Source: Nitrospira sp.
GTDB lineage: Bacteria; Nitrospirota; Nitrospiria; Nitrospirales; Nitrospiraceae
Direction of reading: 5' to 3'
Length of the DNA: 64,000 bases
Assembly: GCA_029865225.1 (NCBI GenBank)
Contig: JAOUHJ010000012.1
Span: forward strand, 1 to 64,000
The notes beneath the pieces are model-generated. The model was not told the DNA's origin, did not search any database, and was given only the letters and a program-made list of their open reading frames with translations. The position numbers and the translations under genes were made by a program. Each line of letters begins with the position of its first letter. The first letter of the stretch is position 1. Shown in pieces: positions 1 to 64,000 of this stretch.

Positions 1-56
1 TCTCCCCTCGGTTCTCTGATCCCGTCATAATGCGATCAAACTGAAAGGATAATGTA

Positions 57-1343
57 GTGGATACGTCTGCTCAACGCAGTTTTCACGCTCTCGGTTTGTC
101 CGAGGCTCTTTTACGCGACCTAGCGGAAGCTGGGTTTGCCTCACCCACTCCCATTCAAGAACAAGCCATCCCTCCGGCTCTAGCTGGACGAGATGTGATC
201 GGATGCGCTCAGACTGGCACCGGTAAAACGGCGGCGTTTGTGATTCCGATTGTCGAACGCCTGGCTACCCTCCCGAAGGGGCAGCCAAAGGCGCTGATCC
301 TCGCGCCGACGCGCGAACTCGCCTTGCAGACGCTGGCCACGATTGAGAAGCTCGGGCGGAGTCGAGGCATCTCCGCCACTGTCATTGTGGGAGGAGCTGA
401 CATGCAAGCGCAGGTGCGAGGTTTGCGGCAGCGACCGGACATCTTAGTGGCGACGCCTGGTCGACTTCTTGATCACATGTGGAACGGCACGATTTTATTG
501 TCGTCCATGAAGATGTTGGTATTGGATGAGGCGGATCGGATGTTGGATATGGGCTTTGCCCCGCAAATCAATCAGATTCTTGATGCCTTGCCTGAGGAGC
601 GACAGACCTTACTCTTTTCGGCCACATTGCCGGCGGATCTTGCCCGGTTGGTTCAAGCCAGCGTCAGGAATCCTGTGCGTGTCATGGTTGCCCCTTCGGC
701 GACGACGGCGGACGGAGTGACTCAAGCGATCCATTATACATCCCACACCGATAAGTCCGATCTTCTCTTATCCCTCCTAGGGGCCGATAAGGATACGGCC
801 TTGGTTTTCACGAGGACGAAGCATCGGGCGGATCGGTTGGGTCGCATGTTGGGTCGCGCGGGCCATCGAGTGGCGATCTTGCATGGAGGCCGAAGTCTGT
901 CACAGCGACGTGCGGCGCTAGAGGGGTTTAAACGCGGAGCATTTCGGGTGCTAGTTGCGACGGATATCGCTGCTCGAGGGATTGATGTCGCGAACATCGG
1001 CCACGTGATCAATTTTGATTTGCCCAATTGTCCGGAGGATTATGTGCATCGTATCGGACGGACGGCGAGGATGAAGACGACCGGTCGCGCAACGAGCTTT
1101 GTGACAGGTGAAGATCGGTCTCAACTTCGAGACATCGAGCGGCTGTTGGGGCAAGCTGTTCCGCTTGCCGCTGGGAGTGGGGCGCCGCCATCTGCTGTGA
1201 ATGATGGAGCCAGACAAGTCCGTCGTCATGAGCATTCCTCCGCCAATCATATGAAGAGTACAGGACGGTACCGTCGTCCGATGTCGAGAGGTGCTCATGC
1301 TGGATCTTCAACTCCCAATCCTTCTTCGACAAGACATTCGTAA
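57..1343 (+). CDS. DEAD-box ATP-dependent RNA helicase (RhlE-like)
   Basis: Motifs AQTGTGKT, PTRELA, DEAD, SAT, ARGID, HRIGRTAR; GTG start. Confidence 0.95.
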   Translation: MDTSAQRSFHALGLSEALLRDLAEAGFASPTPIQEQAIPPALAGRDVIGCAQTGTGKTAAFVIPIVERLATLPKGQPKALILAPTRELALQTLATIEKLGRSRGISATVIVGGADMQAQVRGLRQRPDILVATPGRLLDHMWNGTILLSSMKMLVLDEADRMLDMGFAPQINQILDALPEERQTLLFSATLPADLARLVQASVRNPVRVMVAPSATTADGVTQAIHYTSHTDKSDLLLSLLGADKDTALVFTRTKHRADRLGRMLGRAGHRVAILHGGRSLSQRRAALEGFKRGAFRVLVATDIAARGIDVANIGHVINFDLPNCPEDYVHRIGRTARMKTTGRATSFVTGEDRSQLRDIERLLGQAVPLAAGSGAPPSAVNDGARQVRRHEHSSANHMKSTGRYRRPMSRGAHAGSSTPNPSSTRHS

Positions 1344-1363
1344 AGTGTAAAAACAGTTCGCAA

Positions 1364-1404
1364 AATCTACCTCGTGGGATACAGTATCCCTCACGAGGTA
1401 GATT
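1364..1404. promoter_or_regulatory. Strong hairpin between the helicase and PilZ genes
   Basis: aatctacctcgtg-ggatac / gtatccctcacgaggtagatt are near-perfect inverted arms. Confidence 0.7.
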
Positions 1405-1407
1405 GGC

Positions 1408-1788
1408 ATGCAGCTGGTTCCTCAGCAGAAGCTGGCGCGAAACAAAGCTCGGCAGTATTCCAGGGTTCGCATCCCAACGCCGTTCAGCTGCTCGGTATCT
1501 TCTCAAACAACACGAGGGTGGTTCCGGAAGCCGGTCCATGACGTTGGCTTGGTGTATGACCTATCGCTGCACGGCGCCTGCGTCAGTACCGATGCAGCCA
1601 TCAAACCAGGCGATCAGGTTTCTCTCGTGCTTCGATTGAACAAGAGTACCCCTCCGGTTGAGGTGGCGATGGCCACCGTGTGTTGGACAAACTATCAATT
1701 CCATGGACTTGCGTTCAGTGCGCTTTCAGAAGCGTCTTTGAACCGGTTGGCCGAGTACATGGGTCTCTCTGGTTTAGCGAAGGAGTAG
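1408..1788 (+). CDS. PilZ domain protein
   Basis: Degenerate R-x-R...(D/L)LSxxGxxxxT pattern with GDQVSLVLRL; tandem with a second PilZ ORF. Confidence 0.7.
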   Translation: MQLVPQQKLARNKARQYSRVRIPTPFSCSVSSQTTRGWFRKPVHDVGLVYDLSLHGACVSTDAAIKPGDQVSLVLRLNKSTPPVEVAMATVCWTNYQFHGLAFSALSEASLNRLAEYMGLSGLAKE

Positions 1789-1791
1789 AAT

Positions 1792-2190
1792 ATGGATGAT
1801 CCAGATTTCAAGCCGCTCGGTGTTCACGGCACGCCGCAATTACGAAAATATCCTCGCGTGCGGGTATCCGCTCCGTTCCCCTGTGCACTGGCACGAGTGG
1901 GTTTGGTCAAAAAAGGAGCAGTTGAGCAGGGATTGGGCATTATCTACGACCTCTCCACCAAAGGGGTACGTGTCATGACCGAAGCCGTGATCACACCTGG
2001 AGACCGGATCGCGATGCAGTTACGATTACCTGATCAGGCCGCATCAATGGTCATCAAAACTGCCACCGTCAGGTGGGGCAAAGAACACACGTATGGAGTG
2101 GAGTTCGAAGGGTTATCTCCGAGCGACAACAAACATATTCTGGCCTTCATGACCCACCAGTCCAAGTCTGGCCCGACGGTCGTGGCCTAA
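1792..2190 (+). CDS. PilZ domain protein
   Basis: RKYPRVRVSAPFPC...IYDLSTKGVRVMTEAVITPGDRIAMQLRLP. Confidence 0.8.
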   Translation: MDDPDFKPLGVHGTPQLRKYPRVRVSAPFPCALARVGLVKKGAVEQGLGIIYDLSTKGVRVMTEAVITPGDRIAMQLRLPDQAASMVIKTATVRWGKEHTYGVEFEGLSPSDNKHILAFMTHQSKSGPTVVA

Positions 2191-2235
2191 CCTTGTTAGG
2201 CTGATCTCCGAAGCTAACCGAATGCACCAAGAGAC

Positions 2236-3468
2236 TCAACGTCCATTGCTTTCGGGGAGAGACACGAACTGCTTACGGAAGCCGACGACCTTCACGAGGT
2301 AATCTCTGGTTTCCTGGTACGGCAGGTTGTTCCGTAATCGGTCGTAGACGGCCGGAGGCTCGAGGCTGTTAATTTGATTGACGGCGGATACGGAGTTATT
2401 GCCAAATGTCTTGAACACATTTCCGGAACCTGTGTTATAGGCTGAGATGACGCAATATTCCCGCGAGACCTCGTTGTCGATCTGTTCAAGTAAATTGTAA
2501 GATAGGACATTGAGATAGGCACTGCCGAGCTCAATGTTGTTCTCCGGGTCGAACAGATATTCGCGCGATGGTATTGTATCTTTTCCTTTGGCTTTTCGAT
2601 ACGCATCGCGACCTCCACTGCTTGGCACCAACTGCATCAGCCCATAAGCCGGGGCGGAACTCACGGCAAAAGGGTTGAAGTTACTTTCCGTTCGAATGAC
2701 CGCAAAAATTAGACTCGGACTGATCTTAAACTGTTCCGCATACTTGGTGACGGTTGCGCGGTACTTCTCGGCTTGCCGGTTCGAGAAATTCGCCACCATC
2801 CTGATCTCGACCACCAGTGCCTGCTTCGCCGCTCCGTTCTGATCCACCGGTCGTGTCTCGGCGCTATTGAGCGTTGAAGCCGCAAATGCTTCCGCTTGGG
2901 CTGGGGTGCGGATTGGCTGTCCTTGTTGGTCCAGCACCAGACCTAATAAATATGGAGGCCGCTCACTCGTGAGCGTCACGGCTTTGTCGGAAAATAGATC
3001 GACGGAGCGTGGGTCGTCCGGAGTCAGCAAGGTCGTGACGATGGCGTTCTTTAAACTTTCTTTCGGCGCTTTCTCGTCCAGAGTCTCCACCACAATTGAC
3101 CCATTGTCGAAGTCGACGACGCTCCGGCTCATGTAATTCTGCGTGTACTTCACATACTTCTTTTGTTCCGGAACCTTGATTTCTTTCTCACCCCACGTCT
3201 GTCGGACTCGCCCCGTGAGGGCTGTCATGATCGTGTTGAAGTCTCGTTGAATCGTCCTCAGATCCCGAAGTACGGCCTGGGGATCACGCTGATAGGCATC
3301 AACCCGCTCTTTGACGAGTAGCTTAGGGTCCTTGCCCGTGGCAAGGTCGAGGACGGTTCTGCCGGTACGGCTACCAAGCACACGTTCTGTATTTGTGAGC
3401 GTACGGTCGAGGGATTCGCACCCGGCAAGAAGAATTAACGATGCTACAAGGAGCTTGGATAATCGCAT
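2236..3468 (-). CDS. Membrane-bound lytic murein transglycosylase (MltC-like, N-terminal domain plus SLT domain), lipoprotein
   Basis: Lipobox LLAGC; SLT motif RTESNFNPFAVSSAPAYGLMQLVPSSGG. Confidence 0.9.
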   Translation of the reverse strand: MRLSKLLVASLILLAGCESLDRTLTNTERVLGSRTGRTVLDLATGKDPKLLVKERVDAYQRDPQAVLRDLRTIQRDFNTIMTALTGRVRQTWGEKEIKVPEQKKYVKYTQNYMSRSVVDFDNGSIVVETLDEKAPKESLKNAIVTTLLTPDDPRSVDLFSDKAVTLTSERPPYLLGLVLDQQGQPIRTPAQAEAFAASTLNSAETRPVDQNGAAKQALVVEIRMVANFSNRQAEKYRATVTKYAEQFKISPSLIFAVIRTESNFNPFAVSSAPAYGLMQLVPSSGGRDAYRKAKGKDTIPSREYLFDPENNIELGSAYLNVLSYNLLEQIDNEVSREYCVISAYNTGSGNVFKTFGNNSVSAVNQINSLEPPAVYDRLRNNLPYQETRDYLVKVVGFRKQFVSLPESNGR

Positions 3469-3576
3469 GACGTCGATACTCCTGTTAAACGGGGCGGCAT
3501 TCTACACGGTTGTGGATAGGAAGTGAAAGGGCCAGTTCCAAGAAAAATGGAGTTGCAATCGCGCGGACCTTGAACG

Positions 3577-5898
3577 CTACTTAATCGCCACCGCTTTGAC
3601 TTCTTTGTAGGTGGTGTGACCTTGCATGACCTTGTGGATTCCGTCTTGGACGAGCGTCGTCATACCTTCCTGGAGGGCTGTTTTCAGCATATCCTCGGTG
3701 CGCGCTTTCATTTGCACCATACGTTTCATTTCATCCGTGCCAAGGAGCAGCTCGTGGAGGGCGACGCGCCCCTTGAAGCCGGAGCGATTGCATGTCTCGC
3801 AGCCTTTTCCGCGCGAAAGCCGGAACGCATTATCTTGCTTGATGCCGAGCTTGTCCCAATACTCAGGGCCGTAGCCTAATCGGAGTTCTTCATACTCTTC
3901 TTTGGTTCCGATGTATTGCTCTTTGCATTCCTTGCATATTCTACGAGCCAGACGTTGCGCGAGGACGCCTAACATGGCATCGGCAAAGCTGAACGGATCA
4001 CAACCCATGTCAAGGAGTCGGGTGACGGTTTCGACGGCGCTGTTGGTGTGGAGTGTGCTGAGGACAAGGTGACCGGTCAACGATGCTTCAATGCCAGTGT
4101 CAGCGGTTTCCTTATCCCGCATTTCTCCCACCATGATGACGTCGGGGTCGGCCCGGAGAAATGCGCGCATGGCTGCAGCGAAGGTAAGGCCGATCTTCGG
4201 CTGGACTTGTACTTGGCGAAGGCCGTACTGCGTGATTTCGACTGGATCCTCGGCCGTCCATATCTTGATGTCCGGAGTATTGATGTTGCCCAACACCGAG
4301 TGGAGCGTCGTCGTTTTTCCTGAACCGGTCGGACCGACACAGAGAATGATGCCGTATGGTCTTTCGGAAATTTCCTTCAACACTTTGAGGTTGCGTTCGG
4401 AGAATCCCATTTTATCAAGTGGCAGTGGTTCGCTTGCCGCAAGGATACGCATTACCACGTCTTCGTTGTATCCGGCGGTGGGGAGCGTCGCGACACGGAG
4501 CTCAATTTCTTTCGACTCCGAGAGCTTGAACTTGATTTTCCCATCCTGAGGTTTCCGGCGCTCGGCGATATCCAAACTGGCCATGATCTTGAGCCGAGAC
4601 ACGATCGCACGGCGATAGCTCTGCGGGATCTTCATGTACTCGAAGCATTCACCGTCAACTCGGAAACGCACGAGCGTTTCGCGTTTCTCTCCGTAGGGCT
4701 CGATGTGAATGTCCGAGGCATTTTGGCGGTAGGCATCGGCAATGATTTGGTTGGCCAGCCGGACGATGGCGCTGTCGTTTTCGTCCAGCCCTCCACCCAA
4801 ACCGGAGTCTTCCATCGCCTCGGCCTGAGCCTCGGTGACCAGTTCTCCGAGAATGTCGGATACATTCTCATCGAGCTTGCGTCCTCCGCCATCCCCTCCC
4901 TGTCCGGTCGCTGAGCCAAGAAACTGCGAGATGTCTCGGCGGAGGCTCACGGCGAAGCGGATATTCAGGCCAGGGAATGTGCGTTTGATATCCTGAACAC
5001 GGTCAAGATCGCCTGGATCGTCGGTCAGAATTTCGATGGCCGTACGATCGCGCTTCAGCGGCATCCAGTGGTTTTTCTTCAGATAGTCGACATTCAGATT
5101 TTTCAAGAGCTCCACGTCGACGATCGTTCGCTCGCTGTACTCGATATAGGGGCACTTATAAAACTGGGCCAGCGATTTACCGATATCAATCTTGGGGACT
5201 TTGTATTTTTCAATGAGGATACTCTCAAGGTCGTTCATGCCCTTTCGAGAGTCGGCGATAGCCTGGTCGAGCTCATTTTGCGTGATCCGGCTATTACTCA
5301 CCAGGAGGTCAAATTTGGTGGGATTCTTTTTTGAGATCTTTCGAAGGTTGAAGAATGCAATCCCGAGCGCCTTCGCAATTTCATCGACCGATTCTTCATC
5401 TTTTCGGGTAAACCGACTCCCGCTCTTCTTGTTGAGGAGTTGAAGCACTCCCATCAAGTATTTATTGTCGGCGACGATCGGGTACGTCAGCACCTGTTTG
5501 GTTTTGAACCCGGTCCGTTTGTCGTAGGAGGTATCATGAACGAGAGCGGGGTGAGTGGCCTTGAGCTCCGCCATGTTGTACGCATCGGCGATGTTCACTG
5601 GACGGAGGTACTTGGCGCAGAAGCCGGGCAGACTCTGCTCGGTAATGGGGATACGGACTTCCTCAACACCGTCGATGTGGGGAACTTTGGAGAAAATCTC
5701 TTTTTTGTCGGTGTCGAACGCGAAGAGGGTTAAATCTTCTGCGTCGAACAAACTGAGGATATCTTTGTGCAGGTCCAGAAGGATTTGATCGAGATTGTTG
5801 GCCGCATGAATTTGAGTGGTAATGCGTTTGACATGCTCTGCGTGCTCAACCTTTTGTTGTAATTCCTGGACGTTGGGAGTTATGGGCTTGGCTTGCAT
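3577..5898 (-). CDS. GspE/PilB-type secretion/pilus ATPase with N-terminal GAF domain
   Basis: GPTGSGKTTTLHSVL (Walker A), Asp/His boxes, CxxC zinc site (CKEC...CETC), GAF-like N-terminus. Confidence 0.92.
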   Translation of the reverse strand: MQAKPITPNVQELQQKVEHAEHVKRITTQIHAANNLDQILLDLHKDILSLFDAEDLTLFAFDTDKKEIFSKVPHIDGVEEVRIPITEQSLPGFCAKYLRPVNIADAYNMAELKATHPALVHDTSYDKRTGFKTKQVLTYPIVADNKYLMGVLQLLNKKSGSRFTRKDEESVDEIAKALGIAFFNLRKISKKNPTKFDLLVSNSRITQNELDQAIADSRKGMNDLESILIEKYKVPKIDIGKSLAQFYKCPYIEYSERTIVDVELLKNLNVDYLKKNHWMPLKRDRTAIEILTDDPGDLDRVQDIKRTFPGLNIRFAVSLRRDISQFLGSATGQGGDGGGRKLDENVSDILGELVTEAQAEAMEDSGLGGGLDENDSAIVRLANQIIADAYRQNASDIHIEPYGEKRETLVRFRVDGECFEYMKIPQSYRRAIVSRLKIMASLDIAERRKPQDGKIKFKLSESKEIELRVATLPTAGYNEDVVMRILAASEPLPLDKMGFSERNLKVLKEISERPYGIILCVGPTGSGKTTTLHSVLGNINTPDIKIWTAEDPVEITQYGLRQVQVQPKIGLTFAAAMRAFLRADPDVIMVGEMRDKETADTGIEASLTGHLVLSTLHTNSAVETVTRLLDMGCDPFSFADAMLGVLAQRLARRICKECKEQYIGTKEEYEELRLGYGPEYWDKLGIKQDNAFRLSRGKGCETCNRSGFKGRVALHELLLGTDEMKRMVQMKARTEDMLKTALQEGMTTLVQDGIHKVMQGHTTYKEVKAVAIK

Positions 5899-6102
5899 CC
5901 GACTCTGCTTTCGCTGCCGTTGAGACGCGGAACAATCGGGTTGCGCGCTGGATCAGAAGACCCTTGCTTCGCGATCGCGGCCCACCGTTGTGAATCGAGT
6001 TTCAGTCTAGCCGAAAGAGACGGGAAGGCAAGGAAAAGACATTTTCCATCGAAGGAAGATCAACGATTGGCGAGGGAGGAGTAGTGCGTGCGCGTAGCCG
6101 TC

Positions 6103-7821
6103 TCACCGAACAGATGGATCATGCTCGAGGCGAAGTGTTTTTAGGTGGTCGACCAGATCGTGAGGGGCTATCCGAGACTTGAGTCCTCCCTTCCGGATCT
6201 TGATCTCCACGATTCCATCGGCGAGGCCCTTGTCGCCAATGACGACCTGAAAGGGGATTCCGATCAGATCGGCGTCATTGAATTTTACCCCTGCTCGATC
6301 AGGACGATCGTCCCAGAGGACCTCAAAGCCTGCATTCTCTAATTCTGGGTAGAGCCGGGCAGCGGTTTCGGTCGTCTTTTCGGATTGGCTGACCGTCAAC
6401 AAGTGAACATGAAACGGTGCAATGGGAAACGGCCAGATGATGCCTTTGTCGTCGTGATGTTGTTCGATCGCTGCGGCGGCTGTGCGTCCCACACCGATGC
6501 CGTAACAACCCATGATGGCTAAGCGCTCTTTGCCTTGCTCATCGAGGATGGTGGCGTTCATTTTCTGACTGTACTTGGTGCCGAGCAAGAAGACTTGTCC
6601 AACTTCGATTCCCTTGGCGAGCGTCAACACACCAGGACCACGAGAGGATGGATCGCCGGCTTGCACATTCCGAAGGTCGGCAAATTGTTCAACGGAAAAA
6701 TCGCGACCGACGTTAGCGTTCTGGTAGTGTGTGTCGGCCTTGTTGGCCCCGACCACGACGTTTTTTATTCCTTCGACGGCCCGATCGGCGAGAATGCGAA
6801 CCTGCTGCAACCCGATCGGTCCTGCAAATCCGGGGGGGCACCCTGTGAGACGCTGTACGGTGTCAGGATCCGCCAATGTGACATCCGTCACCTGGAGCAA
6901 CCGCGCCAGTTTGACTTCGTTGACTTCATGATCTCCCCGGATCAAGACAGCAACAGATTCGGTTCCGGATCGATACAGTAATGTCTTCACCAGTTGCCGA
7001 GATGAAACCCTTAAAAAAGCTGTGACCTCTTCTACCGTCCGACGCTGAGGCGTTTCAACAGCAGTCAGCGGGAGTAACGCACTTGTATCTGCTTCAGTGG
7101 GGGGGCATGCCTCAGCTCGTTCAAGGTTGGCGGCATAGGATCCCTCCGTACTGTATACGACGGTTGCTTCACCTGTTTCGGCGAGCACCATGAACTCATG
7201 CGAGACATCCCCACCGATCAGCCCCGTGTCTGCTTCTACAGGTCGGAAGGTCAGGCCGCAGCGTGTGAATATCCTGGTATAGGCGTCATACATGTTCTGG
7301 TAGCTGACCTTGGCGCCGGCTTCATCAAGGTCAAAGCTATAGGCGTCTTTCATAATGAATTCACGCCCTCGCATGAGACCAAAGCGGGGACGGATTTCGT
7401 CTCGGAATTTGGTTTGGATTTGATAAAAGTTCAACGGGAGCTGGCGATACGAACGCACTTCTCGCCGGAAGAGATCCGTGATGACTTCTTCATGAGTCGG
7501 ACCTAAACAGAAATCACGTTCGTGACGATCCTTGAACCGTAAGAGCTCCTTCCCGTAGTAATCCCAACGAGCGGTTTCTTTCCAGAGTTCCGCAGGGGAC
7601 GCGATCGGCATCAGCAGCTCCTGCGCGCCGGCTCGATTCATCTCCTCGCGGATGATCTGCTCAATCTTCCGGATGACCCGTAGGCCGAGCGGAAGATAGG
7701 TATAGATCCCTGCCGCGACCTTGCGGATCAGCCCCGCGCGCAACATCAATCGATGGCTGACGGTTTCGGCTTCTCCGGGATCGTCCCGTAGCGTAGGAAT
7801 TAACAATTGGGACATCTTCAT
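6103..7821 (-). CDS. proS: Prolyl-tRNA synthetase
   Basis: Class II aaRS with insertion domain; LGPTHEEVITDLFRREVRSYRQLPLNFYQIQTKFRDEIRPRFG. Confidence 0.97.
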   Translation of the reverse strand: MKMSQLLIPTLRDDPGEAETVSHRLMLRAGLIRKVAAGIYTYLPLGLRVIRKIEQIIREEMNRAGAQELLMPIASPAELWKETARWDYYGKELLRFKDRHERDFCLGPTHEEVITDLFRREVRSYRQLPLNFYQIQTKFRDEIRPRFGLMRGREFIMKDAYSFDLDEAGAKVSYQNMYDAYTRIFTRCGLTFRPVEADTGLIGGDVSHEFMVLAETGEATVVYSTEGSYAANLERAEACPPTEADTSALLPLTAVETPQRRTVEEVTAFLRVSSRQLVKTLLYRSGTESVAVLIRGDHEVNEVKLARLLQVTDVTLADPDTVQRLTGCPPGFAGPIGLQQVRILADRAVEGIKNVVVGANKADTHYQNANVGRDFSVEQFADLRNVQAGDPSSRGPGVLTLAKGIEVGQVFLLGTKYSQKMNATILDEQGKERLAIMGCYGIGVGRTAAAAIEQHHDDKGIIWPFPIAPFHVHLLTVSQSEKTTETAARLYPELENAGFEVLWDDRPDRAGVKFNDADLIGIPFQVVIGDKGLADGIVEIKIRKGGLKSRIAPHDLVDHLKTLRLEHDPSVR

Positions 7822-7865
7822 GGCGTAGTGGTGGTTAGGATATGAGTCGAACGGTGGAAGAGTTT

Positions 7866-7992
7866 ACAGAATGCTCAAACGAGTCATCTAACGAGGCCGC
7901 AGGCGAAAAGAAACCGGAGGCGTACCCTCTGGGGTACGTTGAGGATTTCTTGGAGCCGAGAACGAGGTTAGGGACTTGTTTCAGCATTCTGT
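7866..7992. repeat. 127-bp palindromic intergenic element, copy A
   Basis: 20-nt terminal inverted repeat (acagaatgctcaaacgagtc / gacttgtttcagcattctgt) with internal hairpin cgtaccctctggggtacg; resembles 39934-40060 in reverse orientation. Confidence 0.75.
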
Positions 7993-9384
7993 CTAGCGGG
8001 AGAAGATCCGTTCTAGATCGTTCCAAAAGGCGAAGATCATGACACCGACCAATAAGACCAATCCAACTTGTTGAGCAACCTCTCGCTGTCGCTCGCCAAG
8101 TGGTTTACGTAAGATGCCTTCAATCAAGAAAAAGAGCAAGTGGCCACCGTCAAGAATGGGGATCGGCAGCAGATTCAGGACTCCGAGGTTGATGCTCAGA
8201 ATGGCGATCAAAAAGACGACGCTGGAGGCACCTTGAGAGGCGGCTTCCCCCGAGATATTGGCGATCGTCAGTGGGCCGCCGATATTCTTGCTCGAAATGT
8301 CACCGATCACCATCTTATAGAGACCGATGGCCGTCAGCTCCGTCCATCCCCACGTGGCTTCCAGCCCTTGGTACACGGCTTCCGCCACGTTCTCGGACCG
8401 CATCAACGAGCGACCAGGACCGGAGATGCCGATCTTTCCCACTTCAGAGGTCTGTCCATTGACCGTGAGTTTTTCGCTGGCCGGCGTGACGGTCAATGTG
8501 GTGCGCATTCCTTCGCGAAGCACCTCGAATGTCAACGGCGTCTCAGGATGCTCTCGCACGTGTGTGGTCATCTGGGACCACGAATAGATCCTCTGTCCCT
8601 CGATCGCGACCACCCGATCACCGGGCTGGAGTCCAGCCATGGACGCTGGTGATCCATGCAGGACCGATGTGACCAACGCGGGCATTTCTTCGACCCCGAT
8701 GGTGTACAGCGGTTCTTCTGTCGTTACCTCATCCCCAGTCATCTGCACGGGAGTCGCCGTGAGCGTTTTGAGGTGTCCGTCTCGTCGGACCTCCAGTGAG
8801 ATCGGCTGTCCATTGCTCCGGGAAACGAGATCCAGCAATTCAGTCTTGGTAGAGATTTCTTTCCCATTCACGCTGACGACACGGTCGCCGACTTCCATGC
8901 CGGCCACCGATGCTGGGGATCCAGGAACGAGCGCCTCGACATCCGCGCTCAAATCACGAAAGGTCGGGACAAAGAGGGGCGATCCGGTCGATAGCCATCC
9001 GGCAAAGATCAAGTAGGCCAGAATAAAATTAAATCCCGGGCCGGCGGCGACGATCAGGACTTTTCCCCACAGGCCTTGGTGCGAAAAGGACCGGCGGCGG
9101 TCATCGGGGGTCGTGGCTTCTGTTTCATCCTCACCGAATAGTTTGACATAGCCACCAAGGGGAACGGCTGAGACGAGGTATTCCGTTTCGCCGACCTGAC
9201 GACCGAAGATCTTCGGGCCGAACCCGATCGAAAACTTCAAGACTTTCACTCCGACCCAGCGGGCAGCGAGGAAGTGGCCAAGTTCGTGGAAGGCCACTAA
9301 GACACCAAGGACCACGAGAAACCACCAAGCTTTCTGGAGGAGAAGCCAGAGCGTATCGGGGGACCAGGCGAATGCGGATGTCAT
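7993..9384 (-). CDS. rseP: RIP metalloprotease, site-2 protease, with two PDZ domains
   Basis: HELGHFLAARWVGVKV, LNLLPIPILDGGH; ORF extends to 9522 but MTSAFAWSP is the likely start. Confidence 0.93.
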   Translation of the reverse strand: MTSAFAWSPDTLWLLLQKAWWFLVVLGVLVAFHELGHFLAARWVGVKVLKFSIGFGPKIFGRQVGETEYLVSAVPLGGYVKLFGEDETEATTPDDRRRSFSHQGLWGKVLIVAAGPGFNFILAYLIFAGWLSTGSPLFVPTFRDLSADVEALVPGSPASVAGMEVGDRVVSVNGKEISTKTELLDLVSRSNGQPISLEVRRDGHLKTLTATPVQMTGDEVTTEEPLYTIGVEEMPALVTSVLHGSPASMAGLQPGDRVVAIEGQRIYSWSQMTTHVREHPETPLTFEVLREGMRTTLTVTPASEKLTVNGQTSEVGKIGISGPGRSLMRSENVAEAVYQGLEATWGWTELTAIGLYKMVIGDISSKNIGGPLTIANISGEAASQGASSVVFLIAILSINLGVLNLLPIPILDGGHLLFFLIEGILRKPLGERQREVAQQVGLVLLVGVMIFAFWNDLERIFSR

Positions 9385-9448
9385 GAGAGCTCCCTGTTGC
9401 TTCCTCAGTCTTTTAACTCTAACAGACGTTATCCGAAATGCAAAACAA

Positions 9449-10612
9449 TCATGAGTGAGAGAAGGCGTGCACCAATGATTCTGCTTTTTCTCTTGCCCAT
9501 CGATCAGCGTCCAAGGCGTCATCGAGGCACGTGATTTCTTGCTGACTATGCGCCTCCATGGTGTTGCGAATCACCTGCTGGATTTCAACGAAGCGGAGGC
9601 CATGGTTGAGAAACGCGTCGACGGCAATCTCATTGGCCGCATTCATCGTGGCTGGCATGGTGCCCCCGATGCGAAGCGATTCATACCCGAGATTGAGACA
9701 GGGGAATCGATCATGGTCGGGTTTGAAAAAGGACAGTTGTCCGATCTCCGTCAACTCCAGCGAAGGAAGATCAAGCGTCATCCGTGCAGGATAGTGCATC
9801 GCGTACGAGATAGGGGTTCGCATGTCAGGAAGCCCCAATTGGGCAATAATCGAACGATCCTTGTATTCAACCAGCGAGTGAATGATGCTTTCTCGATGGA
9901 CCATGACCTCGATGTTGGATTCAGGGATATCAAACAGCCATCGAGCTTCCACGACCTCCAACCCTTTGTTCATCAGGGTGGCCGAGTCGATGGTGATCTT
10001 GGCCCCCATCTTCCAGTTGGGGTGCTGCAAGGCCCGTTCAGGTGTGACGTCTTGAAGCTGGTCCGGAGTCAGCGTCCAGAGCGCTCCGCCGGACGCCGTG
10101 AGAATCAGTCGCCGGACATCTTCAATCCGATGCCCCTCCAGCGACTGAAAGATGGCGCTATGCTCGCTATCGACCGGGAAAATCTTGACCCCATGTTTGC
10201 GAGCTTCATCCTGCATCAACTTTCCCGCCATGACCATTGGCTCTTTGTTCGCCAAAGCGATATGCTTGCCACTTCGAATCGCGGACAAAGTCGGAACAAG
10301 CCCGGCGGCTCCCACGATGGCGGAAATGACCAATTCAGCATCCAGGACCGATGCCACGTGGGTAATGCCGTCTTCCCCGGATAGGACCTCGACTCGAAGA
10401 TCGGCACATCGGCTGCGAAGGAGGGCGGCAGAGGATTCAGTGGAGACCGCCACGGCTTTGGGCCTAAAACGGTGAATCTGCTCCTCGAGCTTCTCGATAT
10501 TGTTGCCGGCGGTCAGACCCACCACGCGAAATTCATCTGGAAACCGTTGAACGATATCGAGTGTATTTGTCCCGATCGATCCGGTCGATCCCAAGATGAT
10601 TATCGGCTTCAT
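9449..10612 (-). CDS. dxr: 1-deoxy-D-xylulose 5-phosphate reductoisomerase
   Basis: GSTGSIGTNTLDIV, NKEPMVMAG, DSEHSAIFQ, NHGLRFVEIQQVI; start placed at MKPIIILGSTG. Confidence 0.96.
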   Translation of the reverse strand: MKPIIILGSTGSIGTNTLDIVQRFPDEFRVVGLTAGNNIEKLEEQIHRFRPKAVAVSTESSAALLRSRCADLRVEVLSGEDGITHVASVLDAELVISAIVGAAGLVPTLSAIRSGKHIALANKEPMVMAGKLMQDEARKHGVKIFPVDSEHSAIFQSLEGHRIEDVRRLILTASGGALWTLTPDQLQDVTPERALQHPNWKMGAKITIDSATLMNKGLEVVEARWLFDIPESNIEVMVHRESIIHSLVEYKDRSIIAQLGLPDMRTPISYAMHYPARMTLDLPSLELTEIGQLSFFKPDHDRFPCLNLGYESLRIGGTMPATMNAANEIAVDAFLNHGLRFVEIQQVIRNTMEAHSQQEITCLDDALDADRWAREKAESLVHAFSHS

Positions 10613-10632
10613 GTCTTCTCCTCTCCATTCAC

Positions 10633-11475
10633 TCAGGAAAGTGGCCACAGGCCTCGAATGTAGGCGACATAGTAGTAGAATGTGGGGGCAGTGAACAAGA
10701 GACTATCGAGACGGTCCAGCATTCCGCCATGGCCAGGCAAGATCCCGCCCGAGTCTTTGACCCCGGTTCGTCGTTTGATGAACGATTCGAAAAGATCTCC
10801 GATGAGGCCCACCATCGTCAGGAGGGCGCCAAGGATCAAAGCATCGGATACTGAGAGCTGTGAAGCAAACCACTGCTGAGCCAGGAGTGCCACAGTGACC
10901 GCCAGAATGAGTCCACCGAGCACCCCTTCGACGGTTTTCTTCGGACTGATCGACGGGAGTAACGGATGCTTTCCCCACAAGGTTCCCGCATAGTAGGCCC
11001 CGATGTCTGACGCCCATGTCACAACTGCCAGGAAGAGCACGAGCCACTGGCCGTCAGGTAGTGCGCGGGCTGAGACCACGGTGCTCAGAGGGAACCCCAC
11101 GTACAACATGCCCAGGAGAATCACGAGTGCGTCGTTCCATCGATGTTCTGCGGACGCAGCGGAGATGGATACGGTCACGAGGGCCACCAGGACACCGCCC
11201 ACGAGCAATTCTGACCAGGAGAACGAAAAATGTGGTTGGATAAGTGTCAGAGTAAACCCTGCCAGACCTACTCCCAGAAGGAGATGACTCAAGCCTGAGG
11301 GGAAGCTGAGTTTGTAGAGTTCCAGCAGGGCAATCACACCAACCACGAGCAAAAGCAGGGTCAAGCCCCAGGGAACGAGGTGTGCGATGATGAGATAGAC
11401 TGCGGGAATCAGCGCGAGCGCGGTGTAGAGACGGCGGAGATCGAATTGTCGGGTACGTGCCGGTGAGGTCGTCAC
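10633..11475 (-). CDS. cdsA: Phosphatidate cytidylyltransferase
   Basis: C-terminal signature SxIKRRTGVKDSGGILPGHGGMLDRLDS; likely GTG start near 11475 because the longer ORF overlaps uppS. Confidence 0.93.
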   Translation of the reverse strand: MTTSPARTRQFDLRRLYTALALIPAVYLIIAHLVPWGLTLLLLVVGVIALLELYKLSFPSGLSHLLLGVGLAGFTLTLIQPHFSFSWSELLVGGVLVALVTVSISAASAEHRWNDALVILLGMLYVGFPLSTVVSARALPDGQWLVLFLAVVTWASDIGAYYAGTLWGKHPLLPSISPKKTVEGVLGGLILAVTVALLAQQWFASQLSVSDALILGALLTMVGLIGDLFESFIKRRTGVKDSGGILPGHGGMLDRLDSLLFTAPTFYYYVAYIRGLWPLS

Positions 11476-11528
11476 AAATCTAGTGCTATGGGCAAGGATT
11501 TCTGTCGCGAGGGGGTATCCCACAAGTG

Positions 11529-12314
11529 TTATGACGATACGGTGCTTAGGACTCGACCAAATCGACGTTCCCGTTTTTGATACTCGATCAACGCTAGGAG
11601 GAACTCCCGCCGGCGAAAATCCGGCCATAGCGTCGGGCTGAAGCACAGCTCGGTGTAGGCTAACTGCCACAGGAGAAAATTGCTGATCCTGGTTTCTCCA
11701 CTCGTCCGAATCAGAAGGTCTGGGTCAGGGAGCGGATGAGTGGAGAGGTACTTTTTGAACGTGGTTTCATCGATTTGGTTCGGCTGTATGGTGCCTGTTT
11801 GGACATCGCCGATCAGCGCTTTTACGGCATCGACGATCTCTGCTCGCCCGCCGTAGCTCAACGCGACGGTCAGGATCATTTTATCGAGATGAGCGGTCTC
11901 TTTTTCGGTGGTGCGAACCCAGTGCTGGGCTGATTGCGGAAGGAGATCGTGGCGTCCGATGGTGCGGAAGCGAACCCCTTGCTCGATCAAACTCGCCCGT
12001 TCCGTGGAGAGGTAATGCTCCAGGAGTCCCATGAGGGCGCTGATTTCGTGAGTTGGGCGATTCCAGTTCTCCTGGGAAAACGCGTAGATCGTCAGGGCCC
12101 GAATGCCTAATTCCAGACACAAGGTGATCATTTCTCTGACGGAATTGATGCCTTCGCGATGGCCAGCGATCCGAGGAAGACCACGTAGCTCAGCCCAGCG
12201 ACCGTTGCCGTCCATAATGACCGCGACATGTTTTGGGAGCAGATCCAGCTCTAATTTGGCGGTTAATTCGCTTTCTGAAAGGCGATCGAGGTTTGAAGAT
12301 GGCTGGTGTGCCAT
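11529..12314 (-). CDS. uppS: Isoprenyl transferase / undecaprenyl diphosphate synthase
   Basis: HVAVIMDGNGRWAELRGLPRIAGHREG; TIYAFSQENWNRP; DLLIRTSGETRISNFLLWQLAYTE. Confidence 0.96.
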   Translation of the reverse strand: MAHQPSSNLDRLSESELTAKLELDLLPKHVAVIMDGNGRWAELRGLPRIAGHREGINSVREMITLCLELGIRALTIYAFSQENWNRPTHEISALMGLLEHYLSTERASLIEQGVRFRTIGRHDLLPQSAQHWVRTTEKETAHLDKMILTVALSYGGRAEIVDAVKALIGDVQTGTIQPNQIDETTFKKYLSTHPLPDPDLLIRTSGETRISNFLLWQLAYTELCFSPTLWPDFRRREFLLALIEYQKRERRFGRVLSTVSS

Positions 12315-12542
12315 ATGAATCTTGAGTCAGCTCCTACAGGTTCAGTGTGCAGACGCGCTGAAGTGGTCAGAGTCTACTGGCGGGCCTAGGGAATGTCAAA
12401 CGATAACTCATTCATTATAGTAAGGTAATCGTACAATTAGTAGAATTGCGACGTGAGAGGTGTCGCTGCATTGCGACCACGGAAATGATTGGGCTATACT
12501 GTCCCCTTCTTACGCCACTACCGAGACCAGAAAGACTGAGCT

Positions 12543-13973
12543 ATGTCCGATCTTATCCAATTGAGCAAATTTGGCGTCACTGAGTTCGAAGCGCAGCATG
12601 CCCTTGATCGGCTCAATGTCCGAGACGTGGATTATGCGGATCTGTATTTCGAGTCGCGTACGTCGGAATCGGTGTCCATGGAGGAAGGCATCGTCAAGCG
12701 TGCAGCTAAAAGTATTTCTCAAGGTGTCGGAGTTCGTGCAACGGCCGGTGAAAAAACCGGATTTGCCTACTCGGATGAACTCACGAAAAAGGATCTAGAG
12801 ATTGCGGCGGATACGGCGCGGTATATCGCCAACTCCCCCAAAGGGGATTCGCCCGTTCCAGTGCCCACGCAACGACGCCCCACGAGAGATCTCTATCCGG
12901 TGGAACAGGCCAAAGCCGAAGTCGCGACGCCTGAGCGTGTGACGCTCTTGAACGAGATCGATGCGGAAGCCAGACGATATGACCCTCGCATCAAGAACGT
13001 GATGGCGTCGTTTAACACCGAGTACAAGGTGGTGGCGGTGGCCACCTCCGATGGGACCTTGGTGACCGATATTCAACCGTTATCCCGCCTGCAGATCACC
13101 TGTATCGCCGAGGACGGTGATAATCGGCAGGTAGGGAGCTTCGGTGGTGGCGGTCGGGTTGCGTTCGAATTCTATCGAGAAGGAGGGCGCCATCTGGGCT
13201 ACGCGCGAGAAGCGGCACGAGAGGCGATTCTCAACCTCTCGGCGGTCGACGCTCCGGCTGGGGTGATGCCGGTCGTTCTGGGCGGTGGATGGCCCGGCAT
13301 CTTACTCCACGAGGCGATCGGGCACGGTTTGGAAGCCGACTTTAACCGGAAGAAAACGTCTGCCTTTTCCAATTTGATCGGGAAGCGCGTGGCATCCGAC
13401 GTCTGTACGATCGTGGATGATGGAACCCTTCCCTCTCGTCGTGGCTCGTTGAATATGGATGATGAGGGAACTCCGACCAGTTGCACGACACTGATCGAGA
13501 AGGGCATTCTCCGTGGCTATATTACCGATAAACTCAATGCACGCCTCATGGGGATTCCCTTGACTGGGAACGGACGGCGGGAGAATTACCAAAGTGTGGT
13601 GCTTCCTCGTATGACGAATACCTTTATGCTGGCTGGGGAGTCCGACCCGCAGGATATTATCCGATCAGTCAAGAAAGGGCTCTACGCCGTCTCGTTCGGA
13701 GGTGGGCAAGTCGATATTACGAACGGGAAGTTCGTATTTTCTGCGAGTGAAGCCTACCTGATTGAGGACGGCCAGATTACGAAGCCGGTGAAAGGAGCCA
13801 CGTTGATCGGGAACGGACCTGAGATTCTTACGAAGGTCTCGATGGTGGGACACGATCTGAAGCTCGATAACGGCATCGGGACTTGTGGGAAGGACGGGCA
13901 GTCGGTCCCCGTGGGAGTCGGCTTACCGACCATTAAGATCGACGAAATTACGGTCGGTGGCACCAGGAGCTAG
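12543..13973 (+). CDS. tldD: Metalloprotease TldD
   Basis: HEAIGHGLEAD motif, long TldD/PmbA fold; paired with tldE. Confidence 0.95.
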   Translation: MSDLIQLSKFGVTEFEAQHALDRLNVRDVDYADLYFESRTSESVSMEEGIVKRAAKSISQGVGVRATAGEKTGFAYSDELTKKDLEIAADTARYIANSPKGDSPVPVPTQRRPTRDLYPVEQAKAEVATPERVTLLNEIDAEARRYDPRIKNVMASFNTEYKVVAVATSDGTLVTDIQPLSRLQITCIAEDGDNRQVGSFGGGGRVAFEFYREGGRHLGYAREAAREAILNLSAVDAPAGVMPVVLGGGWPGILLHEAIGHGLEADFNRKKTSAFSNLIGKRVASDVCTIVDDGTLPSRRGSLNMDDEGTPTSCTTLIEKGILRGYITDKLNARLMGIPLTGNGRRENYQSVVLPRMTNTFMLAGESDPQDIIRSVKKGLYAVSFGGGQVDITNGKFVFSASEAYLIEDGQITKPVKGATLIGNGPEILTKVSMVGHDLKLDNGIGTCGKDGQSVPVGVGLPTIKIDEITVGGTRS

Positions 13974-14038
13974 CCGCTCTATCTACGAAAGTTCCGCTGA
14001 TCGATGAGCAATGGTTAACGCATTGATGCAACGCACCG

Positions 14039-15418
14039 ATGGCTAAAAAAAGTTTGGTTCCGGTAGAAACAGCCAACGGGTACGCCCAACTTGCGTCGGA
14101 GGTCCTTGCTCGCGCGAAGGCCTGTGGGGCGACGGAAGCGGATATTGTGGTGGCTGATGGAGAGACCCTTTCCGTCCAGGTTCGGGTCGGTGCCGTCGAT
14201 CGACTGACCAAGGCGCGGGAGAAGCGGCTCGGCCTCCGTGTCTTCATCGGGAAACGGTCGGCGACAACCTCCACCTCCGACTTTTCACAAGAATCCCTCG
14301 AACGGCTCGTCGCGGACACCTGTACCTTAGCTGGGGCAGTGGTCGAGGATGTGGTGTCGGGATTGCCCGATGCTGTGCAGATGGCCACAGATCAGCCAGA
14401 CCTCGATCTGTATGATGACACAGTGCTCGATACGGAGACGCAGATCGACTGGGCGAAACGAGGTGAAGCCGCGGCGTTCGCGGCCGACCAGCGGGTGACC
14501 AACTCAGAGGGTGCGGAGTTTGATTCATCCTCCGGGCGGGTGGTGCTGGCCAATAGTCATGGATTCGTCGGGTCCTACAAGAGTTCAAACTTTTCACTGT
14601 CCGTCTCTCCGATTGCGACCGACTCCGAAACGGGCGCCATGCAACGTGATGCGTGGTACGAGGTGCAGCGTAAGTTCGGGCGGTTGGCCTCCGCGGAATC
14701 GATCGGACAAGAGGCTGCAAAACGGGCTGTTCGGCGCTTAGGCGCGCGCAAGGTCTCGACGAAACGAGTTCCGGTCGTGTTCGATCAGGAGACGGCCGGA
14801 AGCTTGCTCGCAAACCTTTGCGGTGCAGTGTCGGGCTATGGGCTCTACAAGCGCGCCTCCTTTCTTCTCGACAAACTGGGGCAAACGATAGCATCCGAGC
14901 TGATCACGGTGTATGACGATGGTCGCATGGTCGGTGGCCTGGGGTCTCGTCCGTTCGATGGTGAAGGGTTGGCGACTCGCAAGAATACGATTGTCGAGCG
15001 TGGCGTGCTGAAGAGCTATCTGCTCGATACCTACTCGGGAAAGAAGCTGGGGCTTCCTTCGACCGGAAATGCGTCGCGAAGTGTGGGCGAAAGTCCTTCG
15101 GTCGGTCCGACGAACTTTTATTTGGTTCCTGGAACGAACAGCGCACAAGAGATTATTGGGTCGGTGAAGGATGGGCTCTATGTCACGGAGTTGATCGGAT
15201 TCGGTATCAACATGGTGACCGGCGATTATTCACGTGGAGCCTCAGGATTTTGGGTCGAAAACGGAGAGTTGGCCTATCCGGTTGAAGAAATTACCATCGC
15301 GGGCAATCTGAAACAGATGTTCAAAAATATCGAACTTGTCGGGAACGATCTTGTATTCCGAGGGCGCATCACCAGCCCGACCGTCAAAATTTCAGAAATG
15401 ATGGTGGCGGGCAATTAA
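14039..15418 (+). CDS. pmbA: TldE/PmbA family protein
   Basis: TldD/PmbA family; GLYVTELIGFGINMVTGDYSRGASGFWVENGE. Confidence 0.94.
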   Translation: MAKKSLVPVETANGYAQLASEVLARAKACGATEADIVVADGETLSVQVRVGAVDRLTKAREKRLGLRVFIGKRSATTSTSDFSQESLERLVADTCTLAGAVVEDVVSGLPDAVQMATDQPDLDLYDDTVLDTETQIDWAKRGEAAAFAADQRVTNSEGAEFDSSSGRVVLANSHGFVGSYKSSNFSLSVSPIATDSETGAMQRDAWYEVQRKFGRLASAESIGQEAAKRAVRRLGARKVSTKRVPVVFDQETAGSLLANLCGAVSGYGLYKRASFLLDKLGQTIASELITVYDDGRMVGGLGSRPFDGEGLATRKNTIVERGVLKSYLLDTYSGKKLGLPSTGNASRSVGESPSVGPTNFYLVPGTNSAQEIIGSVKDGLYVTELIGFGINMVTGDYSRGASGFWVENGELAYPVEEITIAGNLKQMFKNIELVGNDLVFRGRITSPTVKISEMMVAGN

Positions 15419-15439
15419 GAACTGGGCAAATGCTGAGGT

Positions 15440-15508
15440 ATGAGTCCCTGAGTACCGAGTTGGAATCTCCCTCCTTCCTCTATCCCGCACTCAGGACTCA
15501 GCACTCAT
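15440..15508. repeat. Imperfect inverted repeat downstream of pmbA
   Basis: atgagtccctgagt ... actcaggactcagcactcat. Confidence 0.5.
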
Positions 15509-15541
15509 AACGAAACACTCGCGACGGTGCGGAGGTGACGC

Positions 15542-16246
15542 ATGGCTGAATCCATTCGAGAAACGACCGTACAGTATCAGAGCGGAAAAGTAGGAATGAA
15601 GGCCTTCGTGGCCGCTCCGCAAACCAAGGAAAAACGGCCGACCATTATCATCGTCCAGGAGTGGTGGGGTCTCACAGACCATATGAAGGATATTGCAAGG
15701 CGATATGCGGGGGAAGGCTACGTCGCCATCGCTCCGGACCTGTATTCCCGTCTGGGCCATGCGCTGACGGCAGACGCCGGGGAAGCAGGCAAACTGATGA
15801 ACAGGTTGAAGCAGGAGGACGGGCTCGCCGATCTGAACGCGACGGTAGCCTATCTGAAAGCGGTTCCCGAAGTCGATGCGACCAAGATCGGCGTCACCGG
15901 CTTTTGCATGGGTGGTTCCTACGCGCTCATGCTGCCCTGCGTCAATCCGGAAATCAAAGCGGCGGTACCTTTCTACGGGCAGGTACCTAATCCTGATACA
16001 CCGATCCAGAATCTTGCCTGTCCAGTCCTCTACATCTATGGGGAGGACGACGGCTGGATCACGAAGGCCGATGTGCAACGATTGGCGGCGGCGTTGAAGA
16101 AATACAACAAACCCGGAGAGATCAAAACCTATCCGGGAGCGCCGCATGCGTTCTTTCGGGACACCGATCCCTCGGTGTATCGACCTGAAGCCGCGAAGGA
16201 TGCATGGGGCAGGACGAAGGCCTTCTTTAAGCAACACCTCGGCTGA
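15542..16246 (+). CDS. Dienelactone hydrolase family protein
   Basis: VQEWWGLTDHMKDIARRYAGEGYVAIAPDLY; GFCMGGSYA; PGAPHAFF. Confidence 0.93.
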   Translation: MAESIRETTVQYQSGKVGMKAFVAAPQTKEKRPTIIIVQEWWGLTDHMKDIARRYAGEGYVAIAPDLYSRLGHALTADAGEAGKLMNRLKQEDGLADLNATVAYLKAVPEVDATKIGVTGFCMGGSYALMLPCVNPEIKAAVPFYGQVPNPDTPIQNLACPVLYIYGEDDGWITKADVQRLAAALKKYNKPGEIKTYPGAPHAFFRDTDPSVYRPEAAKDAWGRTKAFFKQHLG

Positions 16247-16297
16247 TGATCATGACTTCCGGCTCCGTGAATCGCGCGTAGCACAGAAAGAATTACC

Positions 16298-16753
16298 ATG
16301 CCGCTTGATGCAGAACTCGGAAAGGAAATGCTGCAGTTGATCACGTCGCGCTACGACGATCGGCATTGGCGCAAGCGGATCGAAAAAACCCTCAGCTTGC
16401 CCCAGTCCGGCGTTGCCGATCCGATTCAGCAGCAGATCTTCATGTACCTCAAGCAGGGCTTGAAGGCGTACAAGTCCCGCCGAGCGGATCCCGATTCTTG
16501 GATCATCGGTGGCTATGCCACGAAAGAAGTCATTAATCGTGCGAAGTTCCAACCTCAGCTTGTCGGTGCATCCATCAAGCAAGAAGACGTGGCCTTTCTG
16601 GGAACAGACCCAGGCGAGGACGTCACCGAAGCCTGGTGGGAAGAGATGTTGGTTCAGTGGTTTGATGTGCCGGAAGAGGAGACGCCTGCCGAAGAAGAAA
16701 GCAGCGAAGCCAAGGACCAGGACTCGTCGCCGGCGGCCCAATCGAAAACATAA
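16298..16753 (+). CDS. Hypothetical protein with acidic C-terminus
   Basis: Good ORF; C-terminal half duplicated at 17720-17959. Confidence 0.7.
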   Translation: MPLDAELGKEMLQLITSRYDDRHWRKRIEKTLSLPQSGVADPIQQQIFMYLKQGLKAYKSRRADPDSWIIGGYATKEVINRAKFQPQLVGASIKQEDVAFLGTDPGEDVTEAWWEEMLVQWFDVPEEETPAEEESSEAKDQDSSPAAQSKT

Positions 16754-16848
16754 GCTCCTACCCAGAATATGGCTTGCCGCTGGACCGATGGCAAAGCACT
16801 TCTGTGCCAGAAGTCTTGTCATGCGGTCCAGATTCTCGGCGACGTTCG

Positions 16849-17184
16849 CTAGCCGAGCTCTTCCAGAAGTCCCGCAACTTTGACCTTCAACATGGGCAAG
16901 TCGCGTTCGACAACATCCCACACGAGCTGAAGGTTGACGCCGAAGTAATCATGCACCAGCTTGTCTCGCATTCCGGCGATAGGTTTCCAGGAAATGTCTG
17001 GGTGAGCCTCTTTGAGGCGGGCAGAGATACGCTTGGTTGCTTCGCCAATAATTTCCAGATTGCGGATGACGGCGTCCTGGGTTTTTCGGTCCGCGAAGAA
17101 ACGATCCTTACCGGGGGACGTATACTCAAGAATATATTGGACGGCGTCGCGAATGTGGAGCAGGTAGATGCGGTCATCCTTCAT
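16849..17184 (-). CDS. HEPN (DUF86/HepT-like) toxin
   Basis: Rx4HxY motif: RDKLVHDY; 4-nt overlap with upstream MNT gene. Confidence 0.9.
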   Translation of the reverse strand: MKDDRIYLLHIRDAVQYILEYTSPGKDRFFADRKTQDAVIRNLEIIGEATKRISARLKEAHPDISWKPIAGMRDKLVHDYFGVNLQLVWDVVERDLPMLKVKVAGLLEELG

Positions 17185-17471
17185 AGGGGGATGGCTTCAT
17201 CAAGGATACGTTGCCGCAGGTAGGGGCTTAGGCCCTCGTCGGTGAGGATATCCACTTTCCGATGCAGAATGGATTCCAGCTGCTGGCTCAGTTCAATCAG
17301 GTCCAGCAAGCTCCGCCCACAGTCCATCCTAACTAAGAAATCGATGTCACTGCTTGGGCCAGCTTCTCCCCGTGCCGCTGATCCAAACACACGTATCTGG
17401 TGGGCTCCGTGTTCTGCAGCAAGCCTGAGAATGTCGTTGCGTTTGGATTTCAGTACGTCGGTGGTCGTCAT
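17181..17471 (-). CDS. Minimal nucleotidyltransferase (MntA-like) antitoxin
   Basis: GSAARGEAGPSSDIDFLV (GSx10DxD). Confidence 0.9.
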   Translation of the reverse strand: MTTTDVLKSKRNDILRLAAEHGAHQIRVFGSAARGEAGPSSDIDFLVRMDCGRSLLDLIELSQQLESILHRKVDILTDEGLSPYLRQRILDEAIPL

Positions 17472-17719
17472 CGTCCCGATCCGTGTTCCTTGTGGGGAGA
17501 ATACTCATTTCGCACAGATATGACAAGCATTCCAGGTTTCACGTGAGAGGGAGACTCTGCGATGACCCGTAGCTGTTGCAGAAGTAGGAGTGTGGCAGGC
17601 GAGACAGCCCTCAAGATCAGCGACGCAGTTGAAGGGGTACTCTGCGCAGGCAAGAACCTCGACATGACTGATATTTCCTTTCACGAACTCGTCAGCTAGG
17701 TTTGTAGCCGACGCGTATC

Positions 17720-17959
17720 TTGTTCATGAAAGAAGTCATCAATCGCGCCAAGTTCCAGCCCCAGCTCATCGGCGCCAGCATCAAGCAAGAAGATGTGGCC
17801 TTTCTTGGGATGGACCCAGGCGAGGAGATTACCGAAGCCTGGTGGGAAGAGATGCTGGTGCAGTGGTTTGATGTGCCGGAAGAAGAGAAGCCCGCTGAAG
17901 ATTCGGAGAAGGAATCGCCGGAATCAGATTCCTCCACGATGGAACAGTCGAAAGCCTGA
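17720..17959 (+). pseudogene. Truncated duplicate of the 16298-16753 gene
   Basis: KEVINRAKFQPQLIGASIKQEDVAFLGMDPGEEITEAWWEEMLVQWFDVPEEE closely matches the upstream gene; N-terminal half absent. Confidence 0.7.
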
Positions 17960-17989
17960 GAAACTGCGCTACGCTGGCTAACCAGCCGT

Positions 17990-19129
17990 ATGAGCCTGCC
18001 GACGAACATCACGCTGTCGTTCCATCCCAAACTCAATCGAATCAGTAAGGGCAAAGAGCTACGTGACGGCCTGTCCGCCGTGACGCAAATCGCGGACACG
18101 CTCTGGGTCGTTAATGATGAAGGCACTAGTCTTGAGCGGTTGGCACCAATCAAGAGCCTCAAACCCGGTATCAAGGCATTCGGTTGCCATGAACGATTTC
18201 CACTCGCGGACTTTCTTCGTCTTCCGCAGAAGAAGGTGAAGGGTTCGAAGAATCAGCCTGAAGTGGATGTGGAAGGGCTGACCCATGCAGACGGATATCT
18301 TTGGTTGGTAGGCTCCCATAGCCTCATTCGCCCTAAGCCAACCCTCGACGAGGGTACCAAGAGGGCTCGGCAGCAGCTATACCAGGTCAACTGGAGAGGC
18401 AACCGCTACCTGCTGGCTCGAATTCCCGTCGAGGAAACCAACGCGATACCGACGTTGGTAAAAAAGGCGATGCGGGATGGGAAGAAGCTGGTGGCCGCTC
18501 AGTTGCGGGGCGACGATCGAGGGAACGACCTGACCAAGGCATTACGCCAAGACGAACACCTCGGACTGTTTCTTGGCATTCCGGGCAAGGATAATGGGTT
18601 TGATATCGAAGGGCTGGCCGTGGCGGGCAAGCGGATTTTTCTTGGGCTTCGTGGACCGGTCTTGCGTGGTTGGGCCGTGATATTGGAACTTGAACTTAAA
18701 GCGAATGGTAAACGTCCGAGCCTCCTGCAATTAAAGCCCATCGGTCCAAAGGGCGGTCGCTATCGCAAACATTTTCTCCAGCTCGCTGGTCTTGGCGTTC
18801 GAGACCTCTGTGTACAGGGACCTGATCTGCTGATCCTTGCGGGACCGACCATGAGTCTCGAAGGACCGGTAAAAGTTTTCCGGTGGAAAGGCGGCGCTGA
18901 TCCTAAAGGGGAGTGCATGGTTGGGAAGAAAGACTTGGTTTGCTTGCTCGAGGTCCCGCACGGCGATGATGTCGGCCATGCTGAAGGCATGACATTGTTC
19001 TCGCTTGATGGTGGGCAGGTTGGTTCACTCATGGTGGTCTACGATTCCATCCCCAAGAAGCGCCAATCAGACGATGGCACGGTGACGGTAGACCTGTTTC
19101 CTCTGGCTGGAAAGCTTAGTTGGCGTTGA
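17990..19129 (+). CDS. DUF3616-like protein
   Basis: LRDGLSAVTQIADTLWVVNDEGTSLERL; DVEGLTHADGYLWLVGSHS; FDIEGLAVAGKRIFLGLRGPVLRGWAVILEL. Confidence 0.75.
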   Translation: MSLPTNITLSFHPKLNRISKGKELRDGLSAVTQIADTLWVVNDEGTSLERLAPIKSLKPGIKAFGCHERFPLADFLRLPQKKVKGSKNQPEVDVEGLTHADGYLWLVGSHSLIRPKPTLDEGTKRARQQLYQVNWRGNRYLLARIPVEETNAIPTLVKKAMRDGKKLVAAQLRGDDRGNDLTKALRQDEHLGLFLGIPGKDNGFDIEGLAVAGKRIFLGLRGPVLRGWAVILELELKANGKRPSLLQLKPIGPKGGRYRKHFLQLAGLGVRDLCVQGPDLLILAGPTMSLEGPVKVFRWKGGADPKGECMVGKKDLVCLLEVPHGDDVGHAEGMTLFSLDGGQVGSLMVVYDSIPKKRQSDDGTVTVDLFPLAGKLSWR

Positions 19130-19151
19130 GCGTAGTTGCAGTGGGAAACGG

Positions 19152-19178
19152 CCAGCAAGGACAATGTGTCCTTGCTGG
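19152..19178. terminator. Perfect hairpin downstream of the DUF3616-like gene
   Basis: ccagcaaggaca-atg-tgtccttgctgg; no clear U-tract. Confidence 0.55.
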
Positions 19179-19459
19179 GAAAAGGAATCTAACTGTGGAT
19201 GGTGTAGAATGGAAAATCCCGTGCTTTCGCCGGAAGGTGGCGTATGAATTCTCATGGTAGGAGTCAAGATCGACATATTGGATTGCAAGATGGTTGGCTG
19301 GTTTTTTCGTGTTGGCCTATTGCTCCAAGCACATTCATCCCTGCCGGTTCAGGAGATTCACTATTCAAGGATGATATGGACGAGAAGCGTTATCTGCGAA
19401 GTTTGCTTGCCAGGCCTCATGCCTGCCGCTATAGCAGCCCTTAATAAGGCTATCTAGAG

Positions 19460-19732
19460 GTGGCCATGCCACAGGTCGATAAGTTTGTTTCTGTCAATGA
19501 GGCCAAGAATAGATTGTCGAGCTTGATCCGCCGGATGAAGCATCGGCAAGAGGTAGTTGCCATTACACGCGATGGCGTCCCTTCTGCTGTGCTCTTGAGT
19601 ATGGATCAGTTTGAAGGGCTCATGCAGACGGTTGAGATCCTGAGTGATCAGAAGTCGATGCGCGCGCTCAGCCGATCCTTGAAGCAGGCTGAGAAAGGGC
19701 AGTGGGTCAGCCACCGCTCGGTGTTTGGTTGA
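19460..19732 (+). CDS. Phd/YefM-type antitoxin, apparently without a partner
   Basis: VNEAKNRLSSLIRRMKHRQEVVAITRDGVPSAVLLSMDQFEGL. Confidence 0.8.
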   Translation: MAMPQVDKFVSVNEAKNRLSSLIRRMKHRQEVVAITRDGVPSAVLLSMDQFEGLMQTVEILSDQKSMRALSRSLKQAEKGQWVSHRSVFG

Positions 19733-19751
19733 AAGCCTTGAAGCAGTCAGG

Positions 19752-20408
19752 CTACCCGAATAAATCCATCTGTGCCGGTTGGGGTGATTCAATCTTCAAG
19801 ACCGGTGCGGTTGAAGTTGGAGCTGCGGTGGTTGGTTCTGCTGGTTTGGAGTGGTGGTCTAAGAATTCCTTAAGTTTTTTGAAATCTTCTTTCAACGTAG
19901 GGAGCAGGTTGCCTTGATGCAACGCCGCGGCTGGGTGCAAAAGCGGGAAGAGCACGAAGTCTTTTAAATGGAAGGCTTGTGCCTTGACCTTGGTGATTCC
20001 GACTTTCCGTTCCAATAAGGTCTGCGTGGCCCAGTTGCCGAGGGTACAGACCAGCTTTGGCTGAATCAGTTGAATCTGCTGCAGTAGGAACGGTTTGCAG
20101 GTTTCCACTTCGTCTTGCTCGGGGTCGCGGTTATTCGGCGGTCGACACTTGATCACATTCGCAATGTAGATCTGGTCACGCGAGAGGCCTGCGGAGCTCA
20201 GCAGGTCGTTTAAGAGCTTGCCTGCTGCCCCAACGAACGGCTCGCCCTTCCGATCTTCGTTAAAACCTGGCGCTTCCCCCACAAACATGATACTGGCGTG
20301 AGGGTTACCGACGCCGAACACGACCTGGCTGCGCCCCAGCTTTGCTAATTTGCAACGCTGGCAATCATGAAGCGAGTTGGCAAAGTCCTGAAGAGGTGTG
20401 AGCGTCAT
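19752..20408 (-). CDS. Type 4/5-like Fe-S uracil-DNA glycosylase
   Basis: Cys-spaced N-terminus (CQRCKL), MFVGEAPGFNEDRKGEPFVGAAGKLL, LLHPAA. Confidence 0.93.
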   Translation of the reverse strand: MTLTPLQDFANSLHDCQRCKLAKLGRSQVVFGVGNPHASIMFVGEAPGFNEDRKGEPFVGAAGKLLNDLLSSAGLSRDQIYIANVIKCRPPNNRDPEQDEVETCKPFLLQQIQLIQPKLVCTLGNWATQTLLERKVGITKVKAQAFHLKDFVLFPLLHPAAALHQGNLLPTLKEDFKKLKEFLDHHSKPAEPTTAAPTSTAPVLKIESPQPAQMDLFG

Positions 20409-20504
20409 GCGCGATAAGGGTGAAAAAATGGTAGCGGTATCTTAGAAATTGGCGAGTCGGGATGTCAATCACGATCATGAGGTCAAGGAATAGGAGAAGC
20501 GGCC

Positions 20505-21122
20505 GTGAAACGTATGAGCATAGCCAGTATGGTACTACTGATGTTGCCGGCGATGGCGGCTGCGGCCTCCGTGGAACTGGCGGCGTTTGCGGACAAGGAC
20601 TTCTGCGAGAAGGTGGCCGGACTGTCGGGAGCCCGGTTCGTATTCGAAAGCCGCCTATCGCAAACGGTGCAGTGGGAGGCTATTGATCTGAAAGGAGATG
20701 GTCCCAGGGTAAGGCGCTGTTCGAGCCTCGACAAGACGATGATCGATCTGGACAATGATGGACGCAAGGATATGGTGGTGAAGACCACGTTCTGTATGAA
20801 AGGCAGCCCGAGCGACAGCCTGTATGTGTTCCCCGCGGACAGCAGGGTCCTTGAGGATTCGAGTTGGCAAGATTTGAGTCCCCTCTTGGCGACTCACGAC
20901 AAATTCGAACGGACTGGTGGCATCTATCCACTGACGGCGCTGCCGTTTGACAAAGGCCAGTCGTCTCCCGCGTTGAGGACCACGTTCTCTGTTTACCCCT
21001 TCATCCTTGAGGGCACCACCTATGTGGGTCTGACAGATAGCAGGCGGGAGTGGCTACTGGTTGCGAAGTATATGGGGGAGGAACGGCTTGAAGATCTGTG
21101 TTATCTGCACGCGGCTAATTGA
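20505..21122 (+). CDS. Secreted hypothetical protein
   Basis: Signal peptide MKRMSIASMVLLMLPAMAAAA. Confidence 0.65.
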   Translation: MKRMSIASMVLLMLPAMAAAASVELAAFADKDFCEKVAGLSGARFVFESRLSQTVQWEAIDLKGDGPRVRRCSSLDKTMIDLDNDGRKDMVVKTTFCMKGSPSDSLYVFPADSRVLEDSSWQDLSPLLATHDKFERTGGIYPLTALPFDKGQSSPALRTTFSVYPFILEGTTYVGLTDSRREWLLVAKYMGEERLEDLCYLHAAN

Positions 21123-21423
21123 GACGGTAGCCTTTCGCTGAAAGACAGGTATCCCGCATGGCGTTCATCATTGAAAGGCCATGTAGTGCGCGGGTATGGT
21201 CAGCTGGGTTTTGGGGTCCTGGGTTGAAAGGAAATGGGGAGGTCTGGCTATAGAAGTATTGCTCGTTGGCTAACCGTGCTTTGTACTCGCACTCCATATA
21301 GTCCCGCTCGACGTCATAGCGGGTGAGCCCACTTGGGTGACCGCCACGCTCGTACGGACTTGGCGCGCAACCGAACCCCGACAAGAGAAGAATAATCAGA
21401 AGACCTCTGTACTGTACTTTCAT
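21115..21423 (-). CDS. Small hypothetical lipoprotein
   Basis: Lipobox LLLSGFGC. Confidence 0.7.
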   Translation of the reverse strand: MKVQYRGLLIILLLSGFGCAPSPYERGGHPSGLTRYDVERDYMECEYKARLANEQYFYSQTSPFPFNPGPQNPADHTRALHGLSMMNAMRDTCLSAKGYRLN

Positions 21424-21454
21424 AGGGTATTGGTACCAACTACAGGCCGAGAGA

Positions 21455-22801
21455 TCAATCCGGGTTATCTACACGACCTATGATGGTCTCCACGCATCGA
21501 CGGCTGCTGATCACTGCGCTTTCAAGATTGGTTGGCCATCCGGTGTCGGTCCAGGCTCCCGCGACGAGCAGATTCTGGATCGGACTCCGTTGTAGGGGGC
21601 GGAGCCGTGCCGTGCCCGGTACAAGGGAGAGACTCGCATGGGGCTCTCGAATGATGTCATGACTGAGGACGTCTTCAGGGCCCATGTGTGGGAACACTCG
21701 AAGCAACTCAGGGATGGCGGTGTTTCTCACCTGGTCAGCATTCACGTTCTCCAGCGAAGTGACCGTGGCGGAGAGCCGACAGACGATTTCCCCAGGCCCA
21801 GCCTGTGTGACGGTGAGTTGGTAGAAGGGGTGTCCTGTCAACAGGACGAGTCGCGATGTTTGAGTCGATGACCGGCACGTTAACTGGACGACGAACTCAC
21901 CGAGATCGGTCAGATCTGGCATGTGGGCGAAGTAGGCAAACCGGGTCAATAACCGCTCTGGTAGCAGGGCGCGCAACTGTTGATGCGGCAGCGCGAGAAT
22001 GTACCATTGCGCGTGCAACGTCGTGCCGTCGTGAAGCCTGACATCTCGCATCCGGTTCTCATCGAAGCGGAGCCATGGAGAATTCGTCAGCGTACGAAAC
22101 TCCATGCGATCGTGAGGTAGCGATTGTTTCATGGGCGCCAAGAATCTCTCCACGATGGACCCGGATATAGAGGTGAGCCTGGCATCTGAGGCCTCGCTCA
22201 GAAATACGGTCGACAGCAATTGCACAAAGGTCGCGGCTGAGAGGCGGGCAAGATCGTTTCCCGTCAGCCAATGAGCCAGGCGCCCCCAAATCCGCTCCCG
22301 CGCCTCGAGGCTCTGTCCGGTCGCTGCGAGCCATTCGTCCGCGGTTCGATTTTCCAGGTCTGCCGGAAGGGTTTGTGCCTGTTCCCAAATCTGCTCGACG
22401 TGTGAGAAGAGTCTCCACCGGTCTTGCCAGGCCAGGCCCTGGAAGCTGAAAAGACTCATCATCCATTGAAACGCTCCGGGAAGCCGAGCCGACTGATAGG
22501 ACACGTGACGTCCATCAGATAGCCGAAACTCGAGTGGAATAGGTTGGTCTGGTCCTGGTGATTTTTGCCGATCCAACGTGTGAAGAAGTCGGTGGCTTTC
22601 TCGGTAGCATCCCAGCAGAACCGGTACGGGGTCGGATGGATTGAGCCAGAACCCATCGCGCCATTCGGGGTGATCGAGGAGCATGACGTGGTAGTTTTCT
22701 CGGCGTAGATGATAGGCAACGGTCAGACCGGCCAGACCGGCGCCGAGGATGAGGACGGTTTGTGAGGCTGGAGCGGTCACGAGTAGCGGGAACGGAACCA
22801 A
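21455..22801 (-). CDS. hpnE: Hydroxysqualene dehydroxylase / squalene-associated FAD-dependent desaturase
   Basis: FAD motif VLILGAGLAGLTVAYHLRRENY; adjacent to hpnD. Confidence 0.88.
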   Translation of the reverse strand: MVPFPLLVTAPASQTVLILGAGLAGLTVAYHLRRENYHVMLLDHPEWRDGFWLNPSDPVPVLLGCYRESHRLLHTLDRQKSPGPDQPIPLEFRLSDGRHVSYQSARLPGAFQWMMSLFSFQGLAWQDRWRLFSHVEQIWEQAQTLPADLENRTADEWLAATGQSLEARERIWGRLAHWLTGNDLARLSAATFVQLLSTVFLSEASDARLTSISGSIVERFLAPMKQSLPHDRMEFRTLTNSPWLRFDENRMRDVRLHDGTTLHAQWYILALPHQQLRALLPERLLTRFAYFAHMPDLTDLGEFVVQLTCRSSTQTSRLVLLTGHPFYQLTVTQAGPGEIVCRLSATVTSLENVNADQVRNTAIPELLRVFPHMGPEDVLSHDIIREPHASLSLVPGTARLRPLQRSPIQNLLVAGAWTDTGWPTNLESAVISSRRCVETIIGRVDNPD

Positions 22802-23637
22802 ATGCGTAAGGCGATGATCAACCGTTGTGTGGTGGTCAGACTGATCCGTGGTCCGAAAACCTGATAGTTCGATCGCTCGATGTGATCCAAAATTCGGCTA
22901 TAAATGCCACGCATGATTTCTGCTACCGTCAGTGCCCGGCGCTCTGCGGGGGACAAGGCTTTGAGCGCGGCATCGGCTCGCTGGTAGTAGTGGTGGGCGC
23001 GGGATGCCTCATATTCCATCAACGCACGGAATTCCGGCGAATAGCTTCGATTGAGCATGGACTTTTCTGCATAGTTCCACTTCTTCAGGTCGTCGAGGGG
23101 AAGGTAAATACGACGTTCCTGGGCATCGGTACCAACGTCGCGAAGAATGTTCGTCAGCTGGAAGGCCATGCCGAGTGCCACCGCGTAGTCCTGTGCCCGG
23201 GCGGACGTGACGCCGAAGATGTGCAGACAAATCAGACCGACGACGGAAGCCACGCGGTAGCAGTAGAGCGACAGCTCGTCGAAGGTGACATAGCGATTAT
23301 TGAAGAGATCCATCTCGACGCCTTTGATCAATTCTTCAAAGTAGGCTTTAGGGATTCCCATTGATTTCACATGGTGGGCGAGGCTCACCATAATCGGGGT
23401 TGTTGGTGCCCCTGAATAGACGGCGTCAAGTTCGTTCCGCCAACGGGTCAGTTCATCTTTTGGGTTCGTCCCGGCAGCCGGTTCGTCCACGGCGCTGTCG
23501 ATTGCCTTACAGAAGGCATAGACGGTATACATGGCTTCGCGTTTGACTTTGGGCAGGAAGAGGAACGAATAGTAAAAGTTGCTGCCGCTGTTCTTGGTGT
23601 AGGCCGTGCAATAGGCCTGTGCCTCAGAGGCCTTCAT
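22777..23637 (-). CDS. hpnD: Presqualene diphosphate synthase
   Basis: SSFYYSFLFLPKxKR-like start, YAFCKAIDSAVDE, LTNILRDVGTDAQERRIYLP; start set at MKASEAQAY. Confidence 0.92.
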   Translation of the reverse strand: MKASEAQAYCTAYTKNSGSNFYYSFLFLPKVKREAMYTVYAFCKAIDSAVDEPAAGTNPKDELTRWRNELDAVYSGAPTTPIMVSLAHHVKSMGIPKAYFEELIKGVEMDLFNNRYVTFDELSLYCYRVASVVGLICLHIFGVTSARAQDYAVALGMAFQLTNILRDVGTDAQERRIYLPLDDLKKWNYAEKSMLNRSYSPEFRALMEYEASRAHHYYQRADAALKALSPAERRALTVAEIMRGIYSRILDHIERSNYQVFGPRISLTTTQRLIIALRIWFRSRYS

Positions 23638-24575
23638 GACGCGCTGCCTCCAACCAGCATCGAAGCTTGAAGTTTGATGGCGTTGATGGGGTCGATCCCG
23701 TGATCTGGACGTGGATGCAGAATCGAGTCCAGCAATTCGACACCATCGACCAGCCGTGGGCCTGGACGGCTGAAATAGGAAGCGGCATCCACGACGTAGA
23801 GATTCGGCCATCGCTCACAGGCCCGTCGCCACGTTTCTTGACCGGACCCGTTCTGTCTGAGTTCATTGATGGTGCGATCGACGGAAAAACCACAAGGCAT
23901 GAGGATGACGATATCGGGGTGAGCGGCTTCCACTGCTCGCCATGTCGTTTCGCGCGATGGGCCATCTGAAGACCCTAGTACATCATATCCACCAGCCAAG
24001 TCTATCATGTCCGGAACCCAATGCCCTGCCACATACAATGGGTCAAGCCATTCGAGACAGGCGACACGAGGACGGGACTGCCTATTCGAGTTCTTCCGTT
24101 TGATCCTGTCCACACGATGCCGAAGTTCCTTGGTGAGGATCTGTCCATTCTCGGGTCGGTCGACAGCTGCGGCGATTCGCTCGATATCATGGATCATCCC
24201 TTCGATGGTCGTCGGACTCAACGTGAGGATGGCAGGTGGAAGGGGAAGAGATTCGACGGCATGTGTGAGTTGGCCTGGGGTGACGGCGCAGACGTGACAG
24301 AGGGCTTGAGTCAGGATGACATCCGGACGGGCCTGGTTGAATGCCAGCTCATTCAGGCGATACAACGGACTCCCCGATGCAACTCGTTCTTTGACCTGTT
24401 GATCGATTGCGACGCTTGTGGTCCGGTGGGTCTCGATGAGTGGTTCAATCATTACCGGAACTTCTCGAACGGAGGGAGGAAAATCGCACTCATGGCTGAC
24501 ACCGACAAGCTGGTCCGCCAAACCGAGTGAAGCAATCACTTCTGTTGCACCGGGAACCAGCGAGCAGATTCTCAT
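23634..24575 (-). CDS. Cobalamin-binding (BtuF-like) periplasmic-binding-fold protein
   Basis: MRICSLVPGATEVIASLGLADQLVGVSHECDFP; LEWLDPLYVAGHWVPDMIDLAGG. Confidence 0.88.
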   Translation of the reverse strand: MRICSLVPGATEVIASLGLADQLVGVSHECDFPPSVREVPVMIEPLIETHRTTSVAIDQQVKERVASGSPLYRLNELAFNQARPDVILTQALCHVCAVTPGQLTHAVESLPLPPAILTLSPTTIEGMIHDIERIAAAVDRPENGQILTKELRHRVDRIKRKNSNRQSRPRVACLEWLDPLYVAGHWVPDMIDLAGGYDVLGSSDGPSRETTWRAVEAAHPDIVILMPCGFSVDRTINELRQNGSGQETWRRACERWPNLYVVDAASYFSRPGPRLVDGVELLDSILHPRPDHGIDPINAIKLQASMLVGGSAS

Positions 24576-24588
24576 AAGGGTCCTGCGC

Positions 24589-25272
24589 CTATGTAGGCCA
24601 CAAGCGAGCGCGCACATCCATAAGACGTGTGTCACGCAAGCTATGGCTGATGGCATCGGCTTCGTGTAAGTCTTGCACAGTATGCGTATTGGCCACGGCT
24701 AACACTTTCATGCCCGCAGATTTCGCTGCCCGAATGCCTGGACGGGAGTCTTCAATGACCAAACAGGACGCCGGTGAAAGCAACGCGGTGCCCTGTTGCC
24801 GGTTCACTCCGGCCAGTGCATGCAGAAACGGTTCAGGATTTGGCTTACCGTGAGTCACATCTTCGGCGCTGGTAATGTGACAAAAGGCCTTTCGGAGACC
24901 AATGTGCTCCAATACCAACTCAATCTCTACTCGTAATGCGCCTGAGGCGATGGCAACAGGACAGGTTGCGGCGGCTTCTTCCACAAACTCCTTGACGCCT
25001 GGGAAAATGACCACATGGTCCTTGATCGAAGCCAAATAGGCGGCGGCCTTCTTAGCCATGAGGCTCTCAACGAGCGAGGGAGTCGATGGGACCTGGTTGA
25101 CGCGCAGCGCTTCCAGAAAACATCCTCGATCGTCGAATCCGAGATAATTGGTGTAGTAGTCGTCTTCCGTTAAATCGATGTGGATCTCTGCCAGCGTTCG
25201 ACGCAACCCTTCAAAGTGCAGCGGTTCACTGTCGGCGATCACGCCGTCGAAATCGAAGATTACGGCCTGCAT
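24589..25272 (-). CDS. HAD-superfamily phosphatase (beta-phosphoglucomutase/CbbY-like)
   Basis: MQAVIFDFDGVIADSEPLH; GKPNPEPF; VIEDSRPGIRAAKSAGM. Confidence 0.92.
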   Translation of the reverse strand: MQAVIFDFDGVIADSEPLHFEGLRRTLAEIHIDLTEDDYYTNYLGFDDRGCFLEALRVNQVPSTPSLVESLMAKKAAAYLASIKDHVVIFPGVKEFVEEAAATCPVAIASGALRVEIELVLEHIGLRKAFCHITSAEDVTHGKPNPEPFLHALAGVNRQQGTALLSPASCLVIEDSRPGIRAAKSAGMKVLAVANTHTVQDLHEADAISHSLRDTRLMDVRARLWPT

Positions 25273-25336
25273 GGGGTCCCGGGGCTCGTGATGTGTCACC
25301 TAATAAGATGTGAGGTATGAACGGGCGGCATTATAG

Positions 25337-25371
25337 CACAGAGGATGGTGATGCAATGACCATCCTCTGTG
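25337..25371. terminator. Perfect 13-bp-stem hairpin
   Basis: cacagaggatggt gatgcaatg accatcctctgtg. Confidence 0.5.
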
Positions 25372-25400
25372 GGCGATCTGTATTATGGAAGCCGAATGGC

Positions 25401-26174
25401 TCAGGGTTTCAGTTTCAGCTGGCGTTCTGGCAGCCAGCCTTTGGTGCCGTAGTCGCTGCGTAAGGAGTAGACCCAGCCGGTTTCTTGAAGATCCCCGTCA
25501 AGCACGGTGAGGACGGTTCCCGGTGGAATGGCTGGCCCTGGCTGAACTCCCTCTGCATCCTTGGCGAGCACGACTTTCTCTCCTGGAGCAGCAGGGTTCG
25601 GTAGCACGCTGACTCGCTGTCCCTCACCGAAGAGCGGAGGCGGTGTATTGGTGATAGGTGTCTCGGAGGCTGGGGGTGGCATGGGTGTGACGTCTCCTGT
25701 GGTCGATGCGGTCGGTACCGCTGGGGCCGAGGGCGGCATCGGAACAGGGACTGCAGGCGCTGTGGCGGCCTGCGGTACCTCGGCCGGTGCAACAGCTGGC
25801 GGTGCCGTTGGAGCCGCTTCCATAGGCTGAGGCGGCGCTACTGGTGCAGGCTTCGGCAGCACCGGCTGTTGTGCAACAGGGGCCGGAGGCGGCGCCGGTG
25901 TCTCGCCGAGCAGCGGCTCGATGTACTCCATGACCATCTCCGGTTCCATCGCGACGTACGCACCGCCGCCGATCATCACCAGCAAGAGCACCCACAAGAG
26001 AGGACGCCCGCTCGATTGTTTGGGTGGTTTCTTCGGAGACGGTGAACGGACGGTGGTCGTCTGCTCGAGTTCTTCTTCCGTGAATTCCAGATCCGGTTCA
26101 GGTTGGCGAGCAAAGAAGAGGTTCCAAGTCAGAGGACTGCCGCCCAACGACGGGCTTCCCGCGAATGCAAACAT
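25401..26174 (-). CDS. SH3-like domain protein with single TM and Pro/Ala-rich linker
   Basis: C-terminal SH3b-like VLPNPAAPGEKVVLAKDAEGV...WVYSLRSDYGTKGWLPERQLKL; TM segment LLWVLLLVMIGGGAYVAM. Confidence 0.75.
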   Translation of the reverse strand: MFAFAGSPSLGGSPLTWNLFFARQPEPDLEFTEEELEQTTTVRSPSPKKPPKQSSGRPLLWVLLLVMIGGGAYVAMEPEMVMEYIEPLLGETPAPPPAPVAQQPVLPKPAPVAPPQPMEAAPTAPPAVAPAEVPQAATAPAVPVPMPPSAPAVPTASTTGDVTPMPPPASETPITNTPPPLFGEGQRVSVLPNPAAPGEKVVLAKDAEGVQPGPAIPPGTVLTVLDGDLQETGWVYSLRSDYGTKGWLPERQLKLKP

Positions 26175-26293
26175 CGAGCACCTCCCTGCAGCGGACTGCA
26201 TCGTACAGCCTGAAAAAGTACTTATCATCAAGGGAATAGGCTGTCAATTCTGTATGGATATTCAGCACGGGGCGTTCTGAGACAAGTTCTGGC

Positions 26294-28024
26294 TTAACAG
26301 GATTGCACATGCGAACAGGACAGGACTTGACCCTCTCGGCTGCCTGAGCGGTACACCGTTAACCCTTTGCAGCCGAGTTCGTGTGCCAAGAGGAAGGCGG
26401 CAGCGACGTCGTTCGTCGTTGCGGTAGGCGGCAAGTTGATCGTTTTGGAGACACCGCTGTCGCTGTGTCGTTGAAAGACGGCCTGCGTCCGGACATGGTG
26501 CTCGGGGGCGATATCGTGTGCCGTCACAAACAACCGACGAAGATCGTTCGGAATCTGCGAGAGCTGTTGAATCGACTCCTGATGATTGAGTGCCCGGTGT
26601 ATTGCTGGGAGAGACAGACCTCGGGTTTTGACTTGCTTGACAAATTCAGGATGAAGGCGTTCCAAACGAATATCTTCCATGATTGTGTGAGTGACACTGA
26701 TGCCGTACAGCGGTTCGATCCCGGCTGAACAATCGGCCAGAATACTGATTGTCCCGGTGGGAGCAATCGTCGTGACCGTCGCGTGACGCCGGTGCAGCCC
26801 CTCGGCTTCGAGGCGGCTTCCTTTGTACCCGGGGAAGGGTCCCCGTTCCTGTGCGAGCTCCTGAGATGCTTCGTGGGCATGGAGCCGGATGAATCCCATC
26901 AACTGGTCTGCGATCTGTAGGGCTTCGTCGGTATTATATGGGACTCCAAGCTGGATCAATAAATCGGCAAACCCCATGATCCCAAGGCCTATTTTCCTCG
27001 TTTGTCTGGTTTGGGTTTCAATCGATGCCAGCGGAAATCGAGTGCGATCGAGCACGTCATCGAGAAACCGAACCGTGAGAGGAATCATCTCGGCCAGTTG
27101 TGCGTAATTGATGGTGGCTTTCCTGCGGGACACCGTCAGGCAGCGGGCAACATTGATCGATCCGAGCGTGCAGGATTCATTGGCGAGAAGTGGTTGTTCG
27201 CCGCAAGGATTAGTTGCTTCAATGAGGCCGAGCTGAGGTGTGGGATTTGTCTTGTTGATCGTGTCGAGGAACAGGATGCCTGGCTCTCCGGATCGCCAAG
27301 CCGCTTCTACGAGCCGGTCGAAGATCATCTGAGCGGGGAGCTGTCGGACCGGTTTGCCGGTTCGGGGATTCATCAAGCTGTACGACCGACCTTGTCTGAC
27401 TGCGCGCATGAAACGGTCAGTGAGTCCGACCGAGAGATTGAAGTTCGTCATTTCATGAGGTTCTGTCTTCAGGGAAATGAAGTCCAGAATGTCGGGGTGG
27501 TCGACGCGCAGGATGCCCATATTGGCACCCCGTCTCGTGCCACCTTGCTTAATGACGTCGGTGGCCAGGTTGAACAGGCGCATAAAGGAGATAGGGCCCG
27601 ATGCCAGCCCGTTCGTGGTCGTAACACGGTCACCACGGGGGCGAATGTGGCTGAAAGAAAAACCGGTTCCTCCGCCGGATTGATGAATGAGGGCTTGCTG
27701 CTTCACTGCATCGAAAATAGACTCCAAGGAATCCTCTATCGGTAACACAAAACAGGCCGAGAGTTGTTGGAGTGGGCGTCCCGCATTCATCAAGGTTGGT
27801 GAATTGGGGAGGAACCTCAAAGAGGCCATCATTTCATAAAACTGCCGGGCAACCTTGTTTCGCTGTCTGACGGGCTCGGCCAAGGCAATATCAGTTGCGA
27901 CTCGGCGGAACATATCGCGGGGTGACTCCACAGTGAGGCCACGCGAGTTTTTCGCCAAATAGCGTTGACGCAAGACCGCCAGTGCATTTGATGAGAGCCG
28001 AGGTGATGGACGCAGGGTGGCCAT
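26294..28024 (-). CDS. Adenosylcobalamin-dependent (class II) ribonucleotide reductase
   Basis: NSPTLMNAG, NPCGEQPLLANESCTLGSINVA, GIMGFADLLIQLGVPY, APTGTISILADCSAGIEP. Confidence 0.93.
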   Translation of the reverse strand: MATLRPSPRLSSNALAVLRQRYLAKNSRGLTVESPRDMFRRVATDIALAEPVRQRNKVARQFYEMMASLRFLPNSPTLMNAGRPLQQLSACFVLPIEDSLESIFDAVKQQALIHQSGGGTGFSFSHIRPRGDRVTTTNGLASGPISFMRLFNLATDVIKQGGTRRGANMGILRVDHPDILDFISLKTEPHEMTNFNLSVGLTDRFMRAVRQGRSYSLMNPRTGKPVRQLPAQMIFDRLVEAAWRSGEPGILFLDTINKTNPTPQLGLIEATNPCGEQPLLANESCTLGSINVARCLTVSRRKATINYAQLAEMIPLTVRFLDDVLDRTRFPLASIETQTRQTRKIGLGIMGFADLLIQLGVPYNTDEALQIADQLMGFIRLHAHEASQELAQERGPFPGYKGSRLEAEGLHRRHATVTTIAPTGTISILADCSAGIEPLYGISVTHTIMEDIRLERLHPEFVKQVKTRGLSLPAIHRALNHQESIQQLSQIPNDLRRLFVTAHDIAPEHHVRTQAVFQRHSDSGVSKTINLPPTATTNDVAAAFLLAHELGCKGLTVYRSGSREGQVLSCSHVQSC

Positions 28025-28101
28025 GATCGTGCATGGGCATTATAGCCTCTTCTCCCGAGCCCAGATATTCATCGCAGCGCTGATTCGTCGAGGCCTCTTG
28101 C

Positions 28102-28557
28102 ATGTCGATCGAACCGGAAGGCACAATGCTTCGACCGACGAACATGAAATCCTACCGAGAAGAACTCTGGTTTGAGACGAAGACCAGACGAGCCTATCTG
28201 AATATTACGCCACAGATCGAAGCCTTGGTAAAGAAGAGTGGGGTCCGGGAAGGCTTGGTGTTGGTCAACGCAATGCATATCACCGCAAGCGTGTACATTA
28301 ACGATGATGAGCCTGGTCTGTTGCAGGACTACGATGAATTTCTCGAACGGCTTGCCCCACATGAAGGGCGTTACCGGCACAACAACACGGGTGAAGACAA
28401 CGGCGACGCGCATCTGAAGCGGCAGATCATGGGACGAGAAGTCGTCGTTGCCATCACCGAGGGCAAGCTCGACTTTGGTCCATGGGAACAGATTTTCTAC
28501 GGCGAGTTCGACGGACGGCGTCGCAAGCGCGTGCTGGTGAAGATCATCGGAGACTAA
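28102..28557 (+). CDS. YjbQ/UPF0047 family (secondary thiamine-phosphate synthase)
   Basis: [79 protein letters not shown]. Confidence 0.92.
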
Positions 28558-28700
28558 CGCCGGTGACGATGAGATAAAGCTGGGCCCCAGTCACGGATAT
28601 AAGTAATGTGGCGATGCTTGCATGGGTATAAAAAGTTTGGCAACATGGATTTTGAGGTTCTCGCGATCGTCTGTGGCTTGTGTTGTTGTAGGGGGCAGCG

Positions 28701-29714
28701 ATGTTAGCTTGGTCTCGCCCTGATCCGCTCACGCGTGATCTTATCCATCTGATCAACGCCCGTCGTCACGATCACGGCGACACGGATGATGCGATCGATA
28801 CGCTGCAGGCATTTCTTGAGCAGGGACGCGAACATGATCTTCTGACGGTGCTTGCCGCGCTCGACGAAGAAATGGCGGAATGGCTGTTCGATCTTGTAGC
28901 AGAGGCGAGTTGCACCTTACTGCTGGATGGGCCGAGTGATGAAAAGCCGACCTATGCAACCATCGCGGCATTGGAGCTGCCCTTACAAGCAAATCTCACC
29001 GCGCCTCTGAAACTCAAGATCGATCCTATCGCGACGGCTGAGCTCCTCCATCGTTATCTCCAGCTTCCTGCCGGGACGGTCGTGCGAGTCGAGTCACGGC
29101 TCTTGACCGATGCCACATTGGAGATGTTGAATCTCCAAATGCTCCATGATCACCTGGTCACCGTCGCGGATTCACGCCGCGCGCAATCGGTGGCTGCGAG
29201 ACTTCTTCCTCCGGTTGAAAACACGGCGTTTCTGTTATTCGAACTGATCGGTGCGTCGGATCCGGGGTTGCCTGACTCATGGGAAGATCATCAACGTCGG
29301 GAACTGCTCGATGGATTGGTAAAGCAATGTCCGGAGTTAGCCTGCGCACCTGATACCATCGAGGCGCCAGTCTATGCGGCCTATGCCATGTTTGACGCAC
29401 AGAATGCGGTGCGGTTGCATCATCTGGCCGATGAGACTGCTGCGGTGTGGAGAGAACTGGATCCGCTTGTGAGGTCCCGTACCATTGTGCATCTCCATAC
29501 GCAATGCGGAAATGGGGTGTATATGCCGGTCTGGACTGATCTCTTTGATCCTGAGCTTCCGGACGAACACGGCCCCGTGTGGACCTCTCCGGATGTGTGG
29601 GTCTTTACCGCCGACCTGCCGATAGAGTGGCCTGGGGAGATGCTGACCAATCGGTTGCTGGCTGAAGGCTGCACAAGGTTCGAGAATCATATCGTTGAAA
29701 CTCCGGATAACTGA
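28701..29714 (+). CDS. Hypothetical protein
   Basis: Long ORF with consistent coding character; family not confidently recognised. Confidence 0.6.
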   Translation: MLAWSRPDPLTRDLIHLINARRHDHGDTDDAIDTLQAFLEQGREHDLLTVLAALDEEMAEWLFDLVAEASCTLLLDGPSDEKPTYATIAALELPLQANLTAPLKLKIDPIATAELLHRYLQLPAGTVVRVESRLLTDATLEMLNLQMLHDHLVTVADSRRAQSVAARLLPPVENTAFLLFELIGASDPGLPDSWEDHQRRELLDGLVKQCPELACAPDTIEAPVYAAYAMFDAQNAVRLHHLADETAAVWRELDPLVRSRTIVHLHTQCGNGVYMPVWTDLFDPELPDEHGPVWTSPDVWVFTADLPIEWPGEMLTNRLLAEGCTRFENHIVETPDN

Positions 29715-29792
29715 ATTCCCGCCTGTTCCCTTTGATCTACCGGTATCGGCCATTCCCATGAGTGATAGACTCTGCGCAAAAATCCCGTTTCA

Positions 29793-30440
29793 GTGATTTT
29801 CAAGAGGCTTTATTCTATCCTCAGTTTCATGAAGACGTCGAAGCCTTCAGACCGATCCGTGAAACCTATTACTATCGTCGTCACAGTCGGGGGATTGAGC
29901 TTGGTCTGGGCCATCGTATGGGCGAATTTGCCATCGAAAGAAGAGCTGGTGTCGTCTCAATCAGGGGCATCCTCGGTTCAAGCTTCGCGTGCCCCAGCTC
30001 TCGACCTCTCGATTCCCGGTGTACCCAGTCGGCCGATGACAAACTCGGTTGGCACCGGACAGGCGGCACCAGTGACGACTCTGGGGGGATTATCTGTTCC
30101 GCTCGATAGCCGTGCCAGGAAGATTGCGGAAGTAAAGTGTGACGCGGAGATCCAGCAGTATTGTCCCGATTCTCTAGCTGGAGAAGACCGTCAAAGCTGT
30201 GTGATGCAGCGCCTCAAGCGGTTCGATGCATCCTGTCAACAGATCGTGCAGCAGCGCTTAGTGCGTTGGAAAGAAGCCGAGGGATATAAGGTGGCCTGTG
30301 TTGTCGATGTAAGGCGGTTTTGCCGTACGGTGCCAGCTGCCGATGGTCGTGTCTTGCAATGCCTACAAGAACATGAACAGGATCTCTCAGAAGGCTGCTA
30401 CCGAAGCCTGCCCAAGGGACGGCTTCAAACCAGGAACTAA
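29793..30440 (+). CDS. Membrane-anchored cysteine-rich (GLG1-type) repeat protein
   Basis: N-terminal TM; two CxxxIxxxC...C...C units (VKCDAEIQQYCPDSLAGEDRQSCVMQRL, VACVVDVRRFCRTVPAADGRVLQCLQEHEQDLSEGC). Confidence 0.75.
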   Translation: MIFKRLYSILSFMKTSKPSDRSVKPITIVVTVGGLSLVWAIVWANLPSKEELVSSQSGASSVQASRAPALDLSIPGVPSRPMTNSVGTGQAAPVTTLGGLSVPLDSRARKIAEVKCDAEIQQYCPDSLAGEDRQSCVMQRLKRFDASCQQIVQQRLVRWKEAEGYKVACVVDVRRFCRTVPAADGRVLQCLQEHEQDLSEGCYRSLPKGRLQTRN

Positions 30441-30475
30441 CGGTATCTCATGTGCTTCCTCTAGCGTGGACACCG

Positions 30476-31900
30476 TTAGGCAGCTAAGTCTGCGACGCAA
30501 GCACGGAGCTCCGTGGCGAACTCGCCGGCGCGGCGATAACGATGGACTGGGTCTTTATGGAGTGCGCGATCCAAGATAGTCTTGAGGAGAACAGGTAGGT
30601 CGGGTCTGATGGCTTTGAGGCTGGGATGGGGGTTATGAGCGATCGCAAACAGCAAGGCCGACACATTGTCCGCCATAAACGGTGGACGGCCGGTGAGGAG
30701 TTCGAACATGACGACGCCTAGGGAGAAGATATCGGACCGGCCATCTACCTTCTTACCGGCGATCTGTTCTGGCGACATGTATGTTGGTGTTCCCATCACG
30801 ATATTCGTCTGCGTTTTTGAGAAGCTCGCCATTTTAGCGATGCCGAAGTCCATGATCTTCACGACGTCGTCGTTGGTGACCATGATGTTGGCTGGTTTGA
30901 TGTCGCGATGTACGACGCCTTGTTGGTGGGCATAGTCCATGGCTTCCGCAACGGTCGCCAGGATCGATATCACTTTTGGGAACGGCATCAGATTCGGCTT
31001 TCTCGACCACTCCTTCAGTGTCGTCCCTTGAAGTAGCTCCATTGCAATATACCCAAGGTCTTGCTCCTCCCCGGCATCAAAAATCGTCACGATGTTCGGA
31101 TGGGACAACCGTCCGGTGGATTCGGCTTCTCGGAAGAATCTCGCCTTCACGTCCTGGAGTTTATCGGCATCGTCGATGGCATCGAGCTGCATCGTTTTGA
31201 TGGCCACGAACCGTTGGATCGTTGGATCTTTGCCCAGGTACACCACGCCCATTGAGCCGCGTCCTAGCTCCTTCAAGACCTTATAGCGGCCCAGCATAGT
31301 GGGCGGTTCGTTGGGCGCATTTGGCAAGCCAGTCCCCTTTTCTTGTTCTTGGATCTCTTCCTCTGCATGGACGTCGTGCGTTTCCTCGATCAGCGTCGTC
31401 GCTTCGGTGTGGCCGGTCGATGCAGATGGCTTCGAGAAGAATCTTTGGAGTGCATCGAGACTCATCAGCCAGGCAATCGTGATCCAGAGGCCGGTGAGTG
31501 TCAGGATGACGGCCTGCGCGACTGAGTAGCGTGTAGAGCCGAAGTGGTCGATCAAAGACTGTCCCAAAGCCCGAAGGGTCTTGTCTGCCGCGATCACCAT
31601 GAGCAGTGTCGTGACAGGGAGCACCAGCTGTCGTAAGAAAGAGAATCCACGACCATTATCTGGCATCTGTCGGAAGGCACGCAGACACAACCATCCAAGC
31701 ATGGCCAATCCGGTAGCTTCGATGAGCAGGCGAATGGTCTGGCCGCTGCTCAGCCCGAACAGTGTGAAAGGGATCGACTGTGTGCCGGGCAGATTGCCCA
31801 AAAGGGGACCGGCAAAAAGCGCGATGAGCGCAGCGAAAAGATATTGGAAGGCCCAACTCGATGCATGGGTCATGGGTGACAAGATCCGGAAGACTTCCAA
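30476..31900 (-). CDS. Ser/Thr protein kinase with N-terminal membrane region
   Basis: LGRGSMGVVYLGKD, HRDIKPANIMV, DFGIAK, GTPTYMSPEQ; hydrophobic N-terminal half. Confidence 0.93.
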   Translation of the reverse strand: MEVFRILSPMTHASSWAFQYLFAALIALFAGPLLGNLPGTQSIPFTLFGLSSGQTIRLLIEATGLAMLGWLCLRAFRQMPDNGRGFSFLRQLVLPVTTLLMVIAADKTLRALGQSLIDHFGSTRYSVAQAVILTLTGLWITIAWLMSLDALQRFFSKPSASTGHTEATTLIEETHDVHAEEEIQEQEKGTGLPNAPNEPPTMLGRYKVLKELGRGSMGVVYLGKDPTIQRFVAIKTMQLDAIDDADKLQDVKARFFREAESTGRLSHPNIVTIFDAGEEQDLGYIAMELLQGTTLKEWSRKPNLMPFPKVISILATVAEAMDYAHQQGVVHRDIKPANIMVTNDDVVKIMDFGIAKMASFSKTQTNIVMGTPTYMSPEQIAGKKVDGRSDIFSLGVVMFELLTGRPPFMADNVSALLFAIAHNPHPSLKAIRPDLPVLLKTILDRALHKDPVHRYRRAGEFATELRACVADLAA

Positions 31901-31959
31901 AGTCTAGCGGATAACGAAGAAGAGTCAACGGATCGGAGAAAATGTGCGGGACGGCCATC

Positions 31960-32808
31960 TCAGCCTTGAGCGACTCTCTCCTTCATCTTCGGAAGCAGCG
32001 TGGTAGGGATATGAAGCGAACCTTTGCCGATGCCGACTTCAATGTCGGGCTTCGTGAGCCCGTGAAAATCGCTCCCACCGGTAACCAGGAGACCTAGGTG
32101 TTGAGCAAGACTGAGATATTCTCGAGTCTGCCGTGCTGCATGGGTGCTGTAATAGACTTCCACGCCATCGAGTCCGTCTGCTTTGAGCCGGCGAACCAAT
32201 TCAGCAAGCGGCTGATCCGTCAGTTTCACCCATGTCGGATGGGCCAGGACGGCGAGTCCACGTGCTTCTTTGATCCAGCGAATGGCATCGGCCGGGTTCG
32301 GGAGGTCACGAGGAACGTACGCTGCTTTCCCGTCGCCAAGAAACCGGTCGAACGCCTCCTTGGCTGAGGTGACGACTCCCTTGTTCATGAGCGCCCGGGC
32401 AATATGCGGTCTACCGACCGAGTCACTCCCTGCGAGTGCGCGGACTTCATCGTAGGTGATATCGATGCCAAGGCCCTGTAATCGTTCGACGATTTGAGGA
32501 TTGCGATGGTGCCGACTGTCTCGCAAGCTCTTGAATCGTTGGTTCAAGTCGGTGTCCTGCCAATCGAGAAAGTACCCAAGAATATGAAGCTCGGAGCTTC
32601 CCATGAGCGAGCTAATCTCCACTCCGGGAATAATCTCGATCCCATATTGGTCACCCGCTGCGATGGCTTCTGGGATGCCGCTCGTGATGTCATGATCGGT
32701 AATCGCCAGGGCGGTGACTCCAGCTTGGTGTGCCAGCCCTATCACCTCCGTCGGTGTACAGCTTCCATCGGAGTGGGTGGTGTGGAGATGGAGGTCTAAA
32801 CGGCTCAT
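31960..32808 (-). CDS. PHP-domain phosphoesterase (YciV/TrpH-like)
   Basis: DLHLHTTHSDGSCTP; ITDHD; LAHPTW; GSDFHG. Confidence 0.93.
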   Translation of the reverse strand: MSRLDLHLHTTHSDGSCTPTEVIGLAHQAGVTALAITDHDITSGIPEAIAAGDQYGIEIIPGVEISSLMGSSELHILGYFLDWQDTDLNQRFKSLRDSRHHRNPQIVERLQGLGIDITYDEVRALAGSDSVGRPHIARALMNKGVVTSAKEAFDRFLGDGKAAYVPRDLPNPADAIRWIKEARGLAVLAHPTWVKLTDQPLAELVRRLKADGLDGVEVYYSTHAARQTREYLSLAQHLGLLVTGGSDFHGLTKPDIEVGIGKGSLHIPTTLLPKMKERVAQG

Positions 32809-33749
32809 GTCAACGGTCCAGTGGGTAGCGGTTTCTGTGCGACGAGTTGTGCGGTGTAGACCGACCTTGCATCGTGATCACCTTTGTGCGGTCCTTCATC
32901 GTAATGTAGAACGCGAAGATCGGATGTGAGCCTGATGAGCTCATTGTGCAGAAGGCAGAATTCACGGCGTCTCGGATGGTGATGGTGGAGGTGATTATCG
33001 ATCAGGAAGGTTTCGTATAGCAATAGACCACCTGGCTTCAGTGCATTCATGATGTGTGGAAAGAGTGGACGAGTCAAGTAGAAGAACACGAGGATGACAT
33101 CATAGGCGTCTTGCCCGAGGTTCGGCCTCTGTGGCGGAGGCGGTTCCAGATCGACCGTCCGTGTTGTGAGTTCTGTGAAGTTTCGCGCGTGAGCAGTCGA
33201 GGATAGCTGCGCTAGCGCCTGGATGTCGCGGTCAACGGCCTCAACCTGGTAGCCCAATGAGGCTAAGAATAGTGCATGCCGCCCTGTGCCGGCTGCGACA
33301 TCGAGGACCTTGCCCTTAGTAGGCAGATGAGGAAGCTGGTGGACAAGAAAGTTGGCCGGGGGAGGTTCCGCTCCGATCAATTGCTGCGCAAGCCTGGTGC
33401 GTTCCACAGTGATACCCATCGATCTGGTGACCTGGGTAATGGGGGGGTGGAGCTTCCTCAACCAGAGCTTGACTCGATCAACTCGAAATTCATCAAAGAG
33501 TGCGGTCACGAGGCGCTCAGCCAGTGCTTCCAGTAATCGAGACTCTTGGCTCGTTCCCAGCTCGACCACTCGTTCTGCGACTATGGCGTAGTCGATCGTA
33601 TGTCGCAAGTCGTCCGATCGACCTGCAGACTCGAACTGACAATCAAGCTCCAGATCGACCGCCAACGGCTGTGGCCGCGCCCGTTCTTCAGGCGTCACGC
33701 CGCAGCGACCGCGGAACTCCAGTCGTTCGATAATGATCTGACTGACCAT
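32805..33749 (-). CDS. FolB-like dihydroneopterin aldolase fused to SAM-dependent methyltransferase
   Basis: N-term: IIIERLEFRGRCGVTPEERARPQPLAVDLELD...DLRHTIDYAIV; C-term: GKVLDVAAGTGRHALFLASLGYQVEAVD. Confidence 0.88.
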   Translation of the reverse strand: MVSQIIIERLEFRGRCGVTPEERARPQPLAVDLELDCQFESAGRSDDLRHTIDYAIVAERVVELGTSQESRLLEALAERLVTALFDEFRVDRVKLWLRKLHPPITQVTRSMGITVERTRLAQQLIGAEPPPANFLVHQLPHLPTKGKVLDVAAGTGRHALFLASLGYQVEAVDRDIQALAQLSSTAHARNFTELTTRTVDLEPPPPQRPNLGQDAYDVILVFFYLTRPLFPHIMNALKPGGLLLYETFLIDNHLHHHHPRRREFCLLHNELIRLTSDLRVLHYDEGPHKGDHDARSVYTAQLVAQKPLPTGPLT

Positions 33750-33841
33750 GGAGGCATTCTCGAAGATCGTCTTTGGACCTGTCAAGCGAAGCGCCATCGA
33801 GGCAGTGAGGAGGCTCGCTAGAACGTTCCAGAGCGGGCGAG

Positions 33842-35392
33842 TTACACGAAATATCGGCTGGTGTCGAATTTATGCTCGGTATTGTCGATCAACCGGACGA
33901 TGCTGTGCCGGTAGGTACCGGTGTCGTCTTTTTCCGTCAAATCCAGCTCCAGTCCGTTGTCGATGGGATTGCCCTGCTCATCGGCGATGACCTTGACTAC
34001 CGGGCGCTCGCTCTCGGTCTTGTCAGCAGCCGGTTGGAGCACGACGGCAAATTCTTCGGAATCAAGGACGACCAGGCTTCCGATAGGAATGATGCCCACG
34101 CAATTGACGAAGAGCTTGAGCAAGGTCGCATCAAAACTCTTTCCGGACTTGCCGGACATGATGCTCAAGACTTTCGAAGGGGACATCGGTTCACGACGGT
34201 AGACGCGCGAGGACGTCATCGCGTCGTAGCAGTCTGCAATCGTCAGAATGCGACCGGTCAGCGAGAGTTTCCATGGCGTCTTGAGTTTAGGATATCCTGA
34301 ATAGTCCAGATTCATATGGTGTTCGAACGATGCGGCGGCCATCCGGGCAGGGAGATTGGTGATCCCGCGCAACTGAGTCAAGCTGAGGACGCCTTCCACG
34401 GGATGATTCCGCATGGCTGTCCATTCATCTTCCGTAAACTCTCCTGGCTTGTTGAGGACTTCGAGAGGAATATTCGATTTTCCCATATCGTGAAACAGAG
34501 CAGCCAGTCCGAGATTGGCCAGCTCGACCTTTGGATATCCTGCTCTGTTTGCAAGCGCGATCGAGAGGAGTGAGACATTCACGGAATGATTATGGGTATA
34601 TTGGTCATGGCAACGGAGTGTAGTGAGTCCCAACAGGACCGGCTCGTCCTGCATCATCAAATCGACGATATTTTGGATGGCTCGTTTGGCATGTTTGAAA
34701 CTGAGGCCCTTGCCCTCACGAACAGATTGGGTCAGGTTGCCGACCGCGTCGGAGGCCTTCCCATAGGCCGCTTTCGACCGGGCTTTGTGCCTCAACTTGG
34801 AGTTTCCGTCGCCTGCCAGATCTTCTCTCAGATTCAGTTGCCGGGGATCGTTGATTTCGATGGTGGTGACACCGAGGTTTTTGAGTTCGGTTCTGAAATC
34901 ATCGATCGATTTGGTGCTCGGGTCGAGGCTGACGAAGACGTGAGCAAACTCCCGAATATCCTTGGACGAGGTCGATGGGGAAAACGTCAGGCCACCGATT
35001 CTCCACTTCCGTAAAAAGTCGATGATGCTCGACACAACCAGCATTTGCTGCGAGGTCACCTTCAAATGCTGCTTGCCGAGGAAAAGAAAATCATCCTGCA
35101 GCCACACGGTGATGGGCTGGTCATGTGCCAGCGTCTCGATGAGGGTCAGCATCGCTTCGACGGGCTTGTCGAGGGCTGCGTTGGCACGGCCATGAATCTT
35201 CGACGTTTTGATCAGGGTGTTGAGCTGCGTAATGAGCTGAAAGCCCAACATCACCAGCTGCTGGCCAAGGATATCGTCGGCTTCCGATCCTTGCCCGATC
35301 TTTTGTGAGAGCGACTTTTCGTGTGTGAGAATTGGTTGGAGCGTATCGGTTTTCGACTGGTCCTGGAGCGATTTTGCTTTCGGTACGTTCAC
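33842..35392 (-). CDS. Divergent HD-GYP domain protein
   Basis: HNHSVNVSLLSIALA, LFHDMGKSNIPLEVLNKPG, HHMNLDYSGYP. Confidence 0.9.
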   Translation of the reverse strand: MNVPKAKSLQDQSKTDTLQPILTHEKSLSQKIGQGSEADDILGQQLVMLGFQLITQLNTLIKTSKIHGRANAALDKPVEAMLTLIETLAHDQPITVWLQDDFLFLGKQHLKVTSQQMLVVSSIIDFLRKWRIGGLTFSPSTSSKDIREFAHVFVSLDPSTKSIDDFRTELKNLGVTTIEINDPRQLNLREDLAGDGNSKLRHKARSKAAYGKASDAVGNLTQSVREGKGLSFKHAKRAIQNIVDLMMQDEPVLLGLTTLRCHDQYTHNHSVNVSLLSIALANRAGYPKVELANLGLAALFHDMGKSNIPLEVLNKPGEFTEDEWTAMRNHPVEGVLSLTQLRGITNLPARMAAASFEHHMNLDYSGYPKLKTPWKLSLTGRILTIADCYDAMTSSRVYRREPMSPSKVLSIMSGKSGKSFDATLLKLFVNCVGIIPIGSLVVLDSEEFAVVLQPAADKTESERPVVKVIADEQGNPIDNGLELDLTEKDDTGTYRHSIVRLIDNTEHKFDTSRYFV

Positions 35393-35404
35393 GAGTCGAT
35401 GCTC

Positions 35405-37204
35405 CTACTGAGTTGGGTCTGGTGACGGATTCCCTCGATGTTGCCGTTGGGCTTGCGACAAGGCTGTGGCGCAGGCTTGCCGCACTGCGGCGTTTCCTTT
35501 TTTCGTTCCGATGGTGAGGGAGGCGATGGCTGCGGGCGTCGCCAGTTTTCCGAGTGTTTCTGCACCTAAGACGGCCAATTCCTCTTTCTTTTTCCGTTTC
35601 GTCCATACCCATTCGGTCATGAGGCCTTCCCAATAGGGGACGGCTTCATCACCACACGTTTCTCTCATGGCTTGGAAAATAGCGCGGCGCTCGCTGAGCG
35701 GCAGATCCAGAAATCCCTCGCCGGCTATAATCGGTTTCCAGTTGTCGAAGGGAACGGTATATTGTCCAGACATGAGCAGCTTCACGGCTGCAATCCTGAC
35801 ACCCTCATCCGCATCTTCGAGACTGGTGACGAGTTTTGAACCATTCCCGCTAGGACGAAAGAGTCCAATGGCTCGCAGAACCTCCTTGCGGATTCGTGCG
35901 TCCTTGTGCCGGATCAGCTTTTCAATCGGTTCAATCAGCTTCGGGTCGTCCCATTTGATGAGAATTGATAAGAGGTTGCGAACATATATCGGTCGGCGGT
36001 CTAGCAGGCCTCTCAGCAGCGGTTCGGGCTGTTCCTTGGCCAACACACCGAGCACCTCCGCGACGATCGCTTGGTGGTTCGACGATTCGAGGCTTGCCAA
36101 GAGCGTGCAGAGGGCTGGAACCGCATCTGGTTTCATGAGAAGCAAGATCGTCGACAGCCCTTCTGTGTTCGCATTGGGGGTTCCGTTGAGATAGAGCTCG
36201 ATGTTCTTAATCCGTTCCGTTCGGCTGAGTCCGTTGAAGACCGACATCAATTGTTGTTTGTGTTCATCGCTGAGGTCGGGGCGGACGGCGTCCGATTCAT
36301 GGAGCAGGCCCAACACGTTCTCCAAAACAGTCCATTTCCCTTCCCGCAAGAGCGAGTCGACGATGTTGCTCCAGAGCGCGAACAGCTTCGTGAGCAGGGC
36401 GGAGGAGCGTTCGGAAGCAAGAATGGCCGTCAGCATGTCGAAGATATACATCAAGTTATCTTGCTTGCTCTCTGCTTCAATTTCCTTGGCCAGTGCCTCA
36501 AGCTCTTCGTCCGTGACCTCGTAGCCTGCGAGTCCGGATTGAAAACGACTACTGGCGTTTCCGCTGCCTCCGCTCTTGGAATCGGCTTGCTCGCCGGATT
36601 GCTTCTTGCGTGCCATCTCGCGATCCAATAACTCGCGGAGCGTCGAATCTGACGAGCTCATACTTCCATCGAGACGAAGGAAGCCATTATTATTCGCTGA
36701 TGAATTGGACACATCTTCAGCGGTCACGATCGTAATGGTCGAGAGATTGCGAGCCCAGATGCGTGTGACAATATCGTCGTCATCTTCGTCTGAGGTAGAG
36801 GTACCCCACAGCGCACCCAAAAAGAAAAATAAATCCTCGCGGGTAAGATCTTGAAAAAGAGCCAGTTCTCGGACACCATCGGCGTAAAGTTTAAAGGCGA
36901 TGTTCTCGCTTCCTCCCTCCTTCTCAGCTTCGTAGACGACGCAGTCTTTACAGAGCAATTCGTTCCGTTGAACCAGGACGGACAGTCTCGAGTAGGCGGA
37001 CAGGTGGGCGCTGATCTCTTCGAAGAGCTGTTGAGAGAATTTTTGGGCGACGGGGTTGGTCGAGCCGTAGGTCCGATTCGATTTTGCCGTTTTGTCTAAT
37101 AATTTGAGGACCCGTTTGATGGAGACGATTTCCGGGTCTTCCGCCGCCCGTGCAGCCATCGCGGCCGCGATCATCTCCTGTGTGGACTTCAGCTCCGTCG
37201 ACAT
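35405..37204 (-). CDS. HEAT-repeat protein
   Basis: Alpha-helical repeats (LIKWDDPKLIEPIEKLIRHKDARIRKEVLRAIGLF, DADEGVRIAAVKLLM); start MSTELKS likely. Confidence 0.8.
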   Translation of the reverse strand: MSTELKSTQEMIAAAMAARAAEDPEIVSIKRVLKLLDKTAKSNRTYGSTNPVAQKFSQQLFEEISAHLSAYSRLSVLVQRNELLCKDCVVYEAEKEGGSENIAFKLYADGVRELALFQDLTREDLFFFLGALWGTSTSDEDDDDIVTRIWARNLSTITIVTAEDVSNSSANNNGFLRLDGSMSSSDSTLRELLDREMARKKQSGEQADSKSGGSGNASSRFQSGLAGYEVTDEELEALAKEIEAESKQDNLMYIFDMLTAILASERSSALLTKLFALWSNIVDSLLREGKWTVLENVLGLLHESDAVRPDLSDEHKQQLMSVFNGLSRTERIKNIELYLNGTPNANTEGLSTILLLMKPDAVPALCTLLASLESSNHQAIVAEVLGVLAKEQPEPLLRGLLDRRPIYVRNLLSILIKWDDPKLIEPIEKLIRHKDARIRKEVLRAIGLFRPSGNGSKLVTSLEDADEGVRIAAVKLLMSGQYTVPFDNWKPIIAGEGFLDLPLSERRAIFQAMRETCGDEAVPYWEGLMTEWVWTKRKKKEELAVLGAETLGKLATPAAIASLTIGTKKGNAAVRQACATALSQAQRQHRGNPSPDPTQ

Positions 37205-37374
37205 ACGTAAGACGTACCGGCAGTTCAATGATTCGTCAAGAAAATCACCATTCTCCGGCATTGTCGAAACGCACTGATTGCTGCCATGGCAGCTTGTGTC
37301 GAGCGAGACCAAGCAGTAAGATTCATCGGCATCCGTGGTGTCTGATGAAGACACTGGGTCTACATGTGGTGGAT

Positions 37375-38013
37375 ATGAATCGATCGACGCTGGTGATTTG
37401 CTTTGGGGATAGTCTGACTGCCGGGTTTCAGTCCCCGACCAGGGACAACCCGACCGGAGCTGAAACTCCCTATGGGAGGTTTCTACAGTCTTCCCTGGGT
37501 GATGCGGCAGAGGTCCGAACGAGTGGAATGTGCGGAGAATTGACGAGTGAGATGGTCATGCGATTTCAGCGTGACGTCCTCAGCCATGCACCGGCCTATG
37601 TGCCGATCCTTGGAGGAACGAATGATCTGGGATGGAACACGCTTCCATCGGAGATCATGCGCAATTTGGTCACGATGTATGAACAGGCTCTCGCGATGGG
37701 CAGCCTGCCGCTTCCAGTGACCATTCCGTCAATCCGCATAGAAGATGGCTCGGAAAGCGGTGAAGGACGGGAGTGGATAGCTGGCCATCTTGCCAGGCGA
37801 CACGAACTAAACCGACTTATCCAGGACTATGCCGACACGAAGGGCATCGGGCACGTTGATCTGTTCACCGCCACTGCCGAGTCGGAGAGCGGCCAGTTGG
37901 CGTCGATCTATTCGAACGACGGGATTCATCTGACCACGGCCGGATATCAATTGTTCGCCAACATGGTCGCTCAGATTCTACAACCACTATTAGCTCGATC
38001 CACAACGTCGTGA
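37375..38013 (+). CDS. SGNH/GDSL hydrolase (arylesterase/TAP-like)
   Basis: LVICFGDSLTAGF, GGTNDLGW, NDGIHLTTAGY; start could also be 37345. Confidence 0.9.
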   Translation: MNRSTLVICFGDSLTAGFQSPTRDNPTGAETPYGRFLQSSLGDAAEVRTSGMCGELTSEMVMRFQRDVLSHAPAYVPILGGTNDLGWNTLPSEIMRNLVTMYEQALAMGSLPLPVTIPSIRIEDGSESGEGREWIAGHLARRHELNRLIQDYADTKGIGHVDLFTATAESESGQLASIYSNDGIHLTTAGYQLFANMVAQILQPLLARSTTS

Positions 38014-38342
38014 GCGCCATTCTTCAAGGCGTGACCGATCGAGAGTTTGACCGAGTAGTTGGGGACATGCCGGTCCCAGTCTTGGTTGAGTTCTGGAAGC
38101 CGGGCTGTGGCCATTGTCAGGTCTTGATGAGAGAACTGGAGCAGTTGCAGACAGAATGCGGCGATCAGGTGCGGATTCTGACCATGAACGTCGATGAGAA
38201 TTTTCAGATTCCTGCTGAGCTGGAAGTCGTGTCGCTCCCAGCCCTCGCGTTCTATCGAAACGGCGAATTCATCAAGTTTATCGGAGGGCTGGGAAAGCGG
38301 GAAGAAATTGCGAAACAGATTGAGATTGTGTTGGGTAATTGA
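38010..38342 (+). CDS. Thioredoxin-family protein
   Basis: VLVEFWKPGCGHCQVLMRELEQL (CGHC); GTG start overlapping upstream stop. Confidence 0.92.
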   Translation: MSAILQGVTDREFDRVVGDMPVPVLVEFWKPGCGHCQVLMRELEQLQTECGDQVRILTMNVDENFQIPAELEVVSLPALAFYRNGEFIKFIGGLGKREEIAKQIEIVLGN

Positions 38343-38372
38343 CCAGTCGATGGGGCGGTTTTTTTAAGGGAT

Positions 38373-39923
38373 CTACAGCACCCGCCAGGTGCGACCGTCG
38401 TTTTGGATGAGGCGGTCGGCTTCCACTGGGCCCCACGTCCCGGCTTGGTATTCGGGCAGCCAGCGTTGGCCGGACTTCTCCCAGGCTTCGAGGATCTGAG
38501 TGATCCAGGCCCAGGACGCTTCGACAGCGTCGCGCCGCATGAAGCGTGAGGCGTCACCCGCCATGACGTCAAGCAAGAGGCGTTCATACGCTTCCGGAGA
38601 GGGACGGCCGAATACTTCTCCGTACTGGAAATCCATTTCAACGGGATGTGTGTGAGCGCGGGTCCCCGGCACGCGGGAGACGATGCGAAGCGAAAGCCCT
38701 TCCTCCGGCTGAATTTTCAAGGCTAAGACATTCGGGGCCTGAGGATTCTGTGCATTGGCGTTGAAGAGAATCTGCGGGATGTCTTTGAATTGGACCGCGA
38801 CTTCACTGGCCCGTAAGGGCAACGCTTTTCCGGTCCGCAAATAGAAAGGGACTCCGGACCATCGCCAGTTTTCCACGAAGCATTTCACCGCCACGTAGGT
38901 CTCAGTGGTGGAGTCGGGCTTCACGCCTTTTTCACGGCGATAGCCTGGGACTGGGGCGTCATGGACCTTTCCTTCCGTATACTGAGCTCGCACGGTGCAC
39001 TTCTCCACATCCTTTGCCGTGATGGGCCGCAAGCAGCGGAGAACTTCCATTTTGGCGTTTCGCACGACGTCTGGATCGAGAGAATAGGGCGGCTCCATCG
39101 CAACCAAGCAGAGCAACTGCAGCAAATGATTCTGAATCATGTCGCGCAACGCGCCGGCTTCTTCGTAATAGCTTGCTCTGGTGCCGACGCCTTCCGCTTC
39201 ACTCACGGTGATCTGTACATGGTCGACGTATTTGTGATTCCAGATCGGCTCGAAAATGCTGTTGGCGAAACGGACGACCATGAGATTCTGAACGGTTTCT
39301 TTGCCCAGATAGTGATCGATCCGGAAAATCTGTGACTCGTCGAATACACGGCCTGTGACCTCGTTGATGGCTTTCGCGCTGGCCAGATCCCGCCCGACCG
39401 GTTTTTCTACGATGATGCGGGTGTAGGGAGAGCGAGGTCCCGGAGTTCCTGCCAGACCGGAATGAGACAACCCTTCGCAGACTGCGGTGAATGAGCTGGG
39501 TGGAATGCTGAGATAAAAAATGCGATTTCCTGGCAACTGGAACTGGCGCTCGAGTTCTTCGGCTCGTTCTTTGAGCCGCGCATAGGTCTGGGGATCGTCG
39601 TTTTCTCCTGCCAGATAAAAGAGGTGTTCAGAAAACGTGCTCCATGTCTCGTCGATCAGGGCCTGCCGGGAATGCGTGACGACGCCCTCGCGGACTGTCG
39701 TGCGAAACTCCTCGTCGGTCATCGGCGTGCGACCTAAACCCAAGACCAGGTAGTTCGAGGGGAGGAGGCCATCGAGGAGGAGATTGTACACGGCAGGAAT
39801 GAGGCGGCGCTTGGCGAGGTCTCCAGATCCTCCAAAAATGACAAGTGTGCAAGGCTCCACTGGAGGAAGAGTTTCTTTCGCAGGGCTGATATCGATCCGT
39901 TGACTGGTCGTCGGCGCCATCAA
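38373..39923 (-). CDS. zwf: Glucose-6-phosphate 1-dehydrogenase
   Basis: IFGGSGDLAKRRLIPAVYNL; FRIDHYLGKETVQNLMVVRFANSIFEPIWNHKYVDHVQIT. Confidence 0.97.
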   Translation of the reverse strand: MMAPTTSQRIDISPAKETLPPVEPCTLVIFGGSGDLAKRRLIPAVYNLLLDGLLPSNYLVLGLGRTPMTDEEFRTTVREGVVTHSRQALIDETWSTFSEHLFYLAGENDDPQTYARLKERAEELERQFQLPGNRIFYLSIPPSSFTAVCEGLSHSGLAGTPGPRSPYTRIIVEKPVGRDLASAKAINEVTGRVFDESQIFRIDHYLGKETVQNLMVVRFANSIFEPIWNHKYVDHVQITVSEAEGVGTRASYYEEAGALRDMIQNHLLQLLCLVAMEPPYSLDPDVVRNAKMEVLRCLRPITAKDVEKCTVRAQYTEGKVHDAPVPGYRREKGVKPDSTTETYVAVKCFVENWRWSGVPFYLRTGKALPLRASEVAVQFKDIPQILFNANAQNPQAPNVLALKIQPEEGLSLRIVSRVPGTRAHTHPVEMDFQYGEVFGRPSPEAYERLLLDVMAGDASRFMRRDAVEASWAWITQILEAWEKSGQRWLPEYQAGTWGPVEADRLIQNDGRTWRVL

Positions 39924-39933
39924 GTCCTCCTAT

Positions 39934-40060
39934 GCAGGATGCTGAAAAAGTCCTCCAGCTTCGTTCTCGCGTCGCTCAGAAGCTCAACGTACAGAAATAA
40001 GCACGCTTCCGCTTCTTCGCTCACTGCGGCCTTGCTGGAAGGCCTTTTTGAACATCCTGC
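39934..40060. repeat. 127-bp palindromic intergenic element, copy B
   Basis: Arms gcaggatgctgaaaaagtcctccagc / gctggaaggcctttttgaacatcctgc; resembles reverse complement of 7866-7992. Confidence 0.75.
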
Positions 40061-40080
40061 AGATTATTCTGATTCGAGCA

Positions 40081-40974
40081 TCACCGACGTACTGCGTGAC
40101 CTCCGAAGGCATTCCGGAGAGCCGCCAGCATTTTTTCCGCAAACGATTCTTCTTGCCGCGACCGGAATCTGGTAAACAGCGCGGTCGTCAAGGTTGGAAC
40201 TGGTACGTCCTTTTCGATCGCATCCGCAATCATCCAGCGGCCCTCTCCCGAGTCCTGCACATAGCCTTTCAGGTGTTCCAGCTTGGGATCCTGTTTGAGT
40301 GCCCCTGCTGCCAACTCCAGGAGCCAGGATCGGACGACACTGCCATGCATCCACAGATCCGCGACGCGAGCGAGGTCCAGTTTGTATTCGCTCTTCGCCA
40401 TCAATTCAAACCCTTCCGCATAGCCTTGCATCATGCTGTACTCAATACCGTTGTGGACCATCTTGACATAGTGCCCAGCTCCGACCCCTCCGACGTGAGC
40501 CCAGCCGTTCTCCGGCGCAAGGGTCTTGAAGACCGGTGCAAGCCGTTGGACCACTGATTCCTCGCCACCGACCATGAGGCAGTAGCCGATCGTCAGCCCC
40601 CAGATGCCTCCACTCGTTCCGGCATCCACATAGTGGAGTCCTTGCTTCTTCAGTTCGGCGGCACGACGGACATCGTCATGAAAACGGGTATTCCCCCCAT
40701 CGATGATCGTGTCACCGGGTTTCAACAACGCGGCGACCGCCTGCACTGTTTCTTCCGTTGGTGCGCCGGACGGCACCATGATCCAGACGGCACGCGGGGC
40801 GGTAAGTTTACTCACCAGATCGGCAAGCGACGAAGCACCGACACAGCCATGCCCTTCTGCCTGTTTGATCAGCTCGCTGGAACGATCATACACGACGACC
40901 CGGTGCTGATCGCGCCGCAGACGGATGACCATATTCATGCCCATCTTACCTAGCCCAACAAATCCCAGTTCCAT
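40081..40974 (-). CDS. gnd: 6-phosphogluconate dehydrogenase, decarboxylating
   Basis: MELGFVGLGKMGMNMVIRLRR; DAGTSGGIWGLTIGYCLMVGG; VKMVHNGIEYSMMQGYAEGF. Confidence 0.96.
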   Translation of the reverse strand: MELGFVGLGKMGMNMVIRLRRDQHRVVVYDRSSELIKQAEGHGCVGASSLADLVSKLTAPRAVWIMVPSGAPTEETVQAVAALLKPGDTIIDGGNTRFHDDVRRAAELKKQGLHYVDAGTSGGIWGLTIGYCLMVGGEESVVQRLAPVFKTLAPENGWAHVGGVGAGHYVKMVHNGIEYSMMQGYAEGFELMAKSEYKLDLARVADLWMHGSVVRSWLLELAAGALKQDPKLEHLKGYVQDSGEGRWMIADAIEKDVPVPTLTTALFTRFRSRQEESFAEKMLAALRNAFGGHAVRR

Positions 40975-41111
40975 AAGGACTCCTTGGTATGAAAGACGAT
41001 AATCGAGGATGTCGCGCGTGCCGAGCCTTGTTCGAACAGGCGGATGTCCCTTCCGTTTCCTACAAAGTCAGGCCCTTCCGCAGGGCATGCTGGTTCCCTA
41101 GAGGCTTGCGG

Positions 41112-41924
41112 TCAGTCGATGCGAGCAGGATTTGGGACATCCTTAAAGAGAAGATCGGCAAATTGTCGGCCAAAGTTGAGCTTGTCGGAAAGAGTCGTGG
41201 CTGTGAGGAACTGCCCGGCCAAGTCCGCGAGAGTCGGTTCGCGCGAGAACATGAACCGATGAACGTCCACCGGGGCGACCAGCCAAAACCCTCTCAGACG
41301 AAAGAATGCGCCGATGCAGTCTTCGTAGAATAACGTCAATAGATAGTGGGCTGTTCCAGGTTTCTCTACGAGATCCTGGGCTTTCCCAAGCTGGTGATAG
41401 CATTGCGCCTTCAGGCGAATCTGTTCATTGATAGAAGCCGGGGGCGGCCCTTGCCGAAACTGATGGTGCACTTTTTCGATCAGTTTGGCGCAGACGCCAT
41501 CGTGATCGTAGAGGATGCGACCCTTTCGAAGCAGGGAAGGAAGTCGGAGGGAATAGGCAAGGTCCTCTTCCACGGACTGGTACCCATGGTACCGAATATC
41601 TGCGAGCCGGTCGCCGACGCGGAGAATCTCGTGATGGTCGGCCTCTCCCTTGACGAGGGCAATCACGTCGATATCGCTGTGGGGTGTGACGGACCTTCGC
41701 GCGCCTGATCCAACGAGGATGGCGCCCACCAAATCACCACCCCGTCGGCCTTTCACGTGGCGTAAAACAACCTCCAAGCCATCTTCAAATCCTGGCGGAG
41801 GGGGGAGCTCTGGCTGTTCCGGCGGTTCCGGGACCTCGAGGAGCTCCGCGTTCAGTTCCTCACGAGAGGGAAGACTTGTTGTGGTATCTGTGTTCATGAC
41901 GGTCTCGGGGGTGTTAGCCATCAC
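41112..41924 (-). CDS. Nucleotidyltransferase-fold protein with helical C-terminal domain
   Basis: GSGARRSVTPHSDIDVIALV (GSx10DxD). Confidence 0.8.
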   Translation of the reverse strand: MMANTPETVMNTDTTTSLPSREELNAELLEVPEPPEQPELPPPPGFEDGLEVVLRHVKGRRGGDLVGAILVGSGARRSVTPHSDIDVIALVKGEADHHEILRVGDRLADIRYHGYQSVEEDLAYSLRLPSLLRKGRILYDHDGVCAKLIEKVHHQFRQGPPPASINEQIRLKAQCYHQLGKAQDLVEKPGTAHYLLTLFYEDCIGAFFRLRGFWLVAPVDVHRFMFSREPTLADLAGQFLTATTLSDKLNFGRQFADLLFKDVPNPARID

Positions 41925-42069
41925 GCGTATGAATCAATCCTGTATGCCATCGGGAGATTACCGGTGGCTTTATGGCTGACGCCCAGCCCGATACACGACA
42001 GGGAACCAGCCTGAGACATCGCTCCCAGGCATTCTATGGGGCAAGAAGGAAGGTGTCAACGTTGAACGG

Positions 42070-43101
42070 TCAATGCGTAAGAACTTTGGAAAAGATGGCG
42101 GCGGCTTCGTCGATTTGTTTTCCCACGATATTCAAGTGGGTGACCGCTCTGTACGTGTTTCCACCAAGCGCATTGATGAGCACGCCCTGTTCTTCCAGTG
42201 CGCCCACGAGCTCGGCAGGGGTGCGCCGCGCGTCGATGATGTCAAAAATCACGATGTTCGTTTCCACATGCTGGGGGACGATCTGGATTGCGGGGATTTG
42301 CTGAAGTAAGCGTGCAAGTTTCTTCGCATGTTCATGGTCGGTCTTCAGACGTGGGACATGCCGCTCGAGCGCATAGATCCCAGCGGCAGCCACGATGCCG
42401 GCCTGACGCATGGCGCCGCCGTACATCCGACGGAATCGGCGCGCGCGATCGAGGACCTGTTGGTCGTTCGAGAGCAACAGGGATCCAACCGGGGCTCCGA
42501 GGCCTTTGGATAAACAGAGCGACACGGTTTCAAAGTGCTGCGCATACACCGTCGGTGGCAGTGTCGTCGCAGCGACGGCGTTGAACAGCCGCGCCCCGTC
42601 AAGGTGCATGGGGATTCCGTGCCGGACGGCGATGGCACGGATTCGCTCGATGGTGGAGAGCGGATAAATCGTGCCGCCTCCGGCGTTATGTGTGTTCTCA
42701 AGGCAAATTAAGGCTGTCGTGACGCTGTGGGGATCGTTCGGTCGGATAGCCGCTTCGACCTGCTCCGCAGACATGACGCCGCGCTCACCGTAGATCCAAT
42801 GGAGTTGCACGCCCGCCAACGCACCCGCAGCGCCCTGCTCGTAGCGGACGATGTGACTCTTGCTCTCCACGATAATTTCCTGTCCGGGCTGGGTCTGTGA
42901 TCGGATCGCGAGTTGATTGGCCATCGTCCCGGACGGGACGAAGAGTGCGAAGCGCTTGCCGAGCATATTGGCCGCCATATCCTGAAGACGATTGACGGTC
43001 GGGTCTTCCCCATAGACATCATCGCCGACCTCGGCACGCGCCATGGCTTTCCGCATCTCGTCCGTTGGTTTGGTGACGGTGTCGCTCCGAAGGTCGATCA
43101 T
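42070..43101 (-). CDS. ltaE: Low-specificity L-threonine aldolase
   Basis: [64 protein letters not shown]. Confidence 0.96.
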
Positions 43102-43192
43102 GCATGCCCCCTCCCGGGAATTCCCCATGGTTTGAGCATTCTAGCAGATATATTACTTACAGGCGAAACGATAACTGATACAGTGCTGAGGC

Positions 43193-44476
43193 ATGGCCGA
43201 ACCTGATCGACCATTTCTGACTCGCTGTGCTGAGTTTCTCGGAGCCGAACGGGAAGAGCTCGTTCCATTGGCCTGGGCGTTCGCCTATTTCTTCTGTCTC
43301 CTCTGTGGCTATTCCATCCTCCGTCCCGTTCGTGACGAAATGGCTATTGAAGGGGGGTTGCACAATCTTCCATGGATGATGTCCGGAACCTTCCTGACCA
43401 TGCTCTGCGTCACACCGCTATTCGGATGGCTCTCGGCGCGATGCTCGCGTTACCGATTGCTGTTGACCGTCTACACGTTCTTTATCACCAATCTCCTGTT
43501 GTTTTATGGGTTCATGACGAGTCAGATGGCTCCGGAGTGGGTGGCTCGGGGATTTTTTATCTGGTTGTCGGTGTTCAATCTGTTCATCGTCTCGGTGTTC
43601 TGGAGTTTTATGGCCGACCTCTTTACCCCCGAGCAGGGGGCGCGATTGTTCGGAGTGATCGCCGCAGGGGGGAGCAGCGGAGCGTTGATCGGTCCGCTCT
43701 TCACAACGGGCCTTACGTTTCTATTCTCGGTTCCGGTGCTGATGCTCGCATCAAGCCTATTTCTCGTCGCCTGTCTCGGCTGTGTCTATTGGTTGGAACG
43801 ATGGGGACGGAGGCAGAGTGCCCACCATCGGGCTCAGCGGGGCGAGCCTCTTCATGGGAGTTTTCTCGCCGGAATTCGTCTGACGTTTTCGTCGCCGTAT
43901 TTACTTGGGATTGGCGGCTATCTGAGTCTTCTCACTATGACAGCCACCTTTCTGTATCTTGAGCAGACTCGATTGGTATCGGAGTATCTCGACCAACCGG
44001 AGGCGCGCACCAGGCTCTTCTCTTCGGTAGATTTCCTGACCAGTCTTCTCACGTGGTTGACCCAGATATTTATCACGCATCGGGTCATCGGTCGGTTCGG
44101 CTTGATTGCACCGTTACTGTTTCTCCCACTCATCAGCTTGGCCGGGTTCGTGGGAATCGCGGTATGGCCGACCCTCGTGCTCTATGTTGTCTTTTCCGTA
44201 GTCCGGCGAGTGGGGGAGTATGCGCTCTCGAAACCAGCACGGGAGGTTCTGTTCACGGTCGTCAACCGTGAAGAAAAATATAAGGCCAAGAACTTCATCG
44301 ATACAGCCATCTCACGCGGCGGCGACGCCTCGACAGCCTGGCTGGTGACTGGCCTGAAAACTCTGGGTGCCACCACGACTCACATCGCCTGGGCATTGGT
44401 TCCCATGATGGGGCTGTGGGCTTGGCTGGCCTCTGTGCTGGCGCGAGAAGAAAAACGCCGGTCGGCATCTACCTGA
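43193..44476 (+). CDS. NTP/NDP exchange (ATP/ADP translocase-like) or MFS membrane transporter
   Basis: LAWAFAYFFCLLCGYSILRPVRDEMAIEGG; many TM segments; ARLFGVIAAGGSSGALIGP; KARNFIDT-like KAKNFIDTAISRGGDA. Confidence 0.75.
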   Translation: MAEPDRPFLTRCAEFLGAEREELVPLAWAFAYFFCLLCGYSILRPVRDEMAIEGGLHNLPWMMSGTFLTMLCVTPLFGWLSARCSRYRLLLTVYTFFITNLLLFYGFMTSQMAPEWVARGFFIWLSVFNLFIVSVFWSFMADLFTPEQGARLFGVIAAGGSSGALIGPLFTTGLTFLFSVPVLMLASSLFLVACLGCVYWLERWGRRQSAHHRAQRGEPLHGSFLAGIRLTFSSPYLLGIGGYLSLLTMTATFLYLEQTRLVSEYLDQPEARTRLFSSVDFLTSLLTWLTQIFITHRVIGRFGLIAPLLFLPLISLAGFVGIAVWPTLVLYVVFSVVRRVGEYALSKPAREVLFTVVNREEKYKAKNFIDTAISRGGDASTAWLVTGLKTLGATTTHIAWALVPMMGLWAWLASVLAREEKRRSAST

Positions 44477-44542
44477 TTTGCTCCGAGTCGTGTATCGGTC
44501 TCGAGGTGAGAACCAAGTCATCACGTGGCGCTATAACTCGCG

Positions 44543-45388
44543 TTAGTCTCGAATCACAAGGGAATCGATCACGTAGGAGCTGGCTCGTCCTGCTCTGGTT
44601 CCTCGCAGCCGCACTTCCGATACATCGCGTACCCATTCGCGAATATTCCAGGTGGTACCCGCCTTCAGCTCCTGCCAGAACCACCAGGTCCCATCGCGCT
44701 TTCGGAACCACAGTTGGATCGAGGTATCCGGCAGTATGCGAATAGATTCCATGTCGAAATACGTGGGAGCGTGATTTTCAGCATCACTGACCCAGACCTT
44801 GATCCACTGGTTGAGATCATGGGAGGACAGGACCCGGGGGGTTCTGGCCCAATCGACATTAGTGCACTTCCATTCGACCAGCCTGCCAAAGCCTCGCCCT
44901 AGGCCGTCTCCGGGATCCGGCAAGGTGTAGCACTCGATTCCAGTTTCCATACTAAGGTGAAAATGAGCGAGACCCATACTATCCAGATTCACATCATGCC
45001 TGGAGCAGTGTTGGCGATAGGTCCAGCAGTCACTATGTTTGGAGGGATCGCACATCTGCAATTGCCCGGAAGGTGCCCGGCCTGTTTTGTGGGCAATGGT
45101 CGACCTGGCCTGGGCGAGGATGTGGCTCAGCGCGCCTTCATCGTCGAAATCTACCACACACTGTTGCTGATTAGTCCCCTCCGGACGTGCCTGCACGACC
45201 TTGGGAGTGGGGCTCTCTCGATCTCGTTCTGCTGCTTGTTCAGGGGTCGCTTGCGTCGGAGCATTCATGGGCTTCAGAGGTTTCAGCTCCGTACAGCCTC
45301 CCAGTGCACCAGCCATGAATATACAGAGCATCACCCAAGGGCCATGCCCAGCCATTCGTGCCTCAAACCACATCGGTCCTCCTCTCAC
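44543..45388 (-). CDS. Hypothetical lipoprotein
   Basis: Lipobox AGALGGC; start uncertain. Confidence 0.6.
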   Translation of the reverse strand: MRGGPMWFEARMAGHGPWVMLCIFMAGALGGCTELKPLKPMNAPTQATPEQAAERDRESPTPKVVQARPEGTNQQQCVVDFDDEGALSHILAQARSTIAHKTGRAPSGQLQMCDPSKHSDCWTYRQHCSRHDVNLDSMGLAHFHLSMETGIECYTLPDPGDGLGRGFGRLVEWKCTNVDWARTPRVLSSHDLNQWIKVWVSDAENHAPTYFDMESIRILPDTSIQLWFRKRDGTWWFWQELKAGTTWNIREWVRDVSEVRLRGTRAGRASSYVIDSLVIRD

Positions 45389-45602
45389 GCGGGTAAGCTG
45401 CGCCTCTATGTACCAAGTACCAACTTCTCAGGCGTGATCCTCAGGCCTGAATTGTTCTCGGCGAAACACAACAGACGATACCCGGTTTACTCGTCAAAAA
45501 AATGCGTGGTATAGTCCCCGACGGGTCGGCATCATTTTCTCAGGGTCTCGGCTTGAATGCAATGAATCCTTAGGACGCAATCGCGCAAAAGCTCTATCTC
45601 CC

Positions 45603-46970
45603 ATGCCGCCAGAAATCCCCAGTAAGCTCTATATCGACAAGCTATTAAAGAATAGCAGAAAAGTGTCGCTGGAGGTGTCTCGTCTTTCTGGTGCGGTTAA
45701 GTCGGCTGCGGTTCATGCCATGGCTGACCGGGTCTTATCGGATCAATCGGTCATTCTCGAGGCCAACGCCAAGGATATTGAAGCCTTAGGAAAGTCTCTC
45801 GACAGCGCTGATGCGAGAAATCGGATGAAGGCTGCGGTCGCTCGAGTGCGTGTGACGGCCGACCATATTAAGGAGATGGCAGATCGACTTCATCTCATCG
45901 CCGATCTACCGGATCCCGTCGGACTCGTGACCTCCAGACAGGAACGTCCTGATGGGCTGCAAGTGTCACGGGTAAGGGTGCCGATCGGGGTCATCGGGGT
46001 GATTTCCGAGCGGAATCCGCTTGTCATGGTGGAATCGATCGCGCTCTGTCTCAAGTCGGGTAACCTGTGCATCTTTCGTGGAGCTGCGGACTGGCGATGG
46101 ACGAATCAGGCGATTGACGTTCGGTTGCAGGACGTGGCGGTAGCGGGTGGCCTGCCACCGGGGGCATGGGTGCTCATCGACCGCGATGAAAAGGAAGTGG
46201 CGCTCGAATTGATGCGAGCGGGAAAAGGTCTGGATGCGATGATCGTGCGAGGCGGACCCGGTTTGCGGAAAACCGCTGCAGAGCAAGCCAAGGTTCCAAT
46301 CCTCTGTGATGACGGCGGGCTCACGCATTTGTATATTGATGAAGACACTGATCTTCCCATGGCGCAGAATCTGGTGATCAATTCAAAAGTGCAACACACG
46401 GGGGCCGCCAACGCGCTCGATACGTTGCTTGTGCAGCAGGTCGTGGGACGACAGTTCTTGCCTCCATTGATCAATCGACTGCTGGACCAATTCAAGATTG
46501 AAGTACGCGCGTGCCCAAAGACGGTCGCGCTGATGGGGCAGATGGCGATGACAGGTCATACGGCCATCGTTCCAGCTACGGACGGTGATTGGCAGACACA
46601 GTTTTCCGGTCCGGTTCTCGCTATTAAAATGGTAGAAGATCTCAGTGAGGCCTTGGAGCACATTGAGGCGCATGGCCCCTGTCTCACCGCCGGGATTGCC
46701 ACCAGTCGCTATGACTCGGCCATGCGGTTTACGCGAGAGGTCAATGCCGGTGCGGTATTAGTGAACGCGTCGACCAGGCTTCATGCCGGCGATGGTTTCG
46801 GGATGGGAACCGATATGGGACTGAGTGTGGGGAAGCTGCATGCCAAAGGTCCTATCGGCTTGGAGCAATTGACCTTCGAGAAGTACGTGGCATTTGGGAT
46901 GGGTCAACTCCGATTGCCGCATCCCGTTCCGGACACCTACTTTGATGCCATCATGCTCAAACGGCCGTGA
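45603..46970 (+). CDS. Divergent ProA (glutamate-5-semialdehyde dehydrogenase)-like protein lacking the catalytic Cys
   Basis: VPIGVIGVISERNPLVMVESIALCLKSGN matches the ProA core; the expected GVCNA site reads GAANA. Confidence 0.88.
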   Translation: MPPEIPSKLYIDKLLKNSRKVSLEVSRLSGAVKSAAVHAMADRVLSDQSVILEANAKDIEALGKSLDSADARNRMKAAVARVRVTADHIKEMADRLHLIADLPDPVGLVTSRQERPDGLQVSRVRVPIGVIGVISERNPLVMVESIALCLKSGNLCIFRGAADWRWTNQAIDVRLQDVAVAGGLPPGAWVLIDRDEKEVALELMRAGKGLDAMIVRGGPGLRKTAAEQAKVPILCDDGGLTHLYIDEDTDLPMAQNLVINSKVQHTGAANALDTLLVQQVVGRQFLPPLINRLLDQFKIEVRACPKTVALMGQMAMTGHTAIVPATDGDWQTQFSGPVLAIKMVEDLSEALEHIEAHGPCLTAGIATSRYDSAMRFTREVNAGAVLVNASTRLHAGDGFGMGTDMGLSVGKLHAKGPIGLEQLTFEKYVAFGMGQLRLPHPVPDTYFDAIMLKRP

Positions 46971-47021
46971 TTCTCGTGAAGTGAGAAACGTGGGGCGTAT
47001 CTCCTAACCCCTCATGGCCCG

Positions 47022-48230
47022 ATGCCGTCAGTCATTAGCCCTATGCTCCGTTCCTCGGACGAGAGACGAACGACGCTTCACGATCACCTTGCCTGGTGGG
47101 GACTTCGGCATTTCACGTCAGATCCCGAATATTTCGCATGGCAGCGACAGCACCTCTCATCCGACGAGCTCGCGCAGCTTGCACGCCTCGCTGAACAAAA
47201 ATGCGAGGGCTCTCGCGCCGATGAGATCGCCTTTTATGATCGCACGGCATCCCCAACGATCTTTCCCGTTCTCTACAGCCAGCGCTATGAATACTATGAG
47301 GAACTTGGGTGCCGGGTCTGTGGGTTGCTTGGCTCGGCGGAGGCCATTCTGGATTTCGGCTGCGGCCCAGGAATTTTGACGACCTTTTACGCTAGGCAGT
47401 TTCCCGATAAGACGTTTGTAGGACTTGATCGTTCGCGTGCCTCGATCGAGCTCGCGCAGCATATGGCCGGTGAACTCGGCGTGGCCAACATTCGCTTCGA
47501 ATGTGTCGATGCTGAGGCGGACGCATTATCAGGATGTTACGATCTGGTGATTGCGACCCATGTGCTGATGCAAGCCGAGCATGATCCAGGGCTTCCCAGC
47601 CTCAGTTGGCAAACGTTCGAGCGCGGACATGATCCACCGCAGCAATCCTCGTTTGAGCAGCGGACGGGGCTTGGAGTCAGGCTTGATCGGGTGTGTGAAG
47701 TCTTACGGCCCCACGGCCGGATGATTGTGAGCGAGAAAACCAGGCAACTGTCCCGGCGTGTGCCTTTTCAACGGGCCTTATCAAGGAGGGGATTCGATCT
47801 GGTGGGACCTCCTGCATTGGTTCACTATCGAACTATCGAAGAAGCAGTAGATGATGGACCCCTTTTTCTTGTGCATCGAGGATTCCAGACATCATCATCT
47901 TGGGATGAAAGACCTGAGCGGGATGATGGTCCCCCGTTTGTTCAGGACATGGCCCACTCCGTGAGCGATCCTGAGAAGCCGTTGTGCGAAAACCATTGGC
48001 CGTCGGCTCAGGGCGTGTGGGAGGAGTTGCAAGATCGTGTCGTCGTGCACGAGACCACTCGGCAAGAACCGGACGGCCGACAAGTGCATGTTGAACGTGG
48101 CACGAGCGGCGACTTCTCCTACCTGTACTGCGCGAATACCTTCGATCAACGGCAAGTCGTGATCGACAAGCGGGCTCGGTCGGCGATGATCGATGCCTAC
48201 TACCAAGAAATCATCCGAGGGCTCCCCTAG
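47022..48230 (+). CDS. Class I SAM-dependent methyltransferase
   Basis: AILDFGCGPGILTTFYARQFPDKTFVGLDRS. Confidence 0.85.
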   Translation: MPSVISPMLRSSDERRTTLHDHLAWWGLRHFTSDPEYFAWQRQHLSSDELAQLARLAEQKCEGSRADEIAFYDRTASPTIFPVLYSQRYEYYEELGCRVCGLLGSAEAILDFGCGPGILTTFYARQFPDKTFVGLDRSRASIELAQHMAGELGVANIRFECVDAEADALSGCYDLVIATHVLMQAEHDPGLPSLSWQTFERGHDPPQQSSFEQRTGLGVRLDRVCEVLRPHGRMIVSEKTRQLSRRVPFQRALSRRGFDLVGPPALVHYRTIEEAVDDGPLFLVHRGFQTSSSWDERPERDDGPPFVQDMAHSVSDPEKPLCENHWPSAQGVWEELQDRVVVHETTRQEPDGRQVHVERGTSGDFSYLYCANTFDQRQVVIDKRARSAMIDAYYQEIIRGLP

Positions 48231-48420
48231 TAATGCTACTTGATTATACTAGCGGGTGCAGACCTCGCTCGCACTAAAATCAAAAAATACCTGATATTCC
48301 CCTTGCAATCGACGATTCCCCTCGCTACCCTGAATTCGCTTTCCAATATTTCGCTGGCCGTAGACACGTGGCGTTCTCGTTCGTGCTCGTTCCGGGCGTG
48401 AGTCGGAAGGAGGAATCACC

Positions 48421-49053
48421 ATGAAAGCGGCGCACATTCTTCTTGCCGCGCTGAGTTTGGTTTTCACCGGGTGTGTCACACCCCCAGAGGTGAAACAAGC
48501 CCTCATCGCCAAAGACCACGCGTACATCGAGAGCCAGCGTTTGATGGAGGGATACCGTGAGCTGGTGCAGCAGGTCACCTCGCGCCATCACCAGTGGTAT
48601 CGGTATGTTCAAACTCGGCTGAAACTCAATCTTGCGCTGCAATGGGCCACGACGAATCCGAAGTTGACTGACGTCGGCGATGCGGATTTAGCCGGCGATG
48701 ATGCGGATCTATTGGGGCCTGAGGTGATCGCGCTGATCAACGACCTTCGGCTCAAGCATCTTCCGGAGCGAAAAGGGCCGACGGGGCAGGTGGTGTTTCA
48801 GGCAGGCACCGCAGATATGAACACGCTCCTACAGAAGCTCCCTGAGTTGATCGGGCGAGTGGAACAGCGTGTCGAGAAAGATTCGGCAGTGTCCTCGACG
48901 ATGGACGTGGCGGCGTTCGATCAATACCGTACGAACGTCGAGGCAGTCCGGCGGATCAACGCTATCATCAAACAATACTTGGATATCGATGTCACCTTAT
49001 CCCGCAATGAAGTGCAATCACTGGCCGAGGCTGTGAGAACGCTGCGTCGCTGA
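48421..49053 (+). CDS. Helical lipoprotein, function unknown
   Basis: SD GGAGGA region upstream; lipobox VFTGC. Confidence 0.75.
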   Translation: MKAAHILLAALSLVFTGCVTPPEVKQALIAKDHAYIESQRLMEGYRELVQQVTSRHHQWYRYVQTRLKLNLALQWATTNPKLTDVGDADLAGDDADLLGPEVIALINDLRLKHLPERKGPTGQVVFQAGTADMNTLLQKLPELIGRVEQRVEKDSAVSSTMDVAAFDQYRTNVEAVRRINAIIKQYLDIDVTLSRNEVQSLAEAVRTLRR

Positions 49054-49088
49054 GGCGGTATGTTCTGTTCGCTGGGGAGGTCAGAAGG

Positions 49089-49799
49089 ATGATGAATCGA
49101 CAAGGTGCAACCTTGGTAATCGGGTTGGTTCTCATGAGCGTGGTGGGCTGCAACTCGATTCACAGTGATGCCGTGCGCGATCTCTTGCACAAGGAAGGCG
49201 CAAAGATCGACGCGGCTCAGACGAACATCGACCTGTTTCAAAAAGAAACGGAAGAGAGGATCAAGTTCTTAGAAAAGGCCCGGAACGATTTGCACGAAGC
49301 CTTCAAGTCGCTGCGGACACACGAGACGAAGCACCAATTCGTCCTCTCGTCCTATCGCAATGTTGCGAGCAAAAAAGGCGAGGCCGCCTATGCTGCGGCC
49401 TATCTCGTCAGTCAGATCTATCTGGCTGATTACCAAGGATTGGAAAAGGCCGTGTGGGATCAATTTGAAGACGATTTCTGCGGTCTGCGCGATGCCGCAA
49501 ATGCCTTGAACGACTCCTGGAAAAAGACGGCGGCGCTCCATGCCCAATTGAGGCGCTATGCTGACAAATCCGCTCTCGCGTCGGTCGACCCTGAGTTTGT
49601 GTCCGCGTTGATCGAACAGGCTCCAGGACAGTCGGATCGTATCATGGAGATTGTCAACCACTCACGAACCGTCAATGATGCGTTAGAAGAAGTCGTGGGC
49701 GCGCGTATCGTGCGCGTGCACGCGTTGCAACGCGCCCAGACGTTGACATCCGACTTGGTGAACCTTCTGGATAACCTGAAGAAAGAAGACGGGCAATAG
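49089..49799 (+). CDS. Coiled-coil lipoprotein, function unknown
   Basis: Lipobox VVGC; helical heptads. Confidence 0.75.
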   Translation: MMNRQGATLVIGLVLMSVVGCNSIHSDAVRDLLHKEGAKIDAAQTNIDLFQKETEERIKFLEKARNDLHEAFKSLRTHETKHQFVLSSYRNVASKKGEAAYAAAYLVSQIYLADYQGLEKAVWDQFEDDFCGLRDAANALNDSWKKTAALHAQLRRYADKSALASVDPEFVSALIEQAPGQSDRIMEIVNHSRTVNDALEEVVGARIVRVHALQRAQTLTSDLVNLLDNLKKEDGQ

Positions 49800-49813
49800 G
49801 AGGAAGCACCACC

Positions 49814-50332
49814 ATGGAAACCAGTATCGCGGGGGTCGTGGGTTTTCTGGAAGACAACGACAGCCTGATCAAACAGTTGATGGAGACTGCCGAGAGCGCG
49901 CATCAGGAGATCAGCGATTTGTCTGTTCAGGTAGACCATGCTCGTGAAGAAGCGAATGGTTTGGTCGATCGGCTCGGTGCCGTGGAATTTGCGGTCGGGA
50001 AGACTGATGAAACCAGAGTCCGTCAAAAGGCGCTCTTGGAAGCAGTCGCGGCGCTGCGAAAAAAGTTCGAGACCTACAAAAACGACCCCCTTCGGCGCGG
50101 AATCTATGCGGCAGAGATTTCCAATCTCTACGTGCAGCTGGCCAATACCTTCAATAATGAGACGATTGCCCAGGTCGTCCCGTTCAGCACGGACGAAATC
50201 AAAACCTACAAAGATTTGATGAGAGAGGCGGTTCTCGACGCGGCATCTCGTAAGAAACGCGCCGCGGTCATTAAGGCTGCCGCGCGTGTTTCGAGGCTTG
50301 CGATCGGAATTGCCGGGAAATTGGCGGTGTGA
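49814..50332 (+). CDS. Cytoplasmic-type coiled-coil protein, function unknown
   Basis: SD aggagg upstream; helical composition, no signal peptide. Confidence 0.72.
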   Translation: METSIAGVVGFLEDNDSLIKQLMETAESAHQEISDLSVQVDHAREEANGLVDRLGAVEFAVGKTDETRVRQKALLEAVAALRKKFETYKNDPLRRGIYAAEISNLYVQLANTFNNETIAQVVPFSTDEIKTYKDLMREAVLDAASRKKRAAVIKAAARVSRLAIGIAGKLAV

Positions 50333-50351
50333 GGGTGTGAAAGACCGATCG

Positions 50352-51125
50352 ATGCGACAGGCGTTCGTTCTCTGCATGGTTGTGGGGATTGGGAGCGGGT
50401 GCACGCTGGATGCCGGCTCACGTGGCCCCTTTGGACCTGAGGATCCGGAAACCGCAGCGCAGAAGGCCAAGTTGCCTGAGGAGGTTCCTTCTCCTCACAG
50501 TCTTCAGTTTACCGGTGAAGAGACCGCTGGGCACCACAAACCGAAAATGGTTGGTGTTTCTGGAGAGACAGCCGTGAAGCGGGCTGTCAATGAATCGGTC
50601 GTGCTGACTGCCGACGAGGTGGCGACCTTCCGAACGGTGGCCGAGAACGACCGAGGCGTCATTCCGCAGCTTGGGAGCCGTTGGGCCTTCATCGACGCCG
50701 ACCGGATTCCACCGGATGGCAAAATTACATTTGGCTGTTGTCGGCAGACCACCGGCCTGGTTCGCCTTGTTTATTACAGCTACAGTCAGAATGTGGCTGT
50801 CGAAGTCCGTGTGAAGAAATCAGGTGTTCTTAGTGTCGATCGGCGTGACGGGTATCAGCCACCGGAAGGTCAACAAGATGTGCAACGGGGAATCGAATTA
50901 GCCAAAGCGGACCCTCGTCTGGTCGGTAAAGTCGACCAACTACAAGGGCACGGACTTCTGATGCAGCCTGATCAGGGATTCTTTCGAAATGATCCGGGCT
51001 ACGGCCATCGGACGATATGGATTACGTTTTCAGAGGGACAGGGCGGTGATCCCAAATTTTGGGCGGTTATTGACCTCACGGAAGATAAAGTTCTCGAGGC
51101 CGGTGAAGAGCCGCCTCGTTCGTGA
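50352..51125 (+). CDS. Lipoprotein resembling copper amine oxidase N2/N3 domains
   Basis: Lipobox GSGC; LTADEVATFRTV, late region GYGHRTIWITFSEGQGGDPKFWAVIDLTEDKV; directly precedes the CuAO catalytic-domain-like gene. Confidence 0.55.
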   Translation: MRQAFVLCMVVGIGSGCTLDAGSRGPFGPEDPETAAQKAKLPEEVPSPHSLQFTGEETAGHHKPKMVGVSGETAVKRAVNESVVLTADEVATFRTVAENDRGVIPQLGSRWAFIDADRIPPDGKITFGCCRQTTGLVRLVYYSYSQNVAVEVRVKKSGVLSVDRRDGYQPPEGQQDVQRGIELAKADPRLVGKVDQLQGHGLLMQPDQGFFRNDPGYGHRTIWITFSEGQGGDPKFWAVIDLTEDKVLEAGEEPPRS

Positions 51126-51135
51126 GAGGAGGGTG

Positions 51136-52116
51136 ATGAAGAGAATCTGTTCTATCGGTGTCTTGCTGCTCTGCATGTTTTCCTGGTTGGGAACGGCTTT
51201 CGCCGAGACACAGTCCGAACACGTGACCTGGGGGCCGTGGAGTTTCGACTGGGAGGTTCGGGACAACACAGGGCTCGCACTGCGAAACGTGAAGTACGCC
51301 GATGAGCTGATACTCGCCAAGGCCAGTATGCCGGTGGTTCGTGTGAAGTACGTCAAGGAGCGGGTCTGGTGGAATCCGTTTACGTGGTTCGGCTCGCGTG
51401 CTGATAGCGGGCGATGTGGACCATTTCAAGACCGGCTGCGGTGGCAGGATCTGGTTCCGATCCTGAATTGCGGTGATCAAAAGGTCTGCATAGAAAGCTC
51501 AACCCAGAATACCGCGAAGTGGCTCGAGGTGGGCATCTATGCGCGAATTGGCGAATATCATCTGTATCAATCATGGCATCTCTCGGAAGATGGGGAAATC
51601 CGTCCCGTGCTGCATAGCCGAGGCCTATCGTGCAATACCGACCATGATCACCATCCCTATTGGCGTTTCGACTTTGATATTAACGGGAATGGAATGGACC
51701 AAGTCTTTGTACATGAAGACGGCGGGGCAGATTATGGATGGGGTCCAGGGTGGAGGAAGTACACGAATGAGCGAAATGATGTCAAGATTCCTGTGCTCAA
51801 CAAGACGTGGTTGATTCGTGATCAACTGAACGGCCACGGGGTCTGGGTGATCCCCGGTACAGGGTACGATCCATTAAAGGACGATGGCGAGCGGGACAAG
51901 TTTGCTGATTTCGATGTGGCCATCCGTCGCGCCAACGTGAGCGAGGATGTGCCATGGAGCTTTGGAGCACGCGGCCAACTTGGGTATGACGAAGACAATC
52001 AAGGTGTCCAAGAGCAAGACATTGTGTTCTGGTACGTGGCTCATCTCCCCCATAGAGCTGCCCTGGGTCCGACGAAATGGCTGACCCTTGGACCCATCCT
52101 CCGTGTGCAGCGGTAG
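51136..52116 (+). CDS. Secreted copper amine oxidase catalytic-domain-like protein
   Basis: Signal peptide ending AFA; FDWEVRDNTGLALRNVKYADELILAKASMP; GEYHLYQSWHLSEDGEI; HDHHPYWRFDFDINGNG; QDIVFWYVAHLPH. Confidence 0.72.
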   Translation: MKRICSIGVLLLCMFSWLGTAFAETQSEHVTWGPWSFDWEVRDNTGLALRNVKYADELILAKASMPVVRVKYVKERVWWNPFTWFGSRADSGRCGPFQDRLRWQDLVPILNCGDQKVCIESSTQNTAKWLEVGIYARIGEYHLYQSWHLSEDGEIRPVLHSRGLSCNTDHDHHPYWRFDFDINGNGMDQVFVHEDGGADYGWGPGWRKYTNERNDVKIPVLNKTWLIRDQLNGHGVWVIPGTGYDPLKDDGERDKFADFDVAIRRANVSEDVPWSFGARGQLGYDEDNQGVQEQDIVFWYVAHLPHRAALGPTKWLTLGPILRVQR

Positions 52117-52357
52117 CATTCTGCAGGCCTGCCAACTCACAGGAAAAATAGTAGAGAAGTCTGATCTTGTATCCTGTATCACCTGTATCAATTGTTGTCC
52201 TTTCGGATAGCGATGGCATAGCTTATGCTTGCTCAAATATCCGGAAGAAATTTGAATTTTCCCAGTTGACAGGCAGGATTGAAGAGGTATAGAGAGAAAC
52301 AATAGCTCACTGTCTGCACGATTCTCCAAATGATTCCGAATCAAGGAGGAGGTGAAG

Positions 52358-52429
52358 ATGGAAGATCTTAGTCCACCGGATCACAGCGGCCCGCCGAGTT
52401 ATGGGCGGGCGTCTCACCAGTCACGCTAG
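52358..52429 (+). CDS. Putative 23-aa micro-ORF MEDLSPPDHSGPPSYGRASHQSR
   Basis: Strong SD aaggaggaggtgaag directly upstream of the ATG. Confidence 0.4.
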   Translation: MEDLSPPDHSGPPSYGRASHQSR

Positions 52430-52810
52430 CCGGTTCTCCATCGGCTGTCCCGTTCCCGCGTAGGGGCTCAATTTATAACGACGAGTCTGGTGGAGACAGT
52501 GGTTGGCCTGCGAATTCGTTTGCTAGTAATCGGATTCCATTGCTCCTGGCGAAGCGCTCGTAATCCCATTCCTCGATCGGGTCCCTATCAGCACAAATGA
52601 GATCTACCTGGCGTCCTAAGCGCCTCGCGCGGGCAACGTTCCTCTTGTGGGAACAGTTGCCCGCAGCGGTGTTGTCAGGTTTATCAGGAGTAGAAGGGTC
52701 TGAGGGAGGGAAGATGTTTATACTGTGTGAGGTCATGTGCGTGAGAATATTGCGGGGAGGAACGCAACGTCCGCATTCATGATACGAACGAAAGGCGAAA
52801 GGAGTAGCAG

Positions 52811-52894
52811 ATGGATACTACTTTCATAATATTCGCAGGCGTCATGCTCGCGATTCTCCTTGGTGGAATAGTCGTCTACAAGAAAAGTCAGTAG
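52811..52894 (+). CDS. 27-aa single-TM microprotein MDTTFIIFAGVMLAILLGGIVVYKKSQ
   Basis: SD aaaggag 7-8 nt upstream; hydrophobic segment with positive C-terminal tail. Confidence 0.6.
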   Translation: MDTTFIIFAGVMLAILLGGIVVYKKSQ

Positions 52895-53052
52895 GGAACG
52901 AAGGAGAAAGGGGATCCGTTCAGTTTTCTGTTCCTATACTCTGATTGCCAGTTGATGCACCGGTACGATGTGTATGTGCCGGTGCCTTGGGCTTGGGTTT
53001 TGCCTTAAGAGTGGAGGCGTCTTGTCCCAAGCGCTACGAGTGAGGAGGTGAT

Positions 53053-53601
53053 TTACTTCGACGCCTCCCCACTGGATGGAAACAGAATGTAGGGCTTGGG
53101 CGGTTCCTGATCCGGTGGGAGGTAGGTGGGTGCCGGTTCGCCGGCTGGTCCAAGATGTCGGATGAATCGATAGATCGCTCGCAAGTCTTCATCCGTCATT
53201 TCGCGCAGGACGAACCAGGGCATTGGAGGGCGAAACTCGACGGCGCGTGATACCTGGATCCACTGGCCTTCCGAGAGATTTTGCATATAGAGCCGTAAAT
53301 TGCTTGCGTACGTTGTTCCCCAGGGACCACGCCAACCGATCGAGTCTCCTTTGAGCCAGTCTTGCTCAGGTATCTTTCCAGCCGCTTCTGCATAGCTGGT
53401 AGTATGGCAGTCGTTGCAGCCGGCAATCTTGATGAGATACCGACCTCGCTCCTCGGTCTTTTTGTCCAATTTCTTGTCCAAGGGCGGCTTCACTTGGCCC
53501 ATGTTCTGGCCTTTGTCTCCCGCGGCCTCCGCATCCGTCATCACGGGTAGCATCAGAAATAGACAGAGAAGTGAAGTTAGAACGGTGTGAGCAAGGGGCA
53601 T
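53053..53601 (-). CDS. Secreted monoheme c-type cytochrome
   Basis: Signal peptide; CNDCH heme motif; later Met residues in MPWFVLREMTDEDLRAIYRFIRHLG. Confidence 0.88.
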   Translation of the reverse strand: MPLAHTVLTSLLCLFLMLPVMTDAEAAGDKGQNMGQVKPPLDKKLDKKTEERGRYLIKIAGCNDCHTTSYAEAAGKIPEQDWLKGDSIGWRGPWGTTYASNLRLYMQNLSEGQWIQVSRAVEFRPPMPWFVLREMTDEDLRAIYRFIRHLGPAGEPAPTYLPPDQEPPKPYILFPSSGEASK

Positions 53602-53641
53602 CGTGTATTCTCCATTTGAAGATCCACTGCGGGTTGCCGGA

Positions 53642-53815
53642 TCAATAGTCGTCGATCTCGTCTGTCTCGTCGATCATCTCAGCTGTGATCTCGTCGGTTT
53701 CAGCGGTCCATTGAGCCAACGGAATACCTTTCGCCTTCAAGATCGCCTCCTGCTCCGTTCCCGCAGCCAGTGTCAAATCGTATGTGATGGTCTGTCTGAC
53801 CTGAAACATTTTCAT
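53642..53815 (-). CDS. 57-aa hypothetical protein with acidic tail
   Basis: MKMFQVRQTITYDLTLAAGTEQEAILKAKGIPLAQWTAETDEITAEMIDETDEIDDY, read from sequence; below the ORF-track size cutoff. Confidence 0.5.
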   Translation of the reverse strand: MKMFQVRQTITYDLTLAAGTEQEAILKAKGIPLAQWTAETDEITAEMIDETDEIDDY

Positions 53816-54155
53816 AGGTCGGTTACCTTTATTTGTAGCAAGTGATACGTGATCTTAAGGGTAAAATCGATAGTAGATCATTCCCTTGACGATGAGCGGT
53901 CTTTGCCTAACAGCCACAAGAGGTCCGTAGAGATTCCCTAACCGAAACAGGACTTCTGGTGCGGTCGTATCTGGATATTGTAATCGATTCGACCATGGAT
54001 ACCATAGAGGGTAATTTATTCTCTCGTTCGACCACATCATTGATCGTTACCTTGACTCCATTTCCGTCGCTTTGTTAGAGTGTTCAACCCAAGTCTAAGC
54101 GATTGAAAGATCCACTGTTTCTGAACCGTTCCCATAAGCAAATCGAGGCAACACC

Positions 54156-57125
54156 GTGATGAAAGACTGGCTCTTTGATGACATCCGCTACGCCGATCGG
54201 TTCCGTCTCTTCGTTCAAGGTCTTCATGATGAATGGGGTGGTGGGGATTCGGTAGCGGAGGAGGAAGAACTTCCGTCTCCTCCCCAGAATGTTCAGGCCA
54301 AACCCGGCAACGGACGTATTACGATTACATGGGATTCGGTTCCGGATGCCATGTATTACAACCTCTATTTTCAGACGACGAAGGGCGTACAGATCAAGTT
54401 TTCCGAGCTGACCCGTCCGATTGCCAGCTCCGACGATTTCAAGAGTGTCATCGGTGTGAAAAAAGAGAAGGCCAGCTGTATCGAAGGTCCGACCAGTCCT
54501 TACGTTCACGACGACCTTGCGAATGGGACCTGTTATCACTATGTGGTCACTGTGGTGACCTCGAAGGGAGAAAGTCCTGAATCGCAAGAAGTGATGGCAA
54601 TTCCGTCGCCGTATCTCCTCTCGATGGTGATTGGTCGGGAAGGTGTGGAGGATGGTGAGCTCAGCTCCCCCACGGGGGTTGCGCTCGACAAGGACGGCAA
54701 TATCTACGTGGCCGATACCGACAACCATTCGATCCAAAAATTCGACAAGACCGGAACGTTTTTGGCTCGATGGGGGGGTGAGCCCAGTTCCCAGGAAGGG
54801 CAGTTCTATTATCCACGAGGGCTGGCGGTTGGACCGGACGATGTTGTGTATGTGGCTGATAGCGGAAATAACCGTGTGCAAAAGTTCGATTTGGAAGGCA
54901 ATGTGCAGAAGGCCTGGGGCAAGTTTGGGTTTGCCTGGCGCGGTGCCGATATGGGCCGCTTCGACGTGCCGTGGGGACTCACGACGGATCAAGACGGGAA
55001 TGTCTATGTGTCTGATACCAGCAACTCGCGCATTCAAAAGTTCCAAGCCGATGGCCAACCGCTGTTGAAATGGGGACGCGACGGCAGCTTCGACGGGGCA
55101 TTCTTTTTCCCCCGCGGTGTGGCGGTGGATTTCGTCGGCAATATCTATGTCGCCGATGAGAGCAATAACCGTATTCAAAAGTTCGATACCCGCGGCAGCT
55201 TTTTGACGAAATGGGGTCGCGAGGGAAATGGACCTGGACAGTTCAAGTCGCCGTGGGGCATCGCGTGCGATGCACTCGGGAACGTCTATGTCGTCGATAG
55301 TGGAAATCACCGAATTCAGAAGTTCGACGGCAACGGAACCTTTCTCTGCTCGTTCGGCAATCGAGGGAAAACCGAGGGGCAGCTCAATTTCCCCTATGGG
55401 ATCGCAGTGGATAAGGAAGGGTGCGTCTTCGTCGTCGATAGCGGCAATAACCGCGTGCTCAAGTACATACCGACTGAAGAAGAAATGAATCGTGGTAAAG
55501 AGCAGCCGACGCAGGTAGAGGAGGTCGGATCAATACAGCCACCCCGCAGTCTTGCGGTGAAGGCCGGCGATACGGAGGTTTTCCTGAGCTGGATGGAAGT
55601 GCCGGGCGCCCAAGCCTACAACCTCTATTTCAGTACCTCTCCTCATCTCACGATACAAGGAGCGACCAAGATCGAAGGCGTGACGAATCCCTATACGCAC
55701 GAAGGTCTTACGAACGATACCCCTTATTTTTATGCGGTGACGGCGTCATTCGAAGATGGGGCGGAAAGCGGCTTATCGGAAGAAGTGACGGCGACGCCTG
55801 TCCTGATTGATATCACGGCACCGCAGAATCCGTATGCGGTGATCAACCACGGAGCGTTCATGACGAACTCACCGGATATCGTCGTGACGATCTCAGCCAC
55901 CGATTTAGACACGGGGGTCGGCGCCTATTTCATTTCGGAAAGCCCATTGACTCCCATGGCCGGTACTCCGGGGTGGGTCGAGGTGACACCGGCCATCAAG
56001 TTTGGGGCGACCATTCCCTTTATACTGTCCCCTACGGACGGGCAAAAAACGATTTACGTGTGGTTTAAGGATGTCGGCAATAATGTCTCGACACCAGCGA
56101 CCGCGACCATTCTGGTCAATACGTCCGGATATCTGTGTGTGGCGAAATGGGGGAAGCCGGGTCGTGGCGCGTCGCTGTTACATGGCGGCGAATTCATGGC
56201 ACCCATGTATGGACTCGCCGTGGATCAGCAGGGATCGCTGTTTGTCGTCGACAACGGCAACAATCGCATTCAGAAGTTCGATAACGCTGGAAACTTCATT
56301 ATCCTCTGGGGGAACTTCGGGTCGGCGAACGCCAACTTTCACAATCCGACTGGGATGGCCTGCGACGGGAAAGGCGATGTCTGGGTGGTCGACACGAACA
56401 ATCATCGCGTGCAAAAGTTCGATGGCAAGCTTGGTGGATATCTGATGAAATTCGGCTCGCGTGGGAACGGCGAGGGGCAGTTTAATGCCCCGTGGGGGAT
56501 CGCGGTCGACCGTGTACGTGGCTACCTCTATGTCGTCGACAGCGCAAATTTCCGTGTACAAAAGTTCGACATGACGGGCGAGTTCATCATGGCCTGGGGC
56601 AGCTTTGGGAATGGCGATGGGCAGTTCTATTTTCCGCGCGGCGTGGCCGTCGATCAGGAGGATGGATCGGTCTACGTCGTCGACATGGGGAACCATCGCA
56701 TCCAGAAATTCGACACCAGTACCAATGTGTTGCCGCAGTTGTTGACGAAGTGGGGAGGCAGTCCAGCTGCCGGGCATGCCAGCAGTCCGTTGGCACAGGA
56801 AGCCGGTCAGTTGCGCTCCCCTTGGGGAATTACCGTCGATGGGGCCGGCGACGTGTACGTGACAGATACGGGCAATCACCGCATCGAAAAATTCGACCGT
56901 GAGGGGAATTTCATCACGCAATGGGGCGGGTTCGGAAACGGTGACGGGCAATTCAATTTTCCCTATGGGATTGCGGTCGATGCGAAGGGGAGTGTCTTTG
57001 TCGTCGACAGCGGCAACACGCGCGTGCAGCAGTTCATGCCTGCGGAAGAGGGCAGTGAGCGGTTGCAGGATGAGGCCGAGGAGCTGGCTGAGTTGGAGAA
57101 GGCGCAACGAACCCAGAAAGTCTGA
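54156..57125 (+). CDS. Multidomain NHL-repeat beta-propeller protein with fibronectin type III domains
   Basis: Twelve repeats of the [24 protein letters not shown] type in two groups of six; FN3-like segments before each group. Confidence 0.93.
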
Positions 57126-57135
57126 AGAGGGAACG

Positions 57136-58602
57136 ATGCTTGATAAAGAACCGCGACTGGGATTGACCTACGACGATGTGGTCCTCATGCCGGCCAAGTC
57201 TCAGATTCTGCCCAACGATGTTGAAACCGGCACTCAGCTGTCGCGCAATATCCGGATCAATATTCCGCTCGTCAGTGCCGCGATGGATACCGTGACAGAA
57301 GCTCGACTGGCGATCGCCATGGCGCGCGAAGGTGGGATGGGCATCATTCATCGGGTGCTGTCTCCGGCCGATCAAGCGATCGAAGTGGATAAGGTCAAGA
57401 AATCGGAGAGCGGAATGATTCTGGATCCGGTGACGATTTCGCCGGATGAAACAATTCGCGATGCCCACCAGCTGATGGCGAAGTATCGGATCTCCGGCAT
57501 TCCTGTCACCAAGGGGCGCCAGCTGGTCGGGATCCTCACCAATCGGGATCTCCGATTCGAAAGCCGGATGGACCTGAAGGTTTCACAAGTCATGAAGCGG
57601 GAACGGTTGGTGACGGCGCCGGAGGGCACCAGTCTGGAGAAGGCGCGAGAAATTCTCCATGAACATCGAATTGAAAAGCTGCCCGTCGTGAACAAACAAT
57701 ATGAGCTGAAAGGCCTCATTACCATCAAGGATATTGAAAAACGTATCAAGTATCCCAACGCCTGTAAGGATGGTCATGGGCGGTTACGGGTGGGCGCCGC
57801 GGTCGGAGTAGGGCGGGATACGGAAGAGCGAGTGACTCTGCTGAAAAAATCCGGTGTGGATCTGGTGGTGATCGACACGGCGCACGGGCATTCGCAGGCC
57901 GTACTGGATACTGCAAGGATGATCAAGAAGCTGTATCCGGATCTTGAGCTGGTGGCGGGAAATATCGGCACGGCCGAGGCAGCGAAAGACCTGCTCAAAG
58001 TTGGAGTCGATGCGGTGAAGGTTGGGGTCGGACCGGGATCGATCTGTACGACGCGCATCGTGTCGGGCGCCGGGATGCCACAGTTGACCGCCATCGCAGA
58101 TTGCGCCAAGGTTTTGAATAGAAGCGGAGTCCCGATCATTGCCGATGGAGGCATCAAGTTTTCTGGCGACATCACAAAGGCCCTGGCTGCCGGGGCCTCG
58201 TCCGTCATGCTCGGCGGGCTCTTTGCCGGATCCGAAGAATCTCCCGGCGAGACGGTCCTCTATCAAGCGAGAACTTACAAAGTGTATCGCGGCATGGGTT
58301 CTATCGGGGCAATGGAGCGGGGTGGCGGAGATCGATACGGACAGGCAGGCCGGTCGGCGCAGAAGCTTGTTCCGGAAGGGATAGAGGGACGCGTTCCCTA
58401 TAAAGGCCCGTTGGCAGCGGTCGTGTACCAGTTGGTCGGCGGCGTCAAGTCGGGGATGGGCTACTGCGGTTGTAAAACGATTGCTGATCTGCAACGGAAG
58501 GCCACGTTCATCAGACAATCCGTGGCCGGTCTCCGTGAAAGCCACGTGCATGACGTGATCATTACCAAAGAGGCACCAAACTACCGGATGGATTGGGAAT
58601 AG
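57136..58602 (+). CDS. guaB: IMP dehydrogenase with CBS pair
   Basis: [53 protein letters not shown]; start at 57136. Confidence 0.97.
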
Positions 58603-58605
58603 GTA

Positions 58606-58689
58606 CGTGAAAGGTAAAATGTGAAATGTTTTTCCTAGAAGCGTTTCGTCGATCGCTCTCATCTAACCTCTAACGTTTTACTTTTCACG
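58606..58689. repeat. Inverted repeat in the guaB-guaA gap
   Basis: cgtgaaaggtaaaatgt (58606-58622) / acgttttacttttcacg (58673-58689), 15 of 17 positions pair. Confidence 0.6.
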
Positions 58690-58694
58690 CTGCG

Positions 58695-60251
58695 ATGGAA
58701 CTCTGGCACGATAGAATTCTCGTCCTCGATTTCGGCTCACAGTATACGCAGCTGATCGCTCGACGCATCCGCGAAGCCCAAGTCTATTCTCAAATTTTCC
58801 CTTGTACCGTCCCGCTGGCCACCATTCTGGCCTATCGGCCGAAGGGGATTGTGCTGTCCGGCGGACCCTCCAGCGTTTACGAGAAGAAAGCGCCGGTCAT
58901 CGCGAAGGAGCTCTTTGATCAACAGATTCCGATCCTCGGCATCTGCTACGGCATGCAGCTCGTCACGCATCTCTCCGGCGGAGAAGTCGGCAAGTCGTCG
59001 CATCGGGAGTATGGCCGCGCCGATCTCATGATCGACGATGAGAGCGATCTTTTTAAAGGTGTCGGCGCTGAAAAGAAGACGGCGGTGTGGATGTCGCACG
59101 GAGATCGCATCGAGCGGATGCCGCAAGGGTTTCGATCGATCGCCCACACGAGCAACTCGCCTGTCGCGGCAATGAAGCGCGACGATCATAAGCGCCGCAT
59201 CTATTGCTTGCAGTTCCATCCCGAAGTGGCACATACGCCGGAAGGGACGCAGATCCTCCGCAACTTCGTGTATGAGATTTGCGGCTGCAAACCGACCTGG
59301 ACCATGCAGTCTTATGTCGAGACGGCGGTCACACAGATTCGCCAACAGGTCGGGAAGGAGCGGGTGATTTGTGCATTAAGCGGTGGAGTGGATTCATCGG
59401 TGGCAGCGGCGCTCACGCACCGGGCGATCGGCGACCAACTGACGTGTATTTTTGTCGATAACGGAGTTTTACGGGCAGGGGAACGGGAACAAGTCCAAAA
59501 GACCTTCGCCTCGCAGCTGCATCTGAATCTACGGATTATGGACGGCACGAAGCAATTTCTGGCTGGTCTCAAAAATGTGACGGACCCGGAGCGAAAACGG
59601 AAGATCATCGGTAGGCAGTTCATCAAGCAATTCGAAGCGGAATCAAAGAAGCTCAAAGGCACCAAGTATCTCGTGCAAGGTACGCTCTATCCTGATGTGA
59701 TCGAGAGTGTGAGTTTTAAGGGGCCGTCCGCAACGATCAAGACACACCATAATGTTGGGGGATTGCCGGCTCGTATGAAACTCAAGCTGATTGAACCGCT
59801 TCGGGAGTTATTTAAGGATGAAGTCCGGGTGTTGGGCAAAGAGCTGGGATTGCCGGACGAAATTATCTGGCGACAACCGTTCCCAGGGCCAGGCTTAGCG
59901 ATTCGCGTGTTAGGGTCCGTGACTGCGGAACGGTTGGCGATCTTGCGCGCAGCGGAAGCGATCGTCGATCAGGAGATCCGAGCCGCAGGCCTCTATCGCG
60001 AGATCTGGCAAGCCTTTGCGGTGTTGTTGCCGATTAGGACCGTTGGGGTAATGGGCGATCAGCGGACCTACGAACATGTGATTGCGATTCGTGCCGTCAC
60101 GAGCGTGGATGGCATGACGGCGGATTGGGCCAGGATTCCAAATGACGTGCTGGGTCGCATGTCGAACCGCATCATCAATGAAGTAAAAGGCGTGAATCGG
60201 GTCGTATACGACATCAGCTCTAAACCACCCAGTACGATTGAATGGGAATAG
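58695..60251 (+). CDS. guaA: GMP synthase, glutamine-hydrolysing
   Basis: [24 protein letters not shown]-terminal [31 protein letters not shown]. Confidence 0.98.
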
Positions 60252-60349
60252 GGAAGGCTGAAAGCAGTCTCACCGTCTCTTGTGATCGCCTAGTCCGCAG
60301 CGAGAGCCAGCAGGGCTACCTCTTGTTTTGAGAGGGGAAGAGAGAACCG

Positions 60350-61195
60350 ATGGCAGTTCGACTCCAAAAACTCATTGCAAGTACCGGGCTCTCGTCCCGC
60401 CGCAAAGCCGAGACATTGATTGCGACCGGTCGTGTCACGGTGAATGGCAAGGTGGTCACCGAACTTGGGACGAAGGTTGAGCCCGACCGCGATCACGTGA
60501 AAGTGGACGGGAAGCATCTGAACTCGGCACAACCGTTTGTGTATCTGATGCTGAACAAACCCAAGAACGTGATGTCGACGTTGGACGATCCCGGAGGAAG
60601 AGACACCGTGAAGGACTTTCTTCATGGCGTCTCCGTGCGGGTGTTTCCGGTTGGTCGGTTGGACTTTGATAGTGAAGGACTGATGCTGCTCACCAATAAC
60701 GGTGAGTTGGCGCAGGCCCTTCTGCATCCGCGCTATCATGTGTCCAAGACCTATCTAATAAAAGTCAAAGGCGTGCTGACAGATTCCGAGATCGGCCAAC
60801 TGCAACGTGGAGTCAAACTTGAGGATGGCATGACGAGCCCGGCGGTCGTGAAGAAGATAAAGAGAGCTGAGGCAAACTCCTGGCTGGAGATCACGATTCG
60901 GGAAGGCCGCAAACATCAAGTGAAGCGCATGTTGGAATCTGTGGGGCATATGGTGATCAAGCTGATGCGCGTCCGGATGGGGCCACTCGCGCTTGGCAAT
61001 TTGGAGCCCGGCGAGTTTCGATTCCTCACCGATCGAGAGGCCAATGCTTTGCGCGCATTGGTTGAACAACGCGTGACTGCGGTCGAACAGGGAGAAGAGC
61101 CGATGGCTGGTCCCAAGCGGCTGGTCAGGCGCGAGGGTTGGGCCAGACCGCTTAGAGCTAAGAAGAATGTTGGAAAGAAAGCGAGAACGGCATGA
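60350..61195 (+). CDS. rluB: RluB-like 23S rRNA pseudouridine synthase
   Basis: S4 domain; [40 protein letters not shown]. Confidence 0.9.
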
Positions 61196-62955
61196 AAATC
61201 CGCACACATCGCTGCGGCGAGTTGAAGAAGCAACAGGTAGGGCAGACCGTGGTGCTGAACGGCTGGGTTCAGCGTCGGCGCGACCATGGGATGGTCATCT
61301 TTATCGATCTCCGCGATCGGACGGGGATCACACAAGTCGTGTTCAATGCCGAGCGCAATCTTCGGTGCCATCAGGCAGCCCATGCGCTCAGGAGTGAATG
61401 TGTCGTCTCTGTGACAGGACAGGTCATGGCAAGACCGGAGGAGTCGAAGAATCCAGATCTTTCAACTGGGGAGATCGAGGTCTTCGTTGATGAGGTGGAA
61501 GTCTTGAACGAAGCCAAGACACCGCCTTTTTTGATCGAGGACGACGCCGAAGTCACGGAAGCGATCCGCTTGAAATATCGCTTCTTGGACCTGCGCCGGC
61601 CTAGGATGCAGGAGCTCTTGAGCCTCCGGCATGGCATTATGCAGGCTGCGAGAGATTTTGTGAACGCAGAGGGCTTCTTAGAGGTGGAGACGCCGATCTT
61701 GACGAAGAGCACACCGGAGGGTGCCAGGGATTATTTGGTACCCAGCCGGGTCAATCCTGGACAGTTTTTTGCGCTGCCCCAGTCGCCACAGTTGTTCAAG
61801 CAAGTGCTGATGGTGAGCGGGGTGGATCGCTATTATCAGATCGCGCGTTGCTTCCGCGACGAGGATCTTCGCAACGACCGGCAACCGGAGTTTACCCAGA
61901 TTGATTTGGAAATGTCGTTCGTCGATCGTGAGCAGATCATGGATCTCATGGAGCGCATGATCGTCACCATCTTCAAAAAGGTCGGTGGTGTTCAACTTCC
62001 CATGCCCTTTCTTCGGTTGAGCTACGATGAGGCGATAGGCCGGTATGGTTCCGACAAGCCGGACCTTCGGTTCGATATGCCGCTCTATGATGTGACGGCG
62101 TTCGGCGCGATGAGCCAGTTCAAGGTCTTCAATGATGCGGCGACGAAGGGAGGTATCGTCAAGGCATTGATCGTAAAGGGCGGAGCGACACTGTCGCGAA
62201 CGCGAATCGATGCTCTGGGAGAAACGGCGAAGAGTTTCGGTGCAAAAGGGCTCGCATGGCTGAAGATTACGCCGGGGGGCCAGCTCGAATCGGTGATCGC
62301 AAAATTCCTCGATGCCCAAGCGTTTGCTACTGCGTTGCCAGAAGCGAAACCGGGTGACCTGGTGTTGTTCGGCGCGGACAAAGCTTCGGTCGTTCACGAT
62401 GTGCTCGGCCGGATCAGACTTCTGCTGGGTGAAGAGTTGAGTCTGATCGACAAGACTGCCTGGCGGCCTCTGTGGGTCATTGATTTCCCGATGCTGGATT
62501 ACGACCAGGAACAGAAGCGGTACGTGGCCATGCACCATCCCTTCACGGCTCCCGTCGATGACGATGTCGCGCTGTTCGAGTCCGATCCGCTGAAGGTGAG
62601 AGCCAAGGCGTACGACATGGTGTTGAATGGGAGCGAGATCGGCGGTGGGAGCATCCGTATCCACCGACGAGATGTGCAGAGTAAAGTCTTTGATCTGCTT
62701 GGGATCGGCAAAGAAGAAGCCGCGGTTAAGTTTGGGTTCTTGCTCGAGGCTCTTGAGTACGGTGCGCCGCCGCACGGCGGCATCGCATTTGGGTTGGATC
62801 GGTTGGTGATGCTCCTCGGCAACGCCGATTCGATCCGTGACGTGATTGCGTTCCCCAAGACCCAGAAGGCACAATGTCCGCTCACCGATGCGCCGTCTAC
62901 CGTCGGTTCCGACCAACTGAAAGAGTTGCGTATCAAGCTGGATCTCGTGCAGTAG
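61192..62955 (+). CDS. aspS: Aspartyl-tRNA(Asn) synthetase
   Basis: [64 protein letters not shown]. Confidence 0.97.
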
Positions 62956-62961
62956 CTTGCT

Positions 62962-64000
62962 ATGACTGCCAACACGCTCGGACGCATACTGACCCTCACC
63001 TCGTTTGGCGAGAGCCATGGTCCGGCTATTGGAGGTGTCGTCGATGGGTGCCCTCCAGGACTGGAGTTGTCCGCTCAAGACATTCAGAAAGATTTGGACC
63101 GACGCAAGCCTGGCACGTCTCGCCACGTCACGCAGCGGCAGGAATCGGACAAGGTTGAAATTCTCTCCGGAGTATTTGAAGGGAAGACCACGGGTACGCC
63201 GATCGCGCTGCTGATCCGGAATGAGGACCAACGCAGCCGGGATTATGGAAACTTGATCGATACCTTCCGGCCCGGGCATGCCGACTATACCTACTGGCAG
63301 AAGTACGGTATCCGCGACCATCGAGGCGGGGGACGCGCATCGGCTCGAGAAACAGCGGTTCGAGTTGCGGCGGCCGCCATCGCGAGAAAGTGGCTCAGAG
63401 AACAATACGGTGTGGTGATTCGGGGATATCTGAGCCAGCTCGGGCCGCATGAGTTGCCATTCAAGACTTGGGAGGCGGTGGGGCAGAATCCATTTTTCTC
63501 CGCTGATCCCGATGTCGTCCCCAAGCTCGAATCCTTCATGGACGAACTGCGGAAGGCTGGGGATTCAGTCGGGGCCAAAATCGCGACTGTAGCTAAGCAT
63601 GTGCCGGTCGGGTGGGGCGCCCCGGTCTATGCAAAACTGGATGCCGATTTAGCCGGAGCTATGATGAGCATCAATGCGGTGAAGGCGGTTGAGATTGGGG
63701 CAGGTTTCACCTCGGTGACTCAGCGCGGATCCGAACATGGCGACGAACTGACGCCAGAAGGCTTTCTCTCTAACAACGCCGGTGGCATTCTCGGCGGCAT
63801 TTCAACGGGGCAAGATATCGTCGTCACCATCGGCATCAAGCCGACATCGAGCATTCGTATCCCACGCAAATCCATCGACAAGAAGGGCAACCCGGTCATG
63901 GTCGAAACCAATGGCCGCCACGATCCCTGTGTCGGCATCCGTGCCACACCAATTGCCGAAGCCATGATGGCGCTGGTGCTCATGGACCATGCGTTACTGC
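62962..64000 (+). CDS. aroC: Chorismate synthase, running off the window end
   Basis: [64 protein letters not shown]; no stop before 64000. Confidence 0.96.

What the first reader, a model, noticed from the sequence alone, without database searches (positions are those of the whole stretch)
50352..52116. Split, divergent copper amine oxidase with an altered cofactor motif
Seen in sequence: the 51136-52116 protein has a signal peptide and a series of segments in the order expected for the copper amine oxidase (CuAO) catalytic domain. These include WEVRDNTGLALRNVKY and ADSGRCG near the catalytic Asp region. HDHHPYWRFDFDINGNG carries an HxH at the same spacing to the RLDxDxDG-like strand, and DIVFWYVAHLPH has a His 7 residues after the Trp. 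The segment GEYHLYQSWHLSEDGEI aligns with GNYDYIFDWxFxxDGxI, so the Tyr at the topaquinone (TPQ) position (codon 51556-51558) is kept. The consensus Asn before it is Glu and the Asp/Glu after it is His. The preceding gene (50352-51125), a lipoprotein, looks like the N2/N3 domains. Inference: a two-gene CuAO-like protein with a membrane-tethered non-catalytic half and a separate Cu-binding half. It may form an unusual cofactor, or act as a copper carrier or pseudoenzyme.
Basis: partly seen in the sequence, partly recalled or inferred. Interest (0 to 1): 0.82.

Follow-up and report, generated by a model that had tools for sequence, protein, structure and literature searches.

The report
Two-piece copper amine oxidase in Nitrospira
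Two neighbouring genes of a Nitrospira nitrifier, a membrane-anchored lipoprotein and a secreted enzyme-like protein, are the two halves of a copper amine oxidase that is one chain elsewhere; together they may let these bacteria oxidise amines outside the cytoplasm, a capacity that published gene surveys say nitrifiers lack.

Summary
The 51136-52116 protein (P2) is a compact, divergent copper amine oxidase (CuAO) catalytic domain. Pfam PF01179 matches at E 1.2e-8, above the curated cut-off. Profile-profile probability to 11 canonical CuAOs is 98.3, and the predicted fold's best PDB matches are all CuAOs. The topaquinone (TPQ) tyrosine (Y141), three copper histidines (H170, H172, H306) and the TPQ-binding tyrosine (Y72) are present in all 49 sequences compared. 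The preceding lipoprotein (P1) has no Pfam hit, but profile comparison (95.3 %; shuffles at most 0.7 %) and predicted fold both return the CuAO N2/N3 domains. P1 and P2 occur together in 51 of 396 Nitrospirota genomes; three more keep only P2 fragments and no P1. In most Nitrospiraceae loci they sit in a five-gene cassette with three coiled-coil genes. A two-gene form also occurs on a Microvirga plasmid. The Asn-Tyr-Asp consensus reads Glu-Tyr-His here, but one two-gene paralogue keeps Asn-Tyr-Asp, so split and motif change are separable. Kept catalytic residues and strong purifying selection argue against a pseudoenzyme. Activity, cofactor and the P1-P2 complex are inferred, not shown.

The parts
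50352..51125 (+). P1: lipoprotein carrying the N2+N3 domains of a copper amine oxidase (residues ~81-165 N2-like, ~166-253 N3-like)
   Evidence: Profile-profile vs 11 canonical CuAO N2+N3 regions: prob 95.3, E 2.1e-8, 168 columns; 60 column-shuffles at most 0.7 %; vs catalytic domain 0.4 %. N3 half alone 85.6 %, N2 half alone only 8.2 % but in the right place. AlphaFold topology is two tandem helix-plus-four-strand units; Foldseek top 25 PDB matches are all CuAOs, best E 3.7e-5. Lipobox Cys17 conserved. No Pfam hit. Exact start codon uncertain.
51136..52116 (+). P2: secreted compact CuAO catalytic domain (326 aa, signal peptide about 1-23)
   Evidence: PF01179 34.7 bits, cut-off 27; PDB profile search: AGAO E 6e-7, E. 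coli TynA 7e-5; hhalign 98.3 %, 276 columns; Foldseek best E 7e-11, 50 listed matches all CuAO. Ribosome-binding-site-like gaggagg just before the ATG.
51556..51558 (+). Y141, the topaquinone-precursor position, in G-E-Y-H instead of consensus N-Y-D/E
   Evidence: Aligns with AGAO Y382; Tyr in 49/49 sequences; preceding residue E (25), Q (4), A, H or N (1 each) in 32 split-form sequences.
51643..51651 (+). H170-x-H172, first two copper ligands (AGAO H431/H433)
   Evidence: 49/49 conserved; register.
52051..52053 (+). H306, third copper ligand (AGAO H592), seven residues after W299
   Evidence: 49/49 conserved.
51349..51351 (+). Y72, equivalent of the strictly conserved Tyr that hydrogen-bonds TPQ (AGAO Y284)
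   Evidence: Aligned; 49/49 conserved.
51430..51432 (+). D99 in CGP[F/Y]xD, best candidate for the catalytic base (AGAO D298); assignment uncertain
   Evidence: Invariant in 38/38 split and short single-chain sequences; loop alignment to canonical enzymes is ambiguous.
48421..49053 (+). lp210: lipoprotein, probably coiled coil, first gene of the conserved cassette
   Evidence: lp210-lp236-cc172-P1-P2 conserved in nearly all Nitrospiraceae loci with enough flank.
49089..49799 (+). lp236: second coiled-coil lipoprotein of the cassette
   Evidence: only weak, mostly coiled-coil family matches.
49814..50332 (+). cc172: coiled-coil protein without an evident signal peptide
   Evidence: only weak coiled-coil family matches.

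Best explanation
P1 and P2 together are a two-subunit copper amine oxidase of the cell envelope. Shown: P2 is homologous to the catalytic domain and P1 to the N2/N3 domains, and both genes are inherited and lost together. Inferred: both are exported; P1 is lipid-anchored and docks on P2 as N2/N3 do in one-chain CuAOs. P2 binds Cu(II) through H170, H172 and H306, converts Y141 to topaquinone by self-processing, and oxidises primary amines to aldehyde, ammonia and H2O2 with an Asp (probably D99) as base. The ammonia would be available for assimilation or cross-feeding. The Glu and His that flank Y141 replace the Asn and Asp that position the quinone and probably tune cofactor formation and turnover.
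For: Homology of P2. Homology of P1: with negative controls. Active-site residues Y141, Y72, H170, H172 and H306 conserved in 49/49, D99 in 38/38. P1 is found in exactly the 51 of 396 genomes with substantial P2; the three genomes with P2 remnants only (G097, G204, G265) have no P1. The genes are adjacent (10-base gap) in the window, and P1 lies directly upstream of P2 in the Nitrospira orthologues. Purifying selection: P2 pN 0.08-0.24 with synonymous sites near saturation, pS 0.71-0.88. Two-gene form in Microvirga. One-chain relatives hold both parts in the same order. TPQ still forms in Asn mutants (PMC9491219; PMC3382800).
Against: No experimental activity, metal or quinone data. N2 half of P1 is weak when tested alone. 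Model confidence is moderate (pLDDT 63 and 62). The complex was not modelled. The consensus residues around the Tyr are changed, and in HPAO Asn404Ala gave only 5-10 % TPQ. The catalytic base is not securely aligned. No dedicated amine-uptake or aldehyde-dehydrogenase gene is conserved in the cassette.
Confidence: 0.66

Rival explanations
1. A lysyl-oxidase-like cross-linker: the split enzyme oxidises lysines of the co-conserved coiled-coil envelope lipoproteins (lp210, lp236) rather than free amines, stiffening or linking the cell envelope or microcolonies.
For: lp210, lp236 and cc172 travel with P1-P2 as a five-gene cassette through the Nitrospiraceae, and stay nearby even where P1-P2 is inverted (L081, L084). 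Some CuAOs act on protein lysine (for example Pichia PPLO, matched).
Against: Family-f2 and Microvirga pairs lack recognisable copies of the three partner genes. cc172 has no evident signal peptide. No direct evidence on substrate.
Confidence: 0.14
2. A copper-binding or redox pseudoenzyme: copper is bound but Y141 is not converted to TPQ because the Asn and Asp neighbours are gone; P1-P2 serves copper storage, delivery or signalling.
For: E-Y-H or Q-Y-H replaces N-Y-D in 29 of 32 split sequences; P2 is short and lacks the canonical segment after the third His.
Against: Y141, Y72 and an invariant Asp would have no reason to be kept; a two-gene paralogue has N-Y-D (L071); TPQ forms in AGAO N381A, if slowly.
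Confidence: 0.14
3. Altered cofactor: a different post-translational product forms at Y141, for example a Tyr cross-linked to another residue (an LTQ-like adduct), giving different chemistry.
For: The residues on both sides of the Tyr differ from the consensus in nearly all members.
Against: Nothing here shows any modification.
Confidence: 0.05
4. Artefact: one CuAO gene broken by a frameshift or misassembly.
For: The two halves are adjacent and on the same strand.
Against: Same organisation in dozens of genomes including finished ones (L048); P2 has its own signal peptide and ribosome-binding site; no stops inside; Microvirga shows it independently.
Confidence: 0.01

Closest known systems
Canonical bacterial copper amine oxidases (AGAO from Arthrobacter globiformis; E. 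coli TynA; Pfam PF01179 with PF02727/PF02728)
   Same: Catalytic fold, TPQ Tyr, three Cu His, TPQ-binding Tyr, W at Tyr+6, N2/N3 domains in the same order.
   Different: One chain of about 640-750 aa; consensus N-Y-D/E; about 100-residue larger catalytic domain with a long C-terminal segment after the third His. Here two genes, P1 lipid-anchored and P2 secreted, with E-Y-H.
Short one-chain CuAO-like proteins of about 540-560 aa (L072-L075 in Nitrospira; Variovorax L091; Nonomuraea L092)
   Same: Nearest relatives of P2 outside its own family (hhalign 99.9 %); same catalytic residues; N-terminal part resembles P1 (82 %).
   Different: One chain, no evident signal peptide, W-Y-R at the TPQ site. 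They form a separate clade (100/99 support).
Divergent two-gene Nitrospira paralogue L071 (G200) and its near relative L070
   Same: Same family; L071 has a full P1 partner directly upstream.
   Different: L071 has N-Y-D and L070 H-Y-D; C-terminal P-domain (L071) or anchor-like tail (L070); only a C-terminal piece of P1 is seen beside L070.

Membership tests
Copper amine oxidase | PF01179 catalytic domain above curated cut-off | tested here: met
   34.7 bits vs 27; 31/31 members hit it.
Copper amine oxidase | CuAO beta-sandwich fold | tested here: met
   50 listed Foldseek PDB matches all CuAO, best E 7e-11; model pLDDT only 63.
Copper amine oxidase | Three copper-binding histidines | tested here: met
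   H170, H172, H306 in register with AGAO H431, H433, H592; 49/49. 3D convergence not measured.
Copper amine oxidase | TPQ-precursor Tyr | tested here: met
   Y141 = AGAO Y382, 49/49.
[quoted passage not shown]
   E-Y-H in the window protein; N-Y-D only in L071 among split forms. Consensus as given in PMC3382800.
Copper amine oxidase | Conserved catalytic-base Asp | tested here: inconclusive
   D99 invariant 38/38 but loop alignment to AGAO D298 ambiguous.
Copper amine oxidase | N2 and N3 domains | tested here: met
   On a separate gene (P1); N3 firm, N2 weak when tested alone. Pfam does not detect them.
Copper amine oxidase | Single polypeptide holding N2, N3 and catalytic domains | tested here: not met
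   Two genes throughout the split family.
Copper amine oxidase | Quinone cofactor and amine oxidation | not testable with these tools
   Needs protein.

The most novel reading that the evidence does not exclude
A two-subunit copper amine oxidase in which a lipid-anchored N2/N3 subunit carries a free catalytic subunit whose TPQ site naturally works without the conserved Asn and Asp (E-Y-H, Q-Y-H, A-Y-H), possibly with altered cofactor chemistry or with lysines of the co-encoded coiled-coil lipoproteins as substrate.
Probability: 0.3. Interest if true: 0.8.

Novelty: new variant of a known kind. Interest (0 to 1): 0.62.

Why it matters
Every CuAO of known structure that these proteins matched is, to my knowledge, a single chain. 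A natural split, conserved across Nitrospira and present elsewhere, suggests that the N2/N3 and catalytic parts can function as separate proteins and offers a way to study what N2/N3 do. The E-Y-H site is a natural counterpart of the Asn and Asp/Glu mutants made in AGAO and HPAO, so the role of the consensus can be tested in an evolved background. For ecology, a published survey of 70 nitrifier genomes found no complete putrescine catabolism and no methylamine-use genes (PMC10753782). This pair is barely visible to standard annotation: NCBIfam's best match for P2 is 19 bits against a cut-off of 651, and P1 has none. It could therefore have been overlooked as a route from amines to ammonia in nitrite oxidisers and comammox bacteria.

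Tried and rejected
Pfam and PDB sequence searches with P1 gave nothing; the link came only from profile-profile and fold comparison. PF02728 search of 59 relatives found none. Viral contigs and phage records have no relative, so a phage origin is not indicated. The frameshift artefact was rejected. A link to ammonia oxidation was rejected: the pair occurs with and without amoA, and the window's own genome has no amoA match. D90 as catalytic base was rejected in favour of D99 by conservation. The PF00652 ricin-lectin hint (E 0.044) is below cut-off and isolated. Literature searches for a split CuAO or for CuAO in Nitrospira found no description; one paper mentions a transcribed 'amine oxidase' in Ca. 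Nitrospira without saying which (PMC11327836).

Full report
What is there. The window lies in a 4.12-Mb genome whose named near relatives at this locus are Nitrospira. Two genes, 50352-51125 (P1, 257 aa) and 51136-52116 (P2, 326 aa), follow each other on the + strand, 10 bases apart and in different reading frames.

P2 is a CuAO catalytic domain. Pfam Cu_amine_oxid scores 34.7 bits against a cut-off of 27, and all 31 aligned homologues hit it. A profile of those 31 finds AGAO in the PDB at E 6e-7 and E. coli TynA at 7e-5. hhalign against 11 canonical CuAOs taken from plasmid records gives 98.3 % over 276 columns; 60 column-shuffled versions reach at most 4.1 %. The AlphaFold model is of moderate confidence (pLDDT 63), but its 50 listed PDB matches are all CuAOs.

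P1 is the N2/N3 part. It has no Pfam or PDB sequence match. hhalign against the N2+N3 regions gives 95.3 % over 168 columns, against at most 0.7 % for 60 shuffles and 0.4 % for P1 against the catalytic domain. The N3 half is strong alone (85.6 %); the N2 half is weak alone (8.2 %) but lands in the N2 position. The model shows two successive helix-plus-four-strand units, and the best 25 Foldseek matches in the PDB are CuAOs, with a clear gap to the next. P1 has a conserved lipobox Cys, so membrane tethering is likely but inferred.

Active site. In 49 sequences (32 split, 6 short one-chain, 11 canonical) Y72, Y141, H170, H172, R177, W299 and H306 never vary. Because the loop before it differs in length, the match of D99 to AGAO D298 is not proven. 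The residues flanking the Tyr are E and H in 25 split sequences, Q and H in 4, A and H in Microvirga, H and D in L070, N and D in L071. L071 is a two-gene paralogue, so the split does not require the altered motif. In HPAO the equivalent Asn-to-Ala change leaves 5-10 % TPQ (PMC3382800). In AGAO it slows TPQ formation 180-fold and kcat 160-fold, yet TPQ still forms (PMC9491219). TPQ formation here is therefore plausible but must be measured.

Distribution and selection. P2 occurs in 54 of 396 Nitrospirota genomes and P1 in 51; the three-genome difference is exactly those with only a C-terminal scrap of P2. Cassette order lp210-lp236-cc172-P1-P2 is kept in the Nitrospiraceae even where the outer neighbours differ, and in L081 and L084 the P1-P2 pair is inverted relative to the other three. 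Family-f2 genomes have P1-P2 without the three. The pair is found with and without amoA. P2 shows strong constraint (pN 0.08-0.24 with near-saturated synonymous sites). Outside the phylum, a two-gene form is on a Microvirga ossetica plasmid. The tree puts the split forms in one group (99/96), next to the short one-chain forms and far from canonical CuAOs; several rows have long branches, so details within it are unsure.

Mechanism and limits. The most likely working model is an exported two-subunit amine oxidase with copper and TPQ. Shown: homology, domain assignment, residue conservation, co-inheritance, constraint. Inferred: export, complex, copper, TPQ, substrate. A cross-linking role on the co-encoded coiled-coil lipoproteins is the most interesting rival; a pseudoenzyme is less likely because the whole catalytic set is kept.

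Novelty. It is a CuAO by fold and catalytic residues, but fails two usual features: the N-Y-D/E consensus and the single chain. I therefore file it as a new variant of a known kind. No description of a split CuAO turned up in the searched open-access library, which does not cover subscription journals.

Noticed in passing
48421-50332: Three genes (lp210, lp236 lipoproteins; cc172 coiled coil) conserved with P1-P2 as a cassette in Nitrospiraceae; no known family.
   Followed up: partly
L087, L088, L089 (G204, G265, G097): Apparent losses: neighbouring genes kept while P1 and most of P2 (and other cassette genes) are gone, leaving a C-terminal P2 scrap. The system is dispensable.
   Followed up: partly
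L080 (G036): P1 and P2 each look broken by a frameshift in this copy; decay or assembly error not resolved.
   Followed up: no
L072-L075, L091, L092: A separate one-chain CuAO-like family of about 540-560 aa without evident signal peptide and with W-Y-R at the TPQ site, in Nitrospira, Variovorax and Nonomuraea; annotated hypothetical where annotated.
   Followed up: partly
L091:7272-9077: In Variovorax the one-chain CuAO-like gene is followed by a galactose-oxidase-like protein, another copper radical oxidase type.
   Followed up: no
L090:7881-10070: Microvirga P2 has a glycine-zipper-like insert in the loop before the AGPYSD motif and a long C-terminal run of repeats; the public annotation starts this gene downstream of its likely start.
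   Followed up: partly
P2 residues C94/C166 and C112/C118 (window 51136-52116): Two cysteine pairs appear and vanish together across split forms (L070/L071 lack C112/C118, Microvirga lacks all four), suggesting two disulfides.
   Followed up: partly
53053-53601 (-) and 54156-57125 (+): Cytochrome c (PF00034) and a large NHL-repeat-like protein downstream; kept near the pair only in close relatives.
   Followed up: no
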